Shown here: piece by piece, positions 1 through 64,000 of the stretch
Numbering within the stretch: position 1 is the stretch's first letter
Layout: each line of letters starts with the position of its first letter
Assembly (NCBI RefSeq): GCF_000008545.1
Contig: NC_000853.1
Location: forward strand, 1,254,465 to 1,318,464
Length of the DNA: 64,000 bases
Source: Thermotoga maritima MSB8
Lineage (GTDB): Bacteria; Thermotogota; Thermotogae; Thermotogales; Thermotogaceae
Direction of reading: 5' to 3'
Position numbers and translations under genes: made by a program
The notes under the pieces: generated by a model
What the model was told of the DNA's origin: nothing
Database searches by the model: none
The model's input: the letters and a program-made list of their open reading frames with translations, nothing else

Positions 1-160
1 TCCTGTGAATCGTGGTTTCGCTCACACCCACGATCTTTGCGAACTCTGTGATCGAGTAGTGGATGACATCGTCCGGCCTTTCGAGCACGTAATCCGCGAC
101 TTTGCGCTCTGCAGGACTGAACTGTGTGTAGACGTTCAGAATTTTATCTCTTATCTTCAA
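1..160 (-). CDS. RpiR-family transcriptional regulator, N-terminal part (cut by window edge)
   Basis: Only the first 53 codons are present. They encode the N-terminal helix-turn-helix of an RpiR-type sugar-responsive regulator: a helix with FSPAERKVADYVLERPDD, then ITEFAKIVGVSETTIHR, the recognition-helix segment typical of the family. The start is a TTG at 160 with a GGAGG seven to nine bases upstream inside the end of the preceding glycosyltransferase gene, which it overlaps by 17 bases. The C-terminal SIS sugar-phosphate domain would lie outside the window. It is the last visible gene of the transporter/mannosidase operon and is the obvious candidate local regulator (inference). Confidence 0.85.
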   Translation of the reverse strand, partial: MKIRDKILNVYTQFSPAERKVADYVLERPDDVIHYSITEFAKIVGVSETTIHR

Positions 161-1286
161 CTTTCCATTCCTCCCTGAGCGAGTGTTTCTTCTCCAGAAA
201 CACATCGAGCTGTTCGTACACGTACCTTTCTGCCTCTTCATCCGATAGAGATTTTACCTCTTCCGCAAAGCGTGCGGTTCTCGCGAAGTAGAACGGCAGA
301 AGATTTTCCACCACTTTTTTGTCCCTTGTTTTCCTGTACTGAACAGCGCTCCTGTAGAGGGTGTCGACCCAGGAAGAGAGGCTCAGTGTACCGCTCTCTT
401 TCACTTCCGACAGGATACCGCGATCTATGTATTCCACTTCTTCAAGGGTTTCTCTTGCGAGTTTTTTGAGGTTTCCAATGTCTATACTCATAGAAGGAAC
501 TTCCTCTTGAGGAGTTTCACCATAGATGGGAACGTCTTCTATTTTCCATATTTCTTTCCAGACGTTTTCGTAGGTGATCACAAGTTCAAAAAGCGTTCCC
601 ACGACCTGAAGGAACATTCCTTTAAGGTGTTTTCCCGGGTCCTTCACGTCGTGCACCTTGGTTCCAAGAGCTGCCTGAACAACCCTTCCAGATTCGTTTA
701 TGGCGGTTGTGGTCATCCATATGTCGATCCCGAATCTTGCAACGTCCGTGTTCCAGATCTCTTTTGGCTTTCCCAGGTAAATCTCGAGGAGCTTTCTTCC
801 CACACCGAAATCCCCACCAATGGGCTGGCGCACCTTTTTACCGTAGAGAACAGCCGTCATAGGAAAACACACGTTGTTCGTGATCGTGCCGTCGAACCTG
901 TGCCTCAGGTAGAAGGGAGTGACGTAATCTGCCTCCCCTTTCAAAACAGGTCCTGCGAGTCTTTCCACCCACCAGGGTTTGACACTCCGAAGATCCGCGT
1001 CGAGAAAGACGACCGCCTCCGCATCCTGCTTCAGGGCAAACTCCATGATCGCTCTCATCGCGCTTCCCTTTCCGGGAAGGCCTTCATAAACGAAGCTCTC
1101 TTTGGGAAGACCGAAAGTATCGGTCTCCATGAAGCGCTCTCTTGTCCCATCTGCCGATCCTCCATCGGAGTTCACGATCATACCATCACCATCGAAGAAA
1201 TCTACAATTCCCTGCGCCGCTGTTCTCGCAACGTGAGAAATCGTTTCGGCGTTGTTGTAACTCGGTATCCCCACAACCACTTTCAT
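144..1286 (-). CDS. GT-A glycosyltransferase, GT81/glucosyl(phospho)glycerate synthase-like
   Basis: A 380-residue nucleotide-sugar glycosyltransferase. It opens with VVVGIPSYNNAETI, then SDGGSADGT (about 40-48) and the metal-binding DADLRS (96-101). The later motifs RQPIGGDFG (153-161), RFGIDIWM (184-191) and a histidine near 212 have the same order as in retaining GT78/GT81 enzymes that make mannosyl- or glucosylglycerate and their 3-phosphates. An open frame continues upstream to 1592 but only as an antisense-free shadow of the neighbour; the ATG at 1286 is chosen because it overlaps the previous stop as ATGA and has an upstream AGGGAGG. It probably uses a phosphoglycerate or glycerate acceptor, but acceptor and sugar cannot be read from the sequence. 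Confidence 0.72.
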   Translation of the reverse strand: MKVVVGIPSYNNAETISHVARTAAQGIVDFFDGDGMIVNSDGGSADGTRERFMETDTFGLPKESFVYEGLPGKGSAMRAIMEFALKQDAEAVVFLDADLRSVKPWWVERLAGPVLKGEADYVTPFYLRHRFDGTITNNVCFPMTAVLYGKKVRQPIGGDFGVGRKLLEIYLGKPKEIWNTDVARFGIDIWMTTTAINESGRVVQAALGTKVHDVKDPGKHLKGMFLQVVGTLFELVITYENVWKEIWKIEDVPIYGETPQEEVPSMSIDIGNLKKLARETLEEVEYIDRGILSEVKESGTLSLSSWVDTLYRSAVQYRKTRDKKVVENLLPFYFARTARFAEEVKSLSDEEAERYVYEQLDVFLEKKHSLREEWKVEDKR

Positions 1287-2566
1287 GGTAATACCTCCCT
1301 GCTCAGTATGTCTTCTAGTCTCTCTAAACTGAAGTGCCTCTTTCCCACTTCGAAGTTGTGTTCGACAGTCTCCCTGTAAAGAGACGGATCGAAGAGGAGA
1401 CGAGAAATTTCCTCGACGGCCTTTTTCAAAATCCTCTCGTCCACCTTTACAAGGCCGTTCTCTCTGAAGCATCGATCTCCAAGACTGACGTATTTCAGGC
1501 CGGCTGGTTTTATATCTGATTTGAAGACTTCGTACTCGAAAAGCACCACGGGCTTTTTGGCTGCGATCGCTTCCAGAAGCTGATTCCCCCATCCCTCGAG
1601 TATCGATGGATACGTGACAAAATCGGCGGCGTTGTAGAGCTTCCAGAACAAAGAGGTGTTTTTTCTCACTTCCTCGCTCAGGACAAGAAGCGATACTCCT
1701 TTTGAAGAAGCGTATTCTTTGAGTTCTTTCAGATACTCTTCGTCTTCGCAGATACCGGAAAAGAGAAGGATCACTTCTCCGCTGTATCTCTCTCCGTTGT
1801 AGAGATCAGCTTCTTTTTTCGATGTCAGTGTTTCCTTCAGAAGTGACACCACATCTATCGAAAGTTCGATCGTTTTTCTTCTATCGATTCTGGTTGCCTG
1901 GAGGGCCACAATCGTGCCAGGCGCTATCTGAAGTTCTTCTCTCACCCTGTGGTACATCTCTTCAGAAGTGATGGGAGAGCTGAAATCCATGACGTTTGGC
2001 ACCACGACAGAATCGATGTTTCTGCGTCTTTTAAGCTCCCTTTGAGCGATCGTGTTTATGACAACGTGTTTCACGTTTGGAAGATCTGGAGGGAAGTGTT
2101 TATCAAGGATCTCCCTGAATCTTCTGTTTTCCGGAATCAGATGTTTCCTCTCCCACCAAAAATCGTGGTGATGCGCGACGAAGTTCTTTTCCAATCTCGA
2201 AAGGGCAAGGCCCAGGGACGGAAAGAGTCCAAGGGACCAGATGTTGTTGGGAACGATGAGATCGTAATCTTTCAAGGCTTCGTTCAGGATGTGGAAGAGC
2301 TCTTCCTCTTTTTCTTTCAAGAAATCGAGAAACTCTTTTTCACTGAGGAAATCTTTTATTCCTCCGAAGAAGTTCCTGTTCACCCTTTCAAAATCTGGAT
2401 TTTCAAAACCGATCTCCTTTAGAGTGAGATCGACTCCCTCTTTCTTGTTTTCGGCAACGATGTGGACTTCGTGGCCCATCTTTGTGAGAACCTTCTTCCA
2501 CTTTTCCATCTCGAGTGAGACACCATCCATGAGACCTCCCCGGTAGTGAATGAGCGCTATTTTCAT
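1283..2566 (-). CDS. GT-B glycosyltransferase, GT4 family (mannosylglucosylglycerate synthase-like)
   Basis: A 427-residue GT4-type enzyme. The N-terminal half has IHYRGGLMDGVSLEMEKW (6-23), where the GG loop contacts the nucleotide sugar in this fold, and AHHHDFWWER (131-140). The C-terminal half has ATRIDRRKTIELSI and the donor-binding E-x7-E stretch in EGWGNQLLEAI. As I remember them, the DGVSLEMEKW and HHHDFWWER motifs resemble the Petrotoga GDP-mannose:glucosylglycerate mannosyltransferase, so a mannosyl transfer onto glucosylglycerate is a reasonable but unproven call. It overlaps both neighbours by four bases, implying translational coupling. A sucrose- or trehalose-synthase-like GT4 is the main alternative. 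Confidence 0.68.
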   Translation of the reverse strand: MKIALIHYRGGLMDGVSLEMEKWKKVLTKMGHEVHIVAENKKEGVDLTLKEIGFENPDFERVNRNFFGGIKDFLSEKEFLDFLKEKEEELFHILNEALKDYDLIVPNNIWSLGLFPSLGLALSRLEKNFVAHHHDFWWERKHLIPENRRFREILDKHFPPDLPNVKHVVINTIAQRELKRRRNIDSVVVPNVMDFSSPITSEEMYHRVREELQIAPGTIVALQATRIDRRKTIELSIDVVSLLKETLTSKKEADLYNGERYSGEVILLFSGICEDEEYLKELKEYASSKGVSLLVLSEEVRKNTSLFWKLYNAADFVTYPSILEGWGNQLLEAIAAKKPVVLFEYEVFKSDIKPAGLKYVSLGDRCFRENGLVKVDERILKKAVEEISRLLFDPSLYRETVEHNFEVGKRHFSLERLEDILSREVLP

Positions 2567-5061
2567 TCTCTCTCCTCGCTTTCAAAGAGTTCCACCACGT
2601 AGTCGTAGGTTCTTCTCTTCATTCGAAGCTCGTTCAGCTCTCTCGCTGTTTTCTCGACATCTATCAGATACTGAAGGGAAAGTTCTATTTCCTTTTTCGT
2701 TCTCAGAAGAGAGAAGAGCCGATGCTTCGATCGAGGATCGTCCTTTCCCTCAAGATTGGTAATTTCATCTTCGAGGCTGGAGAGCGTTTCTTTCAAAAAT
2801 TCGATCACTTCACCTTCCGGGTTCTTTTCCACGGAAACAACGGGAAACTCCGGGAAATTCAAAATGTTCAGTCTCGAAACAAAGCATTGTTTCTCTGAGA
2901 GAGACTCTATCGATTTCTCACCTATCTGAAGCGGTCTCAGACCTTCTATTTCTTCGAGGTACGGATTGTACACCCAGAGGTGATACCGATCCTTCACACC
3001 GGCCCAGGGGAGAGAAGAGAAGAAGAAAGTTTTCTCCTTTTCGGTGCCGTCAGCTTCAACATCTAAAAGAAGAGGAGGATTATCGAAGAGAAGGTACCAT
3101 CTGAAGAACTCTTCGCTACGTGGATGAACCGGCAGTTCCATGAACGCAAGATCCACTGTGAAAACTCCTTCACACTTTGCCCCCGGAACATACATCATGG
3201 GTCCCGCGTCACCAACTCTGTTTTTAACCTCTTTTGCTATCCACTCAACGGACCTGCTCAAAGTGACGTGTACTTTTCCTTCTTCCATCCAGTACTCTCT
3301 AAGACCTCTTGCGAGAATAGTCTTTGAACTTTCTTCACTCCAGACGGACACAAACCCCTGAAACGGAAATTCCCTCACTTCACCTGTTTCTCTTGCTGCA
3401 AGCAAAATCCCCTTCAGTTCCTCAGGAGGTGTTTCAGGAAGAAGGTAGGAGTCTTTTTCTTTCCTTTTCACCACGTCAAAAGGCATCTTCGCGAAGATTT
3501 CGCCACTTCCCGTTTCATAAACCATTGAAAGCTTGTAGTTTTTCCCCTTTATCTTCAACGCGATACGCCACTTCACGAGCGGGGTTTCATCGAAGATCAC
3601 GCGTTCTTTCGTCTCGATCAGGCATTGCGAGGAACGTATCGTTCTTTCCAGTTCCACCACCATCGAGTGTTTCGTCTGCAAAACTGTTCTCATCTTCTCC
3701 AGAGAAATCGAAAAATCAGTTTCTTCAACAGAGGTGGTGTAAGCGTCACCATCTTCTTTGAACAGTTTCAAAACACCCGCTTTCCTGTTATTCAGAACAA
3801 GTGTGCCGTCTCCTTCAAAATAGGCTCTGTAGTATTCGTTTTCCCAGGTGAGTTCCTTCACTTCTTTCTTCTCGTCGGCAACTTCTGTTTTGAACAGCCC
3901 TGCACCGTTTGTTTTCAACAGGAATGTCCTCTCGCCATCGCAGAAGTGATGGTTGTAGGAAAAGGGCGATAGAGAGAGTGCGTAGGTTCCCTTCTCAAGA
4001 CCTAAACGCTCTACAAGGTGCCTCAGCCTGGATTCAACAGAAGATTTCACAAGGAAATACACGTTTCTGTACGTTCTCTCCATTTTTTCGTGGACGGGGT
4101 CAGCACAAACACCGCAGCTGTTGTCGTGCGCGAGAGTTTTCAGGTAATCCCTCCAGAAAAGATCACTTAACTCCTCTCCGTTCAAAACAGAGAGAAGATC
4201 GTTCATTTTCAAAAGCTTCTCTACAAGATCACTTTCAAGCTTCAGATAAGCTCTTGTGGAGAGTGTCCCTGGAAAGACGCAGGCGTACCTTCCAGAAAGG
4301 AGCTCTCCAGAGAGGGTGGGGGCATTTTCAGGGAATCTCTCGGGAAACTCTTCTGGTGAGACAATCTCAACGTTCAGATAATCTTTGGGATCCTCGGGAG
4401 AGAGATCTATATCGTATCCGTCGAGAAGAAGAATTTCTCCAGATCTCGAGAATTTTGCGAGTTTTTCCACCTCGTGTTTCAGTCTCTTCTCCGCGATATC
4501 CTGCGTTTCCTTCAAATTGTAGAGGTTCCTGTATCCTCCCACGAGGAAAACACCCTGGACAGCCGTTCCATCGCTTCCTTTCCAGAAAAACTCCTGGGAG
4601 ATCCCGTCGTTTTCGAAGGAAATTCCCCTCCACAGAAAGACCTTTTCTATTCCAAAGATTCTGTGCAGTTGAGGTTCCTGTGATATGTGACCGAAACTGT
4701 CGAGAAGCCATCCGGCGTTCATGCGTCGTCCAAAACGATTCGTGTCTTTTTCTCCTATCTCGAAGTTTTTCAAAATGGAAGCTTCACCCGGAATTCTCCA
4801 GTCTATCTGGATATAATACGGACCAACAAGGAGTCTTCCAGATCTCACAAGCTCTCTGAGATCTTCTTCGAGGTCCGGATGGTAAACGAGGAGATCTTCA
4901 ACCGCAGCTGTTTGGCCATCCAGAACGTACACGAATTCTGGATTCTTCTGAACAAGCTCTTTCACTCTGAAAAAAACTTCTTTCAGCCATTTAGAGGTCA
5001 CTTCAGAAGAGGTGAACCACTCTCTGTCCCAGTGGTTGTGAACAACCACCTTCACTTTCAT
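2563..5061 (-). CDS. GH38 alpha-mannosidase, mannosylglycerate-hydrolase-like subfamily
   Basis: An 832-residue glycoside hydrolase family 38 enzyme. The metal-binding HNHWDREW lies at residues 8-15, and GWLLDSFGHISQ at 117-128 carries the expected nucleophile Asp121. GRLLVGPYYIQIDW (75-88) resembles the GPWYTQTD segment of bacterial 2-O-mannosylglycerate hydrolases (MngB) more than that of the eukaryotic processing mannosidases. No signal peptide is present, so it acts in the cytoplasm on imported sugars. The C-terminal third is beta-rich and ends in a charged coiled-coil-like stretch (LKETLSSLEDEITNLEG). It follows the ABC ATPase with a four-base overlap. The exact substrate is inference from context. 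Confidence 0.85.
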   Translation of the reverse strand: MKVKVVVHNHWDREWFTSSEVTSKWLKEVFFRVKELVQKNPEFVYVLDGQTAAVEDLLVYHPDLEEDLRELVRSGRLLVGPYYIQIDWRIPGEASILKNFEIGEKDTNRFGRRMNAGWLLDSFGHISQEPQLHRIFGIEKVFLWRGISFENDGISQEFFWKGSDGTAVQGVFLVGGYRNLYNLKETQDIAEKRLKHEVEKLAKFSRSGEILLLDGYDIDLSPEDPKDYLNVEIVSPEEFPERFPENAPTLSGELLSGRYACVFPGTLSTRAYLKLESDLVEKLLKMNDLLSVLNGEELSDLFWRDYLKTLAHDNSCGVCADPVHEKMERTYRNVYFLVKSSVESRLRHLVERLGLEKGTYALSLSPFSYNHHFCDGERTFLLKTNGAGLFKTEVADEKKEVKELTWENEYYRAYFEGDGTLVLNNRKAGVLKLFKEDGDAYTTSVEETDFSISLEKMRTVLQTKHSMVVELERTIRSSQCLIETKERVIFDETPLVKWRIALKIKGKNYKLSMVYETGSGEIFAKMPFDVVKRKEKDSYLLPETPPEELKGILLAARETGEVREFPFQGFVSVWSEESSKTILARGLREYWMEEGKVHVTLSRSVEWIAKEVKNRVGDAGPMMYVPGAKCEGVFTVDLAFMELPVHPRSEEFFRWYLLFDNPPLLLDVEADGTEKEKTFFFSSLPWAGVKDRYHLWVYNPYLEEIEGLRPLQIGEKSIESLSEKQCFVSRLNILNFPEFPVVSVEKNPEGEVIEFLKETLSSLEDEITNLEGKDDPRSKHRLFSLLRTKKEIELSLQYLIDVEKTARELNELRMKRRTYDYVVELFESEERE

Positions 5062-6125
5062 GAGATTCTCTCTCCCGTCTCAGGGTGAAAGAGATGGATC
5101 TTTTCAACGTCCAGGAAAAACGTGATCTTCTCACCGCTTCTGAAATCCACATCCCCTGGAATTTTTGCGACGATCTTCTCACTTCCAACGTTGAGATGGA
5201 GAATCGTATCCGACATGAGTTTCTCGGCGAAATAAACCTCTCCTTCCAGCTTCAAAGTGTTCGGCTTTTCCTCCAGATAGACGTTCTCCGGTCGAATACC
5301 AAGGATCACCTTTTTTGCACCTGGATCGGTCTTCGCGGGAATCTTTATCTCACCGTTTTGGAGGACAACGCTATTTCCTTCCGATCTCACTTCCATCTCT
5401 AAGAAGTTCATCTGCGGTGATCCCACAAAACCAGCGACGAAGATGTTCACCGGATGGTGATAGATCTCAGAGGGCGTTCCAACCTGCTGAAGCTTTCCCT
5501 GGTTCATCACCGCGATTCTGTCTCCCATCGTCATGGCCTCTGTCTGGTCATGAGTCACATAGATGGTGGTGACTCCAATTCTTTCCTGAAGCTTTTTCAG
5601 CTCGCTTCTCATCTTCACCCTCAAAAGTGCGTCCAGATTGGAAAGAGGCTCGTCCATCAGGAGTACTTCGGGTTCGTGAACGATCGCTCGGGCAACGGCA
5701 ACCCTCTGTCTCTGACCTCCGGAGAGCTGTGCGGGGTACCTGTCGAGGAGTTCGGAGATGTGAAGGAGATCCGCTGCCCACTTTACCCTCTTTTCTATCT
5801 CCTCTTTCGGGACTTTTTTCAGTTTCAGAGGATACGCGATGTTGTCGTACACCTTCATGTGGGGCCACACCGCGTAGCTCTGGAAGACCATCGAAATGTT
5901 CCTGTCCTTTGGAGGAAGGTTCGTCACGTCGCGATCGTTGAAAAAGATCTTTCCCCCGGTCACCTGTTCGAGACCCGCTATACACCTCAGAAGGGTCGTC
6001 TTTCCACAACCAGATGGACCGAGAAGAACGAGGAACTCCCCTTCGTTCACGACAAGGTCGATTCCATCGAGAGCCCTCACATTCCCGAAATATTTCTTCA
6101 CTCCGTCTATTTTCACCTGCGCCAA
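5058..6125 (-). CDS. Sugar ABC transporter ATPase (MalK/UgpC family)
   Basis: A 355-residue ATPase of carbohydrate uptake class 1. Walker [10 protein letters not shown] is near residue 37, the signature LSGGQRQRVAVARAI near 134, Walker B VLLMDEPLSNLDA near 155 and the switch histidine in YVTHDQTEAMTMGDR. The C-terminal 110 residues form the TOBE/OB regulatory domain of this family (LGIRPENVYLE). The ATG at 6125 has a purine-rich ribosome site. It energises the two permeases encoded immediately upstream in the operon. A second, orphan ATPase of the same family is at 46855-47958, so exchange of ATPases between transporters is possible. Confidence 0.95.
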   Translation of the reverse strand: MAQVKIDGVKKYFGNVRALDGIDLVVNEGEFLVLLGPSGCGKTTLLRCIAGLEQVTGGKIFFNDRDVTNLPPKDRNISMVFQSYAVWPHMKVYDNIAYPLKLKKVPKEEIEKRVKWAADLLHISELLDRYPAQLSGGQRQRVAVARAIVHEPEVLLMDEPLSNLDALLRVKMRSELKKLQERIGVTTIYVTHDQTEAMTMGDRIAVMNQGKLQQVGTPSEIYHHPVNIFVAGFVGSPQMNFLEMEVRSEGNSVVLQNGEIKIPAKTDPGAKKVILGIRPENVYLEEKPNTLKLEGEVYFAEKLMSDTILHLNVGSEKIVAKIPGDVDFRSGEKITFFLDVEKIHLFHPETGERIS

Positions 6126-6138
6126 GATCGATCACCTC

Positions 6139-6936
6139 TCATTTCAGGGTGATACCCCACATGCTTACAAGATATTTCCTTATGAAGAATATGAAGACCA
6201 TCGCAGGAACGGCCATGATCGTTCCCGCAGCGAACTTGAAGTAGTCCGGTGATGCCATGGCGGTGTTCAGAATGTGTGCTGGAAGTGTTCTGTTCGTGAG
6301 TGTGAGGATCGAAGAAGCGAAGACTTCGTTCCAGGACATGATGAAGGCGAATATGGCAGATGCGGCGAGGCCAGGAAGAGCAAGAGGCAGCGTGATCCTT
6401 ATAAACGCCTGGAATCTGCTGAGACCGAAAACCATCCCCGCTTCTTCGTATTCGACAGAGATTCCGGAGAAAACACTGGATGTGATGAGAACGACGAACG
6501 GAAGTATCATGGAAGCGTGAGCCAGTGCCACACCAAGCGTGGTATCCGCGAGGTTAAACCTCATGTAAAGAACCACAAGAGGTACCGCCACCACAATCAA
6601 CGGAATCGATCTTGTCATAAGCATGGAAAGTCTGATGATGTTTTTTCCCGGAAACACGTACCTTGTGAGGGCGTATCCAGCTGGAAGCCCCAGCAGGAAA
6701 GAGATTCCTATCGAGATGAGCGCCACCTGCACACTGACCAGAGTGGCTTTCCCACCCCCGAGGGTGACGAACAGCTTGTAGAGATGTTCCAGTGTGAGAC
6801 TACTCGGAAAGATCCTGCTGGGATTGTAGTAATCCGAGGACGGTGTTAGAGACGCAAGAACAATGAAGAACACCGGCGTCAGAAACCACAGGGAAATGAT
6901 CACCGAAAGAAAAATTATGAAAAACTTCTTCATCAT
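6139..6936 (-). CDS. Sugar ABC transporter permease (MalG/LacG type)
   Basis: A 265-residue integral membrane protein with about six hydrophobic segments, the first at residues 5-30. The cytoplasmic EAA loop that docks on the ATPase is seen as YEEAGMVFGLSRFQAFIRI about 80 residues from the C terminus. It starts with ATG at 6936, overlapping the stop of the other permease by four bases. Together with that permease it forms the translocation channel of the operon's sugar importer. Confidence 0.94.
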   Translation of the reverse strand: MMKKFFIIFLSVIISLWFLTPVFFIVLASLTPSSDYYNPSRIFPSSLTLEHLYKLFVTLGGGKATLVSVQVALISIGISFLLGLPAGYALTRYVFPGKNIIRLSMLMTRSIPLIVVAVPLVVLYMRFNLADTTLGVALAHASMILPFVVLITSSVFSGISVEYEEAGMVFGLSRFQAFIRITLPLALPGLAASAIFAFIMSWNEVFASSILTLTNRTLPAHILNTAMASPDYFKFAAGTIMAVPAMVFIFFIRKYLVSMWGITLK

Positions 6937-7778
6937 CGAGCCCCCTCTAAATGTTTTGCACTGAGGAAGGTGATGTAAAACCAGCTAACCACGATGGTGA
7001 CAAGAGCGATCACGAGAGCGTACGCACTGGCCATCTTTGGGTCGTTCATGAAGGTGTACCAGTAGTAGGTCTCACCAGCGAGAACGGGAATGTCTCTTCC
7101 CGCAAGAAGCCACACCACACCGAATATCTGAAACGCGAAGAGAGTCCTCAGAAGGAGCGCCGACATGATCGATGGTTTCAAGAGCGGGAGTATGATCTTT
7201 GTGAATTTCTTCCATCTTGAAAAACCGAAGAGATCTGCAGCTTCGAGATACTCTTTGTTTATCGACTGAAGACCCGCCAGGAGGATGATGAAAACAAGGG
7301 GAGTAGCCCTCCACACCTCCGTGAGAACGATCACCCAGAATTCCCTCGCTTTGAACATGTATCCAAAGAAATAAATGGGTCTTTCTATCAGATGCAAATT
7401 CATGAGAATTTTGTTGAGATAGCCGTTCGGCGAAAATATAGTGTAACTCATGAGTGCTGCTGTCACATCACTCAGAGCCAGTGGGATCGCTATAAAGTAA
7501 AGTACCGTCGTGTAACCTTTGAACTTCTGATTGACGAAAAGAGCGAGTCCCAGTGCGAATATGAGCTGAAGGGGAACGATCACTGCTGTGAGAAGAATGG
7601 TGTTTTTCATGGCGCCCCAGAAACCACCATTCTCCACAAGGCGCTTGAAATTTCCAAGAAAACCTTCATCGCTTGTAAAAGCGAGTCTGAACGTTTCGAA
7701 GAGAGGATATCCCATCAACAAAACGAGATAAAGAACAGCTGGAAGGATCAAAAGAAAAGAAATCCATTTCCCTCTCAT
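6933..7778 (-). CDS. Sugar ABC transporter permease (MalF/LacF type)
   Basis: A 281-residue membrane protein with about six transmembrane segments and the EAA loop LEAADLFGFSRWKKFTKI near residue 183. The length is short compared with enterobacterial MalF, as is usual for the UgpA/LacF branch. The ATG at 7778 follows a GGGGGTG ribosome site just downstream of a perfect 20-base palindrome that separates it from the binding-protein gene. It pairs with the MalG-type permease encoded next. Confidence 0.94.
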   Translation of the reverse strand: MRGKWISFLLILPAVLYLVLLMGYPLFETFRLAFTSDEGFLGNFKRLVENGGFWGAMKNTILLTAVIVPLQLIFALGLALFVNQKFKGYTTVLYFIAIPLALSDVTAALMSYTIFSPNGYLNKILMNLHLIERPIYFFGYMFKAREFWVIVLTEVWRATPLVFIILLAGLQSINKEYLEAADLFGFSRWKKFTKIILPLLKPSIMSALLLRTLFAFQIFGVVWLLAGRDIPVLAGETYYWYTFMNDPKMASAYALVIALVTIVVSWFYITFLSAKHLEGAR

Positions 7779-7795
7779 GGTGCACCCCCGGAAAA

Positions 7796-7815
7796 GGGGT
7801 GGGGATCCCCACCCC
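7796..7815 (-). terminator. Intercistronic 20-bp perfect palindrome (hairpin) between binding protein and permease genes
   Basis: GGGGTGGGGATCCCCACCCC reads the same on both strands. On the minus-strand transcript it falls five bases after the binding-protein stop codon (7821) and 17 bases before the permease start. There is only a short CUUUU after it, so it is more likely a partial terminator or a 3'-end stabiliser than a full stop. This placement, between the abundant binding protein and the scarce permeases, is typical of sugar ABC operons. Confidence 0.75.
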
Positions 7816-7820
7816 GGGTA

Positions 7821-9083
7821 TCAGAAGAGACTTGCGTCGGGTTCTGGAAGTTCCGCTCCGGATTCTTTGAACAGCTGTCTGATTCGCTCACCGAGTTCCT
7901 TCACTACCTTCGCTGGGTCTTCACCCTGGAAGACGATCCTCGTGAAGGCCATTCTGTAGGTTTCGGTGAACTCTCCGCTCTTTGGTCCAAGACTCGGTAT
8001 GAAGGAAACGATAGAATCCTTCGTGGCGGACTGATTTATCACACCTTCTGCGAGCACTTTGAGGGCACCTTCTGGCACGGCACCAACGGCTTCCTGAACC
8101 ACTGGGAAGAAACCGACGTTCTTGAGGATTTCAACCTGCATCTCTGGAGAAGTGAGGAAGTCTATCACTTTCGCGGGTTCTTCGAAGTCCGCATCCTTCG
8201 GTATGGCAAGGCCCACGAGCACTATGATGTACCCTCTACCCATCGGCCCTCTTGGGACCGGTACAACAACGAAATCGTTAGGCTTTTCAACGATCGCGGG
8301 TTTGAGTCTTGCAGTGTGATCCCAGGCGATCCAGACTTCTTCTCTCAGGAGAGGATCGGCCATCCCGTCCCAGGTGGAGCTTGCCGGATGTACGTATTTG
8401 AAGAGCTCCTTCAGATAGTTCCACATTTCAACGGCCCTCACACTGTCGAACTTCAGAGCCTGCGCTCCCGTGAAGGATGGATAGATGTAGCCGTGGAGGA
8501 ACCTGTGCCAGAGTCCCTTCGGTCCGATCGGGAAGCCAAGAAGGGGTTGTTTCGTCTTCTCATAGATGTTCTTTGCCCACTCGAGCAGAGCGTCGTAAGT
8601 CCACTTCTCCGTCCCCCTGATGACGTCTTCTTTCGAAAGACCGCGCGGCAGGTAGTCAAACGCCTTTTTGTTAACGGCCATCACGTAAGTTGCCTGGAGC
8701 CAGGGAATGAACACCTTTTCACCTTTCACATAAGCGAACTTCTCAAGCGTCTCGATGAAGGTTTTTCCTTCGAATTTGAGATCCTTGAGATCACTGAGGA
8801 ATCCTTCAGAGGCCATTATGTAGAGGTTTCCCTGGAGGTCTGCAATCAGGTTCAGCGTATTTTTACCGGCTCTGATCTCCGCCTGGAGCCTGCTGTAGAG
8901 CTGTGGATACTCGAAGTTGAGGAACTCCACATCGATACCGCTCTTCTTCGAAAATTCCGCGAGTTTGTTGAGCATGAACTCCCTTTCAGCAGCGGGTGTC
9001 ATCTGTGTGGACGCGAAGTTCACCTTTCCGAACATGAGACCCGCAACGATCAGAAGAACCATGAAAAACAACCACTTTCTCAC
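7821..9083 (-). CDS. Sugar ABC transporter substrate-binding protein
   Basis: A 420-residue extracellular solute-binding protein (family 1). The N terminus is a Sec signal peptide: MRKWLFF, a hydrophobic core MVLLIVAGLMFG, then a likely cut near VNFA. There is no lipobox cysteine, so it is probably free in the toga-enclosed periplasm. I chose GTG at 9083 rather than the in-frame TTG at 9113 because AAGGGGGTG lies eight bases upstream of it and the signal peptide then has a normal length. The mature protein has the usual features of the family (NLIADLQGN, YDALLEWAKNIYEKT, VWIAWDHTARLKPAI). It is the first gene of the operon and presumably sets ligand specificity. Confidence 0.93.
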   Translation of the reverse strand: MRKWLFFMVLLIVAGLMFGKVNFASTQMTPAAEREFMLNKLAEFSKKSGIDVEFLNFEYPQLYSRLQAEIRAGKNTLNLIADLQGNLYIMASEGFLSDLKDLKFEGKTFIETLEKFAYVKGEKVFIPWLQATYVMAVNKKAFDYLPRGLSKEDVIRGTEKWTYDALLEWAKNIYEKTKQPLLGFPIGPKGLWHRFLHGYIYPSFTGAQALKFDSVRAVEMWNYLKELFKYVHPASSTWDGMADPLLREEVWIAWDHTARLKPAIVEKPNDFVVVPVPRGPMGRGYIIVLVGLAIPKDADFEEPAKVIDFLTSPEMQVEILKNVGFFPVVQEAVGAVPEGALKVLAEGVINQSATKDSIVSFIPSLGPKSGEFTETYRMAFTRIVFQGEDPAKVVKELGERIRQLFKESGAELPEPDASLF

Positions 9084-9127
9084 CTTGAACACCCCCTTGA
9101 AAAGATTTTTCAAAATTGGATATGTGA

Positions 9128-9141
9128 TAGAAAATTTTCTA
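9128..9141. promoter_or_regulatory. Palindromic operator candidate downstream of the transporter-operon promoter
   Basis: TAGAAAATTTTCTA is a perfect 14-bp palindrome, extended imperfectly by GATATG/CATATC on both sides. It begins about eight bases after the -10 box of the minus-strand promoter, where a bound repressor would block transcription. The AT-rich GAAAATTTTC core is compatible with an RpiR-type site, and an RpiR gene closes the operon, but that link is inference. Confidence 0.55.
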
Positions 9142-9148
9142 CATCCAT

Positions 9149-9178
9149 ATCATAATAAAAAATTGCTCCCTTTGTCAA
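9149..9178 (-). promoter_or_regulatory. Promoter of the transporter/mannosidase operon
   Basis: On the minus strand TTGACA (9178-9173) is followed after 18 bases by TATGAT (9154-9149). Transcription would start near 9142, at the edge of the palindrome at 9128-9141, and run into the binding-protein gene. Confidence 0.75.
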
Positions 9179-9238
9179 GAGGTGTTAACATAAAAGGGAT
9201 ATTCGTCCTTTTGAACACTCTATGGAGGGTTTTTCAAG

Positions 9239-10306
9239 ATGGGAGTCTGCAGGATTTGTGGTCTTTCACTTGATGAGATCAGCGATTCGATAGGTGTCTG
9301 CCTGGAGTGCCTGAGAAAGGGGAATCTGGATTTTGCAAGGAAGGCCCACAGAAAATGGAGGGAAGAGATCGGTCTTCCCGTTGAAAGGTGGGCTCGTGAA
9401 GAAGGAAAGGTGTGTTTCCTCTGCGTCAATTCGTGCGTGATACCGGAAGGGAAAACAGGATTTTGCGGCGTTCTCAGAAACGAAGGAGGCAGGCTCTCCT
9501 ATATAACAGGCTCTCACAGGAAGGCCTTCCTTCACTGGTACTACGATCCCCATCCAACGAACTGCGTCGCACTACCTATCTGTCCGGAAAGAGAACACAG
9601 GGGCTTTTACAATTTCGCAGTCTTCTTCGCAGGATGCAACCTCGACTGCCTCTTCTGTCAGAACATAGATCACAAGTACATGGTGAAAGACGGAAGGATA
9701 TCCGAAGGAAAGATCGTGGACATCGACGAACTCGTTGAGATAGCTATGAAACCACGCGTCTCCTGTGTGTGCTTTTTCGGGGGAGATCCCACTCCCTGGA
9801 CTGTGTTCGCACTGGAGTTTGCCGTGAAGCTGGGAAATCGCCGAAGGATCTGCTGGGAAACGAATGGTCTTGCTCATCCCAGGATCATGGAGAGGATGGC
9901 CAGAGTCAGTCTTGAAAGTGGTGGCATAGTCAAGATAGACTGGAAGGCCTTTTCACCGGAGGTTTATGAAGCGCTGACCGGAGTTGACGGGAAGAGTGCC
10001 GTTAGAAGAATCATGGAGAACGTGCAGCTGGTTTCCTCCATGGGTAAGGGAAGAGAAATACCACTTCTTGTTATCAGTGTTCTTGTAATACCTCACTACA
10101 TCGACGAAAAGGAAATAGAAGGAATCGCAGGGTTCATTTCATCGGTGGATCCAGAAATTCCCCTTGTTCTCCTTGCGTTCGCTCCTCAGCACCTGATGAG
10201 CGATCTTCCAACCACCAGAAAACATCACATGGAGAGAGTGAAACAGAAGGCACTCGAAAAGGGTCTGAAGAGGGTGTTCGTGGAGAACGTTTGGCTTCTG
10301 AGCTAA
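9239..10306 (+). CDS. Radical SAM protein, PflA/AmmeMemoRadiSam-like
   Basis: A 355-residue radical SAM enzyme with the [4Fe-4S] motif GCNLDCLFCQN (Cys133, Cys137, Cys140), preceded by FAVFFA as in pyruvate-formate-lyase activase-like proteins. Two extra cysteine clusters precede it: CRIC/CLEC (4-24), like a small zinc ribbon, and CFLCVNSCVIPEGKTGFCGV (59-77). FFGGDPTPW is the glycine-rich SAM segment. ATG at 9239 follows GGAGGG. The gene is single, between divergent and convergent neighbours; its stop is only four bases from the end of the converging helicase gene. Its substrate cannot be told from the sequence. Confidence 0.82.
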   Translation: MGVCRICGLSLDEISDSIGVCLECLRKGNLDFARKAHRKWREEIGLPVERWAREEGKVCFLCVNSCVIPEGKTGFCGVLRNEGGRLSYITGSHRKAFLHWYYDPHPTNCVALPICPEREHRGFYNFAVFFAGCNLDCLFCQNIDHKYMVKDGRISEGKIVDIDELVEIAMKPRVSCVCFFGGDPTPWTVFALEFAVKLGNRRRICWETNGLAHPRIMERMARVSLESGGIVKIDWKAFSPEVYEALTGVDGKSAVRRIMENVQLVSSMGKGREIPLLVISVLVIPHYIDEKEIEGIAGFISSVDPEIPLVLLAFAPQHLMSDLPTTRKHHMERVKQKALEKGLKRVFVENVWLLS

Positions 10307-10310
10307 AGTC

Positions 10311-12257
10311 TCATTTCACTTCCCAAAACTCGACGAGTTCAAGCGGTATTCTGTCAATGAAATTCTCTCCGCTTCTCATGATGAACCTGTTTCCGCGGTA
10401 TGGGTAGGAGGTTCCGGTGACCTGGTAGGAAATATACAGCTGTTCCTTTGCTCTTGTTATGGCAACGTAGAAGATCCTCTCTTCCTCATCGAGATTCCCT
10501 TCGGATATCGCGAAATAATTCGGAAAGTCTCCGGGATTCACAGAGATGACAAAAACGACTCTCCACTCGAGCCCTTTTGCCTGATGAACGGTGGTGAGAG
10601 TGACCTTTCCCTCTTTTTGAGAGATTTCTCTTTCTATTTCAACGTTTTCCGTCACAGCAAGATCCGTCAGGAAGGATTCGAGACTTGTGTAGCGAGACGC
10701 TATTTCAACGAGCCTTTCCAGATCCATCTCCCTTTCACGGAAATCAGGATACCTCGCTTCCAGATATTCGGAATAAAAAGAAGACAGGACGCGCTCTATC
10801 ATTTCCCCAGGAGAATCGAGCTTTCTGATCTGATCGAGAATATCGATAAACCTGCTGTACTCACCACTGAAACTCACTTTCTTCAGTTCCTGGAAGGGAT
10901 CCAGACCTTCTTCCACGTAAGCGCTGGCGAGATCCGCTATCTTCGAAGCCGTTCTGTCACCGATCCCGTAGAAGAGTTTTGCAGCCCTCAACCAGGCGGA
11001 TTTGTCTCTCGGATTTTGAACGATTCTGAGAAAAGAAAGAACGTCCTTCACGTGGGCGCTCTCGGTGAATCTGGGACCAGACAGCACACGGAAATCTATT
11101 CTACTTCGAACGAGTTCCATCTGAAGTTCCAGAGAGTGCGAATGTGATCTGTAGAGAACGGCGATTTCTTCTGGTTTGAACCCTTCTTCTATTAACTCGA
11201 GAATCCTCTGAGACACGAACCTCGCTTCTTCATATCTATCCCAGGTCTTGACAACAACGGGTTTCATGCCATCTTTCTTTACCGGCTTCAGTTCTTTTGG
11301 AACGGATTTTCTCGGGAGCATGGCGTTTATGAATTTCACAATACTTTCCGTGCTTCTGTAGTTCGTCTGGATCTTGAAGATCTTCGTTCCGGGAACTCTT
11401 ATGAAATCCTCGACGTTTTCGTATCTTGCCCCTCGAAAGGAGTAAATACTCTGGGCGTCGTCTCCAACCGCCAGGATGTTGCCGTGTTTCGACGAGAGGT
11501 GTTCCACTATCTTGTACTGAACGTAGTTGGTGTCTTGGAACTCATCCACGAGTATCCAAAGGAATCTTTCCGCCTCTCGATCTCTTATTTCTTTGTTCTC
11601 TTCGAAGAGTCTGTAAGCGTAGAAGAGAAGGTCTTCGTAGTCCACCACGTTCTGAGAGCGTTTTTCCTGCTCGTAGAGATCGAAGATCTCCGAGATTTCT
11701 TCCTTCAAGTCCAGAAACTTTGGATTCTTCACTACGATACTTTCCCTCAAAGATTTGAGAGTATTTTTCATGTAAGAATATATAGCCATCAAAACAGAGG
11801 GCTGGGGAAAGTTTTTTCTCTCTTCTTTACTCTTTCTTTCGAGGTACTTGCTTCTTGCATGCCTCATGAGGCTCTCCGCGTCTTCTCTGTCTAGGATAGA
11901 GTAATTTCGTTCCAAACCCACGTAAGGTGCGTACTTTCTCAAGAAGTGGTTGCACACATGATGGAACGTTCCGGCGAGCATCTCAGAAAGCTCTCTTCCG
12001 GTCACCGCCTTTGCCCTCTCCACCATTTCCCGCGCCGCTGCTCTGGTGAACGTGACCAGAAGAATCCTGGAAGGATCCACACCGTTCGCCAGAAGATAGG
12101 CGATCTTGTACGTGATAACCCGGGTTTTCCCAGACCCCGGGCCTGCTATTACGATGCATCTTCCCTCTGATTCAACGACTGCTCTTCTCTGTTCCTCATC
12201 CAGATCTTCCAGAAAAGAAAGATTCGCTTCCCTGGGTCTTATCCGGTATTCTTTCAT
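10311..12257 (-). CDS. UvrD/PcrA/Rep-type superfamily 1 DNA helicase
   Basis: A 648-residue 3'-5' helicase. Motif I AGPGSGKTRV is at 38-47, motif Ia TFTRAAAREM, motif II LVDEFQDTN near 236, motif III AVGDDAQSIYSFRGA, motif IV TNYRSTESIV, motif V TVHQAKGLEW and motif VI YVAITRAKEQLY near the C terminus. It lacks the long C-terminal tail of PcrA. It probably unwinds DNA in repair or displaces proteins from forks. It is the last gene of the operon starting at 14163. Confidence 0.93.
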   Translation of the reverse strand: MKEYRIRPREANLSFLEDLDEEQRRAVVESEGRCIVIAGPGSGKTRVITYKIAYLLANGVDPSRILLVTFTRAAAREMVERAKAVTGRELSEMLAGTFHHVCNHFLRKYAPYVGLERNYSILDREDAESLMRHARSKYLERKSKEERKNFPQPSVLMAIYSYMKNTLKSLRESIVVKNPKFLDLKEEISEIFDLYEQEKRSQNVVDYEDLLFYAYRLFEENKEIRDREAERFLWILVDEFQDTNYVQYKIVEHLSSKHGNILAVGDDAQSIYSFRGARYENVEDFIRVPGTKIFKIQTNYRSTESIVKFINAMLPRKSVPKELKPVKKDGMKPVVVKTWDRYEEARFVSQRILELIEEGFKPEEIAVLYRSHSHSLELQMELVRSRIDFRVLSGPRFTESAHVKDVLSFLRIVQNPRDKSAWLRAAKLFYGIGDRTASKIADLASAYVEEGLDPFQELKKVSFSGEYSRFIDILDQIRKLDSPGEMIERVLSSFYSEYLEARYPDFREREMDLERLVEIASRYTSLESFLTDLAVTENVEIEREISQKEGKVTLTTVHQAKGLEWRVVFVISVNPGDFPNYFAISEGNLDEEERIFYVAITRAKEQLYISYQVTGTSYPYRGNRFIMRSGENFIDRIPLELVEFWEVK

Positions 12258-12266
12258 CCCTTCACC

Positions 12267-12635
12267 TCACCAGAGATGGAGCCGCGCGGGGAAAATGTGG
12301 GCGATGAGCATTCCGAGTCCAAGGCCAGCGAGCGCCTCCAGAAAGTTGTGCCCCAGATCCTTCTTCACAGCCGGTCTCAGAACAATAGCGTCCATGAATA
12401 TGATCACAAGGAAAATGGCGGCGATGGAGGTGTAGGGAGAGTCGAATCCCGTGCTCCGGGCGAGTGACCACGCAAGGCCAGAAACGGTGGCTACATGACC
12501 GCTGGGCATACCACCGTAACTCTTCAGCATCTTCACGTCTCTTTTGATCAGAAACTTTATGAACTGAGCTGTCAGAAAAGAAATAACAGCCGTGGTGAAC
12601 GGCGTGCTCCGAAAGATCTTCCAGACGTCAAGCAC
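12267..12635 (-). CDS. DUF212/YuiD-type membrane protein (divergent PAP2-like)
   Basis: A 122-residue membrane protein with about four hydrophobic segments. The motifs KSYGGMPSGHVATVSGL (about 38-54) and KDLGHNFLEALAGLGLGM (about 91-108) match the pattern of the acid phosphatase/vanadium haloperoxidase-related DUF212 family, with the SGH and GH histidines in place. A lipid-phosphate phosphatase role is possible but unproven. The gene overlaps the ychF stop by eight bases and lies nine bases before the helicase. Confidence 0.75.
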   Translation of the reverse strand: MLDVWKIFRSTPFTTAVISFLTAQFIKFLIKRDVKMLKSYGGMPSGHVATVSGLAWSLARSTGFDSPYTSIAAIFLVIIFMDAIVLRPAVKKDLGHNFLEALAGLGLGMLIAHIFPARLHLW

Positions 12636-13710
12636 GGAATAGGAAATGGATCACATCCCCCTCTCTTACAATGTAATCTTTTCCATGTGTTTCCACAGCT
12701 CCAGCTTCACGTGCTTTTTTCAGAGAACCAAACTCTACGTATCTTTCGAAAGGAATAACTTCAACCTTTATGAACCCTTTCTGTATGTCTGAATGAATCA
12801 GACCCGCCGCTTCATAGGCAGTGGATCCTTTCTTTATAGTCCAGCTTCTCGCCTCGTTCTGTGTCGCTGTCAAAAATCTTATAAGGTTCAGAAGTTTCAA
12901 AACCTTCTCGAAAAACTCCTTCCTTTTGTCACCGAAAAGGTTGTACTCTCTTCTGAAAACTTCCGCCTCTTCTTCCGGGAGAAATTTCAATTCTTCTTCG
13001 AGCTTCACGTTTATTATAATGTATTCCTCGTCCTTTTCTTTGACGATTTCTTCTATCAGTTTTCTTTTTTCTTCGTCCAATTCATCGACGTTGAAAACCA
13101 GTATCTGAGGTTTATCTGTGAGGAGGAATAGGGATTCGATCACCTCTTCCTCGAATCTGTCGTGCCTTGGAAATTTCGAGGCCTTTTTACCCTGAGAGAG
13201 AAACTCCCGAAGATTCTGGAGGAGTTCTACCTCTCTCTTTGCTTCCTTGTCTCCCGTTCTTGCAACTTTCATCCGCTTTTCGAGACGCTTTTGAACGGTT
13301 TCGAGATCTTTGAGTATAAGCTCGGTTTCGACTATTTCTATGTCCCTTTTTGGATCCACGTTCTGATACGGATGAGAAACTCTTCCATCTTCGAAGAGAC
13401 GGACAACATGGGCTATAACATCCACCTTGCTTATGTGGTCAAGGAACTGATTTCCAAGTCCTTCTCCTTTGCTGGCTCCCTTGACGAGTCCCGCTATGTC
13501 CACAACCTCCACGAAAGGATGAACCACCTTTTTCGATCCTTCGTTCTTCGCGAGAATCTCTATCCTTTCATCCGGCACAACGAGAATCCCCACGTTCGGC
13601 TCAATCGTGCAAAAAGGAAAACTTTCCGCAGGTACGCTGTTGTCGGTCAGGAAGTTGAAAAAGGAAGATTTCCCTGCGTTGGGAAGACCTACTATTCCCA
13701 CCCTCTCCAA
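12628..13710 (-). CDS. ychF: Redox-regulated ATPase YchF (Obg-family, OLA1)
   Basis: A 360-residue P-loop protein. GLPNAGKSSFF at 8-18 is the P-loop, FCTIEPNVG is switch I and VDIAGLVKGASKGEG is the G3 region. The G4 segment is LVFNVDEL rather than NKxD, which is the known reason this family prefers ATP. A coiled-coil insertion follows the G domain, and the C-terminal TGS domain holds EARSWTIKKGSTA and THGKDYIVREGDVIHF. It binds ribosomes in other bacteria. It follows the acidic-tailed protein in the same operon. Confidence 0.96.
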   Translation of the reverse strand: MERVGIVGLPNAGKSSFFNFLTDNSVPAESFPFCTIEPNVGILVVPDERIEILAKNEGSKKVVHPFVEVVDIAGLVKGASKGEGLGNQFLDHISKVDVIAHVVRLFEDGRVSHPYQNVDPKRDIEIVETELILKDLETVQKRLEKRMKVARTGDKEAKREVELLQNLREFLSQGKKASKFPRHDRFEEEVIESLFLLTDKPQILVFNVDELDEEKRKLIEEIVKEKDEEYIIINVKLEEELKFLPEEEAEVFRREYNLFGDKRKEFFEKVLKLLNLIRFLTATQNEARSWTIKKGSTAYEAAGLIHSDIQKGFIKVEVIPFERYVEFGSLKKAREAGAVETHGKDYIVREGDVIHFLFRA

Positions 13711-13719
13711 AGTATCACC

Positions 13720-14163
13720 TCAGTATTCATCTTCTTCGTCAAAGAAATCCTCTTCTTCTTCCTCTTCGAAGAAATCCTCTTCGTTGAAAAGATCAAAATC
13801 TTCATCCTCATCGTATTCTTCTTCTTCCTCTTCTTCCTCATGCTTTCGTTCAGTTTCCGTCTGATGAATGGACAGGGGCTTTCTTGGATCAAGCATGCCG
13901 TCGAACACTTTCCTTTCCTTGCCGTTGACTACAAGGTATCCTTCCGCTTTGGCAGGTTTTCCATAGGCAGTGATCACCATCATGATGAGATCTTCATCCA
14001 CATCGTAACCCGGTTCTGACTCGATCACCAGAGCGTTGTCGTAGTAGAGTTTGTTCTTTACTTCACTGGCTCTTTTTTGAATTTTACTGTTGTTTAGGAT
14101 TTCCTCTGCGGCTTCTTCACTGATATGGATCCTGAGGATATACCTGAAGTCCACGCTCTTCAC
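13720..14163 (-). CDS. Uncharacterised protein with an extremely acidic C-terminal tail
   Basis: A 147-residue protein I do not recognise. Residues 1-105 look like a compact alpha/beta domain (YILRIHISEEAAEEILN at the start, then LIMMVITAYGKPAKAEGYLVV). The last 40 residues are almost only Glu, Asp, Phe and Tyr. GTG at 14163 has AGGGGAG upstream. It is the first gene of an operon with ychF, a membrane protein and a helicase, behind a strong promoter. The acidic tail might bind ribosomal proteins, nucleic-acid-binding proteins or metal; this is speculation. Confidence 0.8.
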   Translation of the reverse strand: MKSVDFRYILRIHISEEAAEEILNNSKIQKRASEVKNKLYYDNALVIESEPGYDVDEDLIMMVITAYGKPAKAEGYLVVNGKERKVFDGMLDPRKPLSIHQTETERKHEEEEEEEEYDEDEDFDLFNEEDFFEEEEEEDFFDEEDEY

Positions 14164-14193
14164 TCCCCTGAGAAATTTTTTTACGCTCTTCGA

Positions 14194-14221
14194 ATTATAC
14201 AGGAGAAGTTTTAAAAGTCAA
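14194..14221 (-). promoter_or_regulatory. Promoter of the acidic protein-ychF-helicase operon
   Basis: On the minus strand TTGACT (14221-14216) and a perfect TATAAT (14199-14194) are separated by 16 bases. The start would lie near 14187, giving a leader of about 24 bases before the GTG at 14163. It is back to back with the tRNA promoter. Confidence 0.75.
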
Positions 14222-14240
14222 GGGTTCGATCGGTAAACGA

Positions 14241-14269
14241 TTGCCCGGTGCAAAATCATATGTTATAAT
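14241..14269 (+). promoter_or_regulatory. Promoter of tRNA-Pro
   Basis: TTGCCC (14241-14246), a 17-base spacer and a perfect TATAAT (14264-14269). The predicted start falls within a few bases of the tRNA 5' end, leaving almost no leader. Confidence 0.8.
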
Positions 14270-14280
14270 ACCAGAGGCTA

Positions 14281-14357
14281 CGGGGAGTAGCTCAGACGGC
14301 CAGAGCGCCAGAATCGGGATCTGGAGGTCGCGGGTTCAAGTCCCGCCTCCCCGACCA
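14281..14357 (+). tRNA. tRNA-Pro (anticodon CGG)
   Basis: A complete 77-base cloverleaf. The acceptor arm is CGGGGAG pairing CTCCCCG, the D stem GCTC/GAGC, the anticodon stem CCAGA/TCTGG with loop ATCGGGA, and the T arm GCGGG-TTCAAGT-CCCGC. The anticodon at positions 34-36 is CGG, which reads CCG proline codons, with the G37 expected for proline tRNAs. The 3' CCA is encoded. Confidence 0.97.
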
Positions 14358-14360
14358 GGG

Positions 14361-14388
14361 ACGGGAGCAAGGGCTCCCGTTTTTCTGT
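14361..14388 (+). terminator. Rho-independent terminator of tRNA-Pro
   Basis: The eight-base stem ACGGGAGC/GCTCCCGT with loop AAGG (14361-14380) is followed by TTTTTCTG. It begins four bases after the tRNA CCA end. Confidence 0.92.
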
Positions 14389-14471
14389 TTTTTTCAAAGT
14401 GTTTACCTCCGATGTAATTTTCATTCATGATTGAAGTATAGAATTTTCAAAAAGGGCGGGGAGGCGAGCGT

Positions 14472-15164
14472 GTGAATTACGAAGGAAAGACAAAAATTGT
14501 TAAGGTCACCGGCGATTATGCCCTGCTCGAGTTCAAAGACGATATAACCGCTGGTGACGGATTGAAGCACGATGTTCTAACAGGCAAAGGATCCATCTGC
14601 GCAGAAACAACCGCTATCCTCATGAAATACCTCTCTGAGAAAGGTATCAAAACCCACCTCGTTGAATACATCCCCCCTCGAACGCTGAAAGTCATTCCTC
14701 TGAAAATGTTCCCTCTCGAAGTGGTCGTGAGATTGAAAAAGGCAGGATCTTTCGTGAGAAGGTATGGTGGAGCTGAAGGGGAAGACCTTCCAGTTCCCCT
14801 CGTTGAGTTCTTCATAAAAGACGACGAAAGACACGATCCAATGGTCTGTGTTGATCATCTCGAAATACTCGGCATCGCAACAAAAAAGCAGGCAGAAAAG
14901 ATGAAAGAAGCGGCGGTGAAAATAACTCTTGCTCTCAAAGAGTTTTTTGAAAGGGCGAACTTCGAACTCTGGGACATAAAGTACGAGTTTGGACTCGACA
15001 AAGACGGAAACGTCGTTCTCGGTGACGAAATCTCTCCCGACACGTTCAGATTGAGAAAGAAGGGTGAAATCTTTGATAAAGATGTGTACAGAAGGGATCT
15101 TGGTGATCCCTTAAAAAAGTACAGGGAGGTGCTGGAACTTTGCCGCTCTTTAAATTCGCAATAG
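14472..15164 (+). CDS. purC: Phosphoribosylaminoimidazole-succinocarboxamide synthase
   Basis: A 230-residue SAICAR synthetase, which joins aspartate to CAIR using ATP in step eight of IMP synthesis. YEGKTKIVKV at the N terminus is the ATP-binding segment, EYIPPRTLKVIPLKMFPLE the central conserved stretch, and LGDEISPDTFRLR the late signature. GTG at 14472 has GGGGAGG upstream. It is the first gene of the purine operon; a weak TATAGAAT lies near 14436, without a clear -35 box, and I see no purine riboswitch in the 80-base leader. Confidence 0.96.
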   Translation: MNYEGKTKIVKVTGDYALLEFKDDITAGDGLKHDVLTGKGSICAETTAILMKYLSEKGIKTHLVEYIPPRTLKVIPLKMFPLEVVVRLKKAGSFVRRYGGAEGEDLPVPLVEFFIKDDERHDPMVCVDHLEILGIATKKQAEKMKEAAVKITLALKEFFERANFELWDIKYEFGLDKDGNVVLGDEISPDTFRLRKKGEIFDKDVYRRDLGDPLKKYREVLELCRSLNSQ

Positions 15165-15388
15165 ACGTTCAGTACAGGAGCAACGTGAGGGATCCGCGCG
15201 GAGAAACGATCGAACGTGTTCTGAGGGAAGAAAAAGGTCTTCCCGTGAAAAAGTTGAGACTTGGGAAGTCCATCCACCTCGAAGTAGAAGCAGAAAACAA
15301 AGAAAAAGCGTACGAAATCGTAAAGAAAGCCTGCGAAGAACTCCTGGTGAACCCGGTTGTTGAGGAATATGAGGTGAGGGAGCTGTGA
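15140..15388 (+). CDS. purS: Phosphoribosylformylglycinamidine synthase subunit PurS
   Basis: An 82-residue small subunit of the three-part FGAM synthase. FAIDVQYRSNVRDPRGETI is the family signature near the N terminus, and ANK-like HLEVEAENKEKAYEIV follows. TTG at 15140 is set by GGGAGGT nine bases upstream, and the gene overlaps purC by 25 bases. PurS bridges PurQ and PurL and helps channel ammonia. Confidence 0.95.
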   Translation: MPLFKFAIDVQYRSNVRDPRGETIERVLREEKGLPVKKLRLGKSIHLEVEAENKEKAYEIVKKACEELLVNPVVEEYEVREL

Positions 15389-16026
15389 AGCCCAGAGCTT
15401 GTGTAGTGGTCTATCCTGGTTCCAACTGTGACAGAGACGCGTACCACGCTCTGGAAATAAACGGCTTCGAGCCCAGTTACGTCGGGCTGGACGACAAGCT
15501 GGACGACTACGAATTGATCATTCTACCTGGAGGATTTTCCTACGGAGACTACCTGAGGCCTGGTGCCGTTGCCGCAAGAGAAAAAATCGCCTTTGAAATA
15601 GCAAAAGCCGCTGAAAGAGGAAAGCTGATAATGGGAATATGCAACGGATTTCAGATCCTCATAGAGATGGGACTCCTGAAAGGAGCCCTTCTTCAAAATT
15701 CGTCTGGAAAGTTCATCTGCAAATGGGTGGATCTGATCGTGGAAAACAACGACACACCGTTCACGAACGCTTTCGAAAAGGGAGAAAAGATAAGAATACC
15801 GATAGCACACGGCTTTGGAAGATACGTGAAGATAGATGACGTGAACGTGGTTCTCAGATACGTCAAAGACGTGAACGGCTCAGACGAACGAATAGCGGGT
15901 GTTCTGAACGAGAGCGGAAACGTCTTCGGTCTCATGCCCCACCCGGAAAGGGCGGTTGAAGAACTCATAGGCGGAGAAGACGGAAAGAAAGTGTTCCAGT
16001 CCATCCTCAACTACTTGAAGAGGTGA
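15385..16026 (+). CDS. purQ: Phosphoribosylformylglycinamidine synthase, glutaminase subunit
   Basis: A 213-residue class I glutamine amidotransferase. GICNGFQIL carries the nucleophile Cys86, and the histidine/glutamate pair is in LMPHPERAVEE near 190. It releases ammonia for PurL. GTG at 15385 overlaps the purS stop by four bases. Confidence 0.96.
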   Translation: MKPRACVVVYPGSNCDRDAYHALEINGFEPSYVGLDDKLDDYELIILPGGFSYGDYLRPGAVAAREKIAFEIAKAAERGKLIMGICNGFQILIEMGLLKGALLQNSSGKFICKWVDLIVENNDTPFTNAFEKGEKIRIPIAHGFGRYVKIDDVNVVLRYVKDVNGSDERIAGVLNESGNVFGLMPHPERAVEELIGGEDGKKVFQSILNYLKR

Positions 16027-17837
16027 TGAAGTTGAGATATCTGAACATTCTCAAGGAGAAGCTTGGAAGAGAACCCACCTTCGTCGAGCTTCAGGCTTTT
16101 TCAGTCATGTGGAGCGAACACTGTGGATACTCCCACACGAAGAAATACATAAGAAGATTACCGAAAACGGGTTTTGAGGGAAACGCGGGTGTGGTGAACC
16201 TGGATGATTACTATTCCGTTGCTTTCAAGATAGAGAGCCACAATCACCCGAGTGCGATAGAACCTTACAACGGTGCAGCAACGGGTGTCGGTGGAATCAT
16301 CAGAGACGTCCTCGCGATGGGAGCCCGCCCAACGGCCATATTCGATTCACTCCACATGTCCCGAATCATAGACGGTATCATAGAGGGAATAGCCGATTAC
16401 GGTAATTCCATAGGCGTTCCAACGGTCGGTGGAGAACTCAGGATCTCCTCACTATACGCGCACAACCCCCTCGTGAACGTGCTCGCAGCGGGTGTTGTGA
16501 GAAACGACATGCTGGTCGATTCGAAAGCATCGAGACCGGGACAGGTCATAGTGATCTTCGGAGGAGCCACAGGAAGGGACGGAATCCACGGGGCGTCTTT
16601 CGCTTCGGAGGATCTCACGGGTGATAAGGCAACCAAGCTTTCAATTCAGGTTGGTGACCCGTTCGCTGAAAAGATGCTCATAGAAGCGTTCCTGGAGATG
16701 GTGGAAGAGGGACTCGTGGAAGGAGCTCAGGATCTGGGAGCGGGCGGTGTGCTGTCCGCAACTTCGGAACTCGTAGCGAAGGGGAATCTCGGAGCGATCG
16801 TTCATCTGGACCGTGTTCCCCTGAGAGAACCGGATATGGAGCCCTGGGAAATCCTCATAAGCGAAAGCCAAGAAAGAATGGCGGTCGTCACATCACCTCA
16901 GAAGGCGAGCCGCATTCTGGAAATAGCCAGGAAGCACCTTCTTTTCGGCGATGTCGTTGCCGAAGTGATAGAAGAACCAGTTTACAGGGTGATGTACAGA
17001 AACGATCTCGTCATGGAAGTTCCCGTCCAGCTCCTCGCAAACGCCCCAGAAGAGGACATAGTCGAATACACACCCGGAAAGATCCCAGAGTTCAAAAGGG
17101 TGGAATTCGAAGAGGTGAACGCGAGGGAAGTCTTCGAGCAGTACGATCACATGGTCGGAACGGATACCGTGGTTCCACCCGGATTCGGCGCGGCCGTGAT
17201 GAGAATAAAGAGAGACGGGGGGTACTCCCTCGTCACACACAGCAGGGCGGATCTGGCTCTTCAGGATACCTACTGGGGAACCCTCATAGCCGTGCTCGAG
17301 AGTGTGAGAAAGACGCTCAGCGTTGGTGCGGAACCCCTCGCTATAACGAACTGCGTGAACTACGGGGATCCCGATGTTGATCCGGTGGGACTTTCGGCCA
17401 TGATGACCGCTCTCAAGAACGCTTGCGAATTCTCCGGTGTTCCCGTTGCATCGGGAAACGCTTCTCTCTACAACACGTACCAGGGAAAACCCATTCCACC
17501 CACCCTGGTTGTGGGAATGTTGGGGAAGGTGAACCCGCAGAAAGTGGCAAAACCGAAGCCTTCGAAGGTGTTCGCGGTGGGATGGAACGACTTCGAACTC
17601 GAAAGGGAAAAAGAACTCTGGAGAGCCATAAGAAAACTCTCAGAAGAAGGTGCTTTCATCCTCTCTTCGTCACAGCTTCTGACGAGAACTCACGTGGAGA
17701 CTTTCAGAGAGTACGGCTTGAAGATCGAAGTGAAACTGCCAGAAGTGAGGCCGGCGCATCAGATGGTGCTCGTCTTCTCTGAGAGAACTCCCGTAGTCGA
17801 TGTTCCTGTGAAGGAGATCGGAACGCTCTCGAGGTGA
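16026..17837 (+). CDS. purL: Phosphoribosylformylglycinamidine synthase, synthetase subunit
   Basis: A 603-residue small-type PurL with two PurM-like halves. MWSEHCGYSHTK (about 28-39) and IESHNHPSAIEPYNGAATG (about 68-86) are the ATP and FGAR signatures of the first half. The second half has a degenerate repeat (GFGAAVMRIKRDGGYSLVTHS). ATG at 16026 overlaps the purQ stop; a GTG one codon earlier is also possible. It forms the FGAM synthase complex with PurS and PurQ, unlike the single-chain enzyme of enterobacteria. Confidence 0.96.
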   Translation: MKLRYLNILKEKLGREPTFVELQAFSVMWSEHCGYSHTKKYIRRLPKTGFEGNAGVVNLDDYYSVAFKIESHNHPSAIEPYNGAATGVGGIIRDVLAMGARPTAIFDSLHMSRIIDGIIEGIADYGNSIGVPTVGGELRISSLYAHNPLVNVLAAGVVRNDMLVDSKASRPGQVIVIFGGATGRDGIHGASFASEDLTGDKATKLSIQVGDPFAEKMLIEAFLEMVEEGLVEGAQDLGAGGVLSATSELVAKGNLGAIVHLDRVPLREPDMEPWEILISESQERMAVVTSPQKASRILEIARKHLLFGDVVAEVIEEPVYRVMYRNDLVMEVPVQLLANAPEEDIVEYTPGKIPEFKRVEFEEVNAREVFEQYDHMVGTDTVVPPGFGAAVMRIKRDGGYSLVTHSRADLALQDTYWGTLIAVLESVRKTLSVGAEPLAITNCVNYGDPDVDPVGLSAMMTALKNACEFSGVPVASGNASLYNTYQGKPIPPTLVVGMLGKVNPQKVAKPKPSKVFAVGWNDFELEREKELWRAIRKLSEEGAFILSSSQLLTRTHVETFREYGLKIEVKLPEVRPAHQMVLVFSERTPVVDVPVKEIGTLSR

Positions 17838-17841
17838 TGAT

Positions 17842-19137
17842 ATGTGCGGAATCGCAGGAGTCTGGAATGTGAAAGATGCCTTTTCTGTCCTTCACGACGT
17901 GCTTCTCGGTCTTCAGCATAGAGGACAGGAAAGTGTGGGTGTTGTGGTAGACGGGTTCAAAACGATAAAAGGAAAAGGACTCGTAGACACCGTTCTCACC
18001 GAAGACAGGTGGGAAGACGCTGAAAAGGGTATTGGACACGTAAGGTACTCCACGGCAGGATCGCTCGAGGACATTCAGCCAATCGTGGCGTTCACGAGAA
18101 AGGGAAGGCTCGCGATCGCTCACAACGGAAACATACCCAACGGCGAAAAGTGGATAGAGATGCTCAAAGAAAAAGGAGCGGTTTTCCAGAGCTCGCTCGA
18201 CTCGGAGGTCTTCCTTCATCTCATCTCGATGTCTGAAGGTGACCTGAAAGAGTCCATAGTGAAAGCGCTGAAGAAAGTCCCTCTTGCCTACTCACTTCTC
18301 ATTCTACACGAAGAATTCCTCGCTGCGGCGAGAGACCCATACGGCGTCCGTCCCCTGTTCTATGGAAAATACGGTGATGGAATCGTTGTGGCATCGGAAG
18401 ACGCAGCGCTGAAAGCGATAGGTGTGGAAGACATAGAAGAAGTTCCCTCTGGAACGGTCGTGTTCTTCTCGAACAAAGGCACAGAAACGGTGAGGTTCTC
18501 CAAAAAAGAAAAGCGGTTCTGCTCCTTCGAATTCATCTATTTCGCGAGGCCGGACAGTCACTTTCTCGATCAGAGTGTACACATAGCCCGTTACAGAATG
18601 GGTGAAGAACTCTACAGAGAAAACCCGATAGAAGCGGACGTGGTCGTTCCGGTGCTGGACTCCGGACTTTCCGGAGCGATGGGATTTTCTTCGGCTTCGG
18701 GTATACCTCTCGACATCGGTCTCATGAGGAACAGATATGTGGGAAGAAGTTTCATCATGCCGGTGGACAGGGAAAAGATCGTCAAGAAAAAACTCGTCCC
18801 CATAGAAGACGTTGTGAGTGGAAAGAGGGTTGTTGTAATCGATGATTCGATCGTCAGAGGAACAACCATGGGCATCATCGTGAAGATATTGAGAGAGGCG
18901 GGTGCGAAGGAAGTACACGTTGGCATACACTCTCCACCTGTACGTTTTCCCTGTTTCTACGGAATAGATACCGCCAGAAAGAAAGAGCTCGTCGCGGGAG
19001 AACGTGCCGTGGAAGAAGTGAAAAAAATAGTCAACGCAGACTCTCTCTTTTACCTTTCACTCGAAGGGTTGAAAAGAGCCATCGGGAGGAGTGAACTGTG
19101 TGTAGCGTGCTTCAGCGGAGAGTACCTCCACGAATAG
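17842..19137 (+). CDS. purF: Amidophosphoribosyltransferase
   Basis: A 431-residue PRPP amidotransferase, the committed step of purine synthesis. MCGIAGVWN places the glutaminase Cys2 directly after the initiator Met, so no propeptide is needed. The PRPP loop is VVVIDDSIVRGTTMG near 333-347. Cysteines in FCSFEFIYFARPDS, RFPCFYGID and CVACFSGEYLH match the positions that hold a [4Fe-4S] cluster in the Bacillus-type enzyme. It thus combines Fe-S cysteines with a propeptide-free start. Confidence 0.96.
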   Translation: MCGIAGVWNVKDAFSVLHDVLLGLQHRGQESVGVVVDGFKTIKGKGLVDTVLTEDRWEDAEKGIGHVRYSTAGSLEDIQPIVAFTRKGRLAIAHNGNIPNGEKWIEMLKEKGAVFQSSLDSEVFLHLISMSEGDLKESIVKALKKVPLAYSLLILHEEFLAAARDPYGVRPLFYGKYGDGIVVASEDAALKAIGVEDIEEVPSGTVVFFSNKGTETVRFSKKEKRFCSFEFIYFARPDSHFLDQSVHIARYRMGEELYRENPIEADVVVPVLDSGLSGAMGFSSASGIPLDIGLMRNRYVGRSFIMPVDREKIVKKKLVPIEDVVSGKRVVVIDDSIVRGTTMGIIVKILREAGAKEVHVGIHSPPVRFPCFYGIDTARKKELVAGERAVEEVKKIVNADSLFYLSLEGLKRAIGRSELCVACFSGEYLHE

Positions 19138-19715
19138 TCGTTCTCGCTTCGGGAAACGGAAGCAATTTCGAAGCGATCGTGAACGCAGCGCGAAGCGGTG
19201 AATTGAGTGCGGAAATCCAGATGCTCCTTGTGGACAGAAACTGCTACGCAATAGAGCGAGCGAAAAAACTGCAGATCCCCTGGGAAAGGCTCGAGAAACC
19301 CTGGGCAGAGTCTCTGAAAAAAAGACTCGAAGAGTTGAATCCCGACCTCGTGGTCCTCGCCGGTTTCATGAGGATTCTTCCGGCGGAGATCGTCGAAAGG
19401 TGGAAGTGGAAGATCGTCAACATCCACCCTTCGCTTCTTCCCGCGTTCCCCGGGACCCACGCCATCGAGAAGGCCTACGAATACGGTGTGAAGGTCACAG
19501 GAATCACCATCCACTTCGTTGATGAGGGAGTCGACACCGGTCCCATCATCTTTCAGAAAGCAGTTGAAATAAAGAAAGACTGGTCTCTCGAAAGACTGGA
19601 AGAAGAGATCCATAAGATAGAACATCGGTATTATCCGCTCGTCATTCAAAAGGTACTGGAAGGAAAATGGAAGATCGAAGGAAGGAGGGTTATCCTTGAA
19701 GAGGATATTGGTTAG
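19098..19715 (+). CDS. purN: Phosphoribosylglycinamide formyltransferase (folate-dependent)
   Basis: A 205-residue GAR transformylase. LASGNGSNFEAIV is the phosphate loop near 15-27, LAGFMRILPAEIV and NIHPSLLPAFPG carry the catalytic Asn/His region, and VDEGVDTGPI holds the catalytic Asp. GTG at 19098 has GGGAGGAG upstream; the gene overlaps purF by 40 bases, more than usual here. Confidence 0.95.
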   Translation: MCSVLQRRVPPRIVVLASGNGSNFEAIVNAARSGELSAEIQMLLVDRNCYAIERAKKLQIPWERLEKPWAESLKKRLEELNPDLVVLAGFMRILPAEIVERWKWKIVNIHPSLLPAFPGTHAIEKAYEYGVKVTGITIHFVDEGVDTGPIIFQKAVEIKKDWSLERLEEEIHKIEHRYYPLVIQKVLEGKWKIEGRRVILEEDIG

Positions 19716-21054
19716 TCTCTACGAGAAAGAAAAATATCTGGATATTCTGAGAGAACTCCACGAAAAAGGCTGGGAGATCTGGGCGAGCTCCGGCACCGCC
19801 AAGTTTTTGAAATCAAACGGAATAGAAGCAAACGACGTGAGCACCATAACGGGTTTCGAGAATCTCCTCGGAGGGCTCGTGAAGACCCTCCACCCGGAGA
19901 TATTCGCCGGCATCCTCGGACCGGAACCCAGATGGGATGTGGTCTTTGTGGACCTATATCCACCCCCAGACATCGACATAGGAGGAGTCGCTCTTCTTCG
20001 AGCAGCTGCCAAAAACTGGAAAAAGGTGAAACCCGCTTTCGACATGGAAACACTCAAACTCGCGATTGAGATAGACGACGAAGAGACGAGAAAGTACCTC
20101 GCTGGAATGACCTTTGCGTTCACCAGTGTGTACGATTCGATAAGGGCCAACCAGTTTGTCGAGGGTATTTCTCTCGCCTTCAAGAGGGAAGATCTTCAGC
20201 TGAGGTACGGAGAGAACCCTCACGAAAAAGCGTTTGTGTATGGAAAACCAGCTTTTGAGATTCTGCACGAAGGAAAGACAATCTCATTCAACAACATCTT
20301 AGACGCGGAAAACGCGTGGTTCATGGCGAAGAACCTGCCGAGGATGGGTGCGGTTGTGGTGAAACACCAATCTCCCTGTGGTGCTGCGATAGGAGAAGAC
20401 AAAGTGGAAATCGTGAAGAAGGCCATCGAGGCGGACGACGAATCCAGTTTTGGAGGGATCCTGGCCGTGAACTTCGAAATGGACGAAGAAGTTGCGAAGT
20501 CATTGAAAAAGTACCTCGAGGTGATCGTGGCACCTTCCTTCACACAGGAAGCGATCGAGGTTCTCTCTAAGAAAAAAGTGCGTCTCTTGAAGCCTGGGGA
20601 TTACGCTTCGTGGGCTGGAAAGATGGCATTCGGTTCTCTCGTCCTGAGTGAAAGAAAGTACCCCGAAGGGAATTTTGAACTGGTAGTTGGAGAGCCTCTC
20701 TCGGAAAAAGAGCTTGAGGATCTGGAATTCGCTTACCGTGTTGTGGAAGGAGCGAAATCCAACGCTGTTCTCATAGCAAAAGACGGTGTAACTGTGGGAA
20801 TAGGGAGCGGGCAGCCTTCGAGAAAGAGAGCTGCCTGGATCGCCACCGTGATGGCAGGAGAAAAAGCGAAGGGAGCGGTTGCGGCTTCCGATGCGTTCTT
20901 CCCGTTCCCGGACTCGCTCGAAATACTCGCTCAGGCTGGTGTGAAAGCGGTGGTCGCTCCTCTCGGATCCATAAGAGACGAAGAAGTGATCGAAAAAGCC
21001 AGAGAACTTGGAATCACGTTCTACAAAGCTCCGAGCAGGGTTTTCAGGCACTGA
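19696..21054 (+). CDS. purH: Bifunctional AICAR transformylase/IMP cyclohydrolase
   Basis: A 452-residue PurH, shorter than the usual 510-530. The N-terminal third is the IMP cyclohydrolase (WEIWASSGTAKFLKSNGI, then GGLVKTLHPEIFAGIL). The rest is the transformylase with KHQSPCGAAIG near 218, carrying the catalytic Lys-His pair, and later GIGSGQPSRKRAAWIA. TTG at 19696 follows GGAGG and overlaps purN by 20 bases. It finishes the last two steps to IMP. Confidence 0.96.
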   Translation: MKRILVSLYEKEKYLDILRELHEKGWEIWASSGTAKFLKSNGIEANDVSTITGFENLLGGLVKTLHPEIFAGILGPEPRWDVVFVDLYPPPDIDIGGVALLRAAAKNWKKVKPAFDMETLKLAIEIDDEETRKYLAGMTFAFTSVYDSIRANQFVEGISLAFKREDLQLRYGENPHEKAFVYGKPAFEILHEGKTISFNNILDAENAWFMAKNLPRMGAVVVKHQSPCGAAIGEDKVEIVKKAIEADDESSFGGILAVNFEMDEEVAKSLKKYLEVIVAPSFTQEAIEVLSKKKVRLLKPGDYASWAGKMAFGSLVLSERKYPEGNFELVVGEPLSEKELEDLEFAYRVVEGAKSNAVLIAKDGVTVGIGSGQPSRKRAAWIATVMAGEKAKGAVAASDAFFPFPDSLEILAQAGVKAVVAPLGSIRDEEVIEKARELGITFYKAPSRVFRH

Positions 21055-21057
21055 GGG

Positions 21058-22260
21058 GTGAAAGCGGTGAGGGTACACATACTCGGTTCTGGAGGAAGGG
21101 AACACGCGATAGGATGGGCTTTCGCAAAGCAGGGGTACGAAGTCCACTTCTATCCGGGAAACGCCGGAACGAAGAGAGATGGAACGAACCATCCCTATGA
21201 AGGGGAAAAAACCTTGAAAGCCATTCCCGAAGAAGACATCGTGATACCGGGATCCGAGGAATTCCTGGTAGAAGGGGTCTCGAACTGGAGATCCAACGTC
21301 TTTGGCCCGGTGAAAGAGGTCGCAAGGCTCGAAGGATCCAAGGTCTATGCCAAAAGGTTCATGAAGAAGTACGGTATAAGAACCGCTCGTTTCGAAGTGG
21401 CAGAAACTCCAGAGGAATTGAGAGAGAAGATAAAAAAATTCTCTCCTCCTTACGTGATAAAGGCGGACGGGCTCGCTCGAGGAAAGGGTGTTCTGATCCT
21501 CGACTCTAAGGAAGAAACCATCGAAAAGGGATCGAAACTCATCATCGGAGAGCTCATAAAAGGTGTGAAAGGCCCTGTTGTGATAGATGAATTTCTCGCC
21601 GGGAACGAGCTTTCCGCCATGGCGGTTGTGAATGGAAGAAATTTCGTGATCCTTCCCTTCGTCAGAGATTACAAGAGACTGATGGACGGTGACAGGGGAC
21701 CGAACACGGGAGGTATGGGCTCCTGGGGGCCTGTAGAAATCCCTTCCGATACGATCAAAAAGATCGAAGAGCTCTTCGATAAGACTCTGTGGGGAGTGGA
21801 GAAAGAAGGCTACGCGTACCGGGGGTTCCTCTACTTGGGTCTCATGCTCCACGATGGTGATCCCTACATACTCGAGTACAATGTGAGACTGGGCGATCCA
21901 GAAACAGAAGTGATAGTGACGTTGAATCCCGAAGGATTTGTCAACGCGGTTCTCGAGGGATACCGCGGTGGTAAAATGGAGCCGGTGGAACCGCGTGGAT
22001 TCGCCGTGGACGTGGTTCTCGCAGCGAGGGGCTATCCCGACGCTCCCGAAAAGGGCAAAGAGATCACCCTTCCCGAAGAAGGTCTCATATTCTTCGCGGG
22101 AGTCGCGGAGAAAGATGGAAAACTCGTAACCAATGGCGGTCGTGTTCTTCACTGTATGGGAACAGGAGAAACGAAAGAAGAGGCACGAAGAAAGGCTTAC
22201 GAACTCGCGGAAAAGGTCCACTTCGAAGGTAAGACCTACAGGAGGGATATCGCTCTATGA
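21058..22260 (+). CDS. purD: Phosphoribosylamine-glycine ligase
   Basis: A 400-residue ATP-grasp GAR synthetase: HILGSGGREHAIGW at the N terminus, PYVIKADGLARGKGVLI near 140 for ATP binding, DRGPNTGGMGSWGP near 212 and YNVRLGDPETEV near 275. Two GTG starts are possible. The one at 21058 gives MKAVRVHIL; the one at 21067 is better placed behind GAGGGG (21053-21058). Gene order places it before purM. Confidence 0.95.
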   Translation: MKAVRVHILGSGGREHAIGWAFAKQGYEVHFYPGNAGTKRDGTNHPYEGEKTLKAIPEEDIVIPGSEEFLVEGVSNWRSNVFGPVKEVARLEGSKVYAKRFMKKYGIRTARFEVAETPEELREKIKKFSPPYVIKADGLARGKGVLILDSKEETIEKGSKLIIGELIKGVKGPVVIDEFLAGNELSAMAVVNGRNFVILPFVRDYKRLMDGDRGPNTGGMGSWGPVEIPSDTIKKIEELFDKTLWGVEKEGYAYRGFLYLGLMLHDGDPYILEYNVRLGDPETEVIVTLNPEGFVNAVLEGYRGGKMEPVEPRGFAVDVVLAARGYPDAPEKGKEITLPEEGLIFFAGVAEKDGKLVTNGGRVLHCMGTGETKEEARRKAYELAEKVHFEGKTYRRDIAL

Positions 22261-23192
22261 AATACACTTACAGAGAAGCAGGAGTCGATGTCGAGAGGGG
22301 AGAAAGCTTCGCAAAAACTATAAAAAGCGCTGTAAAACTTCCTGAATGGGTGATGAAAGAGCCCACGGGATACGCTTCCATACTCACGATCACAACTCCC
22401 CCCGTTGTTGTAACGGCCGATGGGATCGGCACCAAACTCATCCTTCACAGAAAGCACGGGACCTGGCGCTACGCGGCTGAGGACCTTGTGGGTATGAACT
22501 ACAACGATCTGGTCTGCGTGGGAGCGAGGCCTGTGGCCTTTCTGGACTACCTTGGGGTCGAGAGAATCTCCGAAGAACACGAGTCGTTCATAAAAGAGCT
22601 CGTAAACGTCCTTGACAGCGTGGATGTGAAACTGGTGGGCGGTGAGACCGCTGAGATGCCCGATGTGTATCGTGGAGACTGGGACGCTGTGGGGTTCGCT
22701 GTCGGCGTTTTAGAAAAACGGATACCGGTTGATAAGATAAAAGAAGGGGATGTGATCGTTGGTATTCCGTCATCGGGATTCCACTCGAACGGCTGGTCCC
22801 TCATAAGAAGGATCATAAAGGAGGAATCCATAAAGATCGAAGAACTTCCCTTTGAACTCCTGAAAGGAACACGCATATACAGAGAAGTCATCGAGTTGTT
22901 CGATCTGGTGAAAGGGATCGCACACGTGACCGGCGGGGGAGTGGTGAGGGCGCTGAAGAGAGTCCTCGGAAAGCTTGGGGCGCACGTTTCTCTACCAAAG
23001 AGGGACTTCGTTGATTGGATATTGAAATATGTAGACTTCAACGAAGCGGTCAACACCTTCAACATGGGTGTTGGAATGTTTCTGATCGTGGAAAAACAAA
23101 AGGTGGACGAGGTTCTGGCCAGAGTGGATGGAACAGTCGTTGGGAAGGTATCCTCAGACTGGAGAATCGAGTACGGAGGTGAGGGGGGATAA
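22257..23192 (+). CDS. purM: Phosphoribosylformylglycinamidine cyclo-ligase
   Basis: A 311-residue AIR synthetase. VTADGIGTKLILHRKHG (about 52-68), DLVGMNYNDLVCVGARPVAF (about 76-95), LVGGETAEMPDVY and GIPSSGFHSNGWSLIR are the family blocks, and VTGGGVVRALKRVL is near the C terminus. It is somewhat shorter than the usual 340-350 residues. ATG at 22257 overlaps purD as ATGA. It is the last purine gene of the operon; purE, purK, purB and purA are not in this window. Confidence 0.95.
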   Translation: MKYTYREAGVDVERGESFAKTIKSAVKLPEWVMKEPTGYASILTITTPPVVVTADGIGTKLILHRKHGTWRYAAEDLVGMNYNDLVCVGARPVAFLDYLGVERISEEHESFIKELVNVLDSVDVKLVGGETAEMPDVYRGDWDAVGFAVGVLEKRIPVDKIKEGDVIVGIPSSGFHSNGWSLIRRIIKEESIKIEELPFELLKGTRIYREVIELFDLVKGIAHVTGGGVVRALKRVLGKLGAHVSLPKRDFVDWILKYVDFNEAVNTFNMGVGMFLIVEKQKVDEVLARVDGTVVGKVSSDWRIEYGGEGG

Positions 23193-23194
23193 GT

Positions 23195-23770
23195 GTGATC
23201 GAGAGTTTCGTTAAAGGATTCAGGGAGATAGTTCAAAATACAAAACTCGCTGTGATAAGCGTTATGGCTCTCGTTCTGGGGTTTGTGACGGAAGTGCTTT
23301 ACATCTTTGCCGGAAAGTACGATTTTCTGAGCTTCGATTTCTTCGTCATAAAACTCTTTGAAGAGGTACTGCTCGCATTGTTGATGGGACTACTTCTGGT
23401 TCCAAGAAGAAGAGAAAATCTTCTCAGTCTTCTCGTGTTTTCAGCGTTTTACGGGTTGACGGTAAGTGCTGGTTTTTCTCTGTTCGTCCTTCCCGGTTTT
23501 GTGGCCTTCATGTTTCTCTTCTTTGTCCCCCTGCTCTCCGCTAAAGACGAATCTCCTTCCAGCGTCCTGGAAAAGAACTACAGAATGGTGTTCAAAGGGG
23601 AAAAGACGGTGGACGTTTTCCTCGCTGCAGCCGTTGTGTTCATCGTCTGGTTCATACCGTACCTGGGTTCCATAATATCGAATCTCTTGAGAGTCGTTCT
23701 GGTCTACTCGATGTACCGGATAATGGAGGGATCCTATGAAAAGACTGAGAGTGACACTGGCTCAGCTTAA
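23195..23770 (+). CDS. Uncharacterised membrane protein between purM and nadE
   Basis: A 191-residue protein with four or five hydrophobic segments (about 18-38, 48-66, 75-110 and 135-160) and a short charged C terminus. No family motif is recognised. GTG at 23195 lies two bases after the purM stop, and its 3' end overlaps nadE by 35 bases, so it is translationally embedded between purine and NAD synthesis genes. A transport or anchoring role is only a guess. Confidence 0.8.
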   Translation: MIESFVKGFREIVQNTKLAVISVMALVLGFVTEVLYIFAGKYDFLSFDFFVIKLFEEVLLALLMGLLLVPRRRENLLSLLVFSAFYGLTVSAGFSLFVLPGFVAFMFLFFVPLLSAKDESPSSVLEKNYRMVFKGEKTVDVFLAAAVVFIVWFIPYLGSIISNLLRVVLVYSMYRIMEGSYEKTESDTGSA

Positions 23771-25466
23771 TCCGACCCTTGGAGACTTCGAGGGAAATCT
23801 GAAGAAGGCAATAGAAGCCCTCAGAGTGGCGGAAGACCGGGGAAGTGATCTCCTTGTCTTCCCGGAGCTCTTTCTTCCCGGTTATCCTCCTGAAGACCTC
23901 ATGCTCAGGCTCTCATTCCTCAGAGAGAACAGAAAATACCTCCAGAAGTTCGCTCAGCATACAAGAAATCTCGGTGTTACCGTCTTGATGGGCTTCATAG
24001 ACAGCGACGAGGATGCGTACAACGCCGCCGCGGTTGTGAAAGACGGTGAGATCCTTGGAGTGTACAGGAAGATATCTCTGCCGAACTACGGGGTTTTCGA
24101 TGAGAGAAGATACTTCAAACCCGGAGAGGAACTCCTCGTCGTGAAAATAGGCAACATCAAAGTGGGAGTTACCATCTGCGAAGACATTTGGAATCCAGTG
24201 GAACCGAGCGCCTCGCTTTCCTTGGGTGAGGGAGTTCATCTCATAGCGAATCTTTCGGCTTCTCCCTACCACGTGGGGAAACCTGTTCTGAGAAAGGACT
24301 ATCTTTCCATGAAGGCTTACGACTATCACGTGGCCATGGCCTACTGCAACATGGTCGGGGGTCAGGACGAACTCGTCTTCGATGGAGGAAGCATGGTGGT
24401 TGACGCTTCAGGAGAGGTCATAAACTACGGAAAGCTCTTCGAAGAGGAGATCATCACGGTGGATCTGGATCTGGACGAGAACCTCAGAGTCTCGCTGGTA
24501 GATCCTAGAAGAAGGTACATGAAGACTCAGAACTATCCGGTGAAAACCGTGGAAGCGGGAAATCTCCGGGAGAAATCCGGGCATTTTGAACCGGTGGTGA
24601 ATCCTCTTCCTGTGAGAGAAGAAGAGATGTTCAGGGCTCTGATCACGGGTCTGAGAGACTACGTGAGGAAAAACGGTTTTGAAAAGGTCGTGATAGGGCT
24701 CAGTGGGGGAATGGACTCTTCCCTCGTCGCGGTCATAGCAACAGAAGCCCTGGGAAAAGAGAACGTGAAAGGTGTCCTCATGCCGTCCATGTACACCTCA
24801 AAAGAAAGTATCGAAGACGCGCAAACACTGGCAAAAAATCTGGGCATAGAGACTTTCATCATTCCCATCACGGATGTGTTTCACTCCTACCTCGAAACAC
24901 TCAAAGGCGTTTTCGCTGGGCGAGAACCAGATATAACCGAAGAGAATCTTCAGGCGAGGATCAGAGGAAACTACCTCATGGCACTTTCCAACAAGTTCGG
25001 ATGGCTCGTTCTCACAACGGGAAACAAAAGCGAGATGGCAACGGGATACGCGACTCTCTACGGAGACATGGCGGGAGGATTCGCCGTTATAAAGGATGTT
25101 TACAAGACAGACGTTTACAGAATAGGAAGATGGTACAACAGCTGGAGAGGAAAAGAGATCATTCCGGAAAACATCTTCGTGAAACCCCCAACGGCGGAGC
25201 TCAGGCCGGGCCAGACGGACCAGGAGAAACTACCACCGTACGAGGTGCTCGATGAAATACTGAGACTCTACATAGAAGAAGGGCTCGATCCAGAAGAAAT
25301 CGCATCAAAAGGCTTCGACAGGAAGACCGTGCTCGACGTGACGGAAATGATACGAAAGAACGAATACAAGAGAAAACAGGCCGCTATCGGCGTGAAGATC
25401 TCCACGAGAGCTTTTGGGAAAGACTGGAGAATGCCGATCACGAACAGATTTAAAGAACCTCTTTGA
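23736..25466 (+). CDS. nadE: Glutamine-dependent NAD+ synthetase
   Basis: A 576-residue two-domain enzyme. The N-terminal nitrilase-like glutaminase has the Glu in FPELFLPGYPPEDL (about 42), the Lys in YRKISLPNYGVFDE (about 113) and the Cys in VTICEDIWNP (about 148). The C-terminal synthetase has the PP-loop GLSGGMDSSLVA near 320 and TTGNKSEMATGYATLYGDM. It amidates NaAD to NAD+. ATG at 23736 has GGAGGG upstream. Its 3' end overlaps the converging HAD gene by 17 bases. Confidence 0.96.
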   Translation: MKRLRVTLAQLNPTLGDFEGNLKKAIEALRVAEDRGSDLLVFPELFLPGYPPEDLMLRLSFLRENRKYLQKFAQHTRNLGVTVLMGFIDSDEDAYNAAAVVKDGEILGVYRKISLPNYGVFDERRYFKPGEELLVVKIGNIKVGVTICEDIWNPVEPSASLSLGEGVHLIANLSASPYHVGKPVLRKDYLSMKAYDYHVAMAYCNMVGGQDELVFDGGSMVVDASGEVINYGKLFEEEIITVDLDLDENLRVSLVDPRRRYMKTQNYPVKTVEAGNLREKSGHFEPVVNPLPVREEEMFRALITGLRDYVRKNGFEKVVIGLSGGMDSSLVAVIATEALGKENVKGVLMPSMYTSKESIEDAQTLAKNLGIETFIIPITDVFHSYLETLKGVFAGREPDITEENLQARIRGNYLMALSNKFGWLVLTTGNKSEMATGYATLYGDMAGGFAVIKDVYKTDVYRIGRWYNSWRGKEIIPENIFVKPPTAELRPGQTDQEKLPPYEVLDEILRLYIEEGLDPEEIASKGFDRKTVLDVTEMIRKNEYKRKQAAIGVKISTRAFGKDWRMPITNRFKEPL

Positions 25467-26100
25467 GAACGTTCAGGATTTCCTCGGGTTTCACCAGAGC
25501 AACCGCACCCGCTTCAAGAAGCGCTTTACCGTCGTTCAAAGAGTGAACGACTCCATAGATTCTTTCTATGCCGGCGCTTTTTGCGGCTTCAACACCGCTC
25601 TTTGAGTCTTCGAAGACCACAACCTTCTCTGGGACCACATTCAACCTTTCCAGAACGAGAAGGTATATCTCTGGATCAGGCTTTCCGTTCTTCACCTGAT
25701 CACCGAACACCATGACGTCGAAGTACTTTTCGAGATCGAGTCTTCTCAATCTCTCCAGCGCTTCTCGCTGTGGTGTGGAGGTTGCGAGCGCGAGTTTTAT
25801 TCTTTTGCTCTTTACGAACTCGAGCGCCTCTCTTACACCCGGATTTTCCTTGAGAAGCTCAGAGAAAACGCGCTTTTTTTCTTCGTGGACCCTCTTTTTG
25901 AAGTTCTCCAGAGAATCTTTTATCTCCAGAGCTTCCATGAGGATGGGAAGACCTTCTCTTTCAGGAACTCCCATTATTCTCCTGTGGAGATCCTCCGTGT
26001 AAGGTTTTCCATAGCTTTCCGCGACTCTTCTGTAAGCTTCGAAGTAGAGAGGCTCTGTGTCCATGAGCACTCCATCCATGTCGAAAATCACCGCTTCCAT
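25450..26100 (-). CDS. HAD-superfamily hydrolase, beta-phosphoglucomutase-like
   Basis: A 216-residue HAD protein of subclass I. FDMDGVLMDTEPLY at 5-18 carries both catalytic aspartates. A helical cap follows, then LALATSTPQREALE (motif II Thr/Ser), FGDQVKNGKPDPEIYL (motif III Lys) and VFEDSKSGVEAAKSAG (motif IV). The DxD, cap and GKPxP pattern fits beta-phosphoglucomutase or a sugar-phosphate phosphatase; the two cannot be separated here. ATG at 26100 has AAAGGAGGAG upstream. Confidence 0.9.
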   Translation of the reverse strand: MEAVIFDMDGVLMDTEPLYFEAYRRVAESYGKPYTEDLHRRIMGVPEREGLPILMEALEIKDSLENFKKRVHEEKKRVFSELLKENPGVREALEFVKSKRIKLALATSTPQREALERLRRLDLEKYFDVMVFGDQVKNGKPDPEIYLLVLERLNVVPEKVVVFEDSKSGVEAAKSAGIERIYGVVHSLNDGKALLEAGAVALVKPEEILNVLKEVL

Positions 26101-26208
26101 TCCTTACTCCTCCTTTCTTTTAAAAGAATAACATGAGAAGTTTAACCTGTCTAAATCGGATCTTTGTGGTAGTATTAAATATGAAACCACGACCAGGGGG
26201 GTTTCTAA

Positions 26209-27342
26209 ATGGTATCCAGGAGAATATCAGAGATTCCCATATCGAAAACCATGGAACTCGACGCGAAGGCCAAAGCCCTCATAAAAAAGGGAGAAGACGT
26301 GATCAATCTAACGGCTGGTGAGCCGGATTTTCCCACACCGGAACCCGTCGTGGAAGAAGCGGTGAGATTTCTCCAGAAAGGAGAAGTGAAATACACAGAT
26401 CCTCGTGGTATCTACGAACTCAGAGAGGGTATAGCGAAAAGGATAGGCGAGAGATACAAAAAAGATATCTCACCGGATCAGGTCGTGGTGACGAATGGAG
26501 CGAAACAGGCTCTGTTCAATGCTTTCATGGCCCTTCTCGATCCCGGTGACGAAGTGATCGTGTTTTCTCCCGTCTGGGTCAGCTACATTCCTCAGATCAT
26601 CCTTGCTGGTGGCACGGTGAACGTGGTTGAGACGTTCATGAGTAAAAATTTCCAGCCCAGTCTGGAAGAGGTGGAAGGGCTTCTTGTTGGGAAAACGAAA
26701 GCCGTTCTTATCAACTCGCCGAACAATCCCACTGGTGTGGTGTACAGAAGAGAGTTCCTTGAAGGACTTGTGAGACTTGCCAAGAAGAGGAATTTCTACA
26801 TAATCAGCGACGAAGTCTACGATTCCCTTGTTTACACGGATGAATTCACATCGATACTCGATGTTTCTGAAGGATTCGACCGGATAGTTTACATAAACGG
26901 CTTCTCGAAGTCTCACTCCATGACCGGCTGGAGGGTGGGTTACCTGATATCGAGCGAAAAAGTAGCGACCGCTGTGTCGAAGATCCAGTCTCACACCACC
27001 TCCTGTATCAACACGGTAGCACAGTACGCCGCCTTGAAGGCTCTGGAAGTGGACAACTCTTACATGGTTCAGACCTTTAAAGAAAGAAAAAATTTCGTGG
27101 TGGAAAGATTGAAAAAGATGGGTGTTAAGTTCGTGGAACCAGAAGGTGCGTTCTACCTCTTTTTCAAAGTCCGGGGTGACGATGTGAAATTCTGTGAAAG
27201 GCTCCTCGAAGAAAAGAAGGTTGCACTCGTTCCAGGATCCGCTTTTCTGAAGCCTGGATTTGTGAGGCTTTCTTTTGCCACATCTATAGAAAGACTTACG
27301 GAGGCGCTGGATAGAATTGAAGACTTCCTCAATTCTCGTTGA
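26209..27342 (+). CDS. Aspartate aminotransferase, class I/II (PLP)
   Basis: A 377-residue aminotransferase of the Ib aspartate/prephenate type. NLTAGEPDFPTPEPV is near the N terminus, VTNGAKQALFNAFMAL binds the cofactor phosphate, INSPNNPTGVVYRREF has the conserved Asn, SDEVYDSLVY the Asp/Tyr, and GFSKSHSMTGWRVGY the PLP lysine near 235. R357-region FVRLSFATSIERLTEAL binds the carboxylate. ATG at 26209 follows AGGGGGG. A half ABC exporter gene overlaps its 3' end by 26 bases. Confidence 0.94.
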   Translation: MVSRRISEIPISKTMELDAKAKALIKKGEDVINLTAGEPDFPTPEPVVEEAVRFLQKGEVKYTDPRGIYELREGIAKRIGERYKKDISPDQVVVTNGAKQALFNAFMALLDPGDEVIVFSPVWVSYIPQIILAGGTVNVVETFMSKNFQPSLEEVEGLLVGKTKAVLINSPNNPTGVVYRREFLEGLVRLAKKRNFYIISDEVYDSLVYTDEFTSILDVSEGFDRIVYINGFSKSHSMTGWRVGYLISSEKVATAVSKIQSHTTSCINTVAQYAALKALEVDNSYMVQTFKERKNFVVERLKKMGVKFVEPEGAFYLFFKVRGDDVKFCERLLEEKKVALVPGSAFLKPGFVRLSFATSIERLTEALDRIEDFLNSR

Positions 27343-29050
27343 TTTCCTGAAGAGAAACTGGCACAAATACCTTCTCGGTGTTCTTTCACTCATCGCGGTG
27401 GACCTCCTTCAAGTCTACATTCCACGTGTCATCGGAAAGATCGTTGACATGCTGAACACAGAAACGATGAACTTCGATACACTCAAAATAATGTTGTTTT
27501 GGGTGATGGCCGCCGCGAGCGGGATGTTTATTGGAAGGTTCTTCTGGAGATTCTTCCTTGGTGGCACTGCAAGAAAGTTTTTCCTCGAGACATCGAACAA
27601 GATGTTCTCAAAGCTGCTCAGTCTCACTCCCGGTTTCTTCGATCGAATGAAAAGCGGTGAACTCATGGCAAGGTTCACCAACGATCTGAGCCTTCTGAGA
27701 AGAGTGCTCGGCCAGGGTGCGATACTCTTCTTCGATTCTTTCATCATGATCGTGATGGTCTTTTTCTTCATGATAGGTAACGTGGGTTGGAAGCTCTCCT
27801 GGATCAGCTTTGCGCCGCTTTTGCTTCTTGCCCCTGTTTCGATGAGCTTTGGACGACTCATACACAGAAAAGTATCGGAAGTTCAGAGATCCTTCTCGGA
27901 ACTTTCCGGGTTCACCGAAGAAACGATTTCGAGTGTGCGCATTGTGAAGAGCTTCTCGGTGGAAGACGTCTCATTCAAGATATTTGAAAACAGGGCACTC
28001 AAAAACTACGAAGACACTCTCAGTGCAATCAAAGTCTCCAGCGTTTTCAGGCCCCTCATCAATCTTATCGCTTCGACCGCTTTTTTCCTCGCCCTTCTCT
28101 ACGGTGGAAGAGCCGTTATAAACGGGAAGATCTCTCTCGGTGATTTCATAGCCTTCAATTCCTACCTTGGAATGCTCGTCTGGCCGATGATGGCCTACGG
28201 TTTCATGGTGGATCTGTTCCAGAGGGGAAGAGCGGCTATGAGACGTCTGGACACGATCTTCACCGCTCAACCCGAAGTTAAAGAACCCGAGAAGCCGATC
28301 AGGATAGATCACTTTGAAAGTTTTGAAGTGAGAAACCTGACCTACAGATACCCCGGAACAGAACGTGAAGTTCTGAAAAACGTCACCATGAAGATAAACA
28401 GGGGAGAAATGATAGGCATCGCCGGCAGTGTTGGAAGTGGAAAGTCCACGATAGCAAAGCTTCTCGTGAAGCTCTATCCGGTGGAAAGGGGAAAGATATT
28501 CATAAACGGTGTGGACATAAACGACGTTTCTTCGGAGAATATCAGATCCATCGTCACTCTGGTTCCGCAGGAAACGTTTCTGTTCTCAGACACGGTGAGA
28601 AACAACATAACGGTCGGTTTGGAAAACGTCGATGAGAAAAAGATCGAAGAAGTGACAAAACTTGCGGCCGTCTACGACGATATCATGAGCTTTCCAGAAA
28701 AATTCGACACGATCGTTGGGGAAAGAGGTGTGACGCTTTCGGGCGGTCAGAAACAGAGAATCACCATAGCCCGCGCTCTCATAAGAGATTTCGAAGTTTA
28801 CATATTCGACGACTGTCTCTCGGCCGTTGACCCTGAAACCGAAGAGAGGATCATAGATTCGATCAGAAAAGGAATGAAAGGAAAAACGATCGTCGTCATA
28901 ACACATCGATTGAAGGTGTTGAAAAACGCCGACAGGATATATGTCTTGCACGAGGGAAGAGTGATAGAAGAGGGCACTCACGAGGAATTGATGATCAGGG
29001 ATGGCATGTACAGTAGAATGTACAGAAAACAGCTCATCGAGGAGGGATAG
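27317..29050 (+). CDS. ABC exporter half-transporter with degenerate Walker B
   Basis: A 577-residue TMD-NBD protein with six transmembrane segments in the first 310 residues. The NBD has Walker A GSVGSGKST near 372, Q-loop LVPQETFLFSDTVRNNI, signature TLSGGQKQRITIARALI and H-loop VVITHRLKVL. Walker B reads VYIFDDCLSAVDPETEE: the catalytic Glu is Asp. In heterodimeric exporters such as TM287/288 and BmrCD this change marks the subunit carrying the degenerate site. No partner lies next to it. The start is a TTG at 27317 with GGAGG eleven bases upstream, overlapping the aminotransferase. Confidence 0.9.
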   Translation: MKTSSILVDFLKRNWHKYLLGVLSLIAVDLLQVYIPRVIGKIVDMLNTETMNFDTLKIMLFWVMAAASGMFIGRFFWRFFLGGTARKFFLETSNKMFSKLLSLTPGFFDRMKSGELMARFTNDLSLLRRVLGQGAILFFDSFIMIVMVFFFMIGNVGWKLSWISFAPLLLLAPVSMSFGRLIHRKVSEVQRSFSELSGFTEETISSVRIVKSFSVEDVSFKIFENRALKNYEDTLSAIKVSSVFRPLINLIASTAFFLALLYGGRAVINGKISLGDFIAFNSYLGMLVWPMMAYGFMVDLFQRGRAAMRRLDTIFTAQPEVKEPEKPIRIDHFESFEVRNLTYRYPGTEREVLKNVTMKINRGEMIGIAGSVGSGKSTIAKLLVKLYPVERGKIFINGVDINDVSSENIRSIVTLVPQETFLFSDTVRNNITVGLENVDEKKIEEVTKLAAVYDDIMSFPEKFDTIVGERGVTLSGGQKQRITIARALIRDFEVYIFDDCLSAVDPETEERIIDSIRKGMKGKTIVVITHRLKVLKNADRIYVLHEGRVIEEGTHEELMIRDGMYSRMYRKQLIEEG

Positions 29051-29054
29051 GTAA

Positions 29055-30890
29055 ATGAGCGGAAGAAAGATAGGGGTTGTCACCGGTATATTCCAGTCCA
29101 GTCCGTACGAATTCTTCGTTCGAATGACCGCCGAAAAGCCAGGAGAAGCGTACAAGGTATTCGCTCAGATAGAGGATGTTGTGAAGGTTGAGTACCTCAC
29201 GGGGTACGGCACCGTCGTCACGTACGGAATGATCGTTGATATACAGAACAGATGGGATGGAGATCTGAGAAACGGCTACGAAGAGGAAGTTGCACTCGAG
29301 AAGTTGAAACCTGCCTATCCGATATACATCGCGAAGGTGAAGGTGACAAGATCGTTTCTGAAAGAAGGAAACAAGCTCCTCGAAGACGCTCCGGAGATCC
29401 CTCCAAACATAGGCTCCCCCGTCTTTCTCGTCGGAGATGAGGAGATAGACATCGCCCTTGGATTCGATGAGTTGAAGAGAAAGAACGTTGCACTGCCGGT
29501 TGGTCTGCTGAAGAACGGAAGGCCGGCTTATCTCGATTTGAGATACATCCTGGGAGACAACGGAGCCCACATAAACGTCTCCGGACAGTCCGGTGTTGCG
29601 GCGAAAACGTCTTACACCACGTTCCTCGTCAAGTCGATGATAGAAACGTCCAGCAAAAACGATGGAGATCTGATGAGAGAGCTGAGAGAGGCGAGATACA
29701 TCATCTTCAACGTGAAGGGAGAGAGTCTGCTGTTTCTCGATCGCATTTCGAAGGAGTGGTATTCAGAAAGGGAGAAATGGGATGAAATGTACAGGGTTCT
29801 CGGCATTGAACCAAAACCTTTTGAAAATGTCGCATTCTACGCTCCCAGCAGGGAGAAGGGAGCTTACATACCGGATGTCAACAAGAGATTGATCGGTGTG
29901 AACGTTTACGGCTGGGACGTGTTCGACATCGTCGAAATGAACCTTCTGGAACTCATGTTCGATCCAGATGAGATGACGAGAAACCAGAACTTTCAGCTCG
30001 CGGTCTGGTCCCTCCAGGAGCACCTTTCCCAGAGAATGGAAGAGATGTACCAGGAATTTCTGAAAGAGGGATACATCGTTGACAGAAAAAAACTGCCGTC
30101 AGAAGCACTGCGCGAAGTGGTGATGAAGAAAGGTGAAGTCGTGGATCTTCCACTTGATCTCGATAGTTTGATAAAAGATCTTGGAGAAGGTGGAAGGACA
30201 AGAGAGTATCTCCTGGGAGAACACGTCCAGAAGCAGACGATCGGGATGCTGATCAGGAGATTGAAAGCCGCTCAAAAGATGGACTTCGACAGACTCTGGG
30301 TGAAACCGCCTCTGAAAGTGGAACCGTGGCAGACCAACTATCGGATCGACTGGAACGTGCCGGGAAGGGTCACAGTCATCGACATTTCGAAGTTGAGAGA
30401 ACGCGCACAGGCGTTCGTTGTAGGTGCGATTCTTTCCGAGGTAATGAGAGAAAAAGAAAGAAACAGCGGTTTCACCCAGCCCGTTTTCATTTTCCTGGAC
30501 GAGCTGAACAAGTACGCACCAAGACACGGCGGAGGAGCCCTTGCGAACATCTTCAGAGATGTGGCGGAAAGAGGAAGATCTTTCAGAGTGATCCTCATTG
30601 GAGCCGAACAGACCGCTTCCGAAGTGGATTACAGGGTAATCACGCAAGCCGCTACGGTGGTTGTGGGCAGGCAGAAAGGAGCCGAACTCATAAAACCCGA
30701 ATACTCGCATCTCACAGAGCACTACAAGAGAAAAGCAGCACTCTTGAGACAGGGAGAAGTGATCATAGATCAGCCGTTCTTGAACCTTCCTCTCACGGTG
30801 AAGTTTCCACTCCCAGCCTGGTGCACGAGAGAAGGCGGGTGGCACAACCCGGAGGGGAAAACGTGGGAAGAAGAGGAGTTCATCATTTGA
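29055..30890 (+). CDS. HerA-like ATPase (HAS-barrel plus DUF87-type domain)
   Basis: A 611-residue ATPase. The first 90 residues (GVVTGIFQSSPYEFFVRM onward) look like a HAS-barrel. The P-loop is variant, NVSGQSGVAAKTSYT near 176-190, with Ala where HerA usually has Gly before Lys. Walker B is PVFIFLDELNKYAPR near 478, followed by FRDVAERGRSFRVILIGAEQ, the arginine-bearing stretch seen in HerA/FtsK-type ATPases. No NurA-like nuclease is adjacent. ATG at 29055 has GAGGAGGG upstream, five bases after the exporter stop. The role (DNA translocation or defence) is unknown. Confidence 0.8.
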   Translation: MSGRKIGVVTGIFQSSPYEFFVRMTAEKPGEAYKVFAQIEDVVKVEYLTGYGTVVTYGMIVDIQNRWDGDLRNGYEEEVALEKLKPAYPIYIAKVKVTRSFLKEGNKLLEDAPEIPPNIGSPVFLVGDEEIDIALGFDELKRKNVALPVGLLKNGRPAYLDLRYILGDNGAHINVSGQSGVAAKTSYTTFLVKSMIETSSKNDGDLMRELREARYIIFNVKGESLLFLDRISKEWYSEREKWDEMYRVLGIEPKPFENVAFYAPSREKGAYIPDVNKRLIGVNVYGWDVFDIVEMNLLELMFDPDEMTRNQNFQLAVWSLQEHLSQRMEEMYQEFLKEGYIVDRKKLPSEALREVVMKKGEVVDLPLDLDSLIKDLGEGGRTREYLLGEHVQKQTIGMLIRRLKAAQKMDFDRLWVKPPLKVEPWQTNYRIDWNVPGRVTVIDISKLRERAQAFVVGAILSEVMREKERNSGFTQPVFIFLDELNKYAPRHGGGALANIFRDVAERGRSFRVILIGAEQTASEVDYRVITQAATVVVGRQKGAELIKPEYSHLTEHYKRKAALLRQGEVIIDQPFLNLPLTVKFPLPAWCTREGGWHNPEGKTWEEEEFII

Positions 30891-31845
30891 AGTGAACGAT
30901 GAACTCTGATCCAACGAGCCACTGAGAGTTCACTTCCAGCCTGTAACCTATCGTGTCGCACAGGTGTTTCACTATGGAAAGTCCCAGGCCAGAACCGGGC
31001 GCCATCTTGAGTGCTTCTGAACCTCTGTAGAAGCGCTCGAATATCCTGCTCTTCTCCTCTTCTTTGATACCGATTCCCTGATCTTTCACACTCAGTCTTT
31101 CACCGGTGATAGAAATCTCCACCACAGAATCGGGATAAGAGTACTTCACGGCGTTTGAAACGAGGTTCTTCAAGATCGTGTGGAACACGAACCTGTCAGT
31201 TTCGATTGTTTCAACATCCACAAAAACGTTTACCTTGATCTTCTTTGACTCGATCTTTTCTCGAAGCTCTTCCAAGACCATGTGAACGACTTCTTCGACA
31301 GGAATGTGCTCCATCTTGAGTTCGTAAAGTCTCAGCTGTATCATGGTGAGCACCTTGAGCTGTCTGATGATCGTTTCCATTCTGTCCAAGGAGCGCTCAA
31401 CTTTTCCGAGTATTTCGAGTTTTTCTGGATCGTTTTCTATGTCCTTCAGAAGAAAAACGTTTGCCTTTGACGCAGAAAGAGGTGTGAACAGCTCGTGGGA
31501 GACGGCCGTTACAAAATCGAGTTTTGCCTCGCTGAGAGTTCTCTCCTCGGTGAGATCGTTCACAAAGAGAAGACTCTTCTTCGGAAGGTAGCGGAGGGAG
31601 ACGAACCTTTTCGAGTGGAGTTCAAAAAAATAGGCGTTTGTTTCAAGGGAGAAATTCTTTCTTTCTTGAACATCTCTGATGAATCTATCCATTTCCTTGC
31701 ACGTGAAGATCGACATCAGATTCTTTCCCTTTTTGAAGCCGAGTTTCTCACCCGGTTTGTTCGCACCTTCCACTTCCAGGCCCTTCAGTATCACGATCGC
31801 TTCTCTGATATGATCGAGATCTTCAAGCTCTATCACCCTCATCAC
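30883..31845 (-). CDS. phoR: Sensor histidine kinase of the phosphate regulon (PhoR-like), without membrane segments
   Basis: A 320-residue kinase. Residues 1-105 form a small PAS-like sensor region with no hydrophobic membrane segment. The H-box is AVSHELFTPLSASKAN near 120, the N-box ILKNLVSNAVKYS near 235, G1 VKDQGIGIKEEE and G2 SGLGLSIVKHL. It is presumed to phosphorylate the response regulator encoded just upstream. GTG 31845 and ATG 31842 are both possible starts. It is the last gene of the pst-pho operon and its stop overlaps the converging HerA-like gene by eight bases. Confidence 0.87.
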   Translation of the reverse strand: MMRVIELEDLDHIREAIVILKGLEVEGANKPGEKLGFKKGKNLMSIFTCKEMDRFIRDVQERKNFSLETNAYFFELHSKRFVSLRYLPKKSLLFVNDLTEERTLSEAKLDFVTAVSHELFTPLSASKANVFLLKDIENDPEKLEILGKVERSLDRMETIIRQLKVLTMIQLRLYELKMEHIPVEEVVHMVLEELREKIESKKIKVNVFVDVETIETDRFVFHTILKNLVSNAVKYSYPDSVVEISITGERLSVKDQGIGIKEEEKSRIFERFYRGSEALKMAPGSGLGLSIVKHLCDTIGYRLEVNSQWLVGSEFIVHFK

Positions 31846-32503
31846 CCCGTGTTGAAAACTTGTATCCCAATCCCCTCACCGTTTTTATCCATCCCTTTCC
31901 TATCTTCGATCGAATGGCGCTGATGTGGACATCCACTACCCTGTCAGAGACGTAATCGTCTCCCCACACCCTGTTCAGGATCTCCTCTCTTGAAAAGACC
32001 TTGTTCGGGGTCGTGGCGAGGAGTTTCAAAAGCTCGAACTCTTTGGCTGTCATCTCAACGTTTTTTCCATCGTATCTGACTATGTAATCCTCTGGAAAGA
32101 TCTCGAGTCTTCCAAATCTCAGTACCTTCTGTTCTTTCCCCATCCTTCTCAGAACCGCTTTCACACGTGCGAGAACTTCCCTTGGATTGAAAGGTTTTGT
32201 CACGTAATCATCCGCTCCGAGCTCTATTCCAAAGATGCGGTCCATGTCCCTGTCCCTTGCCGAGATGATGATGATGGCCATTTCCGGGTGAGAAACTTTC
32301 ATCTCGGGAATTTCGTCCATCGCCACACCGTCGGGAAACATGAGATCGAGGAGAAGCACGTTGTACGTTCCTTCAGAGAGTTTTTTCTTGAGATCGAAAA
32401 GGGACTCTGCTTCGTCGCACTCGTATCCTTCGGTTTCCAGGTATCTCTTCAACACGCTCCTTATGTCTTCGTCGTCTTCAGCTATCAGCACCTTCACTCC
32501 CAC
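31823..32503 (-). CDS. phoB: OmpR/PhoB-family response regulator
   Basis: A 226-residue response regulator. The receiver domain has IAEDDEDI, the phosphorylation Asp in NVLLLDLMFPDG near 50, and the Lys in DDYVTKPFNPREV. The C-terminal winged helix shows MTAKEFELLKLLATTPNKVFS and VVDVHISAIRSKIG, with RGLGYKF at the end, as in PhoB/OmpR. I prefer GTG at 32503 because GAGGGG lies eight bases before it; a longer form from 32512 is possible. Its place after phoU marks it as the phosphate regulator, and PhoP-type boxes lie upstream of pstS. Confidence 0.92.
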   Translation of the reverse strand: MGVKVLIAEDDEDIRSVLKRYLETEGYECDEAESLFDLKKKLSEGTYNVLLLDLMFPDGVAMDEIPEMKVSHPEMAIIIISARDRDMDRIFGIELGADDYVTKPFNPREVLARVKAVLRRMGKEQKVLRFGRLEIFPEDYIVRYDGKNVEMTAKEFELLKLLATTPNKVFSREEILNRVWGDDYVSDRVVDVHISAIRSKIGKGWIKTVRGLGYKFSTRGDEGDRA

Positions 32504-33176
32504 TCTCAACACCCCTCAGGAATTCCTTCATGTTTTTTCCCGTTTCTATGTATATGACCTCCTCACAGAGGTTGTTGGCGTGATCTCCCACCCTCTCAAG
32601 GTCTCTTGCGATGAGTATGTAAACCAGCGCCAGCTCGGCCGAGATGTTTCCCTCCCTTATTCTTTCCACCACGATTCTTCTGATCTTCTTTTCCATCTCG
32701 TCTATCACGTCGTCGAACTTCCAGAGCCTGAAAGCCAGATCCACATCTTCTTCAACGAAGGCCTTGAAAGCGTCCTGAACCACCTTCAGGGTGCTTCCGA
32801 ACATGTCTTTGAGTTCCTTGAGCATTTCGAATTTGATCTTCTCTTCAGAGAGAAAGAGACACTTCTCAGCTATGTTGCAGGAGAGATCTCCTATCCTCTC
32901 CAGATCGTTTGAAAATTTCAAGATGGTGATGATGTACCTGAGCTGTTTCAGGATGGGGTTGTACCTCGCTATGATCTGGTAAGCTTTTTCTTCTATCTCC
33001 CTGTTCAGTTCGTCTATCATATCGTCCGACTCGAGGACCTTCCTGGCGAGCGTCTCATTCATCGTCTCGAGGCTCTCTATCGCGTCGTTCAAAGATTCAG
33101 AGACCAGAAAGAGCATCTTCGAGACATCAGACTTGAGAAGTGTGAGTTCCCTTTCGAAGTGAACGTGATCGACCAT
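32478..33176 (-). CDS. phoU: Phosphate signalling protein PhoU
   Basis: A 232-residue all-helical protein with two PhoU repeats. LNREIEEKAYQIIARYNPIL and LRYIITILKFSNDLERIGDL are the first repeat's signature, and FDDVIDEMEKKIRR with ILIARDLERVGDHANNL the second's; the E/D-rich positions bind metal in known structures. I place the start at ATG 33176 because GGAGGCG precedes it by seven bases; an earlier ATG pair at 33194/33191 lacks such a site. It damps PhoR signalling in response to Pst transport in other bacteria. Confidence 0.95.
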   Translation of the reverse strand: MVDHVHFERELTLLKSDVSKMLFLVSESLNDAIESLETMNETLARKVLESDDMIDELNREIEEKAYQIIARYNPILKQLRYIITILKFSNDLERIGDLSCNIAEKCLFLSEEKIKFEMLKELKDMFGSTLKVVQDAFKAFVEEDVDLAFRLWKFDDVIDEMEKKIRRIVVERIREGNISAELALVYILIARDLERVGDHANNLCEEVIYIETGKNMKEFLRGVESGSEGADS

Positions 33177-33190
33177 ACTTTCCGCCTCCA

Positions 33191-33946
33191 TCATCCGATT
33201 TTTCCTGTCAGGTACTCCTCGGTGAGCCTGTTCTTCGGTCTCTCCACGATCTCCCTCGTTGGTCCGTATTCGATGAGTTCTCCTCTGTACATGAACGCTA
33301 TGTAGTCCGCTATTCTTATCGCCTGGCCGATGTTGTGTGTGACGATCACGATGGTGTAATTCTCAGAGAGTTCTTCCAGAAGCTTTTCTATCCTCTGAGT
33401 CGCTATGGGATCGAGGGCCGATGTCGGCTCATCGAGAAGAATCACCTCGGGTTCAACGGCGAGTGCTCTCGCTATGCAGAGCCTCTGCTGCTGACCGCCG
33501 GAGAGTCTCGTACCAGATTTGTTCAGTTCTGACTTCACCTCGTCCCATAGGGCTGCCTTTTTCAATGATTCCTCTACTATCCGGTCGAGAATGTGTTTGC
33601 TCTTCACCCCGTGTATCCTGGGGCCGAACGCGACGTTGTCGTAGATCGACATGGGAAAAGGTGTCGGTTTCTGGAAGACCATACCGACTCTCTTTCTGTA
33701 CTCCGTCACGTCGAGCTGTGGATCGTAGATGTCCTGTCCCTTGAAGTATATCTTCCCTTCAACCCTGAATCCAGGCAGATGATCGTTCATCCTGTTGATG
33801 CTCCTCAGGAGAGTTGTTTTACCGCATCCGGAGGGACCTATTATGGCGGTTATCTGGTTTTTGAAGATCTTCATCGTCACGTTCTTGACGGCTATCTTCT
33901 CGCCGTAGTAAGCGCTGAAGTTTTCGATCTCAATGATGGGCTCCAT
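33191..33946 (-). CDS. pstB: Phosphate ABC transporter ATPase
   Basis: A 251-residue ATPase. Walker [20 protein letters not shown] (with the Pst-typical SINRMND continuation) is near 37, the signature [17 protein letters not shown] near 147, Walker [16 protein letters not shown], and the H-loop [11 protein letters not shown]. The [20 protein letters not shown] stretch is diagnostic of PstB. ATG at 33946 has GAGGAGGAG upstream and overlaps pstA by 17 bases. Confidence 0.97.
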
Positions 33947-34760
33947 TCTTTCTCCTCCTCAAAAAGAAAGCTGTTCCATATATCAAGGCAACCACTATCA
34001 TCAGAAAAGCGGCCGTTCCCTTCGCCATCCACTGGGCCGACTCGCCGTACGCCGCTGTGATGTAGTATATGTGTGTTGGCAGGGTCATAACAGGAGAGAG
34101 AAGACTCTTCGGAAGCTGTGTTGAATAGAACACGGCTCCTGTGAGCAGAACAGGAGCGGTCTCTCCCAGAGCTCTTCCACCACCGACGAGAACCGCTGTT
34201 ATGATTCCTTTCCTCGCAGCGGGGAGAAGAACTTTGAAGATCACCTCTTCTTTCGTCGCACCGAGTGCCAGCGCCGCTTCTCTTATCTCAACAGGTATGG
34301 CCTTCAGGGTTTCTCTCGTGGAAGAAGCGATAACGGGAAGTGTCATGAGAGAAAGAGTCAACGCGGCAGCGAGCATGGAAGTTCCAAACTGAAGGGCCAC
34401 GCAGAAAAAGGCAAGTCCGAAGAGTCCGTAGACGACCGAAGGAATACCGCTCAGGGCGGTCAGAGAGATATCTATCCACTTCGCGATCACGTTGTTTCCG
34501 TACTCAGAGAGAAACACTCCGGTGAAGATCCCAAGAGGAATCGATATGAGAAACGTGAGCACCATGAGGTAGAAACTGCCAAGGATGGCGGGAAAGATCC
34601 CTCCCTCCGTCATACCGTTCTTCGGGTAATCCAGGAAAAAAGAAGGTGAAAAGTACTTCACCCCTCCAGCGAGAACCAGTACGAACATGATCACAACAAC
34701 TGCGAAGGCAACGTAACTCACTGCTCTGAAAACGTACGAAGCGATCAGGTCTTTTCTCAT
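33930..34760 (-). CDS. pstA: Phosphate ABC transporter permease PstA
   Basis: A 276-residue permease with six membrane segments. [16 protein letters not shown] and [29 protein letters not shown] (the EAA loop) are PstA hallmarks, as is [15 protein letters not shown]. It starts at ATG 34760, overlapping the pstC stop by four bases. Confidence 0.96.
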
Positions 34761-35620
34761 CTTGTCTGCCTCCCCGATATGTACCTGGAGAGTCCTGTGA
34801 GAACAAGGGAGATCACAAGAAGTATAACCCCGGCCGCAAAGAGCACATGATAATGCATGCTTCCAACGGCCACCTCACCTATTTCGCTCGCAATCGCGGC
34901 TGTCAGAGGTTTCACCGGATCGAAGAAAGAACGCGGTATTATGGCGGCTCCTCCGCCAGCCATGAGGACGATCATCGTTTCACCGACAACTCTGTTCACG
35001 GTCAGGACGAAGGCGTTCAATATGCCGGGAAGCGCCGCTCTGGTGGTAACCTTGAAAACCGTGGTGAATCGAGTCGCTCCGAGTGCCAGGGCGCTCTCTT
35101 CAAGGGCCACATCGACAGAGTCGAGTGCTTCAAGGGAAAGAGAAACGGTGTAGGGAAGGGCCGTGAGAATGAGACCGATGGATGCGAGCAGAAAGTTCTC
35201 GGTGGACCACACATCGAAATTGAGCAGAATAGGAGCGATGTACAGAAGAACGAAGAGTCCTATGATTACAGAAGGTGTCCCGGCGAGGAATTCCACTGTG
35301 GTTCTTATGAGGTTTTTCTCGAAGTCTTTAGCGTAAGTGTGGAGGAAAAAGGCTATAAGGTAACCGAGGGGAAGTAACACGGCAGAAGAAAAAGCCGTTA
35401 GAAGCAGAGTTCCGGCTATCATAGCGAGCATACCGTATTCTGGGGGATCCGCCGTTGGATACCAGTAGATACTCGTGAAAAGCTCGCCCCCGATTTCCAC
35501 GAGGGCGGGCCAGGCTTCCCTGATCAGAAAGAAAACCAGGAGAAAGAGGGCAAGAATGCCAGTACCCGAAAGAGCGACTATCACCAGTTTTCTGAGGAAA
35601 TTCGCCAGGGTTCTGTTCAG
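34757..35620 (-). CDS. pstC: Phosphate ABC transporter permease PstC (possible CTG start)
   Basis: A permease with six membrane segments. FLAGTPSVIIGLFVLLYI and LEESALALGATRFTTVFKVTTRAALPG are the PstC signature and EAA loop. The first ATG/GTG/TTG-type start is GTG at 35584, but it has no ribosome site and would place the first membrane segment at residue 1. In frame at 35620 a CTG lies exactly seven bases after GGAGGG and adds KLNRTLANFLRK-like tail residues. I therefore list CTG 35620 (287 residues); the conservative form from 35584 has 275. Confidence 0.85.
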   Translation of the reverse strand: MNRTLANFLRKLVIVALSGTGILALFLLVFFLIREAWPALVEIGGELFTSIYWYPTADPPEYGMLAMIAGTLLLTAFSSAVLLPLGYLIAFFLHTYAKDFEKNLIRTTVEFLAGTPSVIIGLFVLLYIAPILLNFDVWSTENFLLASIGLILTALPYTVSLSLEALDSVDVALEESALALGATRFTTVFKVTTRAALPGILNAFVLTVNRVVGETMIVLMAGGGAAIIPRSFFDPVKPLTAAIASEIGEVAVGSMHYHVLFAAGVILLVISLVLTGLSRYISGRQTR

Positions 35621-35633
35621 CTTCGATCCCTCC

Positions 35634-36458
35634 TCACTGACCGTAAGCGGCTATGTAACCTGCCTTTTCAACCAGCTCCTGTCCTTTCTTCGAGAAGGCG
35701 AACATGATGTACTCGAAGACGAGGCTTCCCATCTCAGGAAATCCATTTGTCGCATCGACAAACATGAAGAGAGGTCTTGCTATCGGGTATTTTCCTTTCA
35801 GAATGTTTTCCTTCGTCGGGTAGATACCGTTCACCTTCAGGACTTTCACATCGTCTGTGACGTATCCCACACCAACATAAGCAATAGCGTACGGATTTTT
35901 GGAAACACTCTCTACCTCAAGCTGGGTACTTTCGACCATTCTCACGTAAGGAGCCATTCTCGCTCCACCGAGGACTTTGTTTTCAAACGTTTCGTAGGTA
36001 CCAGAAGCGGTGTTTCTCGAGTAAACAACGATTCTCTGTTTCGGGAGATTTGGATTCACCTGTGACCAGTACTGGATCTCTCCTGTGTAGATCTTCTTCA
36101 AAGTTTCGATGGAGATGTCGTCGATGCCGAGGTCCTTGTTCACAATGATCGCTATTCCGTCGAAAGCGATGAGGAAAGGAATGAAGTATTTTCCTTCCTT
36201 GTTCATTCTCTCGATTTCAGAGGGTTTGAGCCATCTGCTCGAGTTGGCGATGTCGGTCGTTCCGTTGAAGAGCGCCGCGATTCCTGTGGAAGAGCCCGCA
36301 CCTTCGAGAGTCACCTGAAGATCCGGGTGGAGCTTTTTGAACTCTTCGATCCAGAGCTGAGCGATGGGAAAGACTGTGTTGGAACCCTTGATGACGAGCG
36401 TTTCTGCCACAAGAAAAACCGAAACTAATGAAAGAAGAAGTACCACAAACCTTTTCAT
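35634..36458 (-). CDS. pstS: Phosphate-binding protein PstS
   Basis: A 274-residue periplasmic binding protein. A Sec signal peptide MKRFVVLLLSLVSVFLVAE opens it, without a lipobox. VIKGSNTVFPIAQLW, EGAGSSTGIAALFNGTTDIANSSR and VVYSRNTASGTYETFE are the phosphate-contacting loops of PstS. ATG at 36458 is chosen because GGAGGTG precedes it by seven bases. It is the first gene of the phosphate operon, behind PhoP-box-like repeats. Confidence 0.95.
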   Translation of the reverse strand: MKRFVVLLLSLVSVFLVAETLVIKGSNTVFPIAQLWIEEFKKLHPDLQVTLEGAGSSTGIAALFNGTTDIANSSRWLKPSEIERMNKEGKYFIPFLIAFDGIAIIVNKDLGIDDISIETLKKIYTGEIQYWSQVNPNLPKQRIVVYSRNTASGTYETFENKVLGGARMAPYVRMVESTQLEVESVSKNPYAIAYVGVGYVTDDVKVLKVNGIYPTKENILKGKYPIARPLFMFVDATNGFPEMGSLVFEYIMFAFSKKGQELVEKAGYIAAYGQ

Positions 36459-36479
36459 AAGAGACACCTCCACATCAGG

Positions 36480-36546
36480 ATTTTACCACTTCTTAGTTTC
36501 CAGGTTTTCTTTGTGTGATTTCACATGGTTTGTTAAGAAATGTTAA
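36480..36546 (-). promoter_or_regulatory. pst operon promoter with PhoP-box-like repeats
   Basis: On the minus strand two exact TTAACA hexamers (36546-36541 and 36536-36531) are ten bases apart, with weaker copies ATGTGA (36526-36521) and ACACAA (36516-36511) continuing the same spacing. This matches the TTAACA-N4/5 repeat pattern of Gram-positive PhoP boxes. A TAAAAT -10 box sits at 36485-36480 with no recognisable -35, as expected for an activator-dependent promoter. Confidence 0.72.
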
Positions 36547-36556
36547 GCCGACTCTT

Positions 36557-36645
36557 CGTTCTGAAAGAGAACGATTTTGTGAGACTATCGTTCTATAACA
36601 GAACGGAAAATAGAATTCTACGAAAAATCGTTCTTTTTGAGAACG
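36557..36645. promoter_or_regulatory. Array of three identical-arm palindromes, CGTTCT-N5-AGAACG
   Basis: Three 17-base inverted repeats with identical arms and different spacers: 36557-36573 (spacer GAAAG), 36589-36605 (ATAAC) and 36629-36645 (TTTTG). Starts are 32 and 40 bases apart, about three and four helical turns. A fourth half-site CGTTCC is at 36661-36666, and a perfect TAGAATTCTA at 36611-36620 lies between sites two and three. The last site overlaps the -35 region of the ATPase promoter and the first is next to the PhoP-like boxes of pstS. Confidence 0.85.
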
Positions 36646-36650
36646 TTTTG

Positions 36651-36659
36651 TGCTATAAT
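36651..36659 (+). promoter_or_regulatory. Extended -10 promoter of the AAA+ ATPase gene
   Basis: TGC followed by a perfect TATAAT (36654-36659) is an extended -10 element. The -35 position (about 36631-36636, TTCTTT) is poor and lies inside the third palindrome. Transcription would begin near 36666, giving a leader of only about 17 bases. Confidence 0.65.
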
Positions 36660-36682
36660 TCGTTCCAGAGGAGGTGCATACT

Positions 36683-37846
36683 GTGTACGAGGAGATCATC
36701 GAAAAATTGGATCTCCAGATGAACAGAATGATCAGTTTTCTTTCAAAAAAGATGCGTCTCTTTTTCCAGGATCTGGAAAAGAGATTCACAAACAGGGCGA
36801 TCCTTCTCTACGGACCACGAGGTGCGGGTAAGACCACTTTTCTCCTGTCGATGGCAAGAAAGCACGGTTTTCTTTATGTTTCAGGAGATGAAATTCTCCT
36901 TCTGGACGTTCCACTACACGATCTTTTTCAGGAGATAATGAAAAATTATCCGGGCATCATCATCGACGAAGTTCACCTTCTGAAAAACTGGAGTACCATC
37001 CTTAAGGTTCTTTACGATAGCTTTCCCGACAAGGTTATATGGACGAGTGACAGCAGTTCCGTTCTCCTGAGAAAGGGAATATCAGATCTTTCGAGAAGAT
37101 TCGTTTTGATCAGAATGCCTCTGATGTCTTTTAGAGAATTCATCCACTTCGAAACTGGAAAAACTCTGAGGAAGCTGAGTTCTCCCTTTGAGGTCTCCAT
37201 CGATTACGCCGCCGAGGCTTTAAAAGAAGTGGACCTGATGAGTCTCTTCAGAAAATATCGAGAGACTGGAACAAGACCGTTCTATGTGGAAGGTAACTTC
37301 AGAGAGAAGTTAATGAACATCCTGCAAAAGGCGATCTACTACGATGTACCACACTTTCTTGGTACAGTAACAGAAAATCACCTTGGGGTCATGAAGGCAA
37401 TCGTCGGCCACCTCCTCCATTCAAAGATACCGACGATAAACGTTGAATCCATGTGCAGAGAATGGGGTGTTGGAAAACAAAAGTTTTATCAGTTACTACA
37501 AACAATGGAAGAAATAGAGCTTGTGAACATCGTGCGGAAAAAAAGGGTAGAAAAACCCTTTTCAAAAGGGGAAAAGATCTTCTTATCTGATCCTGCCATG
37601 TACTACGCTTTCGAGGGAGAAATTGGAAATTTCAGAGAGGCTTTCGTTGTCTTCGCATTGAAAGAGATCGGGAAAATATACGCTGTGAAAAACGAAGAAG
37701 AAGGAGATTACGTTTTCGAAGGAATAAAGATAGAAGTTGGTGGAAAGAGCAAGAAAAAGAAATCGAGTGACTTCGTGATAAGGGACGATGTCGATCTTCC
37801 CGTTAGAAATGTGATCCCGATGTGGATGCTGGGGATGTTGTGGTGA
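36683..37846 (+). CDS. AAA+ ATPase with winged-helix segment (AAA_14/DUF4143 type)
   Basis: A 387-residue protein. Walker A LLYGPRGAGKTTFLLSMA is near 39-56 and Walker B YPGIIIDEVHLLKNW near 93. After a helical region, VESMCREWGVGKQKFYQLLQ (about 255-275) looks like a winged helix-turn-helix, and the C terminus carries a PD-(D/E)xK-like stretch FEGIKIEVGGKSKKKKSSDF. GTG at 36683 follows AGAGGAGGT. Family members are common in Thermotogales and archaea, but their function is unknown. Codon use is slightly more AT-rich than the pst genes. The three palindromes upstream suggest tight control, possibly autoregulation. Confidence 0.82.
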   Translation: MYEEIIEKLDLQMNRMISFLSKKMRLFFQDLEKRFTNRAILLYGPRGAGKTTFLLSMARKHGFLYVSGDEILLLDVPLHDLFQEIMKNYPGIIIDEVHLLKNWSTILKVLYDSFPDKVIWTSDSSSVLLRKGISDLSRRFVLIRMPLMSFREFIHFETGKTLRKLSSPFEVSIDYAAEALKEVDLMSLFRKYRETGTRPFYVEGNFREKLMNILQKAIYYDVPHFLGTVTENHLGVMKAIVGHLLHSKIPTINVESMCREWGVGKQKFYQLLQTMEEIELVNIVRKKRVEKPFSKGEKIFLSDPAMYYAFEGEIGNFREAFVVFALKEIGKIYAVKNEEEGDYVFEGIKIEVGGKSKKKKSSDFVIRDDVDLPVRNVIPMWMLGMLW

Positions 37847-37866
37847 CTCTCAGAAGGTGGTATAAT
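37838..37866 (+). promoter_or_regulatory. Promoter of the hydrogenase-maturation operon
   Basis: TTGTGG (37838-37843), a 17-base spacer and a perfect TATAAT (37861-37866). The -35 box overlaps the stop codon of the ATPase gene. The transcript would start near 37873 and carry a leader of about 114 bases. Confidence 0.72.
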
Positions 37867-37872
37867 ATGAAC

Positions 37873-37986
37873 AGAAAGTGAGAAAAATCACAAACCTCCT
37901 GAGGTGGAGGGGAAAATCCTGACACCGGGGGAGGGGATGGATGGAAGTATACCCCTCTCCCGGCACGTGGAGAGGGGGTTTTCGTT
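37873..37986 (+). promoter_or_regulatory. Attenuator- or riboswitch-like leader upstream of the hydrogenase-maturation genes
   Basis: Three segments can pair in two exclusive ways. A (37925-37936, CCGGGGGAGGGG) pairs over 12 bases, one of them G-U, with B (37952-37963, CCCCTCTCCCGG). B (37952-37960) also pairs perfectly over nine bases with C (37969-37977, GGAGAGGGG), and C is followed by GTTTTCGTTTT. The B:C hairpin thus resembles a terminator and also buries the ribosome site eight bases before the TTG at 37987. Upstream, CCTCC at 37895-37899 can pair with GGAGG at 37906-37910 or with GGAGG inside A. I do not match it to any riboswitch class I know. Confidence 0.68.
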
Positions 37987-38235
37987 TTGGAGAAGAGATT
38001 CTACATCCTCACCATCGTGGTGGAAGACCGGGAAAAAGCCTACCGACAGGTGAACGAACTCCTTCACAATTTCTCCGAAGACATTCTGCTCAGAGTCGGC
38101 TATCCCGTCAGAGAAGAGAACATGGCGATCATATTCCTCGTTCTGAAAACAGACAACGACACGATAGGTGCCCTCTCCGGAAAGCTCGGCCAGATTTCCG
38201 GTGTTCGCGTGAAAACAGTTCCTTTGAAGAGGTGA
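37987..38235 (+). CDS. ACT-domain protein, putative [FeFe]-hydrogenase system regulator (TM1266 family)
   Basis: An 82-residue ACT-like domain: RFYILTIVVEDREKAYRQVNEL, then ILLRVGYPVREENMAIIFLVLKTD and a final VRVKTVPLKR. Small proteins of this kind next to hydrogenase maturases define the TM1266-type family, proposed to regulate the iron-only hydrogenase system. TTG at 37987 has GGAGAGGGGG eight bases upstream, inside the leader hairpin. It is the first gene of the maturation operon and could be the product or sensor that controls the leader (inference). Confidence 0.88.
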   Translation: MEKRFYILTIVVEDREKAYRQVNELLHNFSEDILLRVGYPVREENMAIIFLVLKTDNDTIGALSGKLGQISGVRVKTVPLKR

Positions 38236-38240
38236 TGTGT

Positions 38241-39656
38241 ATGTATGTGTTTGTGAAAGAGCGTGTAGAGAGCAGATCTTTCATACCGGAAGAAAAGATA
38301 TTTGAACTTCTGGAGAAAACGAAAAACCCGGATCCTGCAAGGGTGAGAGAGATCATCCAGAAGTCGCTGGACAAGAACAGGCTCGAGCCGGAAGAGACGG
38401 CCACCCTTTTGAATGTGGAAGATCCAGAGCTTCTGGAGGAGATCTTCGAAGCAGCCCGCACTCTGAAAGAGAGAATCTACGGAAACAGAATCGTTCTTTT
38501 TGCACCACTCTACATAGGAAACGATTGTATAAACGACTGTGTTTACTGCGGTTTCAGAGTTTCCAACAAAGTGGTGGAAAGAAGAACGCTCACAGAAGAG
38601 CAGTTGAAAGAAGAAGTCAAAGCGCTCGTTTCCCAGGGACACAAAAGGCTCATCGTTGTCTATGGAGAGCACCCCAATTACTCACCTGAGTTCATCGCAA
38701 GAACGATCGACATCGTTTACAACACGAAGTACGGAAACGGTGAGATCAGACGCGTGAACGTCAACGCGGCACCTCAAACGATTGAAGGCTACAAGATCAT
38801 AAAGTCCGTGGGAATCGGCACTTTCCAGATCTTTCAGGAAACGTACCACAGAGAAACTTACCTGAAGCTTCACCCAAGAGGCCCGAAATCGAACTACAAC
38901 TGGAGGCTCTACGGTCTGGACAGGGCGATGATGGCGGGAATCGACGACGTTGGAATAGGAGCGCTCTTCGGCCTCTACGACTGGAAGTTCGAAGTGATGG
39001 GTCTCCTTTACCACACGATACACCTCGAAGAGAGATTCGGCGTAGGACCGCACACCATCTCCTTCCCGAGGATAAAACCCGCGATAAACACACCATATTC
39101 GCAGAAACCGGAACACGTCGTGAGCGATGAAGACTTCAAGAAGCTCGTCGCCATCATAAGGCTTTCTGTTCCGTACACGGGAATGATTCTCACCGCGAGA
39201 GAACCCGCAAAACTCAGAGACGAGGTGATAAAGCTTGGTGTCTCACAGATAGACGCCGGCTCCAGAATAGGAATCGGGGCTTACTCTCACAAGGAAGACG
39301 ACGAAGACAGAAAGAGACAGTTCACGCTCGAAGACCCAAGGCCCCTCGATCAGGTGATGAGAAGCCTTCTGAAAGAAGGTTTTGTACCGTCATTCTGCAC
39401 CGCGTGCTACAGGGCTGGTAGAACGGGAGAGCACTTCATGGAGTTTGCGATTCCCGGTTTCGTGAAGAACTTCTGCACACCGAACGCCCTGTTCACACTA
39501 CAGGAGTACCTCTGCGACTACGCGACCGAGGAGACGAGAAAAGTGGGAGAAGAGGTCATCGAAAGAGAACTCCAGAAGATGAATCCAAAGATCAGAGAGA
39601 GAGTGAGAGAGGGACTCGAAAAGATAAAGCGCGGTGAGAGGGATGTCAGATTTTAA
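38241..39656 (+). CDS. hydG: [FeFe]-hydrogenase maturase HydG (radical SAM, tyrosine lyase)
   Basis: A 471-residue enzyme that cleaves tyrosine to give the CO and CN ligands of the H-cluster. The radical SAM motif is NDCINDCVYCGFR near 90-102, followed by LYGDYGEHPNY-like VYGEHPNYSPEF. The C-terminal CTACYRAGRTGEHFMEFA and later cysteine carry the second iron-sulfur cluster specific to HydG and distinguish it from ThiH. The start is ATG 38241, placed correctly behind GAAGAGGTG; an ATG two codons earlier is too close. It overlaps the next gene slightly. Confidence 0.95.
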   Translation: MYVFVKERVESRSFIPEEKIFELLEKTKNPDPARVREIIQKSLDKNRLEPEETATLLNVEDPELLEEIFEAARTLKERIYGNRIVLFAPLYIGNDCINDCVYCGFRVSNKVVERRTLTEEQLKEEVKALVSQGHKRLIVVYGEHPNYSPEFIARTIDIVYNTKYGNGEIRRVNVNAAPQTIEGYKIIKSVGIGTFQIFQETYHRETYLKLHPRGPKSNYNWRLYGLDRAMMAGIDDVGIGALFGLYDWKFEVMGLLYHTIHLEERFGVGPHTISFPRIKPAINTPYSQKPEHVVSDEDFKKLVAIIRLSVPYTGMILTAREPAKLRDEVIKLGVSQIDAGSRIGIGAYSHKEDDEDRKRQFTLEDPRPLDQVMRSLLKEGFVPSFCTACYRAGRTGEHFMEFAIPGFVKNFCTPNALFTLQEYLCDYATEETRKVGEEVIERELQKMNPKIRERVREGLEKIKRGERDVRF

Positions 39657-39888
39657 AAGGATCCTCGAAGAGATCGCGGAAAAATACAACTGCAAGATCT
39701 GGATCTCAGAGAAAATAGGAAAGAGATGGTCCTTTTACAGAGATCTCAAAGCGGGAAGGGAAAAGTTCCTTCCCGCCGAGCTTCTCGTCGAAAACGAAAG
39801 GTTCGGAGTCTTCGCAGAAGATTTCCCGGAAGACAAAAGAGACGAAGTGATCCCTCTTTTGCAGAAAATTCTGGATGAACTGGAGTGA
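39643..39888 (+). CDS. Small uncharacterised protein between hydG and hydE
   Basis: An 81-residue protein I do not recognise. MSDFKRILEEIAEKYNCKIWI is an amphipathic helix plus strand; later GKRWSFYRDLKAG and EVIPLLQKILDELE. It has a single cysteine and no membrane segment. It overlaps the hydG stop by 14 bases and ends six bases before hydE, so it belongs to the maturation operon. ATG at 39643 is the likeliest start; a GTG at 39634 is in frame. Confidence 0.82.
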   Translation: MSDFKRILEEIAEKYNCKIWISEKIGKRWSFYRDLKAGREKFLPAELLVENERFGVFAEDFPEDKRDEVIPLLQKILDELE

Positions 39889-39894
39889 TGAATC

Positions 39895-40927
39895 ATGACC
39901 GGTAGAGAAATTCTGGAAAAACTTGAAAGAAGAGAGTTCACAAGAGAAGTCCTGAAAGAGGCACTTTCCATAAACGACAGGGGGTTCAACGAGGCTCTCT
40001 TCAAACTCGCGGACGAGATCAGAAGAAAGTACGTGGGCGACGAGGTGCACATCAGGGCAATCATAGAGTTCTCGAACGTGTGCAGAAAGAACTGTCTCTA
40101 CTGCGGTCTGAGAAGAGACAACAAGAATTTGAAAAGATACCGAATGACTCCGGAAGAGATCGTCGAACGGGCAAGACTCGCCGTCCAGTTCGGCGCGAAA
40201 ACGATCGTCCTTCAATCCGGTGAAGACCCCTATTACATGCCGGATGTGATATCGGACATCGTGAAGGAAATAAAGAAGATGGGAGTTGCCGTCACCCTGA
40301 GCCTTGGAGAGTGGCCAAGAGAGTACTATGAAAAGTGGAAAGAAGCGGGAGCGGACAGGTATCTTTTGAGACACGAGACGGCGAATCCCGTTCTTCACAG
40401 AAAGCTCAGGCCCGATACATCGTTCGAGAACAGACTGAATTGTCTTCTCACGTTGAAAGAACTCGGATACGAGACGGGAGCGGGCTCTATGGTGGGACTC
40501 CCCGGACAGACGATAGACGATCTGGTCGACGATCTCCTGTTTCTGAAGGAGCACGATTTCGACATGGTGGGAATAGGACCGTTCATTCCGCATCCAGACA
40601 CACCTCTTGCAAACGAGAAGAAAGGAGACTTCACCCTCACGCTGAAGATGGTGGCGCTCACAAGAATCCTTCTTCCAGACTCGAACATCCCGGCGACCAC
40701 CGCCATGGGAACGATCGTTCCGGGAGGAAGAGAGATCACCCTCAGATGCGGTGCAAACGTCATCATGCCGAACTGGACTCCTTCTCCTTACAGACAGCTT
40801 TATCAGCTCTATCCTGGAAAGATCTGCGTTTTCGAGAAGGACACTGCGTGTATTCCCTGCGTGATGAAGATGATAGAGCTCCTCGGCAGGAAACCAGGAA
40901 GGGACTGGGGAGGCAGAAAAAGGGTCT

Positions 40928-40941
<14 letters not shown>
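39895..40941 (+). CDS. hydE: [FeFe]-hydrogenase maturase HydE (radical SAM)
   Basis: A 348-residue radical SAM enzyme of the BioB/HydE group. EFSNVCRKNCLYCGLRRDN near 56-74 holds the three cluster cysteines; LQSGEDPYYMPD, LSLGEWPREYYEKWKEAGAD, LRHETANPVLH and PGQTIDDLVDDLLFL are typical of HydE. GPFIPHPDTPL and CVMKMIELLGRK follow. It acts in building the dithiomethylamine/iron part of the H-cluster. ATG at 39895. HydF is not in the window. Confidence 0.95.
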
Positions 40942-42129
<1,188 letters not shown>

Positions 42130-42131
<2 letters not shown>

Positions 42132-42160
42132 AGCCCCCGGATGGGGGCTTTCTCTCTTTC
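42130..42160 (+). terminator. Terminator after the trans-sulfuration gene
   Basis: Eight-base stem AAGCCCCC/GGGGGCTT with a GGAT loop (42131-42150), followed by TCTCTCTTTC. It overlaps the stop codon and separates the gene from the convergent pilin gene. Confidence 0.85.
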
Positions 42161-42172
42161 AGGCGGGAGTGT

Positions 42173-42646
42173 TTACCACCAGAAGGCGTCGATGGTTTTT
42201 ATAATTTGTACCTTAGTAGTATCTGCTTTCGACACACCATTACCGTATGTTTCTTTTAGAGCCCCCACTACGAGGTCAGGCAAATTATCGCTTCTCGTAT
42301 TATAAACGATCTTAATCTCAATTTGTGTGTTACTATTGGTGGCACTTGTTGTTAACGTCTCCAGATTAGGATCAGTTAGAATGGTGTCATCAACAAAACC
42401 TTTACCTTGCAGTTCTGATCGCCAATTCGTGAGAGTCTTACCATCAACATCCTCCGTTGCCGGCAACGTTGCCATCAGATACTGTTCGATTCCCTGCTCC
42501 AGGTTTCTCAATTGAACCGCTATCCTTGTAGCCCTCGCTTTCCTCATCGCACCCGTTGCCGTTGGGATCAACACTGCCATCAGGGCTGCGATGATTGCCA
42601 TAACGATCAGAAGTTCAATCAACGTGAAACCCGCTCTCTTTCTCAT
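42173..42646 (-). CDS. Type IV pilin-like prepilin
   Basis: A 157-residue prepilin. MRKRAGFTLIELLIVMAIIAALM is the class III signal: prepilin peptidase would cut after Gly6, leaving Phe1 and the conserved Glu5, with a 20-residue hydrophobic helix. The globular part has no cysteine pair and ends in DAFWW. ATG at 42646 is chosen over GTG 42655 because GGAGGTG lies seven bases upstream. The distal half uses AAT, CAA, GTA and CTA codons that are rare in neighbouring genes. It stands alone with its own strong promoter and could be a pilus, pseudopilus or competence subunit. Confidence 0.9.
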   Translation of the reverse strand: MRKRAGFTLIELLIVMAIIAALMAVLIPTATGAMRKARATRIAVQLRNLEQGIEQYLMATLPATEDVDGKTLTNWRSELQGKGFVDDTILTDPNLETLTTSATNSNTQIEIKIVYNTRSDNLPDLVVGALKETYGNGVSKADTTKVQIIKTIDAFWW

Positions 42647-42698
42647 AAAATCCACCTCCCGGGTTAAAAATTGTTAAATATAGATTTTCACATTTTGC

Positions 42699-42729
42699 AT
42701 TATACACCTTGACATGGTAGAATGTCAAG
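42699..42729 (-). promoter_or_regulatory. Pilin promoter overlapped by inverted repeat CTTGACA-N8-TGTCAAG
   Basis: On the minus strand a perfect TTGACA (42728-42723) and a perfect TATAAT (42704-42699) are 18 bases apart. CTTGACA (42708-42714) and TGTCAAG (42723-42729) form a perfect inverted repeat covering the -35 box and spacer, so a dimeric repressor could block polymerase. Confidence 0.7.
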
Positions 42730-42832
42730 ATTTTAATGTTGAAATATCACCCGCTAAGAACAGAAGAAAACTGTTAAATTCGTCTCAAAGACAAACCGGT
42801 ACATTTCTTGTTACAGAATTATAACATACTTC

Positions 42833-42841
42833 TGCTATAAT
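42833..42841 (+). promoter_or_regulatory. Extended -10 promoter of gatA-gatB
   Basis: TGC-TATAAT (42833-42841) is a perfect extended -10 box. No good -35 is seen at the expected distance. The start would be about 15 bases before the gatA ribosome site. Confidence 0.6.
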
Positions 42842-42862
42842 CCACGAGAGGAGGTGATCGAT

Positions 42863-44281
42863 TTGGACTTCAGAAAACTCACAATAGAAGAGTGTCTGAA
42901 ACTTTCCGAAGAAGAAAGGGAGAAACTCCCACAACTTTCCCTGGAAACCATCAAAAGACTCGATCCACACGTGAAGGCGTTCATCTCCGTAAGAGAGAAT
43001 GTTTCCGTTGAGAAGAAGGGAAAATTCTGGGGAATTCCAGTTGCGATCAAGGACAACATTCTCACACTGGGCATGAGAACGACCTGTGCCTCCAGGATAC
43101 TCGAAAACTACGAATCCGTTTTCGATGCCACAGTGGTGAAGAAGATGAAGGAAGCAGGCTTTGTCGTGGTTGGGAAGGCAAACCTCGATGAGTTTGCGAT
43201 GGGCTCGAGCACCGAAAGATCCGCATTCTTTCCCACAAGAAACCCCTGGGACCTGGAAAGGGTTCCCGGCGGAAGCAGTGGGGGTTCTGCCGCGGCCGTT
43301 TCTGCAGGAATGGTGGTGGCAGCACTCGGAAGCGACACGGGAGGCTCTGTGAGACAGCCCGCTTCCCTGTGCGGTGTTGTTGGGTACAAGCCCACCTACG
43401 GTCTCGTCTCAAGGTACGGTCTTGTAGCGTTTGCAAGTTCTCTGGACCAGATCGGACCCATCACAAAGACCGTAAGAGACGCTGCAATCCTCATGGAGAT
43501 CATCTCGGGCCGGGACGAAAACGATGCCACGACGGTGAACAGGAAGGTGGACTTCCTCTCGGAGATAGAAGAGGGAGTCTCCGGCATGAAGTTTGCCGTT
43601 CCTGAAGAGATCTACGAACACGATATAGAAGAAGGAGTTTCGGAAAGATTCGAAGAGGCCCTGAAACTTCTCGAGAGACTCGGTGCAAAGGTGGAGAGAG
43701 TGAAGATACCCCACATCAAGTACTCTGTTGCCACCTACTACGTCATCGCTCCAGCCGAGGCGAGTTCAAACCTTGCCAGATTCGACGGTGTGAAGTACGG
43801 CCTCAGGATAAAAGAGAAAGGCCTCAGGGAGATGTACATGAAGACAAGAAACGTGGGCTTCGGTGAGGAAGTGAGAAGAAGGATCATGATCGGAACCTTC
43901 ACCCTCAGCGCTGCCTACTACGAAGCCTATTTCAACAAGGCCATGAAAGTGAGGAGAAAGATCTCCGATGAGCTCAACGAGGTGCTCTCGCAGTACGACG
44001 CGATCCTCACTCCCACCTCCCCGGTGACGGCCTTCAAGATCGGAGAGATAAAAGATCCTCTCACCTACTACCTCATGGACATCTTCACGATACCCGCAAA
44101 CCTCGCGGGACTTCCCGCGATCAGTGTGCCGTTCGGGTTCTCAAACAATCTCCCCGTTGGTGTTCAGGTGATAGGCAGAAGGTTCGCGGACGGGAAAGTC
44201 TTCAGAATAGCGAGGGCCATAGAGAAGAACTCCCCATACAACGAAAACGGCATGTTCCCGCTCCCGGAGGTGAAAGCATGA
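42863..44281 (+). CDS. gatA: Asp-tRNA(Asn)/Glu-tRNA(Gln) amidotransferase subunit A
   Basis: A 472-residue amidase-signature protein that releases ammonia from glutamine for tRNA amidation. [11 protein letters not shown] carries the catalytic Lys near 57, [16 protein letters not shown] the cis-Ser near 133, and [16 protein letters not shown] the nucleophilic Ser near 157. TTG at 42863 lies seven bases after GAGAGGAGGT; GTG at 42854, giving three more residues, overlaps that site. gatB follows with a four-base overlap; gatC is not here. Confidence 0.95.
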
Positions 44282-45726
44282 GATACAGACCCGTCATAGG
44301 TCTTGAGATACACGTTCAGCTTTCAACGAAGACAAAAGCGTTCTGCTCCTGCCCGGCGGATGTCTTCGAGCTTCCTCCGAACACGGCGATCTGTCCCGTC
44401 TGCACCGGCCAGCCGGGGGCCCTTCCCGTTCCCAACGAAGAGATGATCAGGTTCGCCGTGAAGACCGCCCTTGCGTTGAACTGCAAGATTCACAAGTATT
44501 CCAGATTCGACAGAAAGAACTACTTCTATCCTGACCTTCCCAAGGGATACCAGATCAGCCAGTACTTCTACCCGATCGCAACCGAGGGTTTCCTGGAGAT
44601 AGACGGAGACGAAGGAAGGAAAAAAGTCAGAATCAGAAGGCTCCACCTCGAGGAAGACGCTGGGAAACTCGTCCACGAAGGGGACTCCATCACCCGTGCG
44701 AGCTACTCTCTGGTCGATATGAACAGATGCGGTGTTCCTCTCATCGAGATCGTCACAGAGCCCGATATTTCTTCTCCGAGAGAAGCTCGCGTTTTCATGG
44801 AGAAGCTGAGATCCATCGTGAGGTACCTCGGCGTGAGCACGGGAGACATGGAAAAGGGAGCGCTCAGATGCGACGCGAACATCTCCGTTGTTGACACAGA
44901 AACGGGAAGACAGAGCAACAGGGTGGAAGTGAAGAACATGAACTCTTTCAGGTTCGTCGAAAGGGCTTTGGAGTACGAGTTCGAGCGAATTGTGAAGGCG
45001 ATGGAGAGAGGAGAAGACGTGGAAAGAGAGACGAGAGGCTGGGACATGGCCACGAAGATCACCGTTTCCATGAGAGGAAAAGAAGAAGAGAGCGACTACA
45101 GGTACTTCCCGGAGCCGGACATACCGCCCGTTGTTCTCTCCGACGAGTATCTCGAAGAGGTGAAAAAGGAACTCCCAGAGCTTCCAGACGAGAAGGCAGA
45201 GCGATTCATGAGAGAGTACGGCCTTCCGGAGTACGACGCGAAGGTGCTCACCTCGAGTAAAGAACTCGCTGAGTTCTTCGAAGAGTGTGTGAAGGTGGTG
45301 AACAGACCGAAGGATCTCAGCAACTGGATCATGACGGAAGTTCTGAGAGAACTCAACGAAAGAAACATCGAAATCACAGAGTCAAAACTGACCCCTCAGC
45401 ACTTCGCTGATCTCTTCAAATTGATGGACGAAGGAAAAATCTCCATAAAGATCGCAAAGGAGATATTCCCGGAAGTCTTCGAAACAGGAAAGATGCCCTC
45501 CCAGATCGTGGAGGAAAAGGGTTTGACTCAGATCAACGACGAAAAACTCATCGAGGAACTGGTGAAAAAGGCGATGGAACAGAATCCAAAGGCCGTTCAG
45601 GATTACAAATCAGGCAAAAAGAAAGCGGCAGGGTTTTTCGTGGGATACGTGATGAGAGAGACAAAAGGAAAAGCGAATCCGGAACTCACGAACAGGATCA
45701 TTCAAAAACTCCTCGAGGGGGAGTGA
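44278..45726 (+). CDS. gatB: Asp-tRNA(Asn)/Glu-tRNA(Gln) amidotransferase subunit B
   Basis: A 482-residue kinase-like transamidase subunit. [17 protein letters not shown] near the N terminus, [16 protein letters not shown] with zinc-type cysteines, [20 protein letters not shown] and [18 protein letters not shown] form the catalytic cradle. [14 protein letters not shown] precedes the helical domain and the C-terminal YqeY-type tRNA-binding tail. It activates the tRNA-bound Asp or Glu and receives ammonia from GatA. Confidence 0.96.
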
Positions 45727-45730
45727 TATT

Positions 45731-46468
45731 TTGAAAAAGTTCCTTCCTCTTCTTTTTATTTTTGTGGTGGGGGGAGTCGTTCTTCCCGCCTCTTTCATCT
45801 GGACGTCCGATGGATATCACGTCAAATTCGGTGACACACTCTTTTTTGAAGCCTTCAACGATGGATGGGGTGTGGGAGTGAGCCTCTCGAAGAGTGCGAC
45901 GAACTACCAGAAACTCGGTTTTCTCAAGGTGAAAACCTCAGAGGTCACTTTGAAGACGGGTCTTTCCTTTGGGAACGGCTGGAACGTCTTCTTCTGCGTC
46001 GATCAGAGAGATGTGATTCCGTTCCCCGGAAGTCTCTACTACGAGTTCTTCATCGGAAGATCGGGTGGGTACGCTATCCTGAAACAGGACTACATCGTGA
46101 AGATCGGTGGGTACAGACTATCCCTCGACAACTTCGCCTACATGTCCAGGGACACCGTCATGTTCCACAGCGGTCAATTCTCCATGGGAGGCACCTCTTT
46201 TGCGTACAGAGCTCTGAACAACACGGTTCTCTTTGGCATCTCAGATCCGGATAACGTTCTCTTTTTGGGAGCCGGACTGCTCAACTGGAAACTCGCCGGA
46301 GGAACAGGGTTCAACTTCACACTCACAAACGGCGTGGATGTCAAGCTTCTTGTTTCAGCCGCCGTAGATGAGGTCTCTTTTGGATTCATGGCACGTGCAA
46401 AGAAGGGAAATACCGATCTCACCTTTGTTCTGAACACGAACGAGTTCTACTTCAGTGTGAAATTTTAA
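45731..46468 (+). CDS. Secreted beta-rich protein of unknown function (possible outer-envelope barrel)
   Basis: A 245-residue protein with a signal peptide (MKKFLPLLFIFVVGGVVLPAS). The rest alternates hydrophobic and polar residues with many Gly/aromatic turns and ends in NEFYFSVKF, a terminal Phe as in outer-membrane barrels. No family is recognised. TTG at 45731 lies four bases after the gatB stop. A smaller protein of similar style is encoded at 52241-52618. Confidence 0.78.
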   Translation: MKKFLPLLFIFVVGGVVLPASFIWTSDGYHVKFGDTLFFEAFNDGWGVGVSLSKSATNYQKLGFLKVKTSEVTLKTGLSFGNGWNVFFCVDQRDVIPFPGSLYYEFFIGRSGGYAILKQDYIVKIGGYRLSLDNFAYMSRDTVMFHSGQFSMGGTSFAYRALNNTVLFGISDPDNVLFLGAGLLNWKLAGGTGFNFTLTNGVDVKLLVSAAVDEVSFGFMARAKKGNTDLTFVLNTNEFYFSVKF

Positions 46469-46492
46469 GAAATCGCATGATATTCTTTGATA

Positions 46493-46527
46493 AACGGGGA
46501 TATTTCTCGATATCCCCGTTTTTTCGT
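46493..46527 (+). terminator. Terminator after the gatA-gatB-secreted protein operon
   Basis: Eleven-base perfect stem AACGGGGATAT/ATATCCCCGTT with a TTCTCG loop (46493-46520), followed by TTTTTCG. Confidence 0.93.
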
Positions 46528-46539
46528 TCGAAACAGGGC

Positions 46540-46576
46540 TTGTAATTTTTTGTAAACTTGACTATAATTCTAGTCA
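46540..46576 (+). promoter_or_regulatory. Promoter and operator of the antitoxin/ATPase operon
   Basis: TTGTAA (46540-46545), a 17-base spacer and a perfect TATAAT (46563-46568). The -10 box lies in the inverted repeat TGACTA-N6-TAGTCA (46559-46576). An operator at this place fits the autorepression usual for Phd/YefM antitoxins. Confidence 0.75.
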
Positions 46577-46588
46577 GGGAGTGATGAA

Positions 46589-46852
46589 ATGGATCTGAGC
46601 AGGGTTTCTTTTTACAGTCTTGCGGACGCGAAAGCGCGGTTCTCCCAGGTTGTCGAAGAAGCGAAAACGAAAGACGTGGTCGTGACAAAGAACGGTGTAC
46701 CCGCGGTTGCTGTCATTGACTACGAGAAATACAAAAAGCTCATGGAATTCATGGATGAGATCCTCGATACTTATCTGCTGGACATCGGGAACGTGGAGAA
46801 GTATCTCGAGCTCAAAAGGTATTTTGAATTCAACGATTCACAGGAGGTGTGA
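46589..46852 (+). CDS. Phd/YefM-family antitoxin without adjacent toxin
   Basis: An 87-residue protein. YSLADAKARFSQVVEEAKTKD (about 11-31) and VVVTKNGVPAVAVIDYEKYKKL (about 31-52) are the DNA-binding half of Phd/YefM antitoxins. The C-terminal 30 residues, which normally wrap the toxin, are present but rich in Glu/Leu/Tyr. No RelE-, Doc- or PIN-type toxin follows; the next gene, an ABC ATPase, begins three bases downstream. It may be a stand-alone repressor derived from an antitoxin. Confidence 0.85.
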   Translation: MDLSRVSFYSLADAKARFSQVVEEAKTKDVVVTKNGVPAVAVIDYEKYKKLMEFMDEILDTYLLDIGNVEKYLELKRYFEFNDSQEV

Positions 46853-46854
46853 GA

Positions 46855-47958
46855 ATGGCTCAGGTTGTCCTTGAAAACGTCACCAAGGTCTACGAAAACA
46901 AAGTCGTCGCTGTGAAAAACGCGAATCTCGTCGTCGAAGACAAGGAGTTCGTGGTTCTCCTTGGACCATCCGGCTGTGGAAAGACGACCACTCTGAGGAT
47001 GATCGCAGGACTGGAGGAGATCACAGATGGAAAGATCTACATCGACGGCAAGGTTGTGAACGACGTCGAACCAAAAGACAGAGACATCGCCATGGTGTTC
47101 CAGAACTACGCTCTGTATCCACACATGACCGTCTACGAAAACATGGCCTTCGGTTTGAAACTGAGAAAATATCCAAAGGACGAAATCGACAGAAGAGTAC
47201 GTGAAGCTGCGAAAATCCTCGGAATAGAAAACCTGCTCGACAGAAAACCGAGACAGCTTTCAGGTGGTCAGAGGCAGAGGGTCGCCGTTGGAAGAGCCAT
47301 CGTGAGAAATCCGAAGGTCTTCCTCTTCGACGAACCACTCTCCAACCTCGACGCGAAACTCAGAGTGCAGATGAGAAGCGAGCTCAAGAAGCTCCACCAC
47401 AGACTCCAGGCAACGATCATCTACGTGACACACGACCAGGTGGAAGCGATGACAATGGCTGACAAGATCGTTGTCATGAAGGACGGAGAAATCCAGCAGA
47501 TAGGAACTCCACACGAAATATACAACTCTCCAGCGAACGTCTTCGTCGCCGGATTCATCGGTAGCCCTCCAATGAATTTCGTCAACGCGAGAGTCGTGAG
47601 AGGAGAAGGTGGCCTCTGGATCCAGGCATCTGGCTTCAAAGTGAAGGTGCCTAAGGAATTTGAAGACAAGCTCGCAAACTACATCGACAAGGAGATCATC
47701 TTCGGTATCAGACCTGAAGATATATACGACAAGCTCTTCGCACTGGCACCTTCACCAGAGAACACGATCACAGGTGTTGTGGATGTGGTCGAACCCCTCG
47801 GAAGTGAAACGATTCTCCACGTGAAAGTCGGAGACGACTTGATTGTGGCATCCGTCAACCCGAGGACTCAGGCAAAAGAAGAACAGAAAATCGATCTGGT
47901 ACTCGACATGACGAGAATGCACGCCTTCGATAAAGAAACGGAGAAGGCTATTATCTGA
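46855..47958 (+). CDS. Orphan sugar ABC transporter ATPase (MalK/UgpC family)
   Basis: A 367-residue ATPase close to the one at 5058-6125. Walker [19 protein letters not shown], signature QLSGGQRQRVAVGRAIV, Walker B VFLFDEPLSNLDAKLRVQMR and H-loop YVTHDQVEAMTMADK are intact, with the regulatory TOBE domain behind. No permease or binding protein is nearby, so it may serve several sugar importers, as MsmK does in streptococci. ATG at 46855 has AGGAGG seven bases upstream; the ribosome site lies in the antitoxin's last codons. Confidence 0.94.
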   Translation: MAQVVLENVTKVYENKVVAVKNANLVVEDKEFVVLLGPSGCGKTTTLRMIAGLEEITDGKIYIDGKVVNDVEPKDRDIAMVFQNYALYPHMTVYENMAFGLKLRKYPKDEIDRRVREAAKILGIENLLDRKPRQLSGGQRQRVAVGRAIVRNPKVFLFDEPLSNLDAKLRVQMRSELKKLHHRLQATIIYVTHDQVEAMTMADKIVVMKDGEIQQIGTPHEIYNSPANVFVAGFIGSPPMNFVNARVVRGEGGLWIQASGFKVKVPKEFEDKLANYIDKEIIFGIRPEDIYDKLFALAPSPENTITGVVDVVEPLGSETILHVKVGDDLIVASVNPRTQAKEEQKIDLVLDMTRMHAFDKETEKAII

Positions 47959-47982
47959 GGGGGCCGGCCCCCTCACTTTTTT
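47957..47982 (+). terminator. Terminator after the orphan ATPase gene
   Basis: GAGGGGGCCGGCCCCCTC is an 18-base perfect palindrome that overlaps the stop codon, followed by ACTTTTTTATT. It also lies just beyond the 3' end of the converging FtsA-like gene, but on that side no T-run follows. Confidence 0.88.
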
Positions 47983-49967
47983 ATTCTGAACTCGATCACG
48001 TCCCCATCCTCGAGCAGTTCAGTGAACATGGCTCTCCTTCCGTTTTTGAGAAGTTCGTAGTCCTTGAGTCCGTCCAACTTCAAATCCTTGAGAAGGTCTA
48101 TCACCATGGGTTTGAAGTCTTTCAGTTCCACTCTTTCTTCGTCTATCCTGTGGAGGATTTTCAAAGGAATCTTCTTCAATTCGCCGTTGAACGAGACAGT
48201 GATGTGGGGAACTTCAAGTGCTTCCTCCAGTGTTTTCCTTCCCTTTTCAACGAGGTCGATCTCTTCTCCGAGCGGCACTTCTTCATCGTCTTTCAAAGGA
48301 ACTTCCCCTTTGAGAAGATCAAAATTCACGAGGGAGATCCATTTCTCTTCGCCGTTCACCACGATTCTTGTCTTTCCGTAGGAGATCTTTGACTTTATCT
48401 CGGAGATCTTTATCTTTTCCGGAAAGCTCACCACATCTCCTTCTTCTACGTCAGCATCGGGTGGTACTGGCGTTCCGTTCTTCACGATCTCCGGGAAGAC
48501 CTCCTCCACACCTCCATCGGGAAGTTTCACTTTCACAGGTTTCACAAGGTCCTTTATTCTCAGTGGAGTTTCTTCCTCTTCGGTTTGAATATCTATCCTG
48601 TCACCATGCTTCACTCTGGAGGAGAGATTCGCCTCTTCGCCGTTCACGAAAATCTTCACGGAGGTTCTTCTCTTTGGCCTCAAGAGGGTTTTTCCGTTTA
48701 GTTCAAAGGAAATCATTTCTCCACCTACGAGCGAGGAGAACCTGTATCCCGCCTGTATGAGAACCTGCATGACCGAGTACCTGCCCACTCCTCCCATGAG
48801 CTTTACAGGAACCCCGTTCACGAAGACCTGAGAGAAAACGGATCCCCTGTTTCTCATGGCACTGTAAGCGATTCCCACAGGAGTGATGTACTCGCTTCCT
48901 TTGACCTTTCCGGTGAGATCCTCAACAAGACCGGTGCTTTCTACACTCTTCAGAGATACCCTGTCAAGAGGAAGATCCAACTTCCTGGCAAGACTTTCCA
49001 CAAAACCCGGTACCTTCGCGCCGCCGCCGACCACCATCACAACAGAGGGGGCTCCACCGTTCAGCTCTGTCACGACCGTTGAGATCTCCGTTGTGATCTG
49101 ATCCACCACAGGTTTTATCGCTTCGGAGACCTCCCGGACGTTCAACTCGATTTCTCTGTCCAGTATATTCTTCACCTTCACTCTTTCTTCTGAAAAAACG
49201 GTTCTCTTCACGTGTTCCGCCGTCTGAAAGTCGAGCAGAAATTTCTTTCCTATGGCTTCCGTTATCTCGTCACCCGCCATGGGAATCATTCCGTAGGCCA
49301 CCACCGTTCCTTCCTTCGAGATAGCTATGTCGCTCGTTCCCGCGCCCACATCGACGAGAGATATGTTCAGATACCTGAGATCCTCCGGGACGGTTAGATC
49401 CATCGCCGCTATCGGCTCCAGCGTCACGTGAACCGGAGTGAGTCCCACAGTCTCCAGAACCCTCATCAGGGAATCCACAACGTGAACGGGAAGGAAAGCA
49501 GAGACCACCTTAACATAAGCCTTCCCGCCTCTGTGTCCCTCAAGCTTTTTCATCCACATTCCGTCGAGTCTGTACTCGACGACGGAGTATCCCACACAGA
49601 AGAAGTCCTCTTCTACACTTTCCTGCGCTTTAGTCACCGCTTCTATTTCAAGCTTCATAACGTCTTCGCGGGTGATGTGTCCGACCTTGGAAAAATCCAG
49701 CTCCGCCTCACCTACTTGAGTTTTCAGGAACCTTCCCGCGAGGGCTACAGCCACCTCTTTCAGTTCGATTTCGTTCCTCGACTCGAGTCTTTCTTTCACC
49801 TCTTTCACCGTTTCCGCCACTCCGAGCACATCGTGAACCTGACCGTCGAACATCGTGCGTGTTTTGTGTTCTATCAGTTCAGAATCCACGATTCTGATCG
49901 TACCTTTCTCCTCGACGGCGATCAAACCTGCTATCTTTCTGGTACCCACATCGAGAGCGAAGATCAC
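47973..49967 (-). CDS. FtsA/PilM-like actin-fold protein with long beta-grasp-like C-terminal extension
   Basis: A 664-residue protein. Residues 1-390 are an FtsA-type actin/Hsp70 ATPase: IFALDVGTRKIAGLIAVEE is phosphate 1, LVDVGAGTSDIAI phosphate 2, and VMVVGGGAKVPGFVESLA the adenosine motif. A SHS2-like insertion lies between. The remaining 270 residues contain repeated VNGEE...GDxIxI units (such as FVNGEEANLSSRVKHGDRID and LLEDGDVIEFRI), resembling chained ThiS/TGS-like domains. There is no C-terminal membrane helix of FtsA. It overlaps mutS2 by four bases. Function unknown; scaffold or envelope roles are plausible. Confidence 0.82.
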   Translation of the reverse strand: MIFALDVGTRKIAGLIAVEEKGTIRIVDSELIEHKTRTMFDGQVHDVLGVAETVKEVKERLESRNEIELKEVAVALAGRFLKTQVGEAELDFSKVGHITREDVMKLEIEAVTKAQESVEEDFFCVGYSVVEYRLDGMWMKKLEGHRGGKAYVKVVSAFLPVHVVDSLMRVLETVGLTPVHVTLEPIAAMDLTVPEDLRYLNISLVDVGAGTSDIAISKEGTVVAYGMIPMAGDEITEAIGKKFLLDFQTAEHVKRTVFSEERVKVKNILDREIELNVREVSEAIKPVVDQITTEISTVVTELNGGAPSVVMVVGGGAKVPGFVESLARKLDLPLDRVSLKSVESTGLVEDLTGKVKGSEYITPVGIAYSAMRNRGSVFSQVFVNGVPVKLMGGVGRYSVMQVLIQAGYRFSSLVGGEMISFELNGKTLLRPKRRTSVKIFVNGEEANLSSRVKHGDRIDIQTEEEETPLRIKDLVKPVKVKLPDGGVEEVFPEIVKNGTPVPPDADVEEGDVVSFPEKIKISEIKSKISYGKTRIVVNGEEKWISLVNFDLLKGEVPLKDDEEVPLGEEIDLVEKGRKTLEEALEVPHITVSFNGELKKIPLKILHRIDEERVELKDFKPMVIDLLKDLKLDGLKDYELLKNGRRAMFTELLEDGDVIEFRIKK

Positions 49968-52237
49968 ACTTTCACCTCCACCACCGTGACACCCGTTCCC
50001 CCCTCAGAAGGTGTTCCGAATCTGAAAGAAACCACTCTTTTGTCCTTTCTCAGTATTTCCCATACTCCAGATGCGAGCTTTCCGGTGCCCTTTCCGTGTA
50101 TTATGTATCCCTTGCTGATGCCGTTCATCATCAGGTCATCGATGAACTTCTTCACAACCGGCTCCGCTTCTTCAACCGTCATACCCCTTATGTCTATTTC
50201 CGTTCTGAAGCTCGAAGGTTTGTAAGAGAACGTTGAAGTTTCTTTCTTCTCTTCTTTTTTCGTCTTTCTCAGTTTCGACACGGGCACCTTCAATCTGAGA
50301 AAGCCAAAGTCAACAAGGGCGGTGCCACTTTTCACCTCAACGACCTTCCCCACAGAGGTTCCACCTTCCATTTTCACGTGATCTCCGGGTTTTATTTCTT
50401 CTTCGGTCGCTTCTTCGATTCTCTTTTGCTCCAGATCTTTCTTCTCTTTCTCTATCGTCTTCACCGCTTCTCTCATCTCGTCAACGCTGCCAGTTTTTGC
50501 CACGTGTATCGCCTGATCGAGTTCCTTCTTGACCTTTCTGATGTAATCGTTGAGCTCCCTCAGCTCTTTGTCGAACTCTTCTATTTTCATTCTTCTCAGC
50601 TTTTTGTAGTCTTCTTCGTATTTCTCTCTCAGTTTCATGTACTCTTCGCGTTCTTTCTGGAGTTTTCTCTTCTCCTCTTCGAGAAGCGAGATCTTCTCGT
50701 GGAGAGACCTTATGAGTCCCTCGAGTTCCATCTCCTCCCGAGAGAGTCTCGACCTGGCGTTTTCGATTATACGTTTGTCGAGTCCCAATTTTTCTGCTAT
50801 CTGGAAAGCGTGAGAGCCCCCTGGAACACCAACCAGGACCCTGTAAGTTGGTGAGAGGGTTTCCGGATCGAACTCCATGGAGGCGTTCAAAAGCAGAGGA
50901 TGGTTCATGGCAAAGACCTTCACGGGTGTGAGGTGTGTGGTTACGAAGATCGTCGCTCCTTTTTCCAGAAGATCCTCTATTATCGCGATGGCGAGGGCGG
51001 CTCCTTCCACCGGATCCGTCCCCGAGCCCAGCTCGTCGAGGATGACCAGTGAATCGCTGTCGGCGTTCTTCACGATCTCCACGATCTTCTTCATGTGTGA
51101 CGAGAAGGTGCTGAGGCTCTGTTCTATGCTCTGCTCCTCACCGATGTCCGCCATGATCTTTGGAAAGACCTTCAGCTCCGTTCCTTCATCACAGGGGAGA
51201 GGGAAGCCGCTCATCATGAGGGCAGTAAAAAGACCAACAGTTTTCACAGTCACGGTCTTTCCGCCCATGTTTGGACCCGTTATGATGAAACCTCTTTTGT
51301 TGGGTGGAAGCTCAAGATTTATTGGAACCACTCTCTCCTTTGGTATCAACGGATGTCTTGCGTTGACAAGCCTTATCCGCGAAGAAGGTTTCACGACGGT
51401 TCCGTTGAACTCTCTTGCGAACTTCACCCTCGCGTAGAGGGAGTCGAAACGCGCTATGAGTTCCACGTTCCTCTCAAGGTCGTTGAGCCTGGAAAGGAGT
51501 ATGTTCGTCAGCTGTCTCAGGATCCTGCTGATCTCCAGTCTTTCCTCCTCTTCTAAAAGACGCACTCTGTTGTTCAGTTCGACGAACTCGTCGGGCTCCA
51601 GAAAGACGGTGGCCCCGGAAGAGGAAAGATGGTGAACGATCCCCCTCACCGCGTTCTTCATGGAAGCCTTCACGGGGAAGAGATACCTTCCATCCCTGTA
51701 AACGTACATCTGTTCCTGAAGGATCTGAGAGTGCGTCCTGACGAAATCATCGGCCTTTCTCTTTATCTCGCTGGAAAGACGCTTCTTTTCCGTTCTGATC
51801 TCCCTCAATCTGGGACTCGCACGGTCCGAGATCTCTCCATCCTGTTCTATGCACCTGTTCACCTCTTCTACGAACTCTCTGAAGGAGCTGAGCCTGGAGA
51901 AGGTCTCTTTGAGTCTGCTGTATTCACGCTTTTCAAATTCTTTCTTCAGGATGTCACAGCCTTCGAGAAACACGGAGACACGAAGAAGTTCCCACGGTTC
52001 CAGAGGGGAGCCGGACTTCACCTTCTCCACTTCCTGAGAGATATCGTTCAATCCCTTTATGGGAGGCTCTCCCCACCTGTTAAAATAGTTCAGAAGCTCC
52101 TCCACGAGTTCGAGCTCGTCCCACGGATTCACCGTCGGTTTGAGAGTGTCCAGATGTTTTCTTCCCAGGTCAGAGAGCGCGTATTTCTTTACTATCTCCA
52201 CAACTTTTGGAAAATCGAGTGATTCGAGATAATCCAC
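49964..52237 (-). CDS. mutS2: Endonuclease MutS2
   Basis: A 757-residue MutS2. It lacks the mismatch-recognition domain. Core helices carry RLVNARHPLIP; Walker A is ITGPNMGGKTVTVKTVG near 330, followed by DIGEEQSIEQSLSTFSSHM, Walker B VILDELGSGTDPVEG, and FVTTHLTPVK. A long charged coiled coil (about 500-620) leads to a KOW-like segment and the C-terminal Smr nuclease domain, IDIRGMTVEEAEPVV...YIIHGKGTG. It acts on recombination intermediates or on stalled ribosomes in other bacteria. Confidence 0.96.
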   Translation of the reverse strand: MDYLESLDFPKVVEIVKKYALSDLGRKHLDTLKPTVNPWDELELVEELLNYFNRWGEPPIKGLNDISQEVEKVKSGSPLEPWELLRVSVFLEGCDILKKEFEKREYSRLKETFSRLSSFREFVEEVNRCIEQDGEISDRASPRLREIRTEKKRLSSEIKRKADDFVRTHSQILQEQMYVYRDGRYLFPVKASMKNAVRGIVHHLSSSGATVFLEPDEFVELNNRVRLLEEEERLEISRILRQLTNILLSRLNDLERNVELIARFDSLYARVKFAREFNGTVVKPSSRIRLVNARHPLIPKERVVPINLELPPNKRGFIITGPNMGGKTVTVKTVGLFTALMMSGFPLPCDEGTELKVFPKIMADIGEEQSIEQSLSTFSSHMKKIVEIVKNADSDSLVILDELGSGTDPVEGAALAIAIIEDLLEKGATIFVTTHLTPVKVFAMNHPLLLNASMEFDPETLSPTYRVLVGVPGGSHAFQIAEKLGLDKRIIENARSRLSREEMELEGLIRSLHEKISLLEEEKRKLQKEREEYMKLREKYEEDYKKLRRMKIEEFDKELRELNDYIRKVKKELDQAIHVAKTGSVDEMREAVKTIEKEKKDLEQKRIEEATEEEIKPGDHVKMEGGTSVGKVVEVKSGTALVDFGFLRLKVPVSKLRKTKKEEKKETSTFSYKPSSFRTEIDIRGMTVEEAEPVVKKFIDDLMMNGISKGYIIHGKGTGKLASGVWEILRKDKRVVSFRFGTPSEGGTGVTVVEVKV

Positions 52238-52240
52238 TCT

Positions 52241-52618
52241 TCACCACCCCAGTCTCACAAACAGCGGAAATCTGATGCTCGAGTCCTTCAGCGTTATTGA
52301 ATAACCAAAGCCCCATTTCACTCCTTCGTGCTTTTTCCAGAAAAAATTGACGACGGCAAGATAGGGTTTTGAAGAAAAGCCCACCCTTGTCTCAAGGGTA
52401 AACATGAAATCCCCCAGATCCAGATTCCTCACAGCACCGACGAAGAAACATATGGAGGAAAAATCCCAGAGTTCCACTCCCGCTGTGAACTCTCCAGTGT
52501 CCATGCCCACAGACGACACGGTTTCTCCTTCCGAAAAATCGTAGGAAAAACTCACGAAGACGTCTCCCATCATCTGAACGGAGACGATCACAAGCAGAGC
52601 GAGAATGATTTTTTTCAT
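52241..52618 (-). CDS. Small secreted beta-rich protein
   Basis: A 125-residue protein with signal peptide MKKIILALLVIVSVQMMGD and then alternating beta-strand segments (VFVSFSYDFSEGE, FMFTLETRVGFSSKPYLAVVNFFW) ending in FPLFVRLGW. A C-terminal aromatic residue and strand pattern suggest a small barrel or periplasmic protein. ATG at 52618 is preferred over the upstream GTG at 52627. It precedes mutS2 by three bases in the transcript. Confidence 0.75.
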   Translation of the reverse strand: MKKIILALLVIVSVQMMGDVFVSFSYDFSEGETVSSVGMDTGEFTAGVELWDFSSICFFVGAVRNLDLGDFMFTLETRVGFSSKPYLAVVNFFWKKHEGVKWGFGYSITLKDSSIRFPLFVRLGW

Positions 52619-52664
52619 GTTTTCCACCCCGAAACGATTATACTATGATGGGGAGGTGAAGAGA

Positions 52665-53624
52665 TTGCTCTTTCTCGGAGTGGATGTGGGGGGAACGAAA
52701 ACACTGGCCGTTCTCAGCGATGAACAGGGAAACGTCCTGGCTATTTACAAAGGAAAAGGAGCGAACTATCAGGTCGTTGGAAAAGAAAATGCTGTCAGGA
52801 ATCTCAAAGATGTGATCGAAGCCATTTTGGACAGGGCAGGAAAGACCAGAAAAGAGATCGATTTTGCCTTCTTTGGATACGCGGGAGCAGACTTCGACTA
52901 CGAGATGAAGATCGTGAGAGAAATACTGGAAAAGCTCGGTCTTGAAAAATTCGACTTCGACAACGACGGAAGGATAGCCCTGAGATCGGGGGTTTTCGAC
53001 GACATCGGCATCATGGTGAGCTGTGGAACAGGTAGCATCTCCTACGCATCGGACGGCAGAAGGGTGAACAGAATAGGAGGACTTTCTTTTTCACTGGGTG
53101 AGAGACTCGGTTCACACTACATCGCTTCTCTTGTGACCTCCGCTGTGATGAGGGCGAAGGACGGCAGAGACGACTGGACAACGCTCGTTGATGAGGTGGA
53201 AAAAGAGATCGGCCCGGTGGAGAACCTTCTGAGATACGACTACGAAGGAGGATACACAGCGGAGCTGGTCAAGAAAGTGAATCAGGCACTGTTCAGATGC
53301 GCCGAAAAAGGTGATGCGGTTTCTCTCAGAATTTTCGATGAGATCGTGGTTGAAGTGAAAAAAATCATCGACGCGCATAGAAAGGCACTGAACTTCACAC
53401 CTCCCATCAAACTGATCCTGGAGGGAAGCTTCTTCAAGAACGCTCCTTCACTTCTGATAAACATGATAGAGAGCGCAATTGGTAGAGAGTACGAAATCGT
53501 CATACCGGAGCACGACCCTGTGATCGGTGCCGTGTTGTTTGCAATGGAACGGGTGGGACTGAGAGTAACAGAGGACCTTTACAACAGACTGGTGAGGAAC
53601 TACCTCAGGGAGGTGAAGAAATGA
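52665..53624 (+). CDS. BadF/BadG-type sugar kinase (N-acetylglucosamine/glucosamine kinase-like)
   Basis: A 319-residue ASKHA-fold kinase. LFLGVDVGGTKTLAVLSDE is the phosphate 1 loop, FFGYAGADFDYE and ALRSGVFDDIGIMVSCGTGSIS the phosphate 2 region, GGLSFSLGERLGSHYIA the sugar loop typical of GlcNAc/glucosamine kinases, and LEGSFFKNAP the adenosine motif. TTG at 52665 lies eight bases after GGGGAGG; GTG at 52656 is too close to that site. It overlaps the GH4 gene by four bases and may phosphorylate the latter's substrate. Confidence 0.85.
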   Translation: MLFLGVDVGGTKTLAVLSDEQGNVLAIYKGKGANYQVVGKENAVRNLKDVIEAILDRAGKTRKEIDFAFFGYAGADFDYEMKIVREILEKLGLEKFDFDNDGRIALRSGVFDDIGIMVSCGTGSISYASDGRRVNRIGGLSFSLGERLGSHYIASLVTSAVMRAKDGRDDWTTLVDEVEKEIGPVENLLRYDYEGGYTAELVKKVNQALFRCAEKGDAVSLRIFDEIVVEVKKIIDAHRKALNFTPPIKLILEGSFFKNAPSLLINMIESAIGREYEIVIPEHDPVIGAVLFAMERVGLRVTEDLYNRLVRNYLREVKK

Positions 53625-54868
53625 GAATTGCGGTGATAGGTGGGGGAAGCAGCTACACCCCGGAGCTGGTGAAGGGACTTCTCGACATTTCCGAGGATGT
53701 TCGCATCGACGAGGTGATCTTCTACGACATCGACGAAGAAAAGCAGAAAATCGTCGTTGATTTCGTGAAGAGACTCGTCAAAGACAGGTTCAAGGTGCTC
53801 ATAAGCGACACCTTCGAGGGTGCTGTCGTGGACGCGAAGTACGTGATCTTTCAGTTCAGACCCGGCGGACTCAAAGGTAGAGAAAACGACGAAGGCATTC
53901 CGCTGAAGTACGGTCTCATAGGTCAAGAGACAACGGGGGTTGGGGGATTTTCAGCGGCTTTGAGGGCGTTTCCCATAGTAGAAGAGTACGTTGATACCGT
54001 GAGAAAAACATCGAACGCGACCATCGTAAACTTCACCAACCCATCCGGCCACATTACGGAGTTCGTGAGAAACTACCTCGAATACGAAAAATTCATAGGT
54101 CTCTGCAACGTTCCCATAAACTTCATCCGGGAGATCGCAGAGATGTTCTCAGCAAGGCTCGAAGACGTGTTCCTGAAGTACTACGGCCTCAACCATCTGA
54201 GCTTCATAGAGAAGGTCTTCGTAAAAGGTGAAGACGTGACGGAAAAGGTTTTCGAGAACCTGAAGCTGAAGCTCTCCAACATACCAGACGAGGATTTCCC
54301 GACGTGGTTCTACGACTCGGTGAGACTCATTGTGAATCCTTACCTGAGGTACTACCTGATGGAGAAGAAGATGTTCAAAAAGATCTCCACACACGAGCTC
54401 AGAGCAAGGGAAGTGATGAAGATAGAGAAAGAACTCTTCGAGAAGTACAGAACCGCTGTCGAGATACCGGAGGAACTCACAAAACGCGGTGGCAGCATGT
54501 ATTCCACAGCGGCAGCTCACCTGATAAGAGACCTCGAAACCGACGAAGGAAAGATACACATCGTGAACACGAGAAACAACGGCTCGATCGAGAACCTCCC
54601 GGATGATTACGTTCTGGAGATCCCGTGTTATGTGAGATCCGGCAGGGTTCACACGCTCTCGCAGGGAAAAGGAGATCACTTTGCTCTTTCTTTCATCCAC
54701 GCGGTGAAGATGTACGAGCGACTCACAATAGAAGCGTATCTGAAGAGATCGAAAAAACTCGCTCTAAAGGCTTTGCTTTCCCATCCTCTCGGACCCGATG
54801 TGGAGGACGCAAAAGACCTTCTCGAAGAGATACTGGAGGCGAACAGAGAATACGTGAAACTGGGGTGA
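53621..54868 (+). CDS. bglT: 6-phospho-beta-glucosidase, GH4 (NAD+/Mn2+-dependent)
   Basis: A 415-residue family 4 glycosidase. RIAVIGGGSSYTPELVKGL binds NAD, FQFRPGGLKGRENDEGIPLKYGLIGQETTG is conserved in the family, GLCNVPINF carries the metal-binding Cys near 171, and YGLNHLSFIEKV the His near 200. It cleaves 6-phospho-beta-glucosides by an oxidation-elimination mechanism; a 6-phosphate substrate is unusual in a bacterium using ABC importers, which makes the kinase upstream relevant. The ATG at 53621 overlaps the kinase stop. Confidence 0.95.
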   Translation: MRIAVIGGGSSYTPELVKGLLDISEDVRIDEVIFYDIDEEKQKIVVDFVKRLVKDRFKVLISDTFEGAVVDAKYVIFQFRPGGLKGRENDEGIPLKYGLIGQETTGVGGFSAALRAFPIVEEYVDTVRKTSNATIVNFTNPSGHITEFVRNYLEYEKFIGLCNVPINFIREIAEMFSARLEDVFLKYYGLNHLSFIEKVFVKGEDVTEKVFENLKLKLSNIPDEDFPTWFYDSVRLIVNPYLRYYLMEKKMFKKISTHELRAREVMKIEKELFEKYRTAVEIPEELTKRGGSMYSTAAAHLIRDLETDEGKIHIVNTRNNGSIENLPDDYVLEIPCYVRSGRVHTLSQGKGDHFALSFIHAVKMYERLTIEAYLKRSKKLALKALLSHPLGPDVEDAKDLLEEILEANREYVKLG

Positions 54869-54872
54869 AATA

Positions 54873-62877: not shown

Positions 62878-63744
62878 TCAAGAAATTTTCTCTATGATCT
62901 TCTCAACTATCTTCTTTATGGACTCTGCAGCGGGACTGTTTTCGTACGTAACCACCGGTTTACACTCCACAGAAGCCCTCACCACCGTTTCGTCGAACGG
63001 GATTTTCCCCAGTAAATCGAGCCCTTCACTCAAACAGTAATCCTCTATCTCTCGAGACACGACCGAGTTTATATCGTACTTGTTGATCACTATTCCAAAT
63101 TCTCTCTTGAGACACTTCAACGTTTCCACGATTCTCTTGAGGTCGTGAAGTCCGGACATGGTTGGCTCAGTGACAACAACCACATAGTTCACTCCGACGA
63201 TAGACGACGTGGCAGAGCACCCTATACCGGGAGCCCCATCTATGATCACATAGTCTCGTTTCAGTTCTTTCGCTTTCTCGAGAGCGAGCTTGCGAACTTC
63301 CGCTACGAGTCCACCGGAATTTTCTTCACCGGGGCTCAGCCGGGCGTAAACAATGGGTTTGCCTCCAGACCAGGCGAAGAAATACCTTCCAGCGAGGGAC
63401 TGAACCAGAGTGATGGCATTTCTGGGACAGGAAACCACACACGCGTTGCACCCTTCGCAAGCGTACTGGTCAACTCCGTATTTCTCACCCGGGATTATCG
63501 CGTCGAATCTGCACACCCTTTCACAAATACCACATCTGTCACACTTCTCTTGATCTATAACGGCCTTCTTCCCTCTGTAGTATTCGTGCTCTTCCACGGG
63601 ATCTCCGGGAAACAGGATGTAGAGGTTGGACGCATCGACATCACAATCTGCGAGCAGGGAATTTTCAAGAAGAACCCCGAGAGACGCGGTGAACGTTGTT
63701 TTCCCTGTTCCACCTTTTCCACTCACGACAGCGATCTGCTTCAT
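62878..63744 (-). CDS. MinD/Mrp-like ATPase with inserted 2[4Fe-4S] ferredoxin domain
   Basis: A 288-residue deviant-Walker ATPase. AVVSGKGGTGKTTFTASL at 5-22 has the signature Lys, and IIDGAPGIGCSATSSIVG is switch II. Between them, about residues 60-115, are CDRCGICERVCRFDA and CEGCNACVVSCPRNA, eight cysteines for two [4Fe-4S] clusters. This architecture is common in anaerobes next to NifX-like proteins. It overlaps the following paralogue by four bases. A role in iron-sulfur or metal-cluster assembly is likely (inference). Confidence 0.92.
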   Translation of the reverse strand: MKQIAVVSGKGGTGKTTFTASLGVLLENSLLADCDVDASNLYILFPGDPVEEHEYYRGKKAVIDQEKCDRCGICERVCRFDAIIPGEKYGVDQYACEGCNACVVSCPRNAITLVQSLAGRYFFAWSGGKPIVYARLSPGEENSGGLVAEVRKLALEKAKELKRDYVIIDGAPGIGCSATSSIVGVNYVVVVTEPTMSGLHDLKRIVETLKCLKREFGIVINKYDINSVVSREIEDYCLSEGLDLLGKIPFDETVVRASVECKPVVTYENSPAAESIKKIVEKIIEKIS

Positions 63745-64000
63745 CGAACCATCACCTCGATCTTTTCGAACAGCTCCAGGAAGTCTTTTTTCATATCCTG
63801 GAAGGCCTCGACAATCAGCTTTCCTTCGGCGCAGAGAGAAGCTATCTCCCTTTTGAACGGTATCTTCAGAAGAACAGGTATTCCCTCTTCATCGGCGAAC
63901 TCTTCGATGATGGTGTTACCTGGAATGTATCTGTTGACAACGATACCGGAGGGTATCCCCATCTCTTTTGTGAGCTCGACTGCCAGTTTCAAGTCGTGAA
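63741..64000 (-). CDS. MinD/Mrp-like ATPase, C-terminal part (cut by window edge)
   Basis: The last 86 codons of a second ATPase of the same kind. HDLKLAVELTKEMGIPSGIVVNR matches the segment after switch II (HDLKRIVETLKCLKREFGIVINK in the neighbour), followed by IPVLLKIPFKREIASLCAEG. The N terminus and P-loop are outside the window. Tandem pairs of such ATPases, one with and one without clear ferredoxin spacing, are usual in this type of locus. Confidence 0.87.
   Translation of the reverse strand, partial: HDLKLAVELTKEMGIPSGIVVNRYIPGNTIIEEFADEEGIPVLLKIPFKREIASLCAEGKLIVEAFQDMKKDFLELFEKIEVMVR

Follow-up and report, generated by a model that had tools for sequence, protein, structure and literature searches.

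The ATPase gene and its surroundings

The window analysed here, a stretch of 64,000 nucleotides from Thermotoga maritima MSB8, carries a gene for an AAA_14 ATPase which, going by gene order, we take to be TM1265; the gene next to it matches the Pfam family TM1266-like. The GTG at 36683 was preferred as start codon over the GTG at 36674 because of its Shine-Dalgarno spacing and because the start aligns in G001, the other of the two Thermotoga species that have the gene. The features of the locus, in window positions, are:

36557..36573, no strand: candidate operator site S1, CGTTCTGAAAGAGAACG, kept in G001 with a different spacer
36589..36605, no strand: candidate operator site S2, CGTTCTATAACAGAACG, 32 bp after S1
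36629..36645, no strand: candidate operator site S3, CGTTCTTTTTGAGAACG, 40 bp after S2, covering the -35 region of the ATPase gene
36654..36659, plus strand: -10 box TATAAT (extended, TGCTATAAT) serving the ATPase gene, located where 13 bp separate S3 from S4, at the same position in orthologs
36661..36677, no strand: degenerate candidate site S4, CGTTCC plus an eroded right arm, 32 bp downstream of S3, register taken from the ortholog layout, over the expected transcription start
36683..37846, plus strand: AAA_14 ATPase, 387 amino acids, probably TM1265
37373..37585, plus strand: winged-helix region, residues 231-301, from an AlphaFold2 model; proposed operator-binding domain
37475..37513, plus strand: predicted recognition helix, residues 265-277, from the AlphaFold2 model and the alignment

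The protein matches PF13173 (AAA_14) at 1.9e-22, and its Walker A (GPRGAGKTT) and Walker B (IIIDEVH) motifs are intact. The AlphaFold2 model, built from 26 aligned orthologs (mean pLDDT 89), has winged-helix topology. A fold search with this model returned generic AAA+ matches only, with the best balanced TM-score of about 0.45 for archaeal SSO1545 (2fna); ORC-like and RuvB-like folds are among the neighbors. The DUF4143 profile did not match the window ATPase and gave weak or partial matches in its relatives. In its sub-family, a conserved D..EVGG stands where nuclease-like DUF4143 relatives have D..ExK. Since DUF4143 is not detected and the catalytic ExK is replaced, the sequence makes nuclease activity doubtful in this sub-family. 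A search of open-access papers found no literature on the gene.

The leader of the TM1266-like gene (37868-37986) is strongly structured (z = -4.3) and precedes both this gene and two radical-SAM genes (HydG/HydE-like). Its core, CTGAGGTG-AGG...CTGACACC, is invariant and is followed by apparent alternative pairings and an intrinsic terminator. Among Thermotogota, 30 loci (L188-L217, upstream of orthologs) contribute 23 different sequences with this core, and comparison with Rfam families yielded no convincing match. By its sequence features, the leader resembles a riboswitch or attenuator of a kind not described so far.

A palindrome array at a single promoter

The window contains three perfect CGTTCT-N5-AGAACG sites with starts at 36557, 36589 and 36629, i.e., at distances of 32 and 40 bp, exactly as the initial annotation had described them. 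The fourth half-site that it had noted beside the ribosome site does exist as sequence, but it is part of a complete, though degenerate, site that starts in register at position 36661. As this start lies exactly 32 bp after that of S3, the layout in the window is S1-32-S2-40-S3-32-S4. S4 is intact in orthologs of other genera (among them L044, L047, L048, L050 and L056). Within one site, the arm centers are 11 bp apart. A distance of 11 bp amounts to one helical turn and 32 bp to three turns on the same face; simple arithmetic on the distances of 32, 72-73 and 104-105 bp, corresponding to about 3, 7 and 10 turns, thus places all sites roughly on one face of the DNA.

The hexamer counts of the window give a chance expectation of 0.69 perfect sites for the 1.86-Mb genome, and the probability of finding three within 89 bp is about 2.5e-10. 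Scanning the genome for the motif, as had been suggested, revealed a single perfect site outside the array, located within the coding frame of an ABC-ATPase, and 29 sites with one mismatch, every one of which lies inside a long reading frame. Perfect sites elsewhere thus occur at chance level, no regulon extends beyond the ATPase promoter, and the idea of a genome-wide regulon was rejected. The array marks one promoter.

Comparison of the T. maritima array with that of G001 showed that 33 of 36 arm positions are identical, as opposed to 6 of 15 spacer positions (Fisher P = 0.0002). Conserved arms with changing spacers support the earlier proposal that all sites are under selection for binding of a dimeric protein. 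The perfect TAGAATTCTA reported between the sites is indeed present, between S2 and S3 (36611-36620), but is not conserved in G001. A reading of the repeats as RNA hairpins was rejected because S1 to S3 are situated upstream of the -10 box and because the arms covary as DNA palindromes. Comparison of the site region with Rfam gave nothing above threshold.

The array accompanies the ATPase gene across Thermotogota

Relatives of the ATPase are present in 42 of 103 Thermotogota genomes, and the arrangement of sites at distances of 32-40/41-32 bp recurs upstream of nearly all orthologs of 43-99% identity; the spacers change, as do the arms in part. Comparing the array across relatives had been recommended, and the arms proved conserved. 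The refuting condition named in the initial annotation, a random frequency of the motif and arms not kept by related species, thus failed on both counts. Orthologs from Thermotogales and Petrotogales have four sites, while a Kosmotogales-like group has S3 and S4 only (the group names are our own reading). The last two sites flank the -10 box in the orthologs, as S3 and S4 do in the window, which bears out the earlier view that S3 covers the -35 region of the ATPase gene. Exceptions are L042, which retains a single site, and L043, which ends at a contig end. Gene neighbors are mostly not common to the loci beyond the genus, and no widely shared gene adjoining the ATPase loci was found at that distance.

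The linkage was also assessed with a blind pattern, GTTYN7RAAC-N17-GTTYN7RAAC, sought in the 103 genomes irrespective of the ATPase. This two-site search returned 37 places, compared with none for a reversed control. About 30 of these are at an ATPase gene or a relic of one, two are at contig ends (G069 and G007), two belong to one and the same orphan array in G084, and three are unrelated (G045, G078 and G094).

The orphan in G084 (L106, G084:C1:780518-780637) is a four-site array with distances of 32-41-32 bp and no ATPase gene alongside; it is probably a remnant after loss of the gene. In G003 (L021/L016, G003:C9:210141-210400), which belongs to the window's genus, a broken ATPase copy remains that has lost its promoter, its start and most of the sites by a deletion. 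Viral contigs yielded fragmentary ATPase relatives only, and phage records a single one. Overall, the distribution of the ATPase is patchy, with many relics. Fast gain and loss of the gene would fit these relics, the orphan array and the occurrence of several ATPases in clusters.

Related ATPases have other codes at similar spacing

The T. maritima genome encodes a second ATPase, of the AAA_14/DUF4143 type (L026/L155, G000:645818-647206). Upstream of it lie palindromes of its own, TTATCGAACCAATTCGATAA and TTATCGAATGAGATAGATAA (TTATCGA-type), 32 bp apart, and among its relatives the palindromes are of the TTTGGTCA, TTGTGCA or TTATGGA type at a spacing of 32-33 bp. Homologs on Bacteroidota and Campylobacterota records, 25-42% identical, show further codes, again as paired palindromes at like spacing.

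For a quantitative view, distances of 22-60 bp were scored against shuffled sequences for 43 homologs that are less than 70% identical to each other, a sample drawn from one phylum and from plasmid records. In 29 of the 43, a paired palindrome beat 95% of the shuffles; at the resolution used, significant pairs were missing in about a third. The best distance was 31-34 bp for 28 of the 43, compared with 11.5% in the shuffles (binomial P ~1e-16, a value that overstates the strength because the score was designed after the first cases had been seen). Among control upstream regions of the window, 4 of 46 reached P ≤ 0.05 in an earlier version of the test, which is near the chance number.

Two ATPases with different operator codes per genome were found in T. 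maritima, G071 and G093; in G093 and G071, the two genes, belonging to different sub-families, lie a few kilobases apart, each with its own code. Such distinct codes within one genome would not be explained by a shared host regulator, while self-recognition would account for them. Note that five to six P-loop ATPases (AAA_14/DUF4143, ATPase_2/DUF234 and KAP-like) adjoin each other in islands at L185 (2048-12912) and L186 (2097-12340), where several promoters carry distinct repeats. Extension of the 32-bp rule to the ATPase_2/DUF234 and KAP-like members of these islands was unsupported, and the spacing was not seen at the one canonical DUF4143 copy examined there.

Operator divergence tracks the helix-turn-helix core

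In 22 non-redundant Thermotogota, operator divergence correlated with that of the helix-turn-helix (HTH) core when the AAA domain was controlled for (partial Mantel r = 0.37, P = 0.004) and also when the C-terminal domain was (r = 0.35, P = 0.004). Divergence of the AAA domain, with the C-terminus controlled, gave no signal. Addition of two homologs from outside the Thermotogota lowered the values to r = 0.28 (P = 0.01) and r = 0.23 (P = 0.05). Helix 3 by itself predicted the operator sequence less well (P = 0.05) than the whole HTH core. Several protein segments were tried in this comparison and the signal is moderate. Sequence and model together predict that the operators are bound by the ATPase's own winged helix. 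The suggestion in the initial annotation that a winged-helix-like segment might serve autoregulation has thus gained support from the modelled domain at residues 231-301 and from the co-divergence with the HTH core.

Proposed autorepression by spaced dimers and its alternatives

In principle, the array could serve the ATPase itself, a separate regulator, or a purpose other than transcription. The reading we favor, with a probability of roughly 0.8, is that the palindromes are operators of the ATPase, which would sit across its promoter as dimers at a fixed spacing and repress it. We infer this from the position of the two sites that are retained most widely, one over the -35 region and one over the start site, as expected of a repressor that excludes RNA polymerase; it is likewise the site position in the sequence that points to repression rather than activation.

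In an alternative scenario, a separate and widely conserved host regulator, e.g., one for stress or defence, binds the sites and controls the ATPase genes. The sites do resemble ordinary dimer operators, and assigning the ATPase as binder is a step of interpretation. Such a regulator is nevertheless unlikely, given that no widely shared gene accompanies the loci, that the site occurs at no other T. maritima promoter, that the array is missing from genomes without the ATPase, and that ATPase sub-families sharing a genome differ in code yet keep the 32-bp geometry. Slightly less probable still is a role of the array mainly as an iteron- or centromere-like docking or maintenance site, with the ATPase acting as a selfish or defence element and repression as a by-product. 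The ORC-like and RuvB-like fold neighbors, the regular same-face spacing and the patchy occurrence with many relics and the orphan array in G084 would suit this role, whereas the two sites with the widest conservation lie on either side of the -10 box in the manner of repressor sites, and the T. maritima gene is chromosomal with no replication or partition gene adjoining.

A connection with phosphate supply had been considered possible. In its favor are the divergent promoters of the ATPase and pstS in one intergenic region and the closeness of S1 to the pho-type boxes. S1 was thought to touch the PhoP-type boxes of pstS; in fact these occupy 36530-36547 and S1 begins 9 bp beyond them. Two genomes of the window's genus (G004 and G005) and one of its family (G010) possess pstS with pho-type boxes and have neither the ATPase nor the sites, and elsewhere the sites adjoin other genes. 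Membership in the pstS phosphate regulon is accordingly very improbable, and the proposed link was abandoned.

Under autorepression by the ATPase, both arms of a palindrome would be contacted by one ATPase dimer, with a winged helix in each. Two such dimers at a distance of 32 bp would occupy the -35 region and the start site, one on each side of the -10 box, and keep RNA polymerase out. With the second, upstream pair of sites found in Thermotogales and Petrotogales, four dimers could line up on one face across some 105 bp. The ATPase would repress solely itself. A trigger (invading DNA, perhaps) or the ATP state could change the oligomeric state and thereby release the promoter; the nucleotide state is the obvious candidate for relief of repression. 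Much more tentatively, AAA_14/PDC-S01-type ATPases across phyla might be self-gated sensors, in which a spaced pair of dimers on a private code shuts the protein's own promoter; a cue such as invading DNA would bring about ATP-dependent release, by which the gene is induced and an effector set free.

Comparison with known systems

LexA, LacI and similar autorepressors have palindromic operators over the core promoter and repress by occlusion. The palindromes described here resemble these in lying over the ATPase's own core promoter. They differ in forming an array of four sites in a fixed 32-40/41-32 register, in that the presumed binder is an AAA+ ATPase, and in that relatives keep the geometry while the sequence code changes.

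Antitoxins of the AbiEi type are autoregulated and bind several inverted repeats at the promoter of their own operon (PMC7319586). They share with our case a winged-helix protein, a set of inverted repeats spanning the promoter it is expressed from, and regulation of one operon. Unlike them, the window ATPase has no adjoining toxin gene, and its DNA-binding domain resides within an AAA+ ATPase.

The ATPase family overlaps the phage-defence candidate PDC-S01. The window ATPase matches its PADLOC model PDLC04789 at 4.5e-18 (residues 31-306), and the second T. maritima copy matches PDC-S01 at 1e-42. In PMC12988326, PDC-S01 ranks fourth among the most common (putative) defence genes of prokaryotes and is described as an ATPase with a fused PD-(D/E)XK-type domain; experimental validation is said there to be pending for most candidates of this kind. 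A search of open-access papers found no description of operators for the AAA_14/PDC-S01 family, and the passages of PMC12988326 consulted describe neither an operator nor autoregulation for it. Common to both are the AAA_14 ATPase, the single gene and the patchy distribution; they differ in that the window ATPase has EVGG where the nuclease-like DUF4143 relatives have ExK. PDC-S01-type ATPases are very common, and with a DNA ligand predicted for single members, consisting of a code and a fixed geometry, their function is now open to binding experiments. The operator code may help to define sub-families and to spot active copies and, if the ATPase regulates itself, its operator could serve as a reporter in the search for the trigger.
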